A stretch of 64,000 nucleotides of DNA from Sciurus carolinensis (taxonomy: Eukaryota; Chordata; Mammalia; Rodentia; Sciuridae). Positions 1 to 64,000 of this stretch are shown one piece after another. The translations under genes were made by a program, and so were the position numbers. The stretch covers positions 19,667,678 to 19,731,677 of the forward strand of contig NC_062227.1 in assembly GCF_902686445.1 (NCBI RefSeq), in the 5' to 3' direction. The notes under the pieces were generated by a model. The model was given only the letters and a program-made list of their open reading frames with translations. It did no database searches and was not told the DNA's origin. Positions within the stretch are counted from its first letter, which is position 1. Each line of letters starts with the position of its first letter.

Positions 1-586
1 GTCACTACTTCTTCAGTCTAACACTTAAAGCCCCCTGAATGGGGATGAACAAAGAACTGAGGACATTGGGGAAAGGATACATGTCACTCATTTGGCCAGT
101 GCCACTAGGCAGAACACCACAAGAAAGAAAGGTACTGCTTGGAAAACACCTTAAGGGACACAGATGCTTTCAGTCAGTCTGTTGCCAAGGAACTCTTCCT
201 GGAGATGCCACTGATCTGCTATAACCTTTCCCCAATGAATCATGTCTCCCGTGTTGTCCTCAAGCAACTTCTCTGGACTTTCCACAACATAGCACAACTG
301 GGCTATCAAGTGACACATGCTAAAGTACAAAATGAAAATAGGACTGTATGCTTCAGCAGAGAAGCAGAGAAAAGAATGGAAATGTATGAGCATCTATCTA
401 TCTATCTAGTTCAAAAGTAAAAGTTTGGATTGGTAGATAAAGAGAAGACTTCAAGGAGTTCATGTGTAAACCCTAAAATCTGTGAGTATGTTACTCTATT
501 TGGCAAAAACGACTCCAAAGACACCACTAAGGTTCAGGGTCTTGAGATGGGAAGATTGTACTGAATTATCCTAGACTACTCAATTG
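1..586. other. unique sequence, no gene recognised
   Basis: Short open frames occur on both strands but none has a recognisable domain, exon structure or repeat match. I see no promoter or RNA gene here. Confidence 0.5.
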
Positions 587-680
587 ATTTTTTTTTTCTT
601 TGTGCAGTACTGGGGATCAAACTCAGGGCCTTGTGCTTGCGAGGCAAGCACTCTACCAGCTGAGCTATCTCCCCAGCCCT
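587..680 (-). mobile_element. ID SINE (tRNA-derived)
   Basis: Read on the minus strand this begins with the ID head GGCTGGGGAGATAGCTCAG, followed by the internal A-box/B-box region (TGGTAGAGTGCTTGCCT, then a GTTTGATCCCCAG-type B box). It ends in an A-rich tail seen as a T run at 587-599 on the plus strand. ID elements are rodent SINEs moved by L1 machinery. The copy is well preserved. Confidence 0.85.
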
Positions 681-1889
681 GGACTATACACTCTAATCAC
701 ATACATCTTTAATAAAGGGGAACCTTTACCAGTTGTGATGAGAAGGAGGTGACTATAGTGAAGTAGACTAGGTACCTCCACCCAAAAGACCCTTGCCATA
801 ATTCAGCTTCTCCTCTTGTCAGATCACAGGATGTCTTGGGGTTTGAATCTTCCTCTTTCTTGTAAATGCCAGGTTTGCACACAAAAGGTATGACAGAGTT
901 AGTCTACAAGTTTATTGTACAAAAAATATTATCTCTGTTTTCTTGATAAAAACTTATAAAACCTGGTCTAGGGGATGGAACAGAAAGCAATAGTCATGTA
1001 TAACCTCCAAGTCCCTGTTCCCACTGGATATAAAGTTCAGATTTTCCAAAATCTTTGCTCAGAGGAAGAATTCTTAGGCAAGAGCCACCCTGGACCCTGC
1101 AGTCAATGAACCTGCTTCCTGAAAACTCCTCAGGTATCCAACCTCTCCTGTCATACACCAAAAAAAGGATCCAATATATGCATGTTGCAGGATCTAAAAA
1201 AGGAGAACAGAGGCCCTGGCATATTTTTCATAATCACCTTTTTTGTTTAGTTTTTTGGAAGAGTGGCCACACCTGATCTTTTGGATCTCCAGAGTTAGGC
1301 CTCTGTCCTAGGACTCCAGTATCAGAAAAGGTCTGGCTCTTGACTGTATCAAGTAAATGTCTGGGCTATAATATTCTAAATAGTTTTGTAAGATATTACC
1401 ATTGGAGAAACTGAGTTAGGTTACATGGGATCTCTATTATGTTTTTTTAAACAGAATGTGAATCTGTAATTACCATAAAAGACATTTAATTAATATATGA
1501 AACTATATTCATAAAGATAACATTATTTAATACTTGAGACAACTGCAAAAATAAAAAAAAATTCAAGAAAGTTAGGCAGAAAAGAATTTAATATAGGGAA
1601 TTAGGTCACCATAAAATTGTTGGAAGGGCTAGAAGAGTAGCCTCCAGGTTTAACTTCCTGGTACAACTACTGAATAACTACCATAGAACTGGCTCATTAA
1701 GGTAGCATCAACCTCCATGACCAGGAATCAAGGAAACAACCTGAAAGCATTAGCACAAACAAAAGTATAGGTTATTTACCCAAATGTTCAACAAAGAACA
1801 CAAACTACTTCTGGAATTATGAAAATAAAAAATTTTACCTTACAAAGATTAATTTCCCAAAATATTAATTTATTTTGGCAAATAGGAAT
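681..1889. other. unique AT-rich sequence
   Basis: Nothing recognisable on either strand. A 73-codon frame near 1055 has no identifiable domain. The 1440-1860 part is strongly AT-rich. Confidence 0.5.
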
Positions 1890-1899
1890 TACAAGATAC

Positions 1900-4800
1900 A
1901 ATATACATTTTCTTTATCCATTCATCAATTGAAGGACATCTAGGTTGGTTCCACACTCTGGCTATTGTGAACTGAGCAGCTATAAACATTGATGTGGCTT
2001 TATCTCTATAATATGCTGATTTTAAGTCCTTTGGGTATAGGCCAAGGAGTGGGATAGATGGGTTAAAAGGTGGGTTCATTCCAAGTTTTCTAAGGAGTCT
2101 CCACACTGCTTTCCAGAGTGACTGCACTAATTTGCAGCCCCACCAGAAATGTATGAGTGTACCTTTCTCCCCACATCCTCGCCAACACCTGTTGTTGCTT
2201 TTATTCTTCTAATTGGGGTGGGATGGAATCTTAGGGGGGGGTTGATTTGCATTTCTCTTATTACTAGAGATGTTGAATATTTTTCCATATGTTTGTTGAT
2301 TGCTTGTAGATCTTCTTCTGTGAAGTGTCTGTTCATTTCCTTAGCCCATTTGTCAATTGGATTTTTTGCATTCTTGATGTAGAGTTTTTTGAGTTCTTTA
2401 TAGATTCTGGAGATTAGAGCTCTATCTGAAGTATGATTGGCAAAGATTTTCTCCCACTCTATAGGCTCTCTCTTCGCAATGCTGATAGTTTCCAAAGCTG
2501 AGAGAAAGCTTTTTAGTTTGAATCTATCCCAGTTATTAATTCTTGTTTTTATTTCTTTTACTATGGGAGTCCTGTTGAGGAAGTCTGGTCCTAAGCTGAC
2601 ATGTTGAAGCTCTGAACCTACATTTTCTTCTATAAGATGCAAGGTCTCTGGTCTGATTCCGAGGTCCTTAATCCATTTTGAGTTGAGTTTCGTGCATGGT
2701 GAGAGATAGGCCTTTAGTTTTATTCTGTTGCATATGGATTTCCAATTCTCCCTGCATAATTTGTTGAAGAGGCTATCTTTTCTCCATTGCATATTTTTGG
2801 CCCCTTTGTCTAGTATGAAAAATTTGTATTTATTTGGGTTTGTGTCCATGTCCTCTATTCTGTACCATTGATCCACCTTTCTATTTTGGTACTAATACCA
2901 TGCCATTTTTGTTACTATTGCTTTGTAGTAGAGTTGAAGATCTGATATTGTGATACCCCCTGCTTCACTCTTTCTGCCAAGAATTGCTTTAGATATTGCA
3001 GGTTTTTTATTCTTCCTGATGAATTTCATAATTGCTTGCTCTATTTCTGTAAGGTACATCATTGGAATTTTAATTGGAATTGCATTGAATCTGTATAGAA
3101 CTTTTGGCAGTATAGTCATTTTGACAATATTAATTCTTCCTATCCAAAACATGGGAGATCTTTCATCGTCTAAGGTTTTCTTTAATTTCTTTCTTTATTG
3201 TTCTGTAGTTCTCATTGTACAGGTCTTTCACCTCTTTTGTGAGATTGATTCCCAAGTATTTTATTTTTTTCAATGCTATTGTGAATGGGGTAGTTTTCCT
3301 TATTTCTCTTTCTGAAGATTCATCACTTATGTAAAAAAATACATTAGATTTATGGGCATTGATCTTATATCCCACTACTTTACTGAATTCACTTAAACTT
3401 TCTGGTGGAATTTCCTGATTCCTCTAAGTATATAATCATATCATCAGCAAATAGGGATAGTTTGAGTTCTTCTTTTCCTATTTGTATCCCTTTAATTTCT
3501 TTGGTCTTTGTAATTGCTCTGGCTAGAGTTTCAAGGACAATATTGAATACAAGTGGTGAAAGAGGGAATCCCTGCCTTGTTCCAGTTTTTAGGGGGAATG
3601 CTTTCAGTTTTACACCATTTAGAATGATATTAGCCATGGGCTTAGCATAGATGGCCTTAACAATGTTAAGGAATGTTCCCACTATCCCTATTTTTTCCAG
3701 TGTTTTGAGCATAAAGGGGTGCTGAATTTTATCAAATGATTTTTCTGCATCTATTGAAATAATCATGTGATTCTTGACTTTAAGACTATTGATATGTTGA
3801 ATTACATTTATTGATTTCCTGATGTTGAACCAACTTGCATCCCTGGGATGAAACCCATTTGATCATGGTGTACTATCTTTTTAACATGTTTTTGTATGCG
3901 ATTTGCTAAAATTTTGTTTAGAATTTTTGCATCGAAGAAGTTCATTAAGGATATTGGTCTGAACTTTTCTTTCCTCGATGTGTCTCTGCCTGGTTGAGGT
4001 ATCAGGGTAATAATGGCTTCATAGAATTAGATTGGGAGGGTTCCCTCCTCTTCTATTTTATGGAATACTTTGAGAAGTATTGGAAAGAGCTCTTCTTTAA
4101 AGGCTTTGTAGAACTCGGCTGAGAACCCATCTGGTCCTGGACTTTTCTTTGTTGGTAGGCTTTTGATGACTTCTTCTATTTCATTACTTGAAATTGGTCT
4201 ATTTAATTTGTATATGTCCTCCTCGTTCAGTTTAGGCAATTCATATGTCTCTAGAAACCTGTGGTTGTCTTCGAAATTTTCTATTTTGTTGGAGTATAGA
4301 TTTTCAAAATAGCTTCTAATTATGTTTTGTGTTTCAATCATGTCTGTTGTGGTATTTCCTTGTTCATTCCGAATTTTAGTGATTTTGGTTTTCTCTCATC
4401 TTCTCTTTGTAAGTGTGGCTAAAGGTTTATCAATTTTGTTTATTTTTTCAAAGAACCAACTCTTTATTTTGTCAATTTTTTGTATTGTTTCTTTTGTTTC
4501 AGTTTTGTTGAATTCAGCTCTGAGTTTAACTATTTCCTGTCTTCTTCTACTTTTGGTGTTGGTCTGTTCTGCTTTTTCTAGGGCTTTGAGCTGTAGTGTT
4601 AGGTTGTTTATTTGTTGAGTTTTACTTCTTTTATTAAATGCACTCCATGAAATAAATTTTCCTCTAAGTACTGCTTTCATAGTGTCCCAGAGATTTTGAT
4701 ATGATGTTTCTTTGTTCTCATTTACCTCTAAGAATTTTTTAATTTCCTTCCTAATATCTTCTGTTATCCATTCATCATATAATAACATATTGTTCAATCT

Positions 4801-5554
4801 CCAGGTGTTGGAGTAGTTTCTGTTTCTTATTCTTTCATTTATTTCTAACTTCAATCCATTATGATCTGATAGAATACAAGGTAGTGTCTCTATCTTCTTG
4901 TATTTGCTAACATTAGCTTTGTGGCATAATATATGGTCTATTTTAGAGAAGCATCCATGTGCTGCCGAGAAGAAAGTGTATTCTGTCTTGGTTGGATGGT
5001 ATATTCTATAAATGTCTGTTAAGTCTAAATTATTGATTGTGTTATTGAGATCTATGGTTTCTTTGTTCAATTTTTGTTTGGAAGATTTGTCCATCGGTGA
5101 GAGAGGTGTGTTAAAATCACCTAGTATTGTTGTGTTATTGTCTATTTGGTTTCTAAAATTGAGAAGGATTTGTTTGACATACGTGGATGAGCCACTGTTT
5201 GGGGTATAGATGTTTATGATTGTTATATCTTGCTGATTTATGCTTCCCTTAAGCAGTATGAAATATCCTTCTTTATCCCTTCTGACTAACTTTGGCTTGA
5301 AGTCCACAATATCTGAAATGAGGATGGATACTCCAGCTTTTTGCTGAGTCCATGTGCATGTTTTTTCCCCATCCTTTCACCTTTAGTCTTTGGGTATCTC
5401 TTTCTATGAGGTGAGTCTCTTGCAGGCAACATATTGTTGGATCTTTCTTTTTAATACTATCTGCCAGTCTATGTCTTTTGATTGATGAATTCAGGCCATT
5501 AACATTCAGGGTTATTATTGAGATATGATTTGTTTTCCCGATCATTTGTTTCAT
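1900..5554 (-). pseudogene. L1-A ORF2 (endonuclease/reverse transcriptase), broken
   Basis: The endonuclease start is readable from 5554 downward (NHISIITLNVNGLNSSIKRH, then LQETHL). The endonuclease continues to about 4.9 kb with GDFNTPLSP and SDHNG motifs. Reverse transcriptase pieces follow: [15 protein letters not shown] near 4.1 kb, TRQGFPLSP near 3.56 kb and the catalytic LFADD near 3.45 kb. The thumb and C-terminal pieces follow (KWIKDLGIRPETLHLI near 2.65 kb). The protein is split into at least seven frame segments by frameshifts and stops, so it cannot make active ORF2p. The catalytic FADD motif itself is still readable. Confidence 0.9.
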
Positions 5555-5619
5555 TTTTTAAATTTTATTTATTTATTTACTTTTTTGACACAATTTGGTT
5601 CCTCCTTTATTCAACAGTT

Positions 5620-6690
5620 CCTTTAGGATAATTCCTGTCTTTGCTGATTTGCTTCTTTGTTTTTTATCTCTTCTTCATGGAATATTTTGCTGAGAATATT
5701 CTATAATGCTGGCTTTCTTTTGGTAAATTCTTTTAGCTTTTGTGTATCATGGAATGATTTTATTTCATCGTCAAATTTGAAAGTAAGTTTTGCTGGGTAT
5801 AAGATTCTTGGTTGGCATCCATTTTCTTTCAGAGCTTGGAAAATGTTGCTCCAGGCCCTTCTAGCTTTTAGGGTCTGGATTGAAAAATCTGCTGATATCC
5901 GCATTGGTTTCCCCCTGAATGTAATTTGGTCTTTTTTCTCTCACAACCTTTAAAATTCTGTCTTTATTTTGTATGTTAGGTATTTTCATTATAATGTGCC
6001 TTGGTGTGGGTCTGTTGTAATTTTGTGTATTTGGAGTCCTATAAACCTCTTGAACTTGATTTTCCATTTCATTCTTCAGATTTGGGAAATTTTCTGATAT
6101 TATTTCATTGAATAGATTGTTCATTCCTTTGGTTTGTTTCTCTAAGCCTTCCTCAATCCCAATAATTCTCAAATTTGGCCTTTTCATGATATCCCATAGT
6201 TCTTGCAGATTCTGTTCATGATTTCTTACCATCTTCTCTGTTTGTTCAACTTTGTTTTCAAGGTTAAATATTTTGTCTTCAATATCTGAGGTTCTGTCTT
6301 CCAGGTGTTTTATCCTATTGGTTATGCTTTCTATGGAGTTCTTAATTTATTTTATTGTTTCCTTCATTTCAAGTATTTCTGTTTGGTTTTTTTTTTCAAT
6401 ATCTCTAACTCTTTATTGAAATGATCTTTTGCTTCCTGCATTTGCTCTTTTAACTGTCGATTGGTGCGATCATTCAATGCCTGCATTTGCTCTTTCTTCT
6501 CATCATTCAATGCCTGCATTTGCTCTTTCATCTCATCATTTGCTTCTCTGATCATTTTAATTATGTACATTCTGAACTCCCTTTCTGTCATTTATTCTAC
6601 CATGCTGTCTTTGGATTTTATTGATGTAGCATCTAGATTTGTTTGGGACATTTTCTTCCCTTGTTTTCTCATACTGTTCAGGAATCAGTG
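5620..6690 (-). pseudogene. L1-A ORF1 (RNA-binding chaperone), broken
   Basis: Minus-strand frames hold the coiled-coil start (REFRMYIIKMIREANDEMKE at 6.5-6.6 kb), the RRM region (PNLRIIGIEEGLEKQ near 6.15 kb) and the C-terminal domain (YPAKLTFKFDDE near 5.8 kb). At least two frameshifts separate these blocks. The coiled coil contains a tandem KEQMQALND unit. Confidence 0.85.
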
Positions 6691-6699
6691 GATCATTAA

Positions 6700-8105
6700 G
6701 ATATTGCAGATTTCCTCTATTGACTTATAATGTCCCTGAAGATTGCTAGTATATCCCCTGTTATCCTTCAGTAGTCTGAAGTCTTCAAGGAAGTTGATAA
6801 TGTGGTGCTCCACAAGGAACCTGCCTCTCTAGGGGTGGTGACCTTCAGGTGGGGTATATTCCCTGATAGTGGGCAGAGGTGCCTCCACTTGTTGGCCAAT
6901 GGTCATCCAAAGGGGATCTAGGCTGCAGGCTGAGGCAAGGCCTGTTTGTGCCTGTGTCTCTGGTTTTACCGTCCTTGTGGGAAAACCTCACCCGGCGGGG
7001 AAGTCTCACCTGGTGGGGAGGTCTCACTGGTCAGTTCCTCTCCTAGAGGTTCCCCTCAATCTACAACTACCGCCTGGGCTGGGCTGCATTACTCTGCAAT
7101 GTTCCCAGGGGCCCAGACCTACCTCCTGGGCCTGGAAGCTTCACCCTTTGCAGACAAGTCTCCTTAGGCTGCCTCTCCTCAGACAATCCGCCCGTAGTCC
7201 TGGAAACTTGGCTCCGCCCCTAAATGTGTCTCTGTGTGGCTCTTCCACCAAGAGTCCACCTAGGTCCTGGGACCCTGCTCTGCACCAAATCGCCTGGCTA
7301 TGTGGCCCCTCCTCTGAGCCGCCACCTAGAGCCCCGTACAAATAGCTCTGAGTCCCAGAGTTCCGCCACACACCTCTTCCTCCAGACAGCCACCCATTGT
7401 TCCAACGCAGTCACTAGGAGTCCAAGCAACTCACTTCACCTCTCCTCCTCCCGCGAAGCACCTGTAGCCCTAGGCAGTCACTCCAAGTCCCAGTGTCCAC
7501 CCTGTTCCTCCTCCTCCTCGGGGTAGACCCATGGGTATTCAGGAGTGGTGGCTCTGAGACCAAGGGACCCACCGTGCTCCTCCTCCAGGTAGGACACCGG
7601 TGTTCAGGAGCGGTCATTTTGAGTCCAAACAACTCACCACTCGCCTCCTCCTCTGGCAACCGCCTATAGCTCTGATGCAGTCACTCCTAGACCAAGAGAT
7701 CGCCATGTTTCTCCTCTTCCTCTGGGCAGCCCCCTGGTGTTCAGAAGTGATTGTTCTGAGTCCAAAGAGCTTGCCACGCAGCTCCTCCTCAGGCAGCCAC
7801 CCGGAGCCCCAGTGGTTGCTCCGAGTCCAAGCGCTGTGCTGAGCGGCCTCCTCTACGATGATCCCAGTTGTCTGTGATTACAGCACCAGTGGGGGTAGGG
7901 GTGTCTCACCGGGCTACTCTACTTCACAAAGTTCCCTGCATTCCAGGACTACCGCCCCATCCAAGATGCCTCCCCAATGGGAGAGACTCACCCAGTGGCT
8001 TTTAGTTGGTCCCAAGTCTCTCGCTATCTCCTCTTTTGAATCCTGTGTCCGGAGCAACATGAAATGCAGCCACCCTCTAGTCCACCATCTTGAAACCCCC
8101 AAGAT
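6700..8105 (-). promoter_or_regulatory. L1-A 5' UTR / internal promoter region
   Basis: About 1.4 kb of GC-rich sequence upstream of ORF1. Between roughly 7340 and 7850 it is made of degenerate tandem units of about 75-90 bp sharing CTGAGTCCAA, a CTCNCCAC block, CTCCTCCTC and GGCAGCC. This resembles the monomer-type promoters of rodent L1s. It does not resemble the 5' UTR of L1-C or L1-D except at the extreme 5' end and the ORF1-proximal junction. That it acts as a promoter is inferred from its position. Confidence 0.6.
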
Positions 8106-8250
8106 AAGATAGTTTTATCACTCAAACAGCCCCTGGGTACTGCCTCTTTTTGACCAACCTCTCCTATGTCCTGGCAATCACCCATTTGTTTGTTCTATTG
8201 CTATAGTTTTGCTTTCCTTGGGCATCATATGAATGGAGTTATCACTAGAC
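8106..8250. other. unique sequence
   Basis: Nothing recognised between the L1-A 5' end and the decayed SINE. Confidence 0.4.
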
Positions 8251-8325
8251 TTTTTAAAAAAATATATTGGGGATTGAACCCCGGGTCTTGCCCATGTGCA
8301 CCATACTAAACTACATCCCTTTTTA
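8251..8325 (-). mobile_element. decayed ID-type SINE
   Basis: The minus strand retains the B-box part (GGGTTCAATCCCC-like) and a tail, but the tRNA-like head is strongly mutated. An old copy. Confidence 0.5.
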
Positions 8326-8538
8326 ATCTTTTTGTGCTCAAAATAGTAGTACATTTGAAACAAAAAGTTTTTATTGTGTGTATCAGTAGTTGGTTACTTT
8401 TTTATTGCATAACAGAATTCCATAGTATAGATGCAACAGTTTGTTTGTCTGATACTTACCAGTTGAAGGATTCAAATTTGCTTAGATTAAAAAAAATAAT
8501 CAATGCACCTCATTTTGCTGCCAGAATTACTGTCTGAC

Positions 8539-8798
8539 TGTCTGTCTCACGATCAACCAATTAAATTAAGAGGCAAGGTGTTGAGTCAAGGAAGGTGACT
8601 TTATTTAGAAAGCCAACTCAACAAGAGAAAAGGGGAACTCTTGTCACACAGTCCTTCTTGCCAAGAAGCTGATCCAAGATGACTTATATAGGCCTTTGGT
8701 TGTTCCCCAGACTGGTGGGTGTCTTCCTGCAGCAGGAGGCCTCAATGTTGCACATCCTACTAGATTACTTAGTTATGAGGTGTTTTTCACTTCCCACA
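8539..8798 (-). mobile_element. candidate solo LTR, minus strand
   Basis: On the minus strand the order is typical of an LTR: TG start near 8798, TATA-like CTATATAAG near 8684, AATAAAGTCACC polyadenylation signal near 8602, then a U5-like stretch ending near 8539 in ..GAGACAGACA. No matching element, PBS or TSD was seen, so family and exact ends are uncertain. Confidence 0.45.
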
Positions 8799-8818
8799 AG
8801 TCTCAAAAACCATGATCA

Positions 8819-8930
8819 GGGCTGAGGTTGTAGGACAGTGGATTTCATGCCTAGCATGTGTGGGGCACTGGGTTCAATTCTCAGCACTGCATGTAAGTAA
8901 ACAAACAAAGGTAACCTTGACAACTAAAAA
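8819..8930 (+). mobile_element. ID SINE variant, plus strand
   Basis: Has the GGCTGAGGTTGTAGGACAG head, a GTGTGGGGCACTGGGTTCAA B-box region and a tail of TAAGTAAACAAACAAA. It is a diverged copy of the same ID-type SINE seen elsewhere in the window. Confidence 0.7.
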
Positions 8931-9849
8931 AACTTTAGGAAAAAAAGAATATCCTTTCTATATTGTTACATACAACAAACTCCCCCACAATGAATGTACA
9001 TCATTATTCCTCAGTTAGTTGCAAATCCAGTTTAGCCCTGAAACATCTTCATGTATGGTTTCACTAGTTTGAATGAAGCCATGTGGGCGGATATCTGCAT
9101 GGCTTCCATTTGTTCCCAGGCCTTCTCCTTGAGGGATGGTGAAGGGTGTAGATAGGATCAAGGCCTTTGCTCTCAGTACCCAGCCTAGACACAGCCATCT
9201 CATGTGGGGGAGAGTGTGTGTGAAGGGGGGTGGGGTGTAGCCACTGAGGGAAGGTGCAACGTGTGGGTGAAGATTGAGTACTTGGCTTTAGGAAAGGACT
9301 GAACAAGAAAGCACCTGCTTCTGAGAGTAGAGCAAGTCAAAGTGCATGTGTGTGTAAAAGCAAACACACTCACAAGCTAATCCTTTCCTGGACCTGAGGA
9401 AGCCAATGGATGGCGGGCGCCCAGGAGGCTGCATCTCTTTTGGCTGATAGATGAAGGTGTTGTACCACGTCTGGGTTCTGCTTCTGCAATATCCCCATTC
9501 AACATTCCTGAAAGACCCATTAAACACTGCATTCTGGCAGTGAAGGACAATAGAGAACACCGTCCACGTTTCACAGAACAGGGGGTTTGACCATTTTTGC
9601 CAAGTTCTAATCTTGGGAAGCCTTGATCTCTAGAGAAATGAGAGTTTCTTGAAGTGTCAGCCTTAAGAGAGAGATTCAAATGTGGAGGAACAGTCAGTCA
9701 TGATCACCAGGTTTCTGGTTCTGATCCTGTGATTAATTTACTGATGACCTCAGTTCATTTGCCTTTCCCTGTGGTTCTTTGTGAAATAAAATTACAAATT
9801 TCTAGCTTTAAAATACTTGCTACTAGAGGTACTAATATTAAAGCGTTTA
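8931..9849. other. unique sequence, no gene recognised
   Basis: Overlapping minus-strand frames of 60-100 codons occur at 9.0-9.7 kb but carry no recognisable domain. I see no repeat. Confidence 0.45.
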
Positions 9850-11285
9850 CCAACAAATGCCATAATTGTATTATTTTCAACGGTTGAGTAATATTCCATT
9901 GTGTGTATATACTACAGTTTCTTTATCCATTGAACAATTGAAGGGCATCTCGGTTGGTTCCACAATCTAGCTATTGTGAATTAAGCTACTATGAACATTG
10001 ACATGGCTGCATCAGTGTAGTATGCTGATTTTAAGTCCTTTGGGTATAAAGCAAGGAGTGGGATAGCTGGGTCAAATTGTGGGTCCATACCAAGTTTTCT
10101 GAGAAATCTCCATACTGCTTTCCGGAGTGTCTACACCAATTTGCAACTCCACCAGCAATATTTTAATGTGCCTTTTCCCCCACATCCATGCCAACCCTTA
10201 TTATTGCTTGTGTTCTTGATAATAGCAATTCTAATTGTAGTTTGATGAAATCTTAGGGTGGTTTTTATTTGCATTTCTCTAATTACTTGGGATGTTGAGC
10301 TCTTTTTCATATATTTGTTGATCACTTGTATATCTTCTTCTGTGAAATGTCTGCCCAGTTCCTTAACCCATTTAATGATTGGTTCTTTGTATTTTGGGTG
10401 TAAAATTTTTTAAGTTCTTTATAAACTTTAGCGATTAGTGTTCTGTCTGAAATATGTGTGGAAAAGATTTTCTCATACTCTGTAGGCTCTCTTATCACAT
10501 TATTGATTGTTTTCTTTGCTGAGAAAAAGCTTTTTAGTTTGAGTCTATTCCATTAATTGATTCTTGCATTTATTTCTTGCATTATGGGGGTCTTGTTAGG
10601 GAAGTCTGATCCTAAGCCAATGTGATGGAGATTTGGGCCTACTTTTTTATTTGGTGACAGGTTTTAAGCCTAATTCCTAGATCCTTGATCCATTTTGAGT
10701 TGAGTTTTGCACAGTGTGAGAGATAGGGGTTTAATTTCATTTTACTGCATATGAATTTCCAGTTTTGCCAGTATAATTTTTTGAAGAGGTTATCTTTTCT
10801 CCATTGTTTGTTTTTGGCACCTTTGTCTAGTATGAGATAACTGTACTTATGTGGGTATGTCTCCATGTCTTCTATCCTGTACCATTGATCTACCTGTTTG
10901 TTTTAGTCCCAATACCATGCCGCTTTTGTTACTATTGCTCTATAGTAGGGTTTAAGGTCTGGTATTGTGATACCACCTGCATCAATCTTCCTGCCCAGGA
11001 TTGCTTTGACTATTTGGGTCTTTTTTTCTTCCAGTTAAATTTCATGATTGATTTTTCTGTTTCTATGAGAAATGTAATTGGGGTTTTAATTGGAATTGCA
11101 TTAAATCTGTATAGCACCTGTGGAAATATGGCCATTTTGATAATATTAATTCTGCTTATCCAAGAACACGGAAGATCTTTCCAATTTATAAGTTCTTCTT
11201 CAATTTCTTTTTTACTATTTTGTAGTTTTCATTGTAGAGATCTTTCACTTCTTTGTTTAGATTGATTCCCAAGTATTTTATTTTA
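9850..11285 (-). mobile_element. L1 fragment B (ORF2 3' half), minus strand
   Basis: Diverged minus-strand ORF2 sequence. It runs from the KIKYLGINL region near 11.26 kb through the LDKGAKNKQWRKDNLFKKLY block at 10.8 kb and the HSKWIKDLG-type block at 10.7 kb to the C-terminal region near 9.9 kb. Stops and frameshifts are frequent. The piece ends abruptly at 11285, where the sequence continues in the opposite orientation (see next entry). The 3' UTR is missing. Confidence 0.85.
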
Positions 11286-11390
11286 GACCGATATCTCTGA
11301 TGAATATAGACACAAAAATTCTTAACAAAATTCTGGCAAATCACATACAAAAACAACTTCCCAGTATAATGGAGCATCATTGTTTCAGAT
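11286..11390 (+). mobile_element. inverted 5' part of L1 fragment B
   Basis: The plus strand reads [19 protein letters not shown], a conserved ORF2 reverse-transcriptase segment that lies upstream of the part found on the minus strand at 9850-11285. An L1 whose 5' portion is inverted relative to its 3' portion is the signature of twin priming during target-primed reverse transcription. Confidence 0.8.
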
Positions 11391-11888
11391 ATTTGTTATA
11401 TAACTGATGGTATCAGAATTTCTCCAACTTTTTTTTAAATCAAAAGATGAAGACTTCATGAAGTAGACTACTTACACTGACATCAACAAAATATGAATTA
11501 ATTACTAAGCTAAATGGATCAAAATAACTAATCAAACTGTGACTAATTTTCTTTTTAATGTATATGAGAAACTCCCTTTTAAAATATATTCCAAATGTTT
11601 AATTTAGAAGAATTTGTACGAATTAGAAAGAAACATTGTTTAATGTCATCTGTGTCAACTGATCCTTTGAGTTTGTGAAAAAACCTAAGATGTTAATATA
11701 GGTTATGAACTAATTAATCACCAAGAATTATTCTTAAATAGCTGATGGGTCTTAAAATTTGCTCAGAACAATTTAACAATGGTTAAACATAATGCATAGT
11801 GCATTTACTAATATTTTTACTTTTCATGATCCTATAGTTACTTACAAATACATAGTAAGAATCCTTAGTCTTCCTGTCATAACTATTA
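11391..11888. other. AT-rich unique sequence
   Basis: Nothing recognised. Confidence 0.45.
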
Positions 11889-12340
11889 CAGTTTGGACCT
11901 GGAATGTCCCTCAAAGGCTCATGTGTTAATGGTTGGGTTCCTGATACAGCAGTATTCAGACATGGACCTTCTGTGAAGTGGTTGGATCATGAGGCTCTAA
12001 CTTCATCAGTGAATCAATACATTGATGGATATGGAAGTGGTAGAAACTGTAGGAGGTGGGGTCTATTAGGAGGAAGTAGGTGGCTGTGTGTATGCCATGG
12101 AAGGGTATATCTTTTTCTAGGCCCCTTCCTTACTCTCCCATTCTGCTTCCCAGCCACCATGAGATGAGCTGACTTCTTTGTTAGACACTTCTTCCACCAT
12201 ATTTTTCCTTGCCTGAGGCCTAGAAACAATGGATCCAACAGGCCATAGATTGAAACCTTTGAAACAAATAACTAAAACAAGTCTTTCCTCTTCTAATTGA
12301 TTTTCTCAGGTATTTAGTCACAGCAACAGAAAACTAAAAC
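11889..12340 (+). mobile_element. MaLR-like LTR
   Basis: About 450 bp with the layout of mammalian MaLR LTRs: a TTTGGACCTGGAATGTCCC start, a GGTGGGGTCTATTAGGAGG central part, a CAGCCACCATGAGATGAGC segment, and an end reading TCTCAGGTATTTAGTCACAG followed by CAACAGAAAAC. The family is assigned from memory of that layout; the subfamily is not determined. Confidence 0.55.
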
Positions 12341-12796
12341 AATAACATAATTAAATATATTATATCAATGACCAAGGCACAAGCCTTATTTAATTTGTCA
12401 TAAAATTTACCATGAAGGGAAAAGAGCTGTGTTTCATCTATAGAAATGATGCCTGCCAGCTCCTGTCACAGAAATGGTCTCTTACCTGGTGTATTCCTTA
12501 CAGATTCCCAGACTCTGTTATAGGTAGTAAAAGATGTTTCTTCCTATTGGCTTGCAACATTGAAGAATGTGAATGGGGAGGGAGGAAGGAGTCTTATGAT
12601 TTTAGATGGAACAGATAAATCGTGGTAAATACTGATTCTGAATCCTTAATCTTATTAAAACTGAAAGGAAAATACTGCTTGCACACAAAACAGTAAATTA
12701 CAAACTATAGACTTTATGAAGTTTCCAAAAAGAAGTTAATTCTCAGTCTTTAGTATCTAGTTATATTGCCTATATATTACCAAGGATATTTATGTG
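12341..12796. other. unique sequence
   Basis: Nothing recognised. Confidence 0.4.
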
Positions 12797-12812
12797 CATA
12801 ATTAGCACTTCT

Positions 12813-12940
12813 GTTTTAAAATTTCTTTTCAATTGTAGATGGACACAATACCTTTATTTTATTTTTATGTGGTGCTGAGGATTGAACCTGGTGCCTCACA
12901 CCCAGGCAAACACTCTACCACTGAACTGCAACCCAGCCCC
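12813..12940 (-). mobile_element. ID-type SINE with extended tail and 16-bp TSD
   Basis: A minus-strand copy of the form with a GTGGTGCTGAGGATTGAACC B-box side and a long A/T-rich tail. It is flanked by a perfect 16-bp duplication CATAATTAGCACTTCT at 12797-12812 and 12940-12955, which fixes its ends and shows L1-mediated insertion. Confidence 0.9.
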
Positions 12941-12955
12941 ATAATTAGCACTTCT

Positions 12956-13293
12956 ACAAATCTATATAAATAACATTTATCAAATTAAAATTCAGAGTAA
13001 TTATGTTGAACCAGAAAATTGCTAGAAACTTAGGTAAATAAAACTATGCCTCAGGAATAAAATTTTGGCTACAGAGAGGGACTAGGGTAGCAAAACCAAC
13101 CCGTTGGACTACAATTACTACAAATGATCATGTAAACTATGCTCTACAGAAAAAAAATAAACATAGTTAATTAAAAAAAATCAGTTGCATCCTGTTTATC
13201 ACTATGCTTCTAAAATAAATTAAAACCTGAACATTACTTATAAGCTTGGATTCTTGAACAAAGGCAGTCTTATTATTTCCTTCATGATCTAAC
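12956..13293. other. unique sequence
   Basis: AT-rich; nothing recognised. Confidence 0.4.
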
Positions 13294-13305
13294 TGATATT
13301 CTTCT

Positions 13306-14007
13306 TTTTTTATTGTAAACAAATGGAATACATGTTGTTTCTCTGCTCGTACATGGAGTAAATGCATACCATTTGTGTAATCATAAATTTACAGAGGGTA
13401 ATGATGTTTGATTTACTCTCTTATTTTCCCTTCCCCCCACCCCTCCCACCCCTCTTTTCCCTCTATACAGTCCTTCCTCCATTCTTGCCCCCCTCCCTAA
13501 ACCTAACTCTAACCCTAACACTAACTTATCCCACCCTCCATTATGTGCCATCATCCACTTATTGCGAGATCATTTGTCCTTTGCTTTTTTGAGATTGGCT
13601 TATCTCACTTAGAATGATATTCTCCAATTTCATCCATTTGCCTGCAAATGCAATAATTTTATCATTCTTTATAGCTGAGTAATATTCCATTGTATACATA
13701 TACCACAGTTTCTTTATTCTTTCATCAACTGAAGGGCATCTAGGTTGGTTCCACAGTCTGGCTATTGTGAATTGAGCAGCTATGAACTTTGATGTGGCTG
13801 TATCTCTGTAATATGCTGCTTTTAAGTCCTTTGGGTATAGGCCAAGGAGTGGGATAGCTGGGTGAAATGGTGGTTCCATTCCAGGTTTTCTGAGGAATCT
13901 CCACACTGATTTCCAGAGTGGCTGCACTAATTTGCAGCCCCACCAGCAATGTATGAGTGTACCTTTCTCCCCACATCCTCACCAACACCTGTTGTTGCTT
14001 GTATTCT
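13306..14007 (-). mobile_element. 5'-truncated L1 3' end
   Basis: About 0.7 kb of L1 on the minus strand. It contains the poly(A) tail (plus-strand T run after 13303), the 3' UTR and the last part of ORF2 ([20 protein letters not shown] near 13.9 kb). A 12-bp duplication TGATATTCTTCT at 13294-13305 and 14008-14019 flanks it. The 3' UTR carries a telomere-like tract at 13494-13525. Confidence 0.9.
13494..13525 (-). repeat. telomere-like (TTAGGG)n-related tract in L1 3' UTR
   Basis: The plus strand reads CCCTAA-type hexamers (CCCTAA, ACCTAA, CTCTAA, CCCTAA, CACTAA), which is TTAGGG-like on the L1 sense strand. It lies between the end of ORF2 and the G-rich polypurine part of the 3' UTR. Confidence 0.75.
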
Positions 14008-14019
14008 TGATATTCTTCT

Positions 14020-14850
14020 ATTTAGTAGTTTTCCCTCTTTTCTGTAAGGATGCTACGTGAATTCCACTATGTGTATATAGCATGAATATTATATGGAATA
14101 ATTTTTTATTCAACATATTGCAATACTTTATAGTTATTATATTTTTGATGTTCCAGTGGTCTTTGATTTGACTAGAGGGACTTCTAGTTGGCATCTGTGA
14201 CATTAGAAAATGTTCCCATTAATCTCTGGGCACAAGAAGGTGTTCCAAGTTTATCTTGCAATTTTATTTCTGCAACTCCAAAGCACAGATTTTTTTTTAA
14301 ACAAGGAATCTGACTTTTCTTTAGTAGGAAATGGTATTCAGAAACCAAGTTGTGGACACTATATATGCTCACTGTTGCTTGGATATCATTGTTTCAAGGC
14401 TCTAATAGTGGGTATCATGAATTGACATAGCTCTCTACAACTCCAACCCAACACCATAGGGTTCTTCTCTAACTTTTCCCATTTAATAGTTTCATCCTCC
14501 TCTGCCAAAGTTGATAACCTTGCTCCAGAGAAAATTCAAAGCATTTACTGATTTGCTGTATCCTGTAAGGTTTACAAAACAGATCCAGAATTATTATGCC
14601 AATTCCTCTGCCACCAGTAAACCTACAAAATACAGATCAAGATGTCCTCAGGATATACTCAACTATAGAAAGACAACAACTGCCTTCTAAATTTACTTGA
14701 ACTAAATTTTATGTGGTTATATTATTATTTGATATATTGTTCATTTGTTCTGCTTTTGTTTTTAAGATTAGCTTTTCTACTCTTTTTGGATACATAAAAT
14801 ATTGATGTGGTTTTAAAAATCACTAGATTAAGATATACTTATAAAAGTCA
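14020..14850. other. unique sequence
   Basis: No gene or repeat recognised. Short frames on both strands lack domains. Confidence 0.45.
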
Positions 14851-14990
14851 TTTTTTAAAAATACTCTTAGTAATAGTTGAACACAATATCTCCATTTTGC
14901 ATATTTTTCGTGTGGTGCTGAGAACAGAATGCATTCACTGCCTTGCACAAGCTGGGTGAGTGCTCTACAAATGAGCCACAATTCCAGCCC
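14851..14990 (-). mobile_element. old ID-type SINE
   Basis: Decayed minus-strand copy of the extended-tail form: GTGTGGTGCTGAGAACAGAA is the B-box side and ATTCCAGCCC marks the head end near 14990. Confidence 0.65.
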
Positions 14991-16218
14991 TGAAAGTTCT
15001 TGTTACTTCTATGCCTTAGATCCATTCCCATGTACCCTTTGATTAAAAAAAAAAAAAAAAACACTCCATTTTCTGCAAACTATTGCTCCTGAAGAAACAA
15101 TATATCTAATTAATATTATACAACCCCCTTTTCCCTTAACACACTCCTTTGTACCTTGCTTTTTTCCCCTCTCACATAAAATATCATATCCATGCCAGTT
15201 CCAAGAGAAGTTCCTCACACTTAAGGCTTCAAAGTGCTCCCTTGTGTTTATATGTGACTGGGTCATTCTTAATGTGTGAAATAGGGTCAAGTTATTAAGA
15301 AATCATTAACCCACGTGGTCAAATAGTATTTCCACAAGTACAGACCAGATTTAGGAAGGGGAAATTATTTTTGAGAGCCATTTAGAGAAGAAGAGGGTGG
15401 GGATGGATTCCAGAAAAAGACACTTGCAGGGGGAGGTTACTTAGTCCAGGGCCCAAATCACCTTCCTCTGCCCCAGCTGTCTGTGTAGAGCTCCAGGTTT
15501 ATTCCCTAGGATCTTATCATGACTTGGGCTGCCTCTCAGTATTGTCTCTCTAAATAAATTCCTCACCCTCCCCAATTAAATTACCTTTAATAGACATCTG
15601 AATGTTCTTTCTTTTTTCTTATTTTCTTTCTTTATCTTTTTAAACACAAGTAACACATAGATGTGTACTTTTTGTAAGTCACTCAAATGATACCAGAAAA
15701 TACCTAGAAAAAATTAAATTCTATTCATACTCATTTATCCTAGAGCAACCACTGCTAATCATATATAAACTGCTACTATTGGATCACTAATTCCCCACTG
15801 AACAGACTAGGGGACTTCTCCAAGATCTCAGTTTCCACTAAAGAGTTAGGAATGTCCAAATGCTCTGATGTTGGGTTTGTGCACAGGTACTGGACATACA
15901 TTTGAAAGTTTAAAGGTAGAAGGGCTAGAAGCAGGATAGAGATCCTTGTAAGTCAGTTTTTCTTCTGCCTGCCAATGACTTTGAAGACTCATATTCTGAA
16001 TCCCAAAACACCATATTGTTGCTTTCTCAATGCTGCTTGTAGTCAGGAGAGAGAGGAGCATACCTATTTATTTCTGTATTTCCTCAGTCTTTGTTGGAAT
16101 TTACACTTCTCTGCCAGGCAGCAGGCACCTGCTCTAGCAGCTCAGGTCATTGTACTCCATGCCTGATATAGTCACAAGGGGGCAATGAGAGGAACTATTG
16201 CTGTTTCTCCATTATGGT
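14991..16218. other. unique sequence
   Basis: No gene recognised. The 15370-15600 part (GC-moderate, with an AATAAA near 15552) has a vaguely LTR-like feel but I cannot support ends or a family. Confidence 0.4.
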
Positions 16219-16387
16219 ATTTTTTTTTATTGTAAACAAATGGCATGGAGTCAAGGCATACCATTTGTTTAAACATAAATTTACATAGGGTAACATTGTT
16301 TGATTCATTGTTTTTTTCTTCCTCCTACCCCTCACACCCCTCTTTTCCCTCAATACAGTCCTTCCTTCCTCCATTCTTGCCACCCTA

Positions 16388-16430
16388 CTTAACCCTAAAT
16401 CGAAACCTAACCCTAACCCTTACGCTAACA
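16388..16430 (-). repeat. telomere-like tract in L1-C 3' UTR
   Basis: The plus strand shows AACCCTAAAT, AACCTAACCCTAACCCTTA and CGCTAACA in succession, i.e. degenerate CCCTAA repeats. Same position in the 3' UTR as in the copies at 13.5 and 33.1 kb. Confidence 0.75.
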
Positions 16431-16499
16431 CCTGCCCCCCATTATGTCATCATCCACTTATCAACGAGTCATTCGTCCTTTAGTTTTTTGAGATTGGCA

Positions 16500-19400
16500 T
16501 ATCTCACTTAGCATGATATTCTCCAATTTCATTCATTTGTCTGCAAATGCTTTAATTTTATCATTCTTCATGGTGAAGTAATATTCCATTGTATATATAT
16601 GCCACAGTTTCTTTATCCATTCATAAATTGAAGGACATCTAGGTTGGTTCCACAATCTGACTATGGTGAATTGAGCAGCAATGAATATTGATGTGGCTCT
16701 AGCTCTGTAGTACGTTGATTCCAAAGCCTTTGGGTATAGGCCAAGGAGTGGGAGAACTGGGTCAAATGGTGGTTCCATTCCAAGCTTTCTGAGGAATCTC
16801 CATACTGCTTTGCAGAGTGGCTGCACTAATTTGCAACCCCACCAGCAATTTATGAGTGTAACTTTTTCCCCACCTCCTCACCAACACCTATTGTTTCTTG
16901 TGTTCTTGATAATCGCCATTCTAATTGGGGTGAGATGGAATCTTAGAGTAGTTTTGATTTGCATTTCTCTTATTACTATACATGTTGAACATTTTTTCAT
17001 ATATCTGTTGATTGCTTGTAGATCTGTGAAGTGTCTGTTCATTTCCTTAGCCCATTTGTTGATTGGATTATTTGTATTCTTGGTGTAGAGTTTTTTGAGT
17101 TCTTTATAGATTCTGGAAATTAGTGCTCTATCTGAAGTATGAGTGGCAAAGGTATTCTCCCACTCTGTAGACCCTCTCTTCACATTACTGATAGTTTCCT
17201 TTGCTGAGAGAAAGCTTTTTAGTTTAAATCTATCCCAGTAGTTGATTCTGGCTTTTGTTTCTTGTGCTATTCGAGTCATGTTAAGGAAGTTTGATCCTAA
17301 GCCAACAAGTTGAAGATTTGGACCTTCTTTTTCTTCTATAATATGCAGGGTCTCTGGTCTGATTCTGAGGTCCTTGATCCATTTTGAGTTGAGTTTTGTG
17401 CAGGGTGAGAGATAGGGGTTTAATTTCATTCTGTTGCATATGGTTTTCCAGTTTCCCCAGCACCATTTGTTGAAGAAATTATCTTTTCTACATTGCATAT
17501 TTTTGGCCTCTTTGTGTAGTATGAGGAAATTGTATTTATTTGGGTTTGTGTCCATGTCCTCTATTCTGTACCATTGATCTACCTGTCTATTTTGGTACCA
17601 ATACTATGCCCTTTTTGTTACTATTGCTTTGTAGTAGAGTTGAAGATCTGGTATTTCGATACCCCCTGCTTCGCTCTTTCTACTGAAGATTGCTTTAACT
17701 ATTCTGGGCTTCTTATTCTTCCAGATGGATTTCATAATTGTTTGCTCTATTTCTGCAAGGTACATCATTGGGATTTTAATTTGAATTGCATTGAATCTGT
17801 ATAGAACTTTTGATACTATGGCCATTTTAACAATATTAATTTTTCCTATCCAAGAACATGGGAGATCTTTCCATCATCTAAGGTTTTCTTTAATTTCTTT
17901 CTTCAGTGTTCTGTAGTTCTCATTGTAGAGGTCTTTCACCTCTTTTGTGAGATTGATTCCCAAGTATTTTATTTTTTTCGATGCTATTGTGAATGGGGTA
18001 GTTTTCCTAATTTCTCTTTCTGAAGATTCATCACTTATGTATAAAAATTCATTGGATTCATGAGCATTGATCTTGAAACCTGCTACTTTACTGAATTCTC
18101 ATATGAGTTCTTAAAGTTTTCTCATGGAATTTCCAGGTGCCTCTAAATATATAATCATGTCATCAGCAAACAGGTATAGTTTATGTTCTTCTTTTCCAAT
18201 TGGTATCCGTTTAATTTTTTTGGTTTGTCTAATGACTTTGGCTAGAGTCTCAAAGACAATGTTGAATAGAAGTGGTAAAAGAGCGCATCACTGCGTCGTT
18301 CCAGGTTTTAGGGGGAATGCTTTCAGTTTTTCACCATTTAGAATGACATTGGCCATGGGCTTAGCGTAGATGGCCTTTACAATGTTAAGGAATGTTCCCA
18401 CTATCCCAAATTTTTCTAGTGTTTTGAGCATGAAGGGATGCTCTATTTTATCAAATGATTTCTCTGCATCTATCAAAATAATCATGTGATTCTTAATTTA
18501 AAGTCTGTTGATATGGTGGATGACATTTATTGATTTCTGGGTGTTGTACCAACCTTTCATCCCTGGGATAAAACCCACTTGATCGTGGTGCACTCTCTTT
18601 TTAATATATTTTTGTATGCAATTTGCTAAAATTTTGTTGTGAATTTTTGCCTTGTTTTTCATTTAGGATATTGGTCAGAAATTTTCTTTCCTCGATGTGT
18701 CTCTGTCTGCTTTAGGTATCAGGGGGATATGAGCTGCATAGAATGACTTTGGAAGTGTTCCCTCCTCTTCTATTTTATGGAATACTTTGAGGAGTATTGG
18801 AATGAGCTCTTCTTTAAAGATTTTGTGGAACTCGGCTGAGAACCCATTTGGTCCTGGACTTTTCTTTGTTGGTGGGCTTTTGATGACCTCTTCTTTTTCA
18901 TTGCTTGAAATTGATTTATTTAGGTTGTGTACATCCTCCTTGTTCAGCTTAGGTAATTCATATGTCTCTAGAAACTTGTTGATGTCTACAAGGTTTTCTG
19001 ATTTCTTGGACTATAGATTTTTAAAATTGCTTCTAATTATGTTTTGTATTTCATTCATGTCTGTTGTGATATTTCCATGTTCATTCCGAATTTTAGTATT
19101 TTGGGTTTTCTCCCTCTTTCTCTTTGTTAGTGTTGTTAAGGTTTTATCAATTTTGTTTATTTTTCAAAGAACCAACTATTTATTTTGTTAAAATTTCTGA
19201 ATGTTTCTATTGTTTCAATTTCATTGATTTTGGCTCTGATTTTATCTATTTCCTGTCTTCCACTACTTTTCATATTGGTCTGCTCTTCTTTTTCTAGGTC
19301 TTTGAGCTGTAGTGTTAAGTCGATTATTTGTTGATTTCTACTTCTTTTGTTGAATGCGCCCCATGAAACAAATTTTCCTCTAAGTATTTCTTTCATAGTG

Positions 19401-20272
19401 CCCCAGAGATTTTGATATGATGTGTCTTTGTTCTCATTTATTTCTAAGAATTTTTTGTTTCCCTCCTGATGCCTTCTGTTATCTATTCATCATATAAGAG
19501 TGTATTATTTAATCTCCAGGCATTGGAGAAGTTCCTGTTGTTTATTCTGTCATTTATTTCTAATTTCAATCCATTATGATCTGATAGAATACAAGGTAGT
19601 ATCTCTATCTTCTTGTATTTGCTAACAGTAGCTTTGTGGCTTAATATATGGTCTATTTTAGAGGAGGATCCATGTGCTACTGAGAAGAAAGTGTATTCAT
19701 TCTTTGTTGGATGGTATATTCTATACTTGTCCATTAAATCTAAATTTGATTGTGTTACTGAGATCTATGGTTTCTTTATTCAATTTTTGTTTGGAAGATC
19801 TATCCAGTGGTGAGAGAGGTGTGTTAAAATCGCCTAGTATTATTGTGTTGTGGACTATTTGATTTGTGGAATTGAGAAGGATTTGTTTGACGTACATGAA
19901 TGAGCCAATGTTCGGGGCATAGATGTTTATGATTGTTATGTCTTCCTGATTAATGTTTCCCTTAAGCAGTATGTAGTGTCCTTCTTTATTCCTTCTGACT
20001 AGTTTTGGCTTGAAGTCCACATTATCTGAAATGAGGATGGATACTCCAGCTTTTTTGCTGTGTCCCTGTGCGTGGTATGTTTTTTCCCATCCTTTCATCT
20101 TTAGTCTATGGGTATCTCTTTCTATGAGATGAGTCTCTTGCAGGTAGCATATTGTTGGATTTTTATTTTTAATCCAATCTGCCAGTCTATGTCTTTTGAT
20201 TGATGAGTTTAGGCCATTAACATTCAGGGTTAGTATTGTGATATGATTTGTATTCCTAGTCATTTGACCCAT
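16500..20272 (-). pseudogene. L1-C ORF2, broken
   Basis: It starts at 20272 with NHITILTLNVNGLNSSIKRH and runs through the endonuclease (GDFNTPLSPLDRSS near 19.8 kb, SDHNGLKLEI near 19.57 kb). Reverse-transcriptase blocks follow ([20 protein letters not shown] near 18.4 kb), then thumb and C-terminal blocks (PYLSPCTKLNSKWIKDL near 17.4 kb; [20 protein letters not shown] near 16.8 kb). It is split into several frames by stops and indels. The longest surviving piece is 225 codons at 16878-17555. Confidence 0.9.
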
Positions 20273-20339
20273 TTTCGTTTTTTGACATGATTTGGTTTCT
20301 CCTTTATTAGGCTATTCCTTTAGGCTAGTTCCTCCCATT

Positions 20340-21300
20340 GCTGATTTGCATCATTGTTTTTCATCTCTTCCTCATGGAGTATTTTGCTGAGAATGTTCTA
20401 TAATGGTGGCTTTCTTTTTGTAAATTCCTTTATCTTTTGTTTATCATGGAAGGTTCTTATTTTGTCGTCAAATCTAAAAGTAAGTTTTCCTGAGTATAAG
20501 ATTTTTGGTTGGCATCTGTTTTCTTTCAGGGCTTGGTAAATGTTGTTCCAGGCCCTTCTAGCTTTTAGGGTCTGGATTGAAAAATCTGCTGATATTCTTA
20601 TTGGTTTCCTTCTGAATGTAATTTGATTCTTTTCTCTCACGGCCTTTAAAATTGTCTTTATTTTGTATGTTTGTTATTTTCATAATAATGTGCCTTGGTG
20701 TGGGTCTGTTGTAATTTGTATATTTGGGTCCTGTAAGCCTCTTGCATCTGGATTTTCATTTCATACTTCAGATTTGGGAAATTTCCTCATATTATTTCAT
20801 TATATAGATTGTTAATTCCTTTGGTTTGTTTCTCTAAGCCTTCCTCAATCCCAGTAATTCTTAAATTTGACCTTTTCATGATATCCCATAATTCTTCTAT
20901 ATTCTGTTAATGATTTCTTACCATCTTCTGTGTTTGGTCAACTTGTTTTCACGTTTAATATTTTGTCTTCAATGTCTGAGGTTCTGTCTTCCAGGTATTC
21001 TATCCTATTGGTTACGCTTTCTATGGAGTTTATCTTGGTGTTTTGTTTCCTTCATTTCAAGGATTTCTGGGTTTTTTTTTTTTTCAGTATCTCTAACACT
21101 TCATTGAAATGATCTCTTGCTTCCCATATTTGCTCTTTTAACTGTGGATTGGTGCGATCATTCAATGCCTGCATTTGCTCTTTCATCTCCTCCTTCAATG
21201 TCTGCATTTTCTCTTTCATCTCCTCGTTTGTTTCTCTGATTGTTTTAATTATCTACATTCTGAACTCCCTTTCTGACATTTCTTCTGCTGTGCTGTCATT
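20340..21300 (-). pseudogene. L1-C ORF1, broken
   Basis: The C-terminal domain is readable at 20398-20640 (ITFRRKPIRISADFSIQTLK). The upstream RRM and coiled-coil coding sequence lies at 20.7-21.25 kb with frameshifts. Tandem EMKEQMQAL-type coiled-coil units are encoded near 21150-21230. Confidence 0.8.
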
Positions 21301-21836
21301 GGGTTTTACTGATATAATATGTAGGTTTGTTTGGGACATTTTCTTTCCTTGTTTTCTCGTATTGGTCCGATATCAGTGGAACTCTGAGATATTGCAGATT
21401 TCCTATATTGGCTTATAGTGTTCCTGTAGATTTCCAGTTTATCACCTCCCAGCCTTCAGTAGCCTGAAATCTTGGAGGAAATTGATAATGCAGTGCTTCC
21501 AAAGAAAGCTGCCCCTAGCCCACTACTGGTTTCAGGATTTGGAGCTGGGTCTGTGTGGAAAGGCTCTCACTGGGCTGTCTGCTCCAAGAAGTTGGCCGTG
21601 AAAGGAGCCTGCCACCAGAGGGTGCAGGTTTGCCTGGGGAAGACTCTAGCTGCCCTGCCCTGCTCTGTGAAGCCACCCCTGTCCAGGCCTCCACCTGGGC
21701 CGAGCTTCACTGGGTGGGGGAGACTCACCCCATGGCTCTATGTTAGTCTGAGTCTCTCAATGCCTCCCCTTCTGAAATCCTGGGTTCTGCAGCAACAGAA
21801 CTGCAGTCATCCTCTAGTCTGCCATCTTGCATCACC

Positions 21837-22016
21837 TCAATTGGGGTATTAAAGGAGCATTATGCAAGGTGGTTCAATTTTGCTGGACTTGGTGAGTCAG
21901 CCTTAAGCTGTGTGGTGCAGAATTTAATATTTATGTATTTTAATTTTAATGTATTTTCTTGTATCATGTGAGTAACATACAAAAAGTACACATCCATATG
22001 TTCCAAGGTTCTTCAC
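21837..22016. other. unique sequence
   Basis: Nothing recognised. Confidence 0.4.
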
Positions 22017-22104
22017 TTTTTTTGGGGGGGGATGCTGTGGATCGAACCCAGGCCCTTGTGCTTGCAAAGCAAGCACTCTGCAAACTGAACTATCTCCCCA
22101 GTCC
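22017..22104 (-). mobile_element. ID SINE, minus strand
   Basis: The minus strand shows CTGGGGAGATAGTTCAGTTT, GCAGAGTGCTTGCTTTGCAA and a GGTTCGATCC B box. The flanks read AGGTTCTTCAC (about 22005-22015) and AGGTCTTCAC (from 22105), a TSD with one base of length difference. Confidence 0.85.
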
Positions 22105-22114
22105 AGGTCTTCAC

Positions 22115-22788
22115 TTGTGAATCACCTTAACTTCAGGTTTGTTCTGTGCAAGCCTTAGACCCATGTTCACCATGAGAGGACTGCCTGGGGATACTTAGTC
22201 ACTCAGCTGGGACTTCCTCATTCTATCTTCCAGTGAAGACCTGCACAGTGTTCTGAACTTAGAAGCAGTAGGACCGCTTGTGTTGGTGAACAGCAATTCC
22301 TCACCTTCCTTTCAGACCATGACATGCTTCCCAATGTTCTGATAATCTGGGCTGAATCGAGATCAAGGAGCAGGTAAAAGTGAGTAGTTGTAGCAAGGGA
22401 GGTGGAGGAAGAGGAAAATGGGAAATACAATGAAATGTGAAAAAAGGAATCCGGGATAAAGGAGAGGAAAGGAGAAATCACAGTGAATTCCAAATACACT
22501 TCTGAAGGTCATCAGCACTCTCTGGATAATTAATGGGAAGCAGAAAATTGCAAAGAAGAGTAAAGAAAAACTTTTTAGGGTGTGGGTCAGAAATTTTATG
22601 TCATGGTAGGAAATTCTAGCAACCTATAAGTGGAGAAGTGGGGGACGCAACTCCTCCTCCCATTGTAGAGTGAAGGTACCTGGATCCTGTCTGACAATGA
22701 AAGCACCAGGGGAAGGAATTCTAGAGTACAATGGAAACTGAAGAAAGGATTTGCAAACCTATAATGAGGCGAGCAGGTGAGGTCCTTG
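22115..22788. other. unique sequence
   Basis: No gene or repeat recognised; minus-strand frames of 72-93 codons have no domain. Confidence 0.4.
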
Positions 22789-22861
22789 TGCTTGTGTAGT
22801 GTAATGGTGAGCACTCTGGACTCTGAATCCAGTGATCTGAGTTCAAGTCTCTGTGGGACCT
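22789..22861 (+). tRNA. tRNA-Gln(CUG)-like sequence, probable pseudogene
   Basis: The anticodon arm is intact: stem CTGGA (22816-22820), 7-base loop CTCTGAA with anticodon CTG at 22823-22825, stem TCCAG. The D region (TGTAATGGTGAGCA) and T arm (CTGAG, TTCAAGT, CTCTG) match tRNA-Gln, but the T stem has one mismatch. The 3' acceptor strand GGGACC has no matching 5' partner at the expected position; a GGTCC lies 8-9 bases too far upstream (22781-22785). There is no ID-type head or A tail, so it is not one of the SINEs. Confidence 0.65.
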
Positions 22862-24959
22862 TTCCAATTAATTGGGATAAAAGCTATTTTCTTTTATTCT
22901 GTAAGTGAGACACAGTTTCTAATTCCACATCCTGCTTTACTGGACAGGAGGGTTTCTGTCTAAGGAAGGAAGTAGCTGAGGGTAGCAGATATTCCAGTCT
23001 CCTGTGTCCTTTGCACCACACAGCCTTTGTCCCCCTGCCCTGTTCCTTAGCTAATTAATTTGGATACCAGAGGACCATCCTTAGGCAGCAACCACTGTGA
23101 AATTAGGACACATCGATTCTGGGTGTCCAAGCTTGGGATGTCTTGTTTTCAGCAATTCTGCTGGCTCCATGCTCACTGACTTCGGAAGTCCCCATACCTT
23201 GGCCAAGGGGCTGAGTGACACAGCAACCCCCCCCCATCCTCAGGTGACCTTTGGCCTCTGACCATCAACTCCTTCACCCCAGGTTTTCTCCTACCCAGCT
23301 CCTCTTCATATTTGGACCTATTTTCCTGATTCTGTACAAGTAGAAATTACTTGAAATATGAAATACCATTCCTTCCTTAGCTTAGTGGCAGGGTGATGAG
23401 ACTCGATTTCCTCTCCTGGGTTTGAGCAAGTTGGGCACATTTCAGTTGGTTTCATTTGATTCTTACCTGTCACCATTTTGTCTGAAAAATCCTGAGCTTC
23501 CTGGTCTCTATTGAGGCCAGTAGGGGCCGCCGTTGCACAGAACTTTGCACCCCAATGTAGACAATCCACTGAAGCCTCGAACGCCACCAAGTAGAGACCT
23601 GGGCCTGGATTTGTGTGTCCAGGAGTTGAGTCCCAGGGGATTTCATCTCAGGCGGATGTGAAAGGAGCCTGAGCAGCTCCATGGGCATGCCTCAGAATTG
23701 CGGGACTCCCCTTGCTTTTGCCAGGCTCTGCACCCAAGACAACGCTGGAGAAGATCATGAAAATCCTTTGTGATTCCTTCCTCTTCACGGAAAAAATTGG
23801 ATGTTTTGAAAGATCGTCCTACCTAGTTAAGATGTTCTTCACCACGTGCTTCAAAGAAGTTTTGATTTTTTTCATCCGTTTTTAAAAACTTTCCATTGTT
23901 ACCAAAGACTGGAAAACATAAACCCCTCAAAATAGGGTTAGAGGAGGAGCTCATTTTGGAGTATTTGAAAAGAAAGTCAGAGGTCAAAGAAGGTCATGAA
24001 TGGAGAAAGGAGCAAGGGAAAGAGATAAAGAAAGAAAGGGACCAGCAAGGAGCCAAGAGGGTAGTTTTTCGTTGCCGGGTGGGAGACACCGCATTTGCCC
24101 ACTCTGGAACCTCTCTCTTGCATGCCCTTTGAACCCTGACAGATCCACCCAAGAATGCTGTCCACACAGAAAGCCTGAAGCTGTTTGCTTTTTTTGTTTT
24201 TTGCTAATTTGCTTTTCAGTCTTCTTAATGGCATGAGGAAATCCCTTAAAATATGTGTAGTCGCTAAATCAGAGACCTGCTTTTCTTAACTCATTATGTC
24301 TTCTCATCTCATTTATGAAACCCCCAAAATTTTACATTGAACCACGAATAAAGAACTTATGTAACTTTGAAATAAATATTTGTGTTTTTAGAATTCTAAT
24401 ATTCTGAGAAATGTAATAGGTAAATGATCATTGATATTTACAAATATTATTAATGATGTTATTAATCATAATTATTTATATAATAAGCTCTAGAATAAAC
24501 TTCCCAAACTATTAATATACCTGTGTCAATTTTATTAAAATATTGGCAGAATTGAAAACTTGGAATTTAATGTCTTAAAGTTGACTGGCAGGTACATGTT
24601 TTCCTCCTCCCCTCATTATCTTCCATTTCAGACAGGCTGCCTGCTGGGCTTGGAGAGGTTAGAATGAGGGGAGAGGTTCAGGACTTGAGGCCATCAAATC
24701 AAGTACTAGTTGTGGCTGAAGATTCAAGGACAGGAGTCCTTTCAGTAGACAGTACACTATGTAAAGAAATGTTTCTCTTCTTTAGGTTTCTTTTAACAGT
24801 AGACATTCCTACTCTTAAGTCTTCACCCCAGATCCTCCTCTTACTCTCCTTAAGAATTGTTCAGTCCTTATTTAATTTTTAAAATGCAATTACAAGTTTG
24901 TAGTCATGAAATGAAATTCTTACAATTTTTGAGACTCATATTACATTTGTTTTAGTCAA
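22862..24959. other. unique sequence, no gene recognised
   Basis: The 22.9-23.8 kb part is GC-moderate and has no identifiable repeat. Frames of 72-90 codons on both strands lack recognisable domains. 24.25-24.6 kb is AT-rich. Confidence 0.45.
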
Positions 24960-26070
24960 AAACTAGTTAAGAAAACAAAAATCTATGAATTTAGAGAAAA
25001 ATATATAAAGCACAAATATGACAAAGGAATTTTGGCTAGAATATAAAAAGAACTATAAAAATTAAATGGAAACACACAGCAACAACAACAACAAAAAGGA
25101 AAAAGACATGAGCACACATTTCAGCAGATGGGCACATGTTAAGAAGTTACACATCATCAGACAGAAGAAAAATGCAAATTAAAATCACAGTGAAACACCT
25201 CTGCACTTCTATTAGAAATATCAAAAGATGAACTGTTCAGAGTAGCAAGCAACTTTCACACATTGGTGGTATGAGTACAAAATGGTACATTCACTCTGGA
25301 AAAGATTTAGAAGTTTCTTATCAAGTTAAGGATACTTGTATTATCCAGAAGGCCCACTCCTGGACATCTGTACCTTAGCAAAATAAAGACATGTTCACAC
25401 AAAATCCTTTAAAGGGATGTTCATAGCAGTTCTAAGAGTAGTATCCTCAAACTAAAATGAACACAAAAGTCTTTCAACTGATTAATAGAAAAACAGTGAT
25501 ATTTCCACTGAATGGAACCCTCGGCAAAAAATAAAGGAATGAGCCAAGCATGGTGGCCCACACCTGTAATCCCAGTGTCTCTGGAGGCTGAGACAGGAGG
25601 TTCAAAGCCTCAGCAACAGTGAGGCACTAAGCAAGAAAGTGAGATCCTATCTCTAAATAAAATACAAAATAGGACTGGGGATGTGGCTCAATGTTTGAGT
25701 GCCCCTGAGTTCAATCCCCAGTATCCAAAAATATAAAGAAGTAAACTATTGATATGTGGAACAATTTGGAAGAATCTCAAAGTCATGTATTGAGTGAAAG
25801 AAGTCAGTCCCTAATAGGTATTATGAGATTCTGTTCCTATGACATTGTCAATAAGATAAAACTATGATGATTAATAGATTGGCAGGTGACAGGCTTGTTT
25901 TGGGGAAAGATGTGATGGTAAAGAGAGGGCATGAGGAATGTTTTGGAAGAGACAAACCTTGTGTTCTGATTATGGTGATGACTACACTAACCTTAACATG
26001 TTAGTAGTCATAGAGAGTTTTTACCAGAAGAAAACAGCAGTTTCACTTTACAATAATTAAACAAACAACA
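24960..26070 (+). mobile_element. ancient L1 3' end fragment, plus strand
   Basis: Plus-strand sequence follows the order of an L1 ORF2 C-terminus: a TGCAAATTAAAATCACAGTG block near 25170, TCACTCTGGAAAAGATTTAG near 25290, a TCATAGCAG block near 25425 and GAGTGAAAGAAGTCAGTCCC near 25793. 3' UTR-like sequence follows. It is heavily mutated and interrupted by a B1/ID SINE. Confidence 0.65.
25541..25738 (+). mobile_element. B1/ID composite SINE
   Basis: The left half is 7SL-derived B1 (GCCAAGCATGGTGGCCCACA, CCTGTAATCCCAG, GGAGGCTGAGACAGGAGG). The right half, after CTCTAAATAAAATACAAAAT, is an ID unit (GGACTGGGGATGTGGCTCAA, GAGTTCAATCCCCAGTA). Composite SINEs of this layout are typical of squirrels and related rodents. 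Confidence 0.9.
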
Positions 26071-27812
26071 AAGGTCCAAAGACTGAGCAAACTGAATGAT
26101 GAAAACTAGGGATTCTATTGTTTCCTAGCAGAAGGAAGTCAGTTGCTCAAACTTTTAGTAGCAATCTGCTTTCCATGGAAATGCAGGATTCTTTTCTTGA
26201 GTCTGATTCATACATTACAGTTAGAAGTCCCAGGTACATGATCTCTATGTTTTTCTTCCCTTGCTCACAGTCTATCCCTGGTGCTTTCTCCATCAGTACT
26301 GGAAAGAACAAGGCTTTTCTGCAGACCTGTGAACTGAGTGACTTGCAGAGTTTTCCCCACATTAAGGGAGAAACAAAGACTGGAATTCCCCTACAATACC
26401 ACCATGAGAAGCCGTGGGATGCTTATGCTCCTGATCAGTGTCTTCATATCAAAAAGGGAAAATTCCATGATATTGTTGGCTTAATTGAAAACTGTTAAGA
26501 AAGACAAAAGCGAGTTTATTAATTCAGTTGGTTTGGATCCAAGCCCAAGGCTGCTATGGCCCCAACTAACCATTTGTAACATGATCACAGAGCAAGGCAG
26601 TTCATCTTCTGTGTTTGGAAGTTGAGAACTGAGGAAAATCTACCTTTCCAAGCCTGGGGAGACTGGTGGAGAGACTTTACTCATCATCAAACAGAGATAA
26701 CTTAAGTTAGGATAGTTCTGGTGGGAAAAGAGAGGAAAGAGAATCTTTTAAAGAAAAAGTTCTGAATTTCAGTCTTCAAAAAGAGTGAGACCTGGCCATT
26801 GACAGCTGAGGATGGTTGGCCTCATAAAGGGACCCAAATTCTATGCAAAAACTTGCAGATTCATTAAAAGAATAGCTCTAAGGTGAAGGCTCTTTATGCG
26901 GAGGAGCTGAAAAACCTGATATTTGGCATTTAAAGAGGAAAATCTTCATGATGATGCAGAAGCCCACTGATTAACCTGACTACCACTAACCCAGTGTGGC
27001 TGTCCTGCAAGCCCACATTGGGATCCACCCTGGCATCTGCATCTGGATTAGTACCTGAGTATCTTCAGGACCTTGATGCCCATATCCTCTGAAGCTCTGC
27101 CCTACAAGCAGTTGCCCTGCAAGGGAAGAGAAGTGGGAAAGAGGCTGTTTGCTAGGAAACTCCAAGGAATCCAGCAACATCCTGACCTGACTCTCAGTCA
27201 CTAATAAACCTATCCCATTCTCCCAATAATGACAAGGAAGCTCACAAGAAAAACTTTCTGAAGATTAGGTAAAATCAGTTTACCTAGAATGCTCAAGGCT
27301 CTGGGTTCTCTCTCCACACTATAAAGAAGGGAGAGAGTGAGACAGGGGTTGGGGCATTAAAATCAAACACAGAAATGATTCAGAATTAGGACCCTAGGTG
27401 AAAGGAAAAGGCAGTCAAATTATCTTGTAAATGCCTTGTTTCTCCATATTTCTATCTCTCCCACTCTTCCTTTTGCTTTTTTGGGCATATTTTCTTTCTC
27501 CCTAAGCTATGTTCCTTCCATCTTCACCACCATTTCAAACTTTCCAAAGAAAGTTGTGATAGCAACTTGTATTTTGTATTCTTGTAGGTGCTGAAAGTTT
27601 CAAAATGAGAGAGATTTGGTGGTGATAATTTTAGCTATATGTAGAGGATAAAAGTGTTTATATCTGGTCATATACCAAAGCTTCTTCGACAATCAGGAGA
27701 TAAAAAGTTGCACCAATTGATGAAGGGATTAAGGAGCCTGAGAAACAGCATTGTTTACATGGTTTATTTTGTGTACAGAGAAGCACAGGAAAATGACTAT
27801 ATTACAAGATGT
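26071..27812. other. unique sequence, no gene recognised
   Basis: The longest frame is 126 codons on the plus strand at 26118-26498. It has no recognisable domain, and no splice-site or promoter context supports it. No repeat recognised. Confidence 0.45.
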
Positions 27813-27866
27813 GTGAGAGTGTGTGTGTGTGCATGAGAGAAAGAGAGAGAGAGAGAAAGAGAGAAA
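27813..27866 (+). repeat. (TG)n/(GA)n microsatellite
   Basis: A short GTGTGTGTGT stretch followed by GAGAGA/GAAA repeats. Confidence 0.85.
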
Positions 27867-29199
27867 TCTGAGTATAGGATTTAATGGCCACAGTTATTTT
27901 CAGTGCTGCACACATTTCATGTCCAATGTGTAAATTCTTGGTCCATTCCCCACCAGGACATTGTGGCAGAATGCCTTATTTCATGTAGCTTTACTCGGTG
28001 CTCTTAGGTGCCAGGTCCTGCAGGTGAGGGGTGGCATGTGGAACAAAGTCCATTTGCCTGACTCATGGACTCCACCTCTGGAGGCATAGAGGTAGCACAT
28101 AGAGGTGCAACCATGTCCCTTCTACATGCTAGAATATCGTGTTCTGGGAGACTGGCAGTGAATTTGAAAAGTGAAGTGTACTGAAGAATGGCAGATGGGT
28201 AATATTAGACCAAGGGGCTATGGCTGCCACCTGCAGTGAGGCAGTTTCTGAGGGAAGAGTTAAAGGTAGAGAAGGTCATGGATTAGCATTTGGGTGTCAA
28301 GTGACTCAACCAATCATTTCCAAGGCTAAATTTCACCAAAGACAAGTCTGCAGTACCAGTGGGTTTTGAATATGTTTTCAGACTAGAATAAGGAATGGTG
28401 GAGCATCTTCTCCCCCAGTGATAACAGCCTATGACTCCACAGTGTTTTTTTTTTCTGTGCTATAATCAGCACATGGCTGTTAATGAAAAAGATAGGTGGT
28501 TCAAGGACAACCCAGTATGCTTTAGTCTTCTTCTAGATTCTCATTCAGCTTCTGATTCTCTCAAAATTTGCCATTCTCTGAAATTTCTTTTATCTTTCAT
28601 CCTGTAACCATCCATTTCTCCTGCTCTCCTTCTCCTTTGACTGTGGTTGCTGCTGGGATATTGTGAGGACTCAATGGTTATATTCACTAAGTTATGCCCT
28701 GAGAAGTGGTTTCTTCCCATCCTAACAGATGCCACTGGTCTCTCTTCACTGTTCAGATCACAGAGGCTAACTCAACCTATTTGGATTCCAGGGAACACTC
28801 AGGAATCAAGGATGAAAATAAGAAATGACTCTGAATCCAGGTGGGTGCACCCCTAAAAGGAGTATTGACTTTGCCATCATAGGATGCCACCAACACTTTG
28901 ATTTGGGGCTGTCCCATCCTGATATTTGTTTAAGAATACTTGTAAGTTTATATACCAATTGAACAGAAAGTACAGAGTTACCATACACTCCTCTCCATGC
29001 ACACATCTCCCTGTTATTAGTGTCTTGTTTTAAAGTGTATACTTGTTACGGTTGAAGAAAAAATATTGATATATCTTTTTAAATTAAAGTACATGGTTTA
29101 AATTAGATTTTAATTTTTGTGCTGAATTGTTCTGTTGATTACGACAAACGTGGGTTGCCTTTAACCCCATTACAGTTTCACACAGGATATTTTTACTAC
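27867..29199. other. unique sequence
   Basis: Nothing recognised on either strand. Confidence 0.4.
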
Positions 29200-29824
29200 T
29201 GAAAACTTCTCTGTGCTTCACCAGTTTATCCTCCCTCCTCTCTCACCCTTAGCAAATGCTGATCACTTTACTATCTCTATGGTTTTGACTTTTCCAGAAT
29301 GTTCTAGTGTTGATATGGTATGTCAGATAGAATATAAATTTTCACACTGACTTCTTTCTCACAATAGATAAAGTTCCTCCATGTTCTTTCATGGCTCCAT
29401 AGCTCACTTCATTCTGTTTCTTAATATTCTTTCATTGTAGGGATACACCTCAGTTTGTTCATTCATGACTTAGTGGTGGACATCTTTGTTACTTCTAGTG
29501 TTTTGAAAGTTATGAATAAAATTGCTGTAAGCACTCATGTAAAGTTTTCTTGTGAATATACATTTTCATCACATTTTTGTTAATGCCTCAGTCTGTAATC
29601 ACTTTACTATATGGTAAGATTACACTTAATGTTGTAATAAACTGATGAACTGTTTCCAAAGTGACTATATCAATTTACATTTCTACCAGCAATGACTGAA
29701 AATCCTTATGCTGCACATCTTTGGCAGCATTTGGTACTGTTAATTTTTAAAATTTTAGCTATGATAATAGGTATGCAGAAGTTATCTCATTTTTGTTTAA
29801 TTTTCAATGTCATAATGAAAAGTG

Positions 29825-29955
29825 ATTTTTTTTTAAATTTTTTTAGTTGTTGATGGACCTTTATTTTATTTATTTATGTATGGTGTTGAGAATCAAACCC
29901 AGTGCCTCACACATGCTAGGCAAGCACTTTATCACTGTGCTACAACCCCAGCCCA
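29825..29955 (-). mobile_element. ID-type SINE with extended tail
   Basis: Minus-strand copy of the same form as at 12.8 kb (TGCCTCACACATGCTAGGCA on the plus strand, head end CAACCCCAGCCC at about 29954). The flanks share ATGAAAA. It sits inside the ancient L1. Confidence 0.85.
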
Positions 29956-30315
29956 TGAAAAATGTTTTTGGACATCATTTTATATGTTTATTGGACATCA
30001 TCTGCACACCTTTTTTGGTGAAGTGTCAGATATTTTACCCATTTCTAATTGGATTGCTTACTTTATACAATTGAGTTTTAAGAGCTTTTTATATATTTTG
30101 TATACCAGCCCTTCATAAAATTTGTATTTTGCAAGTATTTTCTCCAAGTATGTGTACTGTTTGTTCTGTTTCTTAACAGCACCTTTCATGGGGCATAAGG
30201 TTTTTTTTTTTTTTCGGTGAACTTCAAGTTGCCAATATTTTTCCTTCGTGGATTGTGTCTAAGAGATATTACCCAACCAAAATTCACTTAGATTTTCTCA
30301 TTGTATCTTTAGTTG

Positions 30316-30725
30316 CATCTTAGTCCATTTTGTGCTGCTTTAACAACATATTTGAGTCTGGGTAGTTTATAAAGAAAAGAGTTTATTTTGACTCACTGTT
30401 CTAGAGGCTAGTTGGGTGCCTGGATGAGGCTGTGGTTTGTCACAACATGGAAGATGACAGCACACAGTGGAAGTGTGTGCTAGAGATGCCATAATATGAG
30501 AGGAGAAGCAGGAGACAGAGAAAGCTCCTCTTTTACAACAACCTAATCTCACAGAAACAGACCGTATCCTGTCATTCTTGGAGAAGTATATTAATCCTCA
30601 TTGAAGGTTTTGCCCCCTGATCAACCATAATTAAAAACCCCATCACCTCCATACTGGTACGGTGGGGAGCAAGCTTTCATCACATAAATTTTTAGGACAT
30701 ATACAAAATACATTCACACCACAAC
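30316..30725 (-). mobile_element. MaLR LTR, minus strand
   Basis: The plus strand begins TTAGTCCATTTTGTGCTGCT then GAGTCTGGGTAGTTTATAAA, the reverse complement of the 3' end of THE1/MST/MLT1-type LTRs. It continues for about 410 bp to ACATTCACACC-type sequence. Inserted in the ancient L1. Confidence 0.75.
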
Positions 30726-31079
30726 AAGGAGTCTTATAGTTTTATACCTCACACTTTTATCTGTGATCCATTTTATGAAAGGTTTAAAATTTTGGTATAT
30801 ATTTTTTAAAATGTGGATGTCTAGTTGTTCTAGCACCATTGATTATAGTGACTATTCCTTCGTCATTAAATTAACTTTTTACCTTTTTTAAAAGTTGTTG
30901 ACTTATTTATATAGAATTGTTTCTGGTCTCTGTATTCCTTTCCATTGATGTTTCTGTTGATGTTTTCCAAATATTTCATACTGTTTTGCTTCCTGTATCT
31001 TTATAACAAATCCTAATATTAGATTATCAATCCTCTTGGGATTTTTCTGATCTTTTTCATGAGAACCTGATTTGATTCT

Positions 31080-31536
31080 CATAGTTTGGATTTGAAATGT
31101 CCGCCAAAGACTGGTTCCATCAAGGCTGGTCCCCAGGACAGCAATGTCAGAAGTGAGACTTTTAGGAAGTGATTGAACCATGAGGGTTCTAATCTCAATA
31201 GTGGATTACTCTGTTGGTAACTGAATGGACTATGGGGAATTGACTGAACTGTGGACAGTGAGTCAGCATTGGAAGAAGGAGGTCATGGGAGGCAGACCCT
31301 GTAATAGTATTTCTGGTCCCTGCCTTCTGTGTCTTTCTCCTTCCTTCTTCCTGACTGTTATGAACTGAATAGCTTTACTCCACCACACCTTTCCACCATG
31401 ATGTTCTGCCTTACCTCAAGCCCAAACCAGTGGAGTCAGCAAACCATGGAATGAAATTTCTTAAACCATAATCCAAAAGAAATCTTAACTCCTTTGAGTT
31501 GTTTTTTCTTAGATATTTGTGACAAAAGGGTGAATA
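31080..31536 (+). mobile_element. MaLR-like LTR, plus strand
   Basis: Shares layout with the element at 11.9 kb: GTTTGGATTTGAAATGTCCG start, TGGTCCCCAGGACAGCAATG, CTTTCCACCATGATGTTCTG and an end with TTCTTAGATATTTGTGACA. Family is inferred from the pattern. Confidence 0.5.
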
Positions 31537-32904
31537 AGATTCCCTGAGGTAAAAGTTAGAAAAGTGTGGGGATTCTCCCCAATCTCAGAGCAATCCACAA
31601 TGTCAAGTTCTGAAGATAAGACTGATGACATCAGTGGCTACCTATGTTCTGGCCAACTGGAGAAAGAGGCAAATTAAGATGTATCAGTTCATCTTTGTGA
31701 AAATTATCACAATGTTCTCTCTAGACCTCACTATCCTATCCTCTCTGCACATCAATGCAAACTAATATTGACCATATTCCTAGATGTGTAACTCGTTACT
31801 CTTTTCTCAACCTTCTTTTAAAGTGGGGAGAAGGGATTGAAGTACTCTTCAGGTTTGTAGCAAAAGGGATGGAGAAATGGGCTAAAATCCTGGCTTTCTG
31901 ATATTCAAGTGGATAATAATTGATGATGCTTTTGTTCTAGGTAAAGAATAAACATCACTGCTTTACTCCTTTATTTACCCTATCCATGTGTATAAAATGT
32001 AGAATCATCACTTATAGAGAAATTGCATTCTAAGTTAAACTCAATGAATGCATTTGCTGAGCCCCTGTGGAGAAGGCACTGTGCTAGTTACCCTGGGGTA
32101 TGCAGAGGAAGGGTATACCAGTCCTTCCTCAAAGGAGCTTAAAATTTAGCCAGGGTTCTCAGTAAGTGAGAACATTGATATTAGACACCAATGGGCCCTA
32201 CCTGGTTAAGGGAGATGGCAATGTAGGGTAGAGTCAGCACTGGCCTCTATCTCCAAGGATTTATAACAAAAGGAATCTGGAAAATCTCTTCCAATGAGAG
32301 TCTCACAGATGAGGGTTTACAAATACTTATCATAGATTTCCTCCATATTTTCCATTCATAGATCATATTTAATTACTATCAAAATCAAAAGAAGATGCAT
32401 AGCAATGGGCTGGACAATCCAATAACACATGGTTGGGTAAAGTCAAGATCCTGCTCAAAAAATAAATTCAGAGAAAATCAAGGCATGCATGTGGTTAATT
32501 GTTTTATAGCAAGAGAACATTTACTGCACTTAGTTCCTGAAGAATTCTGGAGAAAATATATTATTCAAGTGACCCAATTGATGGCCCTGTACCAAATAGC
32601 AAAACTTCCACTGTCCTTTTGGATACCTGAGGTCCTCATGCACATAAACAAGCTGGAAGAATGGCTGTGATTCTATAGCCAAGAAAGGAAAGGCATCTCA
32701 GAGTAGGAGACATAGGAGGAGGGAAGGTTTGTACAATGACCAGATGGTAGGAGAGAAAAGGACTTGAGGGTTCTGAAACAGCAAGTGAGTTGACTTAGAG
32801 TAACACTATTTCTTAGAAATAGGAGTGAATCAAAACTGGACCCAATGGACACTAAAGGTGTAGTATATTATCTGCAATTATTCTCTATCAAATTTATCCT
32901 GAGC
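31537..32904. other. unique sequence
   Basis: No gene or repeat recognised. A 91-codon plus-strand frame at 32395-32670 has no known domain. Confidence 0.4.
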
Positions 32905-33122
32905 CAATAGTAATGTTTTTTTTATTATTATTATTGTATACAAATGGGATACATGTTATTTCTCTATTTGTACATGGAGTCAAGGCATACCATTTGTGTA
33001 ATCATATGTTTACGTAGGGCTATGATGTTTGATTCACTATAATTTTTCCCTCCCCCCACCCTTCCCACCCCTCTTTTCCCTCTATACAGTCCTTCTTTCC
33101 TTCATTCTTATCACACTCCTTA

Positions 33123-33162
33123 TCCCTAACCCTAAACCTAACCCTAAACCTAATGCTAACCC
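33123..33162 (-). repeat. telomere-like tract in L1-D 3' UTR
   Basis: The plus strand is a run of CCCTAA/ACCTAA hexamers (CCCTAACCCTAAACCTAACC and onward, with the last unit AATGCTAACC). It is the clearest of the three copies. On the L1 sense strand it reads TTAGGG/TTTAGG and leads into GGGGTGGGA-type G-rich sequence. Confidence 0.85.
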
Positions 33163-33185
33163 CTCCCACCCCTCATTATATATCC

Positions 33186-36100
33186 TCATCTGCTTATCAG
33201 CGAGATCATTCGTCCTTTAGTTTTTTGAGATTGGCTTATCTCACTTAGCATGATATTCTCCAATTTTGTCCATTTGGCTGCAAATGCCATAATTTTATCA
33301 TTCTTCATTGCGGAGTAATATTCCATTATATATATATAACACAGTTTCTTTATCCTTTCATCAACTGAAGGGCATCTAGGTTGGTTCCACAATCTGGCTA
33401 TGGTGAATTGAGCAGCAATGAACATTGATGTGGCTGTATCTCTGTAGTAGGCTGATTTTAAGTCCTTTGGGTATAGGCCAAGGAGTGGGATAGTTGGGTC
33501 AAATGATGTTTCCATTCCAAGCTTTCTGAGGAATCTCCATACTGCTTTCCAGAGTGGCTGCACTAATTGACAACCCCACCAGCAATGTATGAGTGTTCCC
33601 TTTTTACCACATCCCCGCCAACAACTATTGTTGCTTGTGTTCTTGATAAACGCCATTCTAATTGGGGTGAGATGAAATTTTTGGGTAGTTTTGATTTGCA
33701 TTTCTCTTATTACTAGAGATGTTGAACATTTTTTCATATATCTGTTGATTGCTTCTACATCTTCTTCTGTGAAGTGTTCATTTCCTTAGCCCATTTGTTG
33801 ATTGGATTATTTGTATTCTTGGTGTAGAGTTTTTGGAGTTCTTTATAGATTCTGGAAATTAGCGCTCTATCTGAAGTATGGTTGGAAAACATATTCTCCC
33901 ACTCTGTAGGCTCTCTCTTCACATTGCTGATAGTTTCCTTTGCTGAGAGAAAGTTTTTTAGTTTGAATCTATCCCAGTTGTTGATTCTTTCTTTTATTTC
34001 TTGTGCTATGGGAGTCCTGTTAAGGAAGTCTGATCCTAAGCCAAGAAGTGGAAGATTTGGACCTACTTTTTCTTCTATAAGATGCAGGGTCTCTGGTCTG
34101 ATTCTGAGGTCCTTGATGAATTTTGAGTTGAGTTTTGTGTAGGGTGAGAGATAGGGGTTTATTTTCATTCTGTTGCATATGGTTTTCCAGTTTTTCCAGC
34201 ACCATTTGTTGAAGAGGCTATCTTTTCTCAATTGCATATTTTTGGACCCTTTGTCTAGTATGAGAAAATTTGTATTTATTTGGGTTTGTGTCCATGACCT
34301 CTGTTCTGTACCATTGATCTATCTGCCTATTTAGGTACCAATACCATGCCATTTTTGTTACTATTGCTTTGTAGTAGAGTTGAAGATCTGGTATTGCAAT
34401 AACCCTGCTTCGTTCTTGCTACTTCAGATTGCTTTAGCTATTCTAGGTTTTTAATTCTTCCAAATGAATTTCATAATTGCTTGCTCTATTTCTGCAAGGT
34501 ACATCATTGGGTTTTTAATTGGAATTGCATTGAATCTGTATAGAACTTTAGGTAGTATGGCCATTTTGACAATATTAATTCTGCCGATCCAAGAACATGG
34601 GATATCTTTGCAACTTCTAAGGTTTTCTTTAATTTCTTTCTTTAGTGTTCTGTAGTTCTCATTGTAGAGATATTTCTCCTCTTTTGTGAGATTGATTCCC
34701 AAGTATCTTATTTTTTTTGATGCTACTGTAAATGGGGTAGATTTCCTAATTTCTCTTTCTGAAGATTCATCACTTATGTATAAAAATGCATTGGATTTAT
34801 GAGCATTGATCTTGTGACCTGCTCCTTTACTGAATTCACTTATGAGTTCTAAAAGATTTTTGGTGGAGTTTCCAGGTTCCTCTAAATATATAATCATGTC
34901 ATCAGTGAACAGGGATAGTTTGAGTTCTTCTTTTCCTATTCGTATCCCTTTAATTTCTTTGGTTTGTCTGATTGCTCTGGCGTTTACAATGTTAAGGAAT
35001 GTTCCCACTACCCCAATTTTTTCTAGTGTTTTGAGCATGAAGCGATGCTGTATTTTATCGAATGCTTTTCCTGCATCTATTGAAATAATCATTTGATTCT
35101 TAACTTTAAGTCTGTTGATATGGTGAATGACATTTATTGATTTCTGAATGTTGAACCAACCTTGCATCCCTGGGATAAAACCCACTTGATCATGGTGCAC
35201 TATCTTTTTAATATATATTTGTGTGCAATTTGCTAAAATTTTGTTAAGAATTTTTGTGTCGATGTTCATTAAGGATATTGGTCTGAAATTTTCTTTCCTC
35301 GATGTGTCTCTGTCTGGTTTAGGTATCAGGGTGATATTGGCTTCATTGAACAAGTTTAGGAGGGTTCCCTCCTCTTCTATTTCATGGAATACTTTGAGGA
35401 GTATTGGAATGAGCTCTTCTTTAAAGGTTTTGTAGAACTCGGCTGAGAACCCATCTGGTCCCTGACTTTTCTTTGTTGGTAGGCTTTTGATGACCTCTTC
35501 TATTTCATTGCTTGAAATTGGTTTATTTAAGTTGTGTATGTCCTCCTCGTTCAGTTTAGGTAATTCATATGTCTCTAGAAATTTGTTGATGTCTTCAAGG
35601 TTTTCTGTTTTGTTGGAGTATAGATTTTCAAAATAGCTTCTAATTATGTTTTGTATTTCACTCCTGTCTGTTGTGATGTTTCCTTGTTCATTTCGAATTT
35701 TAGTAATTTGAGTTTTCTCCCTCTTTCTCTTTGTTAGTGTGGCTAAGTGTTTATCAATTTTGCTTATTTTTTCAAAGAACCAATTGTTTATTTTGTTAAT
35801 TTTTCCAATAGTTTCTTTTGTTTCAATTTCGTTGATTTTGGGTCTGTTTTTAACTATTTCCTGTCCTCTACTACTTTTGGTGTTGGTCTGCTCTTCTTTT
35901 TCTAGCGCTTTGAGCTGTAGTGTTAAGTCATTTATTTGTTGATTTCTACTTCTTTTATTGAATGTGACCCATGAAATAAATCTTCCTCTAAGTACTGCTT
36001 TCATAGTGTCACAGAGATTTTGATATGCTGTGTCTTTGTTCTCATTTACTTCTAAGAATTTTTTTTATTTCCCTCCTGATGTCTTCTGTTTTTCATTCAT

Positions 36101-36881
36101 CGTATAATAGTGTATTATTTAATCTCCAGGTATTGGAGAAGTTTCTGTTTTTTATTCTGTCATTTATTTCTAATTTTAATCCATTATGATCTGATAGAGT
36201 ACAAGGTAGTATCTCTATCTTCTTGTATTTGCTAACAGTAGCTTTGTGGCATAAAATATGGTCTATTTTAGAGAAGGATCCATGTGCTGCTGAGAAGAAA
36301 GTGTATTCATTCTTTGTTGGCTGGTATATTCTATATATGTCTGTTAAGTCTAAATTGTTGATTGTGTTATTGAGATCTATGGTTTCTTTATTCAATTTTT
36401 GTTTGGACGATCTATCTAGTGGTGAGAGAGGTGTGTTAAAATCGCCTAGTATTATTGTGTTGTGGTCTATTTGATTTCTGTAATTGAGAAGAATTTGTTT
36501 GAAGTACGTGGATGAACCAATGTTCAGGGAATAGATATTTATGATTGTTATGTCTTGCTGATTTATGCTTCCCTTAAGCAGCATGTAATGCCATTCTTTA
36601 TCCCTTCTGACTAGTTTTGGCTTGAAGTCCACATTATCTGAAATGAGGATGGATACTCCAGCTTTTTTGCTGTGTCTGTGTGCATGGTATGTTTTTCCCC
36701 ATCCTTTCACCTTTAGTGTATGGGTATCTCTTCCTATGAGATGAGTCTCTTGCAGGCAGCATATTGTTGGATTTTTTTTAATCCAATCTGCCAGTCTATG
36801 TCTTTTGATTGATGAATTCAGGCCATTAACATTCAGGGTTATTATTGTAATATGATTTGTATTCCCAGTCAATTGACTCAT
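33186..36881 (-). pseudogene. L1-D ORF2, broken (endonuclease, RT, C-terminal domain)
   Basis: Four long frame segments. 36093-36881 (262 codons) holds the endonuclease (NHITIITLNVNGLNSSIKRH, LQETHLIGRD, GDFNTPLSPLDR, SDHNGLKLEI). 34451-36004 (517 codons) holds most of the reverse transcriptase ([48 protein letters not shown]). 33755-34237 and 33186-33737 hold the thumb and C-terminal parts. Inside the 517-codon frame 132 nt are missing relative to L1-A at the GGC at 34979-34981. This removes the motif around RQG-PLSP without breaking frame. The catalytic FADD motif reads FTDD. The protein cannot be an active RT. Confidence 0.9.
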
Positions 36882-36928
36882 AATTGTTTTTTGACATGAT
36901 TTGGTTTCTCCTTTATTTAACTATTCCT

Positions 36929-38012
36929 TTAGGCTAGCGCCTCCTGTTGCTGATTTGCATCATTGTTTTTCATCTCTTCCTCATGGAATATTTTGCAGAG
37001 AATGTTCTGTAATGCTGGCTTTCTTTTTGTAAATTCCTTTATCTTTTGTTTATCATGGAAGGATCTTATTTCATCGTCAAAGTTGAAGGTAAGTTTTGCT
37101 GGGTATAAAATTCTTGGTTGGCATCCATTTTCTTTCAGAGCTTGAAAAATGTTGTTCCAGACCCTTCTAGCTTTTAGGGTCTGAATTGAAAATTCTGCTG
37201 ATATTCTTATTGGTTTCCTTCTGAATGTAATTTGATTCTTTTCTTTTTTGGCCTTTAAAATTCTGTCTTTATTTTGTATGTTAGGTATTTTCATAATAAT
37301 GTGCCTTGGTGTGGGTCTGTTGTAATTTTGTATGTTTGGAGTTCTATAAGCCTCTTGTACTTGGTTTTCCATTTCATTCTTCAGATTTGGGAAATTTTCT
37401 GATATTATTTCATTGTATAGATTGTTAATTCCTTTGGTTTGTTTCTCTAAGCCTTCCTCAATCCCAATAATTCTTAAATTTGGCCTTTTCATGATATCCC
37501 ATAATTCTTGTAGATTCTGTTCATGATTTCTTACCATCTTCTCTGTTTGGCCAACTTTGTTTTCAAGATTAAATAATTTGTCTTCAATGTCTGAGGTTCT
37601 GTCTTCCAGGTGTTCTATCCTTTTGGTTATGCTTTCTATGGTGTTTTTAACTTGGTTTATTGTTTCCTTCATTTCAAGGATTTCAGTTTGTTTGTTTTTT
37701 CAGTATCTCTAACTCTTTTTTGAAATGATCTCTTGCTTCCCGTATTTGATCTTTTAACTGTTGATTGGTGTGATCATTTAATGCCTGCATTTGCTCTTTC
37801 ATCTCCTCCTTCAATGCCTGCATTTGCTCTTTCATCTCCTTGTTTGCTTCTCTGATTGTTTTAATTATATACATTCTGAACTCCCTTTCTGACATTTCTT
37901 CTGCTGTGCTGTCATTGGGTTTTATTGATGTAGTATCTGGTTTGTTTGGGACATTTTCTTCCCTTGTTTTCTCATATTGGTCAGATGTCAGTGGGAATCT
38001 GAGATATTGCAA
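36929..38012 (-). pseudogene. L1-D ORF1, frameshifted
   Basis: The N-terminal part is 37683-38012 (109 codons: SEREFRMYIIKTIREANKEM, then tandem KEQMQAL coiled-coil units). The rest is 36929-37672 (247 codons: coiled coil to about residue 60, RRM with PNLRIIGIEEGLEKQTKG, C-terminal domain with YPAKLTFNFDDEIRSF). They are in different frames, joined near a T-rich run at 37680-37700. Otherwise the protein is nearly complete; ORF1p normally trimerises and coats L1 RNA. Confidence 0.9.
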
Positions 38013-39072
38013 ATTTCCTCTATTGGCTTATAGTTTCCCGGTAGATTTCCAGTTTATCACCTCCCAGACTTTTGTAGCCTGAAGTCTTGGAGGAACTTGA
38101 TAATGCAGTGCTTCCAAAGAAAGCTGCCCCTACCCCCCTACTGGTTCCAGGGATTGGAGCTGGCTCTGTGCAGAAAGCCTCTCACTGGGGGCCTGCCCCA
38201 TGCAGCTGTCCGTGTGGGGTAGCCGACCACTGGAATGTGGAAGGCTACCTGGGAAAGACTCTAGCTGCCCTGCCCTGCTCTGATAAGCCACCCCTATCTG
38301 TGCCAGCCACCCAGGCCAAGTTTTGCCCAGTGGGGGAGACACCCTGTGACTCTATTTTTGTCCAAGAATCTCAATGCCTCCCCTTCTTGAGTCCTGGGTT
38401 CTGGAGTGACTGGAGATGCAGTCACCCTCTAGGCCACCATCTTGGATCACCCCCTGGAAAGAGCCTGCAGCCGGAGTGGGCACAGCCGCCTGGAGAAATC
38501 TCTGGCTGACCTGCCCTGATCCCACTGGCTGCTTGCGGATTGAAGCTCTCCCTTGGCTCATCGAAGCTCTCCCTTGGCTTGGGGACTTGTGGCTGGCTCT
38601 ATGTAGAAAGGCTCTTACTGGGTGGTCTGTTCTGAGAAGCTAGCCTTGAAAGGCACCTTCCACCACAGGGGTCCAGGCTGCTTGGGGAGGTCTCTGGCTG
38701 CCCTGTCCTGGTCCCTGAAGCTGCTTGCAGGCTGGAGCATGCCACGCTGGCTCCGGGAGTTGGAACTTGTTCTGATCAGAAAGGCTCTCACTAGGGGGCC
38801 TGCTCTGAGAACCTGGAGAAGCTGGCTGTGTGGGAGGGGCCCAGCACCAGAGTGCGCAGGGCTGCCTGTGGAAGATTCTAGGTGCCCTGCCCTGTTCCGA
38901 TAAGCCACCTCTATCTGGGCCTGCCTCCTGGGCCGAGCTTTACCCAGTGGGCAGACTCACCCATGGCTCTATTTTGGTCCGAGCCTCTCAATGCCTCCCC
39001 TTCTTAAGTCCTGGGTTCTGGAGTGACTGGGGATGCAGTCCCCCTCTAGTCCACCATCTTGGATCGCCCCGT
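38013..39072 (-). promoter_or_regulatory. L1-D 5' UTR with tandem duplication
   Basis: GC-rich region upstream of ORF1. A segment at 38262-38448 recurs at 38879-39065 (offset 617 bp) with most bases matching, both ending in a CCACCATCTTGGATC block. Further related blocks (GGCTCTCACTGGG / GGCTCTCACTAGG / GGCTCTTACTGGG) occur near 38185, 38610 and 38790. Promoter role is inferred from position. Confidence 0.7.
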
Positions 39073-39088
39073 CAATAGTAATGTTTTT

Positions 39089-39606
39089 AATGGAAGTCAG
39101 GAATTCCATTACAGGCTTAGATAAATCTCAGCACCACTATCATTACACAGAGTAATTGGAAGATGATGTGAGGTGAGAAACGTCACACATCATAATGATT
39201 GATGTCCATCTATATTTTGGATGGGGTCTATATTGTTGAATATGTGAGTGAACTGAAAACAAAAATAGGATCATATTTACAAGTCTCAAAATGGGTGGAC
39301 TTTACATGTACTCAAGGTTATACACAAGAATGTTTTAATCACATTGACCTTAGAAATAGTTCTTGTATGACTAGAATGAAATTTACAAATAAAAGATATG
39401 AAATGTAGTGTTTAGTGACAGTAGGAAACATAAAGGAGGAGGTTAAGAGGCAGTGCTGTCAAACTTTATTTAGGTTTAGTGAAACACCAACAAATGCCCA
39501 GTAAGAGAAAAGATGTCAATATAAAAATGGAAGATAACAAGAATAATAGTGATAAAAGAAAAAACCAAAACACTCATAATTACTTTGAGTTATATAGCAC
39601 TCTTGT
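39089..39606. other. unique sequence
   Basis: Nothing recognised. Confidence 0.4.
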
Positions 39607-39818
39607 ATTTTTTGGTGGGGAGGTGGGAGGTTTGGTACTAAAGTTTAAACCAGGGGCAATTTACCATCCCCAATCCTTTACATTTTTTAATTTGAGACAG
39701 GGTCTCATGAAGTTGCTGAGGGTCTCACTAATTGCTGAGGTTGGCCTTGAACTTGTGATTCTCTTTTCTCAGCTTCCTGAGCAGCTGGGATTCCAGGCAT
39801 CCATCACTGAACCCAGCT
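39607..39818 (-). mobile_element. B1/ID composite SINE, minus strand
   Basis: The plus strand shows the antisense ID unit first (TTTGGTACTAAAGTTTAAAC, CCAGGGGCAATTTACCATCC). After TTTTTTAATTTGAGACAGGG comes antisense B1 (GTTGGCCTTGAACTTGTGAT, AGCAGCTGGGATTCCAGGCA). It is the same composite family as at 25.5 and 41.3 kb. Confidence 0.8.
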
Positions 39819-41291
39819 CTTCTATATATTTTGAGGGACTTAGAAAAATGAGTGGATCAGAGAAGAACATTATGAGAGTTTTATATTGGCAAAATTTATA
39901 TTTTTCACTTGAGAAAAAGCCTTAAGATTCATTTTAATGTTAAATAAATGGTGATCTGACTTCTGTGTAGTGCTGAGGAAAATATAACATGTTGGAAAAC
40001 TAATTCTGCTTATGCAAAAAGAAGAAACATTAAGTATGCTTTGTTGTTTGGGGAAAGAGATGTTGGCTGTATTGGTATAAGGCTACAAACTGTTGAGACT
40101 GACAGATGAGTTGGGGATCCACATCTGTGATGACTTTCTGAAGAGACCAGGTGACCTGTGGGTCAGCCTGGATAAGGCAACTGAAAGGCAGAGGCTCTCC
40201 ACATTTCATGACATCTCCAACCATCTGTTAGACTGTTACTTTGTTCACTGGTACTACCTCCTCACTCCTGAGTTTGAGTCTGAGCTATAGGCAGAGACTT
40301 CAGCTCTGATCTTTGGTATTTGGAGCCTTGTGTTGTGTATTAAGGACTCCTCAAAGTTACAGGGTATTTATCAACATTTTCTCAAAAGTAATTTAATGAT
40401 TAGGCTATTGTCATCACTTAGGCCTCGTGAATCTTATTTGATTTCATTTGTCTTTAACCCATGACACATTTGGGTCTCTTCACCCAAACTGTGTCATCTT
40501 GGCAGTATCTGTCAGCACTTCACATGATCTATAGACAGAAATGAATCTCCTAGAAATCAACAGGAATTATAGTCTCAACTGAAAGAGAACAAACAGCAAT
40601 TTTGAGACATCAATGAAAAAATTCTTATATCTAAGTCTACAACTTACTCTCTGATCAACCAGCTGAAATAATGTAAAGTGTAGATGGGGCCACAGTCAGC
40701 AAGTGATGAATGATCAGCTGTTTCCTCTGAGAAAAAAGGTGTTCTCCAACTTGATTTTCCTCTTCTTTCATGTAATTCCTTTCTTAACATATTTGTAGAA
40801 ATTAGGAATTGGTATTTTACCTTCAATTTACTGATAATGAAAAAATGAGACCCAAGAACTATAGCATCTTCTAGTTTACTTGTAGGTGTAGAGTGGGAAT
40901 GTGGTTAATGTCCCAGCTACTGACTGCTATTGGAGGCATAAATTGCCTTATCAAGAATAGCTCACACCTTTTTTACTAGAATCCTCTGTATCATATCAGA
41001 TTCTACAGGCATATAACAAGTGTGTTGGTCTAAGAGTCTGGGACTAGTTCAAGCTTCTATTGAGTAGTAAGTGGACAGCACTTTCTGGTTATGCTGGGAA
41101 CCATGTGACAGTGCACAGTACCTTCTTTAAAGGAGCTCAAGTACAGTCTTGCACTAAATGAAACAATAGTATCCAGAAGTGACAAATTAAAGACCAGGGA
41201 TTGTGCTGGTGAGTTATCTCCATTTCCAGGGACACAGCCTCTTCTTATGAATGCAGGAGAATGTTCTCCTTGCAGTGCAATGTAAGGTTCC
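39819..41291. other. unique sequence
   Basis: No gene or repeat recognised; a 65-codon frame at 40093 has no domain. Confidence 0.4.
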
Positions 41292-41492
41292 TCCAGGTGT
41301 GATGGTTTACACCTGTAGTCCCAGAACTCAGGAGACTGAGGCAGGAGGATAGCAAGTTGAAAACCAGCTTCAGAAAAGCAAAAACTAAGCAATTCAGTGA
41401 GGCCCTGTCTCTAAATAAAATACAAAATAGAGTTGGGGATGTGGCTCAGTGGTTGTGTGACCCTGAGTTCAATCCCTGGTACCACAAAAAAA
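41292..41492 (+). mobile_element. B1/ID composite SINE
   Basis: B1 half (CAGGTGTGATGGTTTACACC, GTAGTCCCAGAACTCAGGAG) joined through CTCTAAATAAAATACAAAAT to an ID half (GTTGGGGATGTGGCTCAGTG, GAGTTCAATCCCTGGTACC) and an A-rich tail. Well preserved. Confidence 0.9.
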
Positions 41493-42864
41493 ATATATTT
41501 CTGGGACATCAGAGATTCTTTAGCACCCTATAGTTTTGTCTGAGCTGTTGAACCTTCAGGTTTGCTAGATAACCAGCCATTCTAGAAGCCACTGTATGGT
41601 CTGAAATATGTGCTATGAGGTCAAGGCAAGAATGAATCTAGGTGGAGATGGTCTAGACAGTCTCATCAGCCCCAGTAAAACCCAAGCTGCTCAGAAGGTT
41701 GGAGGTCCTTCCTTCCAACTGTCAGCTTGGCAATGGGAGCCCAGTCACTTATCAATAAGGTGGGCTGTTGGGACTAAAGGAATCATGGGAAAAGGACCTG
41801 TGCTAATCACTATGGTAAGAAATAACCTAACTCAAATTTGCCTCATTTATCTACATTTTTTCCCAAAAATTTATTGGCATTATTTTTTCATATTGAAGGA
41901 ATAAAAAAAAATTTACAGAAAGTTGTTAAGGAATTCAAGAAATCAATTTTGGGAAAAGGCACACTATATTTTAGTAATTTTTTCCTTAGAATCATAGTAT
42001 AATTGTAGGAAAGATATGAAGATATATATCCCTCAAGAGCCTATAACTGTGTATAGAGTATGGCACCAGCCAGTCTCCTGGGCTCTAATCCAGGTTTCTT
42101 TTCTTTTCTTCAGTTTCCTACTCTGTTTATGTGGTATATCACAGTACCTACCTTTATGAGTTGTCATGTAGGTATTAATTCTCTTATTTTTCTTACAGCA
42201 GTGCTTGGCATAGAGAAAACACTGATAGTTTACTCTTCTACTACTTCCCATTTAATACACACTTTATTAGTGATTGGCATATTTGTTTCAGACATTTAGA
42301 GTCTTAAGTCTTATAATTTACACAAGTGTATTAAGATAAAACTTTTTATGTTGGAGATGCTTGCTTTTTAAAGTTGTGAGCACAATTGAAACTTCAGCCC
42401 TGCAGTTCTTGGGGCCTTCTTGAATGTACACAGAGCCTGTGCTTCATTCCCAGTTTAGTATTTGACTCAAGGGGCTTTGGTAATTACAGTAGTTGAGGAT
42501 TCAGTCAGATGTGAATCTAATTGCCAAATACATTGAATTACCCTACTATGAAACTTCCTGTGTCTTTTAGTTTCTCTTTCCTCATCTATAAATTGAGGAT
42601 AATCAAATACCATGTATTTGGGGAGATTTCAAAAGGTGGAGGTCCCTGCATATAGCCTGGTACTTGAAGTACCTGTTGTCACTGGGGTGGGCCTGCCTCC
42701 TCCTCTGAAGGCAGTGCCTACAGCAGTATGTCCAGCTGTCCACTGAGGAAGGTACATTTGTCTCTTGTCAGAATGTGAAAAAGGGCAAAGACATCAATAA
42801 TCATGTGCTGGAGGAGAAGTTTCAGTGCAAGGATGGGAAGCTAGCAGAAAGACTGACACTAGTT
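41493..42864. other. unique sequence
   Basis: No gene recognised. 42690-42870 has slightly coding-like composition on the plus strand, but I cannot match it to a gene. Confidence 0.4.
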
Positions 42865-42875
42865 AAGAAGCTCAG

Positions 42876-42978
42876 GGGACTGGGGAGATAGCTCAGCTGG
42901 TAGAGTGCTTGCCTCGCAATCACAAGGCCCTGTGTTCAATCCCCAGTACCGCAAAAAAAAAAAAAAAAAAAAAAAAAA
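42876..42978 (+). mobile_element. young ID SINE with long poly(A)
   Basis: GGGACTGGGGAGATAGCTCA head, TGGTAGAGTGCTTGCCTCGC, a GTTCAATCCCCAG B box and a pure A tail of about 25 bases. A perfect TSD AAGAAGCTCAG lies at 42865-42875 and 42977-42987. The pure tail and intact TSD suggest a recent insertion. Confidence 0.92.
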
Positions 42979-42987
42979 GAAGCTCAG

Positions 42988-44607
42988 GAAAGGGGCTCTA
43001 TGCAGTTCAGGCAGGTAGGAAGGTTTGCAAATCGACTCTGGCAGTTCAGCTGGGGGAACTAACAGCTCATTTGAGCAATAAAGAGCATGAAGTCCCTTGA
43101 CAGGCCTATGTCTCCCAAATAATTATAAAACTACAAATCAACAAATCATGTTGTGCATGATGATCTAAAATTGTCATGGAAAATTTCATTTGCACTTTTC
43201 CAAAATGCACTGAGCTAAAATAATTACCAGATGTAAAATTAGGCAAGTTTTTATGTAAGCAACCTAGTTGTGTGACCTTTGGTGTAGTCATAATGTTGCA
43301 TAAGTACTGCCTCATTTACTCTTAGTCCCAATCACCTCCTGAGTTCTGCTGACTTCTTGAGTCTGTCAATCTCCTCTTTTTTCATTGTTTCCATTAACCC
43401 CAGCTGTGTGAATCAGGATACATTTTGTGTATGGTTTACATTCCATCCTGGAACAATGCACTATGTGTATTACCACATGGAAATGTCCTTGGCCAAATGA
43501 GAAAATAAAGGGACATTTTTATGTAGAAGATTCAGGAAGATACCTAACTTTAGAGAATTTTACAGTGCATTTTCTTATATAGGGGAGGTCTTTGTTTGCC
43601 CACACCTTGTTTGTTTTTTTGTTTTTTGTTTTTTGTTTTTTTTTGCTTTTATTATAAGCTAAGAGAATTTGCTTTGAGAGTTCCTTGGGTATGTTCTCAC
43701 CTAAATCTCTGTCAAACTTCAGATGATCTACTGTAAAACTCTGCAGACTTAAATTTATCTGTATTCTACTTCAGAAAATTCCAATATCATATTCAAGATC
43801 AGACCCTGAAGCTGTCCCAGTTAAGGAAGAAATTACAACATGGAGAGATGTGTCATTTCTACTCAACTAATATCTGAGTCATCTCCTCATTCAGGAACAC
43901 ACTGACAGCCACCAGGAGTCAGACCTCCATGAGCTCCTGACTGAGGGGCACAAGTTGGCAATGTGGCTTGTCCTCAAACAGCCCATGTAAAGTGGCCAGA
44001 GGCACTGATTACACTCAACAGTTCCCAGTATCCAGGTTCCTCAATCTCAGGATACTCCATTCACCAAGTGATATTTTGACCAGCTCTTCTGTTTTCCATG
44101 TCAAATGTAGGGTATTACAAGATCAGGATTCCTGGGTGAGAACACAGAAGAAAAATACACAGCGTGAAAATCAAAACAGTCCAACAATGTCATTTCTCCC
44201 TGGTTAAAAATAGCTTCAGGATGAAAAGGAAACATATACCTAATGTTTAAGAAGAGAAAGGGGATGTGACAGAAGGCCACGTGTTAAACTGACATCACTC
44301 TGGATTAGGAGTGAGAGAGTCCCAGTCTCCAGCCTGACTGCTTTGCTTGCTACTGTGAACCAGGGATTATTTTATCTCTAATGAATCTCTATGTCCTGAT
44401 CTATAGAAATGTGGGCAGAGTATATATAACCAACAAGTGTGAAATGAATATTCAAGAGTGCTTTGGAAATTATATAGACCCTCAGTCTTTGGACTTTGTA
44501 ACATCTGATGATGGGAATGTTGCATATGATTATTAGTATCATTATTATGATTTTAGTTATGTTGATCAATGTATAAATAGAAGAGTTGAAAGTTCTTTCT
44601 AGGCTAC
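42988..44607. other. unique sequence
   Basis: No gene recognised. A T-rich GTTTTTT-type simple stretch lies at about 43612-43645. The young provirus integrated at the right edge. Confidence 0.4.
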
Positions 44608-44611
44608 ATAG
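44608..44611. repeat. target-site duplication ATAG (left)
   Basis: ATAG precedes the TG of the 5' LTR and recurs at 51952-51955 directly after the CA of the 3' LTR. A 4-bp TSD is characteristic of gammaretroviral-type integrase. Confidence 0.85.
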
Positions 44612-45153
44612 TGAAGCCAGAATTGGGGACAGGCAGTTAGTGTAGAAATAGGAAATCAGGTCAGATCAAGAAAATAGAGGCCATCAAGCCATCTGCCTCT
44701 GGAAGTTGGAGACTGCAATGGGAGAATGGAATGTCAAGGACCTGCAGAGCCCATTGATAACCAAATTCACCTGCCCTTGTCAGAGACTACAGGCAGGAAA
44801 GTGCTGATTAATGCCTCCTGGGCCCTTGCCTGTCTGAATCCCTTTGACCCTCCCCCTGCCCCATCCGTCTCTCACCTTTTACATCTCACCTGCAAACCAG
44901 GCCTAATCCCGCAGGCAGGAAGGGAAGAGATAAGGGGAAAGAATGGGAGAATGAAACCCATAAAAAGAACGAGATTTGCTCATCCCACGGATTCCGCCTT
45001 TGGGTCCCCTTCTTCCACCCGGGAGAAGTCTGCTTTTCCTTTTCTTTAATAAAGCTGCATTTTCCACTCTACATTTGCCTCAGCGTGCTTCTCTGGCATT
45101 ATACTTCAACACCTGAGGAAGCAGGACTCGTCACCGGGTAAAAAGCGGTATCA
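44612..45153 (+). repeat. 5' LTR of young provirus
   Basis: 542 bp, TG...CA. TATA-like CATAAAAA at 44959-44966 and polyadenylation signal AATAAA at 45048-45053, so U3 is about 375 bp, with a short R and U5. It differs from the 3' LTR at 44658, 44816, 45082, 45094 and 45098. It contains a 107-codon open frame (44726-45049). Confidence 0.95.
44959..44966 (+). promoter_or_regulatory. LTR TATA box
   Basis: CATAAAAA, about 85 bp before the polyadenylation signal. Transcription start is expected near 44985-44995. The same motif sits in the 3' LTR. Confidence 0.6.
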
Positions 45154-45157
45154 GATT

Positions 45158-45175
45158 TGGAGGTCCCACCGAGAT
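45158..45175 (+). other. primer-binding site, tRNA-Thr-like
   Basis: TGGAGGTCCCACCGAGAT starts 4 bases after the LTR end. Its first bases are complementary to a tRNA ending CCUCCA, as tRNA-Thr does; the rest fits imperfectly. Assignment to Thr is from memory of tRNA 3' ends. Confidence 0.6.
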
Positions 45176-45182
45176 CTACGCC

Positions 45183-45191
45183 GAGGTAAGT
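45183..45191 (+). other. major splice donor candidate
   Basis: GAG|GTAAGT with GT at 45186-45187, a near-perfect donor shortly after the PBS, where retroviruses place the donor for env mRNA. Confidence 0.7.
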
Positions 45192-46249
45192 GAGCTTTTC
45201 TCTTCACGCACCCCAATCTGTCCGAGGTGCATCTTTCTGTCTCTTTCTTTCTGGAGGGCAAAATGGGCACCCGTCGGCTACTTAAATGCAACTAGTGCAG
45301 CCGCCATTCTTAAGACTCGGGTGAGAGGTTTCTCGGCTCAGGCAAGTTTCCAATCCCCTGCTCTGCAGGCACGTTGGGGCTCTGCTGAAGCCATTTCCTA
45401 CTTTTCTGTCCAGGCCCGGAGCGCAATTGCCGTGAGTACACAGTGTCCCTAGTCCTGATCTGCCCAGGATGCATGGAGGCGGAGGAAAGGTTGGAGCAAC
45501 TGCGGGGTTCTTGGCCCGGGCTACTCTCGGGTGGATCCCAAAGGTTCCTTCTCTGGACTCCCCCTCCCGACCGCCCTAAGGGGTATCCAAGGTGATCAGT
45601 AGACAAATGGCACCGAGGGAAAGCGCCAATTACATTTGCCTCCGTATGGGCCGCGCAGCACACCGCACACATCCATTCCCTCCTGGATGTTTTCCCTTCG
45701 CTCGCCGATCAGACATTAAACATTCAGATAGTAGGATCATAGGAAAATCAATAGGAAAGTACTCAGGTTATCTTTGTTTGCATATTTAGCCTTTGTTAGT
45801 TTGTTTAAAGTTTTCCTGTGCTTAAAGGTGCTCAGTGTGTTCTAAGCTGCAAAGAGGATGTATACTTTAATTCAACCCCTCCCTTGAATCCCTCAGAGAA
45901 CAGGGTATTATATGTCTAACAATCAATAGGTGTCCCCCTCACCCTTTGGAGATCCCTTTAGTCTACAAAATAGGCAAGAAGATGTACAATTCTTCTTTTG
46001 TTGTAGGAATTTATAGTGGCAGGGAGGAAAGCAGTAATGCCCTTAAGTCTGAATCCTCCCAGGGTCTCTAGCACAGGGCAAACTAGGACCCTCGCACTTT
46101 GCCGAAGAAGGCCAGAAATAACTTTGGCAAAGCCAGGTAGTGAGAGACGGGTTTTCTGGACCGGATTGAAGCTCAAACTTAGGGAGACGTCCCTGCACAT
46201 AGTCTTCGGCGTGGGCGCCTGAGGTCTATTTTTCTTTTCTTCCACTTAG
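45192..46249 (+). other. proviral leader (5' untranslated region)
   Basis: Just over 1 kb between the splice donor and gag, longer than in most simple retroviruses. No conserved frame is seen on the plus strand; a packaging signal would be expected here but cannot be located by eye. It ends in a pyrimidine tract and CACTTAG that abuts the gag ATG. Confidence 0.6.
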
Positions 46250-47692
46250 ATGGGAGCTTCACTCTCAACAGTATTGCCAGGTTCACCACTAGCCTGCATA
46301 CTGAAAAACTGGGACAAATTTGACCCACAGACACTCAAGAAAAAGCGCCTCATTTTCTTCTGCCGCCAGGCCTGGCCTCAATACAAACTCTCTGATGGAG
46401 AATCTTGGCCACCAGAGGGAAGTACAAATTTTAATACCATTTTACAGCTTGATATATTTTGCAAAAGGGAAGGAAAATGGTGTGAGGTACCTTATGTTCT
46501 AATCTTCTTTATTCTAAGGGAAAACCCCAAATTATGCCAACAATGTAAAATAGATTCAGCCAGAACCACTACTGTAAAGGAAGAAAGCCTTAAAGAGTCA
46601 CCTACTGAGGGAAAGGAATTTTCTGCTAAAGTCCATCAGCAGGCCTCCTGTCCTCCATACCCTGGTCCTTCTCCATCTGCCCCAGTGGACAGATCAAATG
46701 TACTACCTCTCCAGGAGATGCCAGGAGGAGAATTTGGACCAATTAAAGTATACAACCCCTTCTCCCTCCAAGACCTAAGACAGATAAAAACAGACCTAGG
46801 GAAATTTTCAGAAGATCCAGATAAATATATTGAGGTGTTTCAAAACCTATGCCAGGTGTTTGACCTCACCTGGAAAGATATTATCCTGTTACTTAACCAG
46901 ACTTTAACCTGCAATGAGAAGGAAGCCACCCTGAAAGCAGCTGAACAATTTGGGGATGACCTACACCTTGCTCATGCCCCAGGAGCCCAAACTAGATCTA
47001 AACCCAACTATCCATCGGGAGCACAGGCAGTTCCAAGAAATGACCCCGACTGGGACCCAAACGATGAACAGGATGCTTGGAAGATCAGACACTTCCAGAT
47101 GTTAGTCCTTGAGGCCCTTAGGAGAATCAAACAGAAGCCTATTAACTATTCTAAGGTTTCTGAAATTATACAAGGTCCCAAAGAAAGCCCGGCTATTTTC
47201 ATGGAGAAACTCAGGGAGGCAATGAGAAAACACACCACCGTGGATCCTGAATCCACAGAGGGCCATTTACTTTTAAAGGACAAATTTATCATTCAGTCGG
47301 CCCCAGACATTCGGAGGAAATTACAAAAATTGGCATATGGCCCTGATCAATCCTTAGATGATATCCTCCGACTTGCAACTTCCGTTTTTTATAATCGAGA
47401 TGTAGAGGAAAAGAAGGAAAAAGAGTGTAGAGACAGAAGAAAAACTGAAGCGCTGGTCTTAGCCCTAAGAGGAGTTAGCTTCCCGGGTGATGAAGAAAGA
47501 AAACAGAATGTACCTCAGGCCACAAAAGGGATTTGTTTCCGTTGTGGAAAGGAGGGACATTTCAGACAGGAATGTCCCCAAGCCAAACGGCCACCACCAA
47601 AGCCCTGCCCCAAGTGTCAAGGCAATCATTGGAAAAGTGACTGTCCTCAGGGGCGTAGGTCCTTGAGGCCAGACTCTTCCACACAGGCCTGA
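46250..47692 (+). CDS. gag: Gag polyprotein, intact 480-codon frame
   Basis: Structural polyprotein that would assemble virions at the plasma membrane. It starts MGASLS, a myristoylation-type N-terminus (matrix). A PSAP late-domain motif lies at residues 142-145. Capsid starts around residues 163-170 (GPIKVYNPFSLQDLRQIK). The major homology region is at about 308-327 (QGPKESPAIFMEKLREA). A charged stretch at 385-400 leads into nucleocapsid, which has two zinc knuckles: C429-X2-C-X4-H-X4-C442 and a second CX2CX3HX4C at 453-465 (one residue shorter than standard). The stop is TGA at 47690-47692, in the same frame as pro-pol. The start is the first ATG after the leader and carries the Gly needed for myristoylation. 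No internal stop or frameshift is seen. Confidence 0.93.
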   Translation: MGASLSTVLPGSPLACILKNWDKFDPQTLKKKRLIFFCRQAWPQYKLSDGESWPPEGSTNFNTILQLDIFCKREGKWCEVPYVLIFFILRENPKLCQQCKIDSARTTTVKEESLKESPTEGKEFSAKVHQQASCPPYPGPSPSAPVDRSNVLPLQEMPGGEFGPIKVYNPFSLQDLRQIKTDLGKFSEDPDKYIEVFQNLCQVFDLTWKDIILLLNQTLTCNEKEATLKAAEQFGDDLHLAHAPGAQTRSKPNYPSGAQAVPRNDPDWDPNDEQDAWKIRHFQMLVLEALRRIKQKPINYSKVSEIIQGPKESPAIFMEKLREAMRKHTTVDPESTEGHLLLKDKFIIQSAPDIRRKLQKLAYGPDQSLDDILRLATSVFYNRDVEEKKEKECRDRRKTEALVLALRGVSFPGDEERKQNVPQATKGICFRCGKEGHFRQECPQAKRPPPKPCPKCQGNHWKSDCPQGRRSLRPDSSTQA

Positions 47693-47706
47693 CGGGGCCC
47701 GGGGCC
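47690..47706 (+). promoter_or_regulatory. gag-pro stop codon in read-through arrangement
   Basis: TGA followed directly by CGGGGCCCGGGGCC in the same frame, which then stays open into protease. Gammaretroviruses make Gag-Pol by suppressing the gag stop; a TGA-C context and strong GC-rich downstream structure fit that. Function is inferred. Confidence 0.6.
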
Positions 47707-49195
47707 AATTCTAATGGCTCCCGTAACTCCTTTCACTACGCATGAGCCCCGGGTATGCTTCTCCATAGGGAGCCAAGAGGTCAACTTCCTCTTAGATACT
47801 GGCGCTAGTTTTTCAGTGCTCACCTCTTATCCTGGACCTCTCTCCTCTAATACTATAACGGTGCAAGGGGTGTCTGGACGGCCTATTACCAGAAAGTTTA
47901 CTCCCCCACTGAGTTGTGAGTGGGATGGGATGATGTTTTCTCATGCATTCCTGATAGTGCCAGAATGCCCTACCCCTCTATTGGGAAGGGATTTACTTTC
48001 AAAACTTCAGACTTCCATTACAATGAATTTGGGACCACAAGGATCATTATGTTTACCTCTACTAGAATGTGATATAAACCCTGAGGTATGGGCCACTGAA
48101 GGCAAGATTGGACGGGCAAAAAGAGCAATCCCAGTTAAAATAGTCTTAAAGGATCCCTCTGTCTTTCCACATCAGAGACAATACCCGCTACGCCCAGAAG
48201 CAAAAAAGGGCTTATTAAAAATCATCCAGAACCTCAAACAGCAGAAACTTTTAGTACCTTGTAACAGCCCATGCAATACACCAATTTTGGGAGTTCAAAA
48301 ATCAAATGGGGAATGGCGTTTAGTCCAAGACCTCAGAATAATTAATGAAGCAGTTGTTCCCCTCCACCCAGTAGTTCCTAATCCATATACTCTGCTATCT
48401 GAGATTCCAGCAACTGCTGCTTGGTTTACTGTGTTAGATTTAAAAGATGCCTTCTTTTGCATACCTCTGGATTCTCAGTCTCAGTATCTGTTTGCCTTTG
48501 AGGAACCAGATAGTGGATCTCAACTAACCTGGTCAGTACTCCCCCAAGGATTTAGAGATAGCCCCCACCTATTTGGACATCAAAAAGGAATAGATGAAAT
48601 AGCAGAAGGCAATAGACGAGCAGATCAGCAAGTCAAAGAGGCTGCTAAGGGAACTTTGCAACAAATAGCGACTTTAGCCCCTTTGATATGGACAGGCCCT
48701 CCCCCAGAGATAAGGCCCCAATACACCCAGGAGGAAACACAGCAGGCTTTATCTAGAGGAGGTAACCTCTTGCCCTCTGGGTGGATTCAAATGGAAGATA
48801 ACAAACTCTACTTACCTGCTAACTCCCAGTGGAAGATTTTACACACCCTACATCAATCCTTCCATCTGGGAGAAGAAAACACTCTCAAATTAACTCAAGA
48901 GATATTTGAAGGGAAACATATTTCAAAAACAATCCAACAAATAGTCAAAGCCTGTGAAACGTGCCAAAGGAATAACCCCCTTAACTCTACCAAAAAGCCC
49001 CCAAGGCTACAAAGAACAGGACAATTCCCTGGAGAAGACTGGCAACTTGATTTTACTCACATGCCAAAAAGTAATGGATTTCAATATTTATTGGTTATGG
49101 TAGATACATTTACAGGGTGGACTGAGGCCTATCCCTCCAGAACTGAACAGGCAGGAGAAGTAGTCAAAGCCTTATTACAGGAAATAATTCCTTGA
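47693..49195 (+). CDS. pro-pol: Pro-Pol, internally deleted, ends at premature stop
   Basis: The frame is open from the gag stop; the first ATG is 47714. From that ATG, the protease has NFLLDTGASFSV (residues 24-35) and LLGRDLL. RT fingers and palm follow (NGEWRLVQDLRIIN, then AWFTVLDLKDAFFCIPLD with the first catalytic Asp, then LPQGFRDSPHLFG). Immediately after this the sequence becomes the end of RNase H (GHQKGIDEIAEGNRRAD, near 48577). The second RT motif (the YxDD region), the connection and almost all of RNase H are absent without loss of frame. Integrase follows with the HHCC zinc domain (HQSFH ... CETC) and the first catalytic Asp (WQLDFTHMP). A TGA at 49193-49195 ends the frame inside the catalytic core. 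Confidence 0.9.
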   Translation, partial: RGPGPILMAPVTPFTTHEPRVCFSIGSQEVNFLLDTGASFSVLTSYPGPLSSNTITVQGVSGRPITRKFTPPLSCEWDGMMFSHAFLIVPECPTPLLGRDLLSKLQTSITMNLGPQGSLCLPLLECDINPEVWATEGKIGRAKRAIPVKIVLKDPSVFPHQRQYPLRPEAKKGLLKIIQNLKQQKLLVPCNSPCNTPILGVQKSNGEWRLVQDLRIINEAVVPLHPVVPNPYTLLSEIPATAAWFTVLDLKDAFFCIPLDSQSQYLFAFEEPDSGSQLTWSVLPQGFRDSPHLFGHQKGIDEIAEGNRRADQQVKEAAKGTLQQIATLAPLIWTGPPPEIRPQYTQEETQQALSRGGNLLPSGWIQMEDNKLYLPANSQWKILHTLHQSFHLGEENTLKLTQEIFEGKHISKTIQQIVKACETCQRNNPLNSTKKPPRLQRTGQFPGEDWQLDFTHMPKSNGFQYLLVMVDTFTGWTEAYPSRTEQAGEVVKALLQEIIP

Positions 49196-49891
49196 TTTGG
49201 TCTGCCCCGCAGCCTCCAAAGTGACAATGGAGCTGCTTTCAAGGCTGCTGTCACTCAGGGAATATCCAAAGCCTTAGGCATAAAGTACCATCTCCACTGT
49301 GCATGGAGGCCCCAGTCCTCAGGAAAGGTAGAAAAAACTAATGACATCCTAAAAAGGCACCTAAGAAAACTCACTCAAGAAACTCACTACCCATGGCCTA
49401 AAATGCTTCCTCTAGCCCTACTCAGAATCAGGAATACCCCCAAAACATTAGGGCTCAGCCCATTTGAGCTCCTATATGGAAGACCATTCCTAAGAAATGA
49501 TATCCTTAAAGATCAGGAAACTGCAGAATTAGTGGCTCATATCACAAAGTTGGCCAAATTTCAAACTGAGATCTGTAAATACCCTGCATCTGAGCCAATC
49601 ACTTCTCCACCTCTGTATGAGCCTGGAGATCTAGTCATGATAAAAACCGTACCTTCAAGTTCTCCAAATTTAGACCCTATTTGGAAAGGACCTTTTCCTG
49701 TAATCTTATCTACCCCCTCTGCAGTAAAAGTGCTGGGACAAGAGAACTGGATTCACCACTCTCGAGTTAAAGCCTGCCATCCTGAGTCGACTCCCAAAGA
49801 AACTTCCTCCCAAGGAACTGAGGAGCGATACTCCTGCACTCCAATAGAAGACCTAAAATATCTCTTCTGCAGAGACAATGGTGATATGTAA
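49196..49891 (+). pseudogene. pol: Pol integrase C-terminal part beyond in-frame stop
   Basis: Same frame as pro-pol, open from just after the TGA to 49891. It carries the other two catalytic integrase acids in context (SLQSDNGAAF and PQSSGKVEKTN), and the C-terminal GPF-type domain typical of class I elements (LDPIWKGPFPVILS, then NWIHHSRVKAC). An ATG-initiated part starts at 49403 (162 codons). The 3' end overlaps the start of env in another frame, as in simple retroviruses. No translation start is expected for this part; it is the broken tail of pol. Confidence 0.9.
49861..49872 (+). other. env splice acceptor candidate
   Basis: TCTCTTCTGCAG with AG at 49871-49872, five bases before the env ATG at 49878. 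A second possible acceptor (TTTATTATTGTAG) ends near 49922 inside env. Confidence 0.5.
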
Positions 49892-51296
49892 ACTTTTCTT
49901 CTTCTCTTTCTTTATTATTGTAGGCAGATCCACTGAAACTAATTCTTTCCTAAATTGGGCCCAGCAATATGCCACTAAATTACAAAAAGATAATTGCTGG
50001 ATATGTGGACTATTACCCCTTTCCAGCACCTCTGGACTACCTTGGTGGGTATCTCCTTTACAGGGAAATGACTGGACAAATTTACAGTCCTTAATATTAG
50101 AACAAAGGAAGGAAAGACCCTCCTTACAAACTGCTACTCGTGCCAATATTAGCTTATGGCCTATTAATGAAACTCTATCACTACCAGGTCATAAAAAGGC
50201 TTTCACTTTAGAGCAAACCAATGTTCAAATTTCTACGGCTGTTAAGTCACATGCGGGCCCATTCACTTCTAACTCTCCACCACCGCCACCCATATGTCAC
50301 AGATACAAAGACGGTTATTATCAGGTTTGGGATGGAAATTTATGGCTTACACCCACCATTGGGCATCTAAACCAAAAGGCCCCAATCTGTTGGGAACAAC
50401 ATAACCATACTTATGATATATGGCCTAATAGTACTCGAGAATTAGGATGGACCCCAGAGTCACAATGCCAACAAATTGTAATTTTACAAGCCAATGATTG
50501 GTTTGGAACTAATTGGCTCTCTAGGCCTGAAATTAGCTGGCCAGCACCCCATGGGACACAATGGATATGTGGAACTAACTTATGGCCCTGGCTTCCCCCA
50601 GGCTGGATAGGAAGATGTACTATTGGGTACCCCTGGATGCAAGGGAGATGGACCCCAAGTATAGAACAGCCAGCAAATCTCCCCAATCTCAAACATAGAT
50701 GGGGACGATCTGTTTTTCGTTGGTATGATCATTTAGCTTCAATGTTTATCCCACAAATTGGTTTAGAAAGTGTAATGTGGCATGTGGAGACCCTAAACAA
50801 TTATACCCAAACCGCCCTCCATGATGTTGGAGAAAGCATTTCTCTCCTTAATACAGAAGTGACACTCATGAGGAAAGCTGTCTTACAAAACCGGATGGCT
50901 TTAGACATCCTCACTGCAGCCCAAGGCGGTACTTGTGCTATTGTTAGAACTGAATGCTGTGTTTACATCCCTGACAACTCTAACAATGTAACTAACATCC
51001 TTAAAGATTTACATTCTCAGATAGAGGCCATGTCCTCTCCAGACTCATCATGGGAACAAATTCTTAGTTCCTGGTTCTCTGGTACCTCCTGGTGGAAAAC
51101 ATTATTAGTCTCTATAATCATCATCATACTCATTGGTGTGTTCCTATGCTGTGGCATTTACTGTTGCATTAATCTTATCCCAGTACTCATAACTTCTTGT
51201 TTCTCTTATAGACCGCCCATCTCTCAAATGACCCTCCAACCTATCACTCTTCAACCAGACTTTTACCATGGACCCCTCGATCGACCCGATTTATAA
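49878..51296 (+). CDS. env: Envelope glycoprotein, intact 472-codon frame
   Basis: A hydrophobic signal peptide is visible at residues 1-16 (CKLFFFSFFIIVG). CWIC, a CxxC-type motif, is at 40-43, unusually close to the N-terminus. A proline-rich stretch lies at 133-138. Conserved-looking Cys/Trp blocks include GTQWICGTNLWPWLPPGWIG (226-245). Six N-glycosylation sequons occur (N90, N97, N176, N184, N308, N370). A TM ectodomain with an immunosuppressive-domain-like stretch (VLQNRMALDILTAAQGG, 335-351) is followed by CX6CC at 353-361. The membrane span is about 408-430 with a short tail. I see no RX(K/R)R furin site and no clear hydrophobic fusion peptide at the expected SU-TM boundary (about 270-300). 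The length is shorter than the roughly 540-650 usual for gammaretroviral Env. No stop or frameshift is seen. Confidence 0.9.
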   Translation: MVICKLFFFSFFIIVGRSTETNSFLNWAQQYATKLQKDNCWICGLLPLSSTSGLPWWVSPLQGNDWTNLQSLILEQRKERPSLQTATRANISLWPINETLSLPGHKKAFTLEQTNVQISTAVKSHAGPFTSNSPPPPPICHRYKDGYYQVWDGNLWLTPTIGHLNQKAPICWEQHNHTYDIWPNSTRELGWTPESQCQQIVILQANDWFGTNWLSRPEISWPAPHGTQWICGTNLWPWLPPGWIGRCTIGYPWMQGRWTPSIEQPANLPNLKHRWGRSVFRWYDHLASMFIPQIGLESVMWHVETLNNYTQTALHDVGESISLLNTEVTLMRKAVLQNRMALDILTAAQGGTCAIVRTECCVYIPDNSNNVTNILKDLHSQIEAMSSPDSSWEQILSSWFSGTSWWKTLLVSIIIIILIGVFLCCGIYCCINLIPVLITSCFSYRPPISQMTLQPITLQPDFYHGPLDRPDL

Positions 51297-51398
51297 AAAG
51301 GAACTCCAAGCTGCTTGCCCCTCGCCGTCCACTTTCAGCTCGAAGAAGTCAGAGCGGTCATCGACCCCCTTCCCCAGCAGCATGGAGTTCCTAAGATT

Positions 51399-51409
51399 AG
51401 AGGGGGGAA
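51399..51409 (+). other. polypurine tract
   Basis: The purine run GAGGGGGGAA directly precedes the 3' LTR TG and would prime plus-strand DNA synthesis. Confidence 0.85.
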
Positions 51410-51951
51410 TGAAGCCAGAATTGGGGACAGGCAGTTAGTGTAGAAATAGGAAATCGGGTCAGATCAAGAAAATAGAGGCCATCAAGCCATCTGCCTCTGG
51501 AAGTTGGAGACTGCAATGGGAGAATGGAATGTCAAGGACCTGCAGAGCCCATTGATAACCAAATTCACCTGCCCTTGTCAGAGACTACAGGCAGGAAAGT
51601 GCTGATTAATGCCCCCTGGGCCCTTGCCTGTCTGAATCCCTTTGACCCTCCCCCTGCCCCATCCGTCTCTCACCTTTTACATCTCACCTGCAAACCAGGC
51701 CTAATCCCGCAGGCAGGAAGGGAAGAGATAAGGGGAAAGAATGGGAGAATGAAACCCATAAAAAGAACGAGATTTGCTCATCCCACGGATTCCGCCTTTG
51801 GGTCCCCTTCTTCCACCCGGGAGAAGTCTGCTTTTCCTTTTCTTTAATAAAGCTGCATTTTCCACTCTACATTTGCCTCGGCGTGCTTCTCCGGCGTTAT
51901 ACTTCAACACCTGAGGAAGCAGGACTCGTCACCGGGTAAAAAGCGGTATCA
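51410..51951 (+). repeat. 3' LTR of young provirus
   Basis: 542 bp; TATA-like CATAAAAA near 51757 and AATAAA at 51846-51851. At four of its five differences from the 5' LTR this copy has CpG where the 5' copy has TpG or CpA. It is followed by the TSD ATAG at 51952-51955. Confidence 0.95.
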
Positions 51952-51955
51952 ATAG

Positions 51956-52250
51956 GTTAGATCACACTAAGAGTTTTATAAATTGTCCCAAGTCATATGT
52001 GAAAATTAACATTAATAAACTAAAACAGAGTATTAGAAACAAACTTTTGAAGCCCTTTTACATAAAGAACAGTTGATAGTCTGAACTAGAAAAAGGAACT
52101 TGGGACATCAAAGATTCTAGTTAATGAAGTCATTTTTCCACTTGTGCCTGATTTTACCCGAAGGTATATGAAGGACACTTTATCACACATGATAAATTAT
52201 AAAGAGAACTCAGTAGTAAACCAAGTATAAACTAATGGCATACTTTTCTT
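51956..52250. other. unique spacer between two proviruses
   Basis: About 300 bp with nothing recognised, ending at the left TSD CTAGGT of the next provirus. Confidence 0.5.
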
Positions 52251-52256
52251 CTAGGT

Positions 52257-52580
52257 TGTTGGGAGAAATCCTAGTTCTTGGCTGACAGCAGTGAATGTGT
52301 CAAATATGTAAGAAAAACTTGCAGGGAGGAGTGCTCTACTTCTCCTACCTAGGAAAGTAAATAACTGCCCCAAGTTGATTAGATGTTACCAAGGGAACCC
52401 GTATAGTAACCTGGCGATATGATTCCCCCGTGGCACATTGTGATTGGACTAGAAGCCTATAAAATGTATGACTGCTTCCAAAATAAATGAGTTTGCAGGC
52501 TGCTTCCACCCATCTCCCAGAATCTGGAGGTCTTGACTTCATGTCCTTACCAGCATCTGAGCTAGCCTGGCACAACTACA
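52257..52580 (+). repeat. 5' LTR of old provirus
   Basis: 324 bp, TGTTGGGAG start and CACAACTACA end. TATA-like CCTATAAAAT near 52457 and AAATAAATGAG polyadenylation signal near 52482. Its partner is at 63288-63627. Confidence 0.88.
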
Positions 52581-52583
52581 TTT

Positions 52584-52601
52584 TGGCTCCCAATGTGTCT
52601 C
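52584..52601 (+). other. primer-binding site, tRNA-Lys-like
   Basis: TGGCTCCCAATGTGTCTC, three bases after the LTR. It resembles the TGGCGCCCAACGTGGGGC type used with tRNA-Lys1,2 by class II elements, with several changes. Confidence 0.55.
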
Positions 52602-53940
52602 ATCTACTCACACACCTCAGGATTGGTGAGTCCCCCCTGATTTAGTAATGGCCCTTCATGTTTGGTGTGCTTGTGGTCCTGTGAGGGTGAGCACAGGACC
52701 ACTCCACCCCTTTTCTTCCCTGTTCATCTGGATTGTTCTAATTGCTGCTGGCTCAAGTTATACACCCCACCTCCCAGTGGCTCTACTTTCACTTTTGGTT
52801 CTCCTGGAATTCACATAAGGGATTGACCCCCCCAAATTTGGAAACACATCTCCCTTTGTGGAAATTTTTACTGGAGACACCATGCGGACATACAGCCATA
52901 ACATAAGGACTCACAGAAGTTCCCCACTAAACACAAGACATATTGGGTTCTAAACACTTCTCTGTATGTCAGAAGAGAGGCTCCCTTAGTCCCCCCATGG
53001 GTCCCCTATCTTAGGCTTAGGGATACTCATTGCAGGTTACTTTGCAGTCCTTCTCTTTGTTTTGAGAGATTTGTTTACACTAATCTTCCCCCTAAGCAGA
53101 GAGCTCCACAGCTAGCTGCTTTAAAGTCACTTCTCTCACAGCACGAACTTAAAGTGAAACCAAGAGACAATAATCCTTCAGGCCTCTGCTTCAAGCATTG
53201 TAACTTCTAAAGAGAATGAAGCCTATACCAATAACAACAGAGGCCTCCCACTGAGTAACAAAGGTCTCCCGCCATCTGCTCCTCCCCCTCTACACCCTTG
53301 GAATGAATTGACCACTCTCACTCCCTCTGGAGTTCCCTCCGTGAAGCACAGAGTTTTAAAAGGGTCTTATTTTCTCCCAATAATCCATTTGCAGTATAAA
53401 ATGTAGATCTGAAACTTACTGTCTCAGACTATAGAAAAAAGTGAAACAAAACTTTTAGTCCCCCCCCACCCAGGGAAAAATGGTGAAAAAAAGGCAGCAC
53501 AGATAGCAAAAGAGATGCCTCTCCAGCTACTCCTCTTTGTTCTCTGCAAGTAATGGGAAAACAGGACATTCCTAAGCAACCAATTTCGAGAGAGAATTCT
53601 TTCTGGTCCCATTCCTCATGTGCCCCCCCAACCAAATCCCAACAGAAAAGTGAACCAATAGCTCCACCTACTGGAGAAGGATAATCCCCATGGGAGATGT
53701 CTGGTGTGGAGGAAATAACCCTAACCAGCAAAACAGCCTGTGGCATGTCACAGTAAGGAGTATGATATAGCAGCTCCATTTCTCAAGACTAGGAGGAAAT
53801 AATGTTTCATGATTTTCTGCATCCAAATCTGACCTGATTCCCAACCAGAAAAAAAGGGATAAAAAGCCCTAGGCAATTTCCCCCACCTGACTTTGCTGAA
53901 GCCTGCAGCAGGCTCAGTGGTGGACCAACCTGAGAGTGAA
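52602..53940 (+). other. old provirus interior, leader and possible gag region
   Basis: No open frame of note. The stretch near 53270-53330 could encode a proline-rich gag-like segment followed by HPWNELTTLTPSG, but this is too weak to call. A C-rich run lies at 53460-53467. Confidence 0.35.
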
Positions 53941-55150
53941 GAAAAAAAATGTGTCCATTTTAAACTTCTCCTGGGCTGCTATACAAACTCACTGTCTCCC
54001 TCCCTCTCACCCCTTCTCTCTGCCTTCCTCTTTCTCACTGTCTCATGGTATAATTAATGGTCATTATCATTTTTATACTAGGATTCTTATTTTTCTAAAA
54101 TGCTATTTCAAGCTCACAATTTTGATCCTACATACGTAGGTTTATGATTTGTTGATCAATTCTATTTTTTTATCCAATTATAGAGTTATTTTTGAACATC
54201 TTTTACATTTCAATGGAGATAAATGTTAAAAGGCCTTTGCTTTTGTGTTATGTGTATATCATGTTTTCATATTGTCTGTCTATGTGCATGTACATATCAT
54301 GTACATGATACTTAAATTAAGCATGCATAAAATTAAAATTTAAAAAATGAATCCAAATAGTTTTAATTCACGTGATTTAAAAAGGTTCAATTTAAATTGG
54401 GTAAATTATTAAAAGTAAAAGGTCTTTGAAAATAACTTGCAAGTCTCTAGGTGGTCAAACTAAGAAAATTTTGATGTTTATAAATGTCTAGTATCAATTG
54501 TTTCTAGGACTTTTCAACAGGAAAGAGCACATATTGTTTAATACACTTGTCTGATATCTTGGTTTTACAGTAAAATAAATAAATTAGACTTAATATATAC
54601 AAGATTACTCAAATGTGCTTGTTAGAGACATCTGATTAATTTGCAATGTTAAAATGCTAATTATTAAATAACATCGAGTACTCTTAATTCCTTAAATTCA
54701 AGGGAGTAACATACTTAAATGTTATTGGTGTTTTCATAGATTGGCGAATAAAAAGGGTTTAAAATTGCTCTGTGTCATCACTAATAACAAGGTAACTAAG
54801 AGTTAAGTCCTAACAGGTACAATTCTATATACAAAGGGGTCCAAAAATTTCAACTGTATTTCAATTAGAGTACTATAGACAACAAAGTGTTTTATATTGT
54901 TAAAATGGAGTGATTCAACTAAATTTAGAAATTGCATAAGAGTTGTTTCAGGATGCGAACAACAAAGGATCAAGAGATAGGAAAGAAAAAATAAAAGGTT
55001 CTACTTATGGAAATATATTTAGTGAAAAACAAAATGTTTCTGGGTAAGAAAAAGCTTATGTGCTAAACATGAGGGTCTAAGTAAGTGCTAAGACAGTCTG
55101 CGTGTAAGTAAAGGGCAAATTTCAGCAAGTTTGTGTGTAACTAAGATGGT

Positions 55151-55206
<56 letters not shown>

Positions 55207-56085
55207 ATCATCAGTTAAAGCTACTTAAGATTTTTCCTAAGGTCAAATACTAATGTACTAATATAAAGCAGAAGTTTAATCTATATGTTAAAATGACAAG
55301 GATTTCTTAGAAACACTAATTTACTCTTAACATCATGTCTGTTAAGTTTACTTCTTTAGAACAAATACTCTTGAAAATTGGGGTTATACAGTTATGGTTA
55401 AACAACAATTGTTAGAGTATTATACTACATTACAGAGTCTAAAGTTTCTTTAAAATACTAAATTTGGTTAATATAAAGGTATTAAGGTAATTGGAATAGT
55501 TATTATTTGTATATTAAATGTGTTCATTTCTTCCAGGTATACAAGTCTTTAAAGCAGAAATTTATGAAACTGCTCTTCTCCAAATAAAATGTGCCTGTAA
55601 TGGTAATTTTAAACTTATAAAGAGTAAATTTTATTGGAGATTTGTTTCTCTCATTTAATGCTCTATTATAGGACTTATAGTAGGATATAAGTAAAATTTG
55701 TTACTTTTTACACTGAGATAAAAAATTTCAAATAAAATGTATTTCTTAAAATTAATGAGAGTTTGATTTCTTTAAAGATTAATATCATAAAACATAAAAA
55801 ACCTTTTGTCACTTTTCCACACAAAAGGAAATTTAAAAGCTCTCTCAGCCTTTCTTTGATTTGTGTTTTGGATACAATGTTAAATTGTGTTGACTAATGC
55901 TCATATAGACTCAGGAATTAATATATGTAAATTTGAAATGATATTTAAGAAAGTCAAACTCACCATCAGAATTAGAACACTTAAGATTGGTGAGGGGCCA
56001 CGCCTTACCTCACATAAGGCTCTGCCTCTCATCTAAATGCAAGTTAGAGTGACTCCAAAATAAGTCAGACTTGAGCTTATTTGAA
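53941..56085 (+). other. old provirus interior, AT-rich, non-coding
   Basis: About 2.1 kb of strongly AT-rich sequence with no long frame and no motif I recognise. It includes the TA/TG microsatellite. It may be non-coding proviral sequence or an unidentified insertion. Confidence 0.35.
55150..55203 (+). repeat. (TA)n(TG)n microsatellite
   Basis: TATATA run passing into about 18 TG units. Confidence 0.9.
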
Positions 56086-56096
56086 GTTATAGTCAG

Positions 56097-59000
56097 GTCA
56101 GCAAAGGGAGGAACTACCTTAAAGAAAAAATCCACTCAAAGGAGAAACCAAGTCAAGTTAAAAACCAAAAATAAGCCCAAATGACTGGGAATACAAATCA
56201 TATCTCAATAATAACCCTGAACATTAATGACCTAAACTCATCAATCAAGACATAGACTGTCAGAATGGATTAAATAGAAAGATGCAACAATATGTTGCCT
56301 TCAAGAGACTCATCTCATAGAAAAAGATATCCATATCCTAAAGGTGAAAAGATGGAAAAAACCTACCACACAGACATGACTCAGTAAAAAAGTGAGGGTT
56401 TCCATCCTTATTTCAAATAAAGTGGACTTCAAGCCGAGTTAGTCAGAAGGGATAAAGAAGGACATTTTACATTGCTCAAGGGAACCATAAATCAGGAAGA
56501 CATAACGATGTTAAATATTTATGCCCCAAACAGCAATGCATCCATGTACGTCAAACAAACCCTTCTCAATTCCAGGAATCAAACAGACCACAACATAATA
56601 ATTCTGGGTGACTTGAACACACCTTTGTCACCACTGGATAGATCTTCCAAACAAAAATCAAACAAAGAAACCATAGAACTCAATAACACAATCAATAACC
56701 TAGACTTAATAAACATATATAGAATATTCTATCCATCAATGAGGAAATTTACTTTCTTAGCAGCACATGGAATCCTCTCTAAAATAGACCATAAGTTATG
56801 CCACAAAGCAGCCATTAGTAAATGCAAAAAAAAAAAAAGAGTTACTGCCTTGTTTTCTATCAGATCATAATGGAATAAAATTAGAAATCAATGAGAAAAT
56901 AGAAAACAGAAATTACTCCAACACCTGAAGAGTAAATAATGTGCTATTGAATGAAATATGAATAACAGAAAATATCGGGGAGGAGATAAAAATTCTTAGA
57001 GGTAAATGACAATGATACAACATATCAAAATCTTTGGGACACTATGAAAGTTGTACTAAGAGGAAAATTCATTGCATGAAGTGCTTTCAAGGAAAGAATA
57101 AAAAGTCAACAACTTTATGACCTAACATTACAGCTCAAAGTCCTAGAAAAAGAAGAACAGAATAATAGCAAAAGTAGTAGAAGACAGGAAATAATTAAAA
57201 TCAGAGCTGAAATCAATGAAATTGAAACAAAAGAAACAATTCAAGAAATTGACAAGACAAAAAGTTGGTTCTTTAAAAAGTAAACAAAATAGACAAATCC
57301 TTAGCCACACTAACAAAAAGAAGATGAGAGAAAACTCAAATTACTAAAATTCATGATGAAAAAGAAAATATAATGATAGACATCACTAAGATACATAACA
57401 TAATGAGAAGCTACTTTGAAAATTTGTATTCCAACAAAATAGAAAATACTGAAGACATTGACAAATTTCTAGAGACATATGCTCCTCCCAACTGAACCAG
57501 GAGAACATACACAATTTAAACTTATCTATATCAAGCAATGAAATAGAAGTCATCAAAAGCCTTCCATCCAAGAAAAGCCCAGGACCAGATGGATTATCAG
57601 CAAGTTCTACAAGACCTTCAAAGAAGAACTCATTCCAATACTTCTCAAAGTATTCCAGGAAATAGAAAAGGAGGGAACCCTACCAAACACATTCCATGAA
57701 GTTAATATCACCCTCATACCCTAACCAGGCAAAGACACATCAAGGAAAGAAAATTGTAGACCAATATCCTTGATGAATATAGATGCAAAGATCCTTAACA
57801 AAATACTGGCAAACTGTATCCAAAAACATATTAAGAAAATTGTGCACCTTGATCCCTGGAATGCAAGGATGATTTAACATCCATAAATCAATAAACATAA
57901 CCATCATGTCAATAGACTTAAGGATAAGGATCATATGGTTATTTCAATTGATGCAGAAAAAGCTTTTGACAAAATACAACACCCCTTCATGATCAAAACA
58001 TTAGAAAAAATTGGGATAGTAGGAGCATACCTGAACATTGTAAAGGCTATCTATGCTAAGCCCATAGCCAACATCATTCTTAATGGAGAAAAACTGAAAC
58101 TATTCCCTTTAAAAATGGAAGCAAGACAGGGATGTCCTCTTTCACCACTTCTATTCAATATTTCCTTGAAATACTAACCAGGTCAATTAGACAGAAGAAA
58201 GAAATTAAAGGGATATGAATATGAAAAGAGGAACTTAAGCTGTCACTCTTTGCTGATGACATGATTCTATATTTAGAGGAACCAAAAAAGTCCTCCAGAA
58301 AGCTTCTAGACCTTATCAAATAATTCAGCAAAATATCAGAGTGTAAAATCAACACGCATAATTCTAAAGCATTTTTATTCACAAGCGATGAAACATCTGA
58401 AAGGGAAATGAGAAAAAAAGAACTTCATTTGCAATAGCCTCAAAAAAAATAAAATACTTGGGAATCAGTCTAACCAAACAGGTAAAGATCTCTACAATGA
58501 AAACTACAAAACATTGAAGAATGAAGTTGAGGAAGACCTTAGAAGATGGAACAATCTCCCATTTTCTTGCATAGGCAGAATTAATATTGTTAAAATGGCC
58601 ATACTTCCAAAGGCACTATACAGATTTAACGCAATTCCAATTAAAATCCCTATGACATTTCTCATGGAAACAGGAAAAAACAATCATAAAATTTATCTGG
58701 AAGAACAAAATACCCAGAAGAATCAAAGCAATTCTGGGCAGGAAGAGTGATATCACTATACCAGATCTTAAACTCTATGAAAGGGCAATAGTAACACAAA
58801 TGACATGGTATTGGCACCAAAATAGACAGGTAGACAAATGATACAGGTTAGGAGACACAGAGACATACCCACATAAGTACATTAACCTCATAATAGACAA
58901 GGGTGCCAAAAACTTACAATGGAGAAAAGATAGTCTCTTCAACAAATGGTGCTGAGAAAATTGGAAATCCATATGCAGTAAAATAAAACTAAACCCTGTG

Positions 59001-60185
59001 CAAAACTCAACTCAAAATTGATCAAAGATCTAGGAATTAAACCTGAGACCCTTCAACAAATAGAAAAAAAGTAGGCCCAAATCTCCATCATGTTGGCTTA
59101 AGATCACACTTCCTTAATAAGACCCCCGCAGTGTGAGAAATAAAAGCAAGAATCAATAAGTGGGATAGATTCAAACTAAAAAGTTTTTTCTCAGCACAGG
59201 AAACAATCAACAATGTGAAAAGAGAACCTACAGAGAGGGAGAAAATCTTTTCCAGACACACTTCAGACAGAGCACTAATCTCCAAAGTTTATAAAGAACT
59301 TAAAAAACTTTACACCCAAAATACAAAGAACCAAATCAATAAATGGGCTAAGGAAATGGGCATACAATTTACAGAAGAAGATATACATGTGATCAACAAA
59401 TATATGAAAAAGTGCTCAACATCCCTGGTAATTAGAGAAATGCAAATTAAAACCCCCGAAGATTTTATCTAACTCCAATTAGAATGGCTATTATCAAGAA
59501 CACAAGCAATAACAACTGTTGGCATGGATGTGAGGAAAAAGGCACATTCTTACATTGCTGTTGTAGTTGCGAATTGGTACAGTCACTCTGGAAAGCAGTA
59601 TGGAGATTCCTCAGAAAGCTTGGAATGGACCCACCATTTGACCCAGCTACCCCTGGGTTTATACCCAAAGTACTTAAAATCAGCATACTAGAGTGATGCA
59701 GGCACATCAATGTTCATAGCAGCTCAATTCACAATAGCTAGACTGTGGAATCAACCTAGATGCCCTTCAACTGATGAATGGATAAAGAAACTGTGGTATA
59801 TATACCCAATGGAATATTACTCAGCCATAAAGAACAATAAAATTATGGCATTTGCTGGTAAATGGATGAAGTTGGAAAATATGCTAAGTGAAAGAAGCCA
59901 AGCCCAAAAAAACAGAAGACTGAATGTTTTCTCTGATGTGCATGACAAAAAATAACAATGGGGGTATCAGGGGAAGAGAAGAATGAAGAAACTTTCGAGG
60001 GTGTAGAGGAAAAGGGGTGGGAGGGGGTGGGGATCAAAAAACAGTAGAATTAAACAGTATTACACTATATATATGTATGATTACATGAGTGGTGTACAAC
60101 CATATAAATGAAAATTTGTACCCCACTTGTGTACAATGAATCAGTGTGTCTGTAAAAATTAAAAAAAAATATTTAAAAAAATAAG
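56097..60185 (+). mobile_element. L1 retrotransposon E, 5'-truncated, plus strand
   Basis: It begins in the ORF1-ORF2 spacer and runs through ORF2, a 3' UTR and an A-rich tail (60155-60180). It is flanked by GTTATAGTCAG (56086-56096) and GTTACAGTCAG (60186-60196), an 11-bp TSD with one mismatch. Its 3' UTR has a G-rich tract (near 60005-60030) but no TTAGGG-like tract, unlike the L1s at 13.3, 16.2 and 32.9 kb. Inserted into the old provirus. Confidence 0.9.
56181..59955 (+). pseudogene. L1-E ORF2, broken
   Basis: Starts MTGNTNHISIITLN at 56181. Endonuclease pieces are at 56.47-56.87 kb (ILGDLNTPLSPLDRSS). RT pieces run from 57.5 to 58.3 kb ([42 protein letters not shown]). Thumb and C-terminal parts extend to 59955 ([20 protein letters not shown] near 59.6 kb; [20 protein letters not shown] near 59.75 kb). 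Many stops and frameshifts are present. The catalytic FADD and RQGCPLSP motifs are still readable. Confidence 0.9.
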
Positions 60186-60196
60186 GTTACAGTCAG

Positions 60197-61311
60197 AGGA
60201 TTGGTTCTTGTTGTGGAATTACTGTGATCTCAAACAGGGGATATATTATAGAGCCAAAATGTTCAGCCAAAATTCAAGATTGCTATTATAGAAGTTGAAT
60301 GTATTTTTACTCTTGCTAATTTCATTTTGTAAAACTGTTACCAATTAATGTTTGCAGAGGTTAAAGAACACACAACCTAGGTAAATTGTGATAAGCCATC
60401 ACCACAGAACAGATAGTATGTAATGGTAAATTCCAGTACTAATACAGACTACAGTTAAAAAAAAAGGTTATATAAGTATAAAGTTATAGTCACTGATGTT
60501 AAAGCTCAGTACTCTTACTTTATGACTGGTGAGACTGGCTTGCTTGATATTTAAGATCAAGCTTAGAGATTGAGGTTAAATACAGAGGCCAAGAAAATCT
60601 AGTAATTGGTTCTTGCCCTCAAAGTCATCCTGAATCCAGGGAACAATAGGACTTCTCTGAGAGGCTTTGCAACTCTGGGTCACAGGACCTCCCAAACAAG
60701 GAAATTGATGAGACCACTAGAGGATGGAAAGCCAATCAGTGCACTTGCTGCAGAGGAGGGTCATTGGAAAAGGGAGACATTCCTGATGCTTCCAAGAGAA
60801 GTCATCTCATCAAGGAGACCCTATCTAGAAAATGGCACTAAAGGAGCTAAGAAGCTACTCTCAATTTCCCCACGAGTGACTGTGGGAGCTCAGCTGACTC
60901 TTAACAAGACAGAAACAAGTCAATTTAATCAGCTTTATCATAAACATCTAGAAAAACAATTAAAGCCAAAACATTCTTGGGTATTTAAAAGAAACAATAG
61001 TTAAATGTAACTTATAAAATACACTTGTGTTAGCCCACTAGAATAAGTAAAGTTTGGAAGTTACAAAAGAGAGATTCTTAGGCAAATGTACCTGAGAACT
61101 ATCAAGAGAAACTGCAAGAGTCAGAAATTTTTAGTTAGTTTAAGGCGTACATATTTTCCTAAGCTACACAGGTAGGCTTAATTTATGTTTGCTAGTATGA
61201 TTATCTAGCCCTAGTTAATTGAAATGCAGAGATCTCTACTAAACACAGGTTATACCAATAAAAGGATATTTTACAAAATCAGATGACACAAAGTAGTTCT
61301 GTTATATTTTC
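60197..61311 (+). other. old provirus interior with possible nucleocapsid relic
   Basis: A 132-codon frame at 60606-61004 contains EEGHWKRETFLMLP, which resembles the GHWKxxCP part of a retroviral zinc knuckle with its cysteines lost. ISPRVTVGAQLTL about 40 residues later resembles the start of a protease. This is a weak match. The rest is unrecognised and AT-rich. Confidence 0.3.
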
Positions 61312-61395
61312 TGGGGACATCAATGACATTAAGAGTTAAATGTGGTGTTTACATTCCTGATAATTTGGACATTGTTAACAATGATAACAAGGCCA
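61312..61395 (+). pseudogene. env: class I env relic (CX6CC region)
   Basis: The plus strand reads LRVKCGVYIPDN, matching the CCVYIPDN segment of the young provirus Env just after its CX6CC motif. The second cysteine pair and upstream TM are altered or missing. It is interrupted by the solo LTR at 61402. Confidence 0.65.
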
Positions 61396-61401
61396 CATAA
61401 A

Positions 61402-61960
61402 TGCTGGGGTCCAGCCCTAGCAGGAGTCCATGGGTTCCACACTGGTAAACGGGGCATGGGGAGACAGCATCGGCAATGGATAGAGAATGAAAGACACAGA
61501 CTCTAGTTCTCGTGCAATCAATCCCACTTTATTCTGGGGAAGGCTGGGTTTATATACATTTTTCTTCAGCGTATAATGGCAGTCTTGTGGTTAATATTAA
61601 AGAAGTTTCCAAAGCATAGGCAGAAAACAACAACCTTACAGATTATCCTTACCTAATCACAATTGTTTTAAGAATATCTAACTATGTCGATGAGCTAATA
61701 CAATGTTTATTTCCTTAATATCTAAACTATGTGGCCTAAGGCTATTCTTATTATTCTCACAGTTAAAGTGATAGACAAGTAATCTCATGTGACCATCTCT
61801 ACTAGGTCCATCTGGTTAATATCTAAATTGCTGAGTTAAGGGTTACAGCAGGGTAGCGGCCCAATGGCTATTGTGTACCAACGTTTATTATAGGGGTGAC
61901 ATATTCTTTGTAGGAAGGAAGGAATGTTGTAGAATTTTATTCTTTTACCTCACCACCACA
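61402..61960 (-). mobile_element. solo LTR with 6-bp TSD, class II type
   Basis: 559 bp, TG...CA on both readings, flanked by CATAAA at 61396-61401 and 61961-61966. Minus-strand orientation is shown by a TATATAA box (61549-61556) and AATAAAGTGGG (61528-61533 in plus coordinates), with a GC-rich U5 ending GGACCCCAGCA. A 6-bp TSD and this architecture fit an IAP/ERVK-like LTR. It splits the class I env relic. Confidence 0.85.
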
Positions 61961-61966
61961 CATAAA

Positions 61967-62330
61967 CAAAACCATTGTTAAAATTTAACCAGCCTGCTGG
62001 AGACAAAGACAGATCTATAACTATTTTCTCCAGAGGATTTCAGGGACTGATTGCATGGTTGCAAAATTATTTTTGACTTTGTTGGTAAAGACCCATTGTT
62101 TTTCAGATTGTAGGTAATATTTTCTGGAATTTTTGTTGTATTCCCCTCATCCCCTTAAGCAATCCGTTCAGACTGAAATGAGTAATATATTATCAGAAAA
62201 AAGCAGCAGAAAAAACACCATGCTTTGGAGCAAAACATCTGGCAATTTCTTTTAGGATGAGCCTTTGCAATTATCCTCCAGAGGATCTTTGTCAAGCACT
62301 GGGTGGAATTCTGGATGCCCCTGCACATAA
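61967..62330 (+). other. env-flanking relic sequence
   Basis: Lies between the solo LTR and the recognisable env 3' end. It has no open frame. Presumably decayed or rearranged env sequence; I cannot align it confidently. Confidence 0.3.
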
Positions 62331-62708
62331 AGACCTTGTTCTCTCTGACCTTTGTTAGGCCTTGTTATGGGAACAATTTCTCAGTTTTTCCACCTCCTAG
62401 TGAGGGATTATTAACCTCTGTCATCTTCTTGACATGTTCCAGATGCTCCAACATTTATTTTGTATTAATCTCATTTCAATACTCACGTCTTTTGTTTCTC
62501 TCTCATAGAAGCACCCACAGCCTGAGGACTTTGCAACCTGCTCTTCCCCAAACAGACTTCTACCATGGACCCCTCCATTGTCCCAGTTTCTAAAAGTGAA
62601 CTCCAAACTCCTTACCCCACATTGCCCCCTTCCACCTCAAAGGAGACAGAGCAGTCATCACTCCATTTCCTTACAGCAGTAAAGAGTTTCTAAAGCAAAA
62701 GGGGAAAA
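62331..62708 (+). pseudogene. env: class I env 3' end and PPT relic
   Basis: Colinear with the young provirus from the TM ectodomain (TATGGGAACAATTTCTCAG) through the membrane and tail region (CTTCTACCATGGACCCCTCC matches TTTTACCATGGACCCCTCG) and the post-env spacer (AGTGAACTCCAAACTCCTTA). It ends in the purine run AAAAGGGGAAAATG just before the U3-like segment. A 96-codon frame at 62303-62593 ends in a Gln-rich DFYHGPL segment like the young Env tail. Confidence 0.8.
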
Positions 62709-63110
62709 TGAAACCAGAATTGTGGCCAGGCAGTTAGTGTAGAAATAGGGGATCAAGTCAAATGGAGAAAGTGGAGGCCAAGAAAGCCATCTGCCTCTGG
62801 AAGTTGGAGACTGTCCCTGGGAGAACGGAACATCAAGGATCTGCAGAGCCCATTGATTACCAGACTTACCTGACTGAATCACTTTTACCTTCCCCTGCAC
62901 ATTTGCTTCTTACTTTATGGATCATCCTGCATAACCAGGCCTAGTCACATAGACAGGAAGGAGAGACAAGGGGGGAAAGAACTGGAAAACCAAAGAGACA
63001 CTAACCTATAAAGGATGTAGGGTGTGCTCACTTCTTGGTACTTTAGAACATCAGCCATGGCCCCCTTCTCCCTCCCAGGAGAGGTCTTATGTTATTACCT
63101 TTAAATAGAA
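62709..63110 (+). repeat. class I U3/R-like segment, truncated
   Basis: Aligns to the young provirus LTR from AAACCAGAATTGTGGCCAGG (LTR start) through CAGTTAGTGTAGAAATAGG, CATCTGCCTCTGGAAGTTGG and CAGAGCCCATTGATTACCAG to the AGGAGAGGTCTT region before the polyadenylation signal. It stops there. U5 and a CA end are absent. Divergence is far greater than between the two young LTRs. Confidence 0.8.
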
Positions 63111-63287
63111 CCTGCTTAGTATGCTAAGTCCTACTAAAATGTTAGGATTACTCTGCATAAACTTTCTTATAATACTTGCAGTTCTAAAATGTTTGTGATC
63201 TACTTTCAACAAAAGAATCACAAGGGTTCAGGTCAATCAAGTCCTCCTGAAGGAATCCCTTGTCCAAATTAATAAAAATGGGGGAAA
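63111..63287 (+). other. old provirus 3' untranslated region and PPT
   Basis: Unrecognised sequence ending in the purine-rich AATGGGGGAAA (63277-63287) immediately before the 3' LTR, a plausible polypurine tract. Confidence 0.6.
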
Positions 63288-63627
63288 TATTGCGAGAAAT
63301 TCTAGTTCTTGTCTGGCAGCAGTGAATGTCCCAAGAGTGTAAGGAAAACTTGCAGGGAGGAGCATTCCTCTTTTCCTGCCTAGGAAAGTATAAAACTGCT
63401 CCAAGTTGACTCAGTGTTACCAAGGGAACTCACACAGAAACCTGGTGGTCTGATACTCCATGGCACATTGTGATTGGGCTAGAAGCCTATAAACTGTATG
63501 GATGTTCCGACAATTATTGAGTTTTCAACTTGCTCACCACAACCCTGCTTCCACCCAACTCCCTGAGTCTGGGAGGATCTTGACTCTATGTCCTTACCAA
63601 CTTCAGAGCTAGCCTGGCACATCTACA
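63288..63627 (+). repeat. 3' LTR of old provirus
   Basis: 340 bp; colinear with 52257-52580. Start TATTGCGAG (canonical TG lost by mutation), TATA-like CCTATAAACT near 63487, end CACATCTACA. It is followed by TSD CTAGGT at 63628-63633. Confidence 0.88.
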
Positions 63628-63633
63628 CTAGGT

Positions 63634-64000
63634 GTCTATGGAGGGAGTTCTTTCTACCAATGAAATTTGCCTAGAAACTTAAAAAAAAAAAAAAAAGAAA
63701 AAAGATATTTTCATTTGTGAAAGGGCAAGTTGAAGAAACTGCTCAACTCAGTCAATTCTATAGAGAACTGTAGAAAAGCAACTATTTAAAGGCAATTCTT
63801 ATTATTTGAATTGTACCAGTGCTTTTTTCTTCAATTTAGTATTTACCTAACAGTTTAAAAAGCATTCATGAAACAGATAAACATGTAAATATGTACATGT
63901 ACACATTTTCATAAATTTTATATACAGTTACATATACTACATAAATAATATGAAATACCAGTGTATATCTGTACATACATAACATACATATTGTATCATA
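63634..64000. other. AT-rich flank
   Basis: Unique sequence with an A run near 63680-63696. The window ends in TA-rich sequence. Nothing recognised. Confidence 0.4.

Follow-up and report, generated by a model that had tools for sequence, protein, structure and literature searches.

The element at positions 44608 to 51955 of the window, the 64,000-nucleotide stretch of Sciurus carolinensis DNA analysed here, is very probably a gamma-like (class I) endogenous retrovirus (ERV) from a squirrel family, inserted recently and defective for replication. It has the order LTR-gag-pro-pol-env-LTR within an ATAG target-site duplication (Table 1). Syncytin-Car1 is an ancient captured env that serves as a placental gene of Carnivora; what makes the provirus most interesting is that a copy this young carries an env belonging to the syncytin-Car1 clade. 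The affinity of env, the UGA-CGG junction between gag and pol, a SPRE-like motif and an older 3' piece of the same family are all new relative to an earlier note on this DNA.

Table 1. Features of the provirus and of the related fragment downstream (window coordinates)
Feature	Position	Strand	Basis
5' target-site duplication, ATAG	44608-44611		sequence
5' LTR, 542 bp	44612-45153	+	LTR pair comparison
Primer binding site, 18-mer	45158-45175	+	starts 4 bases past LTR
Predicted splice donor, GAG/GTAAGT, GT at 45186	45183-45191	+	motif match only
gag, 480 codons, stop UGA	46250-47692	+	ORF and Pfam domains
Possible readthrough signal: UGA-CGG with a candidate pseudoknot	47690-47775	+	shuffle score
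pol frame: protease, first part of reverse transcriptase, N-terminal part of integrase	47693-49195	+	Pfam, MLV match
Joint of in-frame pol deletion	48566-48580	+	alignments to MLV reverse transcriptase, P0057 and P0050
Remainder of integrase, same frame, MLVIN_C domain	49196-49891	+	Pfam
env, 472 codons, overlaps end of pol	49878-51296	+	ORF, TLV_coat, alignment, tree
SPRE-like 17-mer, C-rich on both sides, weak	51335-51351	+	4 mismatches
Polypurine tract, adjoins 3' LTR	51399-51409	+	sequence
3' LTR, 542 bp	51410-51951	+	LTR pair comparison
3' target-site duplication, ATAG	51952-51955		sequence
Older 3' family fragment: env end (72%), partial LTR (pieces of 85% and 74%)	62452-62989	+	sequence comparison

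The earlier note had described a very young class I ERV with closely matching LTRs, a clean 4-bp target-site duplication, a primer binding site, a splice donor and a polypurine tract, and this architecture was borne out. The LTRs differ at five positions and align without a gap (blastn, 542/542 columns, 99.08% identity), and both begin and end with TGAAGC...GTATCA. ATAG is exact at the two ends, and the span of the element, which is that of the earlier note, takes in both duplications. Within the 5' LTR lie a TATA-like box (~44960) and an AATAAA (~45048). The leader holds four GTRAG sites, of which the predicted splice donor is one; candidate acceptors 5' of env were found at 49426, 49725 and 49848 by pyrimidine count only. 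The class I assignment likewise held: paired LTRs with a short duplication flank a gag and a pol in one frame with a stop between them, Gag_p30, MLVIN_C and TLV_coat domains are present, and both the domains and the best solved relatives are gamma-type. The 18-mer of the primer binding site has been assigned differently in the available parts of two papers, which disagree: an identical 18-mer complements tRNAGln3 according to PMC1592299 and is assigned to tRNA-Thr in PMC3564811.

The age of the insertion was estimated from the LTR pair with the rates of the earlier note (2-4e-9 per site per year). All LTR sites gave 1.15-2.31 My (95% limits 0.37-5.38), in line with the age of around 1-2 million years proposed in that note, albeit with wide limits. 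Four of the five differences fall at the 28 CpG positions and one in the other 514 sites; at these four the CpG is absent from the 5' LTR, in a comparison that is unpolarised. Non-CpG sites gave 0.24-0.49 My (95% limits 0.01-2.71); the earlier note had remarked that the age might be less once CpG sites were excluded. Taken together, the two site sets place the point ages at 0.24-2.31 My and the 95% limits at 0.01-5.38 My, limits that are wide because the LTR differences number just five. The observed/expected CpG ratio reaches 0.31 in one LTR, 0.41 in the other and 0.30 in the internal region, compared with 0.12 for the remainder of the window; this weaker CpG depletion is a second, independent mark of youth. 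On this dating, reverse transcription and integration would have placed the provirus here during about the last 0.2-2.3 My, with an upper limit near 5 My.

Gene conversion between the LTRs could still mimic youth. An older provirus with LTRs homogenised in this way would be compatible with the LTR likeness taken alone, and an older family copy does sit 10.5 kb downstream of the young provirus (CpG observed/expected over its LTR piece, 0.06). We nevertheless consider such an origin very improbable, since the CpG ratio is also high in the internal region and since just one premature stop was found across gag, env and the remaining coding region. The older fragment does mean that this genome had hosted the ERV family before. 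Elsewhere in the window, a LINE-1 on the minus strand (33186-37672) retains long open pieces, namely a 247-aa ORF1-type piece (Transposase_22), a 262-aa endonuclease and a 517-aa reverse transcriptase, and smaller pieces of endonuclease occur at 4396-5307 and 19721-20272. Outside the provirus, Rfam matched tRNAs at 22027-22099 (minus strand, 29.1 bits) and 22790-22861 (plus strand, 45.1 bits); an ARAGORN scan of the whole window reported no tRNA, and the two matches are perhaps SINE-derived.

That gag and env are open, with 480 and 472 uninterrupted codons, stands as the earlier note had it; this openness is, however, no sign of selection. At the three divergences tried, gag would stay stop-free with a probability of 0.50-0.91 and env with one of 0.41-0.89, so open frames are expected without selection because the element is so young.

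By contrast, pol carries two lesions, a deletion and a stop codon, that the earlier note did not mention. The frame contains a protease (3.6e-14), positions 1-130 of the 205-position reverse transcriptase profile and then an integrase zinc-binding domain with a partial core. The reverse transcriptase best matches that of murine leukaemia virus (MLV; 3.8e-49), in an alignment that stops at residue 211 of the 4hkq chain. Against the relative P0057 (164/191 aligned residues identical), residue 285 of the window frame joins the end of RNase H, which puts the far side of the joint at about residue 644 of the 4hkq chain; a second relative, P0050, tracks the window up to the joint and diverges beyond it. 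The alignments thus give an estimate of ~437 codons, roughly 1.3 kb, deleted in frame. Most of RNase H is lost, as is the later half of the reverse transcriptase, catalytic motif included, and a search of pol for [YFM]xDD found no motif left. Further downstream, a premature TGA at 49193-49195 splits the integrase. Pol is dead in this copy, and the provirus lacks the intact pol that autonomous replication requires. Since the insertion occurred, some working pol must have made it, whether the deletion came before or after; this pol would have been encoded by the parent of the copy or supplied in trans.

The deletion joint preserves the reading frame, and pol as shortened by it stays open for 500 codons, as might be seen if the deletion were common to many copies of a non-autonomous subfamily multiplied by proteins supplied in trans. 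This is unlikely in our view: by chance one joint in three would be in frame, P0057 retains RNase H, and no close-identity protein across the joint was noticed among the best 120 of 570 matches. For the recently inserted, defective provirus that we favour, the present-day copy would make at most Gag and a syncytin-Car1-type envelope, and self-driven reverse transcription and integration would be impossible.

Gag contains a weak MA domain, a Gag_p30 domain (6.6e-30), one CCHC zinc knuckle (8.3e-06) and a PSAP motif. Its closest relatives come from Ictidomys (82% identity over 74% of the length) and Callospermophilus (87% over 45%), and in a tree of 20 rows (the window and 19 of the 62 proteins found) the window and its squirrel relatives form one clade (100/100). 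Together with the Sciurus vulgaris env described below, these ground squirrel proteins support a squirrel host. The Ictidomys Gag terminates at the equivalent residues, so the position of the stop, as read at the protein level, is common to both.

At this stop the context is UGA-CGG, with pol lying beyond it in the frame of gag, as it does 3' of the gag stop in MLV, with which the provirus also shares Gag p30 and MLVIN_C. In the available part of PMC3542737, a table lists UGA-CGG as a type II context and gammaretroviruses as UAG-G, type III, so the junction here differs from theirs. Downstream, a candidate H-type pseudoknot could form from a stem 1 of nine pairs including one G-U (47697-47705/47746-47754) and a stem 2 of eight pairs (47715-47722/47768-47775). 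No dinucleotide shuffle (0/1000) and no other segment of the gag-pol region (0/128) matched its score, in a post hoc test that used a simple pair score devised after the stems had been spotted by eye. Plain folding 3' of the gag stop showed no excess stability (z 0.07), and a local hairpin competes with the candidate knot. The type II context is accompanied by a candidate 3' structure that the shuffle score supports and plain folding does not. The geometry also departs from that of the MLV knot, where the spacer is 8 nt long and the loops measure one base and 18 nt (PMC4178896); here the spacer would be 4 nt and the loop between the stems 23 nt. We regard the pseudoknot as a good candidate. 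Nine of 22 related proteins that extend 5' of the junction run through it by our by-eye reading, and 13 could not be placed there; run-through in the nine would fit a mutated UGA and a UAG alike. Gag would arise by termination at the UGA, Gag-Pol by readthrough and Env from a spliced RNA.

Env matches TLV_coat (4.5e-15) and contains CWIC, RWGR and CX6CC motifs and a membrane segment; its best solved structure is Syncytin-2 (residues 223-435, 2.4e-13). It is shorter than the MLV env. It is not truncated, since these features are present and its length is nearly that of syncytin-Car1 (472 aa here, 473-476 aa there), with which it also shares CWIC, CX6CC and an R-W-x-R cleavage site. A search for the furin motif R-x-[RK]-R in env found none; the site reads R-W-T-R in most aligned relatives, syncytin-Car1 included, and RWGR in the window. 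Among 48 proteins the best match was one from Sciurus vulgaris, 472 aa long and 94% identical; of the 26 differences, 15 precede the cleavage site and 11 follow it. Identity to four labelled carnivoran syncytin-Car1 proteins was 55-57% in alignment A1, which took 16 of the 48 proteins, and 56-58% by BLASTP.

In a tree of 26 rows, built from the window and 25 of the 48 proteins, the window sequence paired with that of S. vulgaris (100/100) within a clade of 14 rows (99/99) that contains syncytin-Car1 and is separate from the syncytin-Rum1 group. The other members are from meerkat, two heteromyid rodents, Cavia and Pteropus, along with two unnamed proteins. Mammalian env proteins labelled PABLB by their sources are likewise of the TLV_coat family, with the heteromyid, Cavia and Pteropus copies in this same clade, and are 32-57% identical to the window env in A1. 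Another recent sciurid retrovirus, that of Gunnison's prairie dog, also has an env with CX6CC; according to the available part of PMC7354474 it is, however, a type D betaretrovirus that uses ribosomal frameshifting and has a 605-aa env. No related locus was found in viral contigs searched with env, the gag alignment and the env alignment, or in prokaryote genome contigs searched with the gag alignment. Among the literature matches listed, we recognised no paper on a squirrel ERV with a syncytin-Car1-type env. Another ancient env gene pair, of Carnivora and Artiodactyla, appears in the available part of PMC9604959, and those of PMC11089739 and PMC3835772 hold nothing contrary to the present reading.

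Could this env be a squirrel syncytin, co-opted by its host? It clades with syncytin-Car1 and keeps the cleavage, CXXC and CX6CC motifs, and S. vulgaris has an open env that is 94% identical. Yet in so young a provirus the env would be expected to stay open even if selection played no part, and it was the source of the S. vulgaris record that labelled it syncytin-Car1; co-option seems a most improbable explanation of what would otherwise be the env of a defective young provirus. Syncytin-Car1 differs in being a single gene of ancient origin that is conserved across an order.

A SPRE-like motif lies 5' of the polypurine tract. In the available part of PMC8579622, SPRE is a 17-nt core with C-rich flanks that occurs in syncytin-Car1 and was seen in none of the exogenous viruses examined; the match here is much weaker than that of syncytin-Car1. 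With 4/17 mismatches it is weak, shuffling the interval gave a match as good in 13 of 5000 trials, and one equally close match occurs elsewhere in the 64 kb, at 18160. A search for the core with three or fewer mismatches returned none. The core at 51335 is not kept at that position in the older family copy; a second SPRE-like site at 51374, with five mismatches, has a counterpart there.

Taken as a single locus, this is an ordinary defective provirus, usable as a presence/absence marker among squirrels. We tentatively entertain a wider possibility, that the source lineage of syncytin-Car1 survived in a squirrel branch that may have carried a full-length env in working proviruses until ~1 My ago or less and made Pol by way of an unusual readthrough signal in which a type II UGA-CGG context is joined to a pseudoknot. 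The findings suggest that a retrovirus lineage with a syncytin-Car1-type env was recently still active in rodents, and the young provirus offers material near the live state of the syncytin-Car1 lineage, for receptor use and for the control of Env and Gag-Pol.
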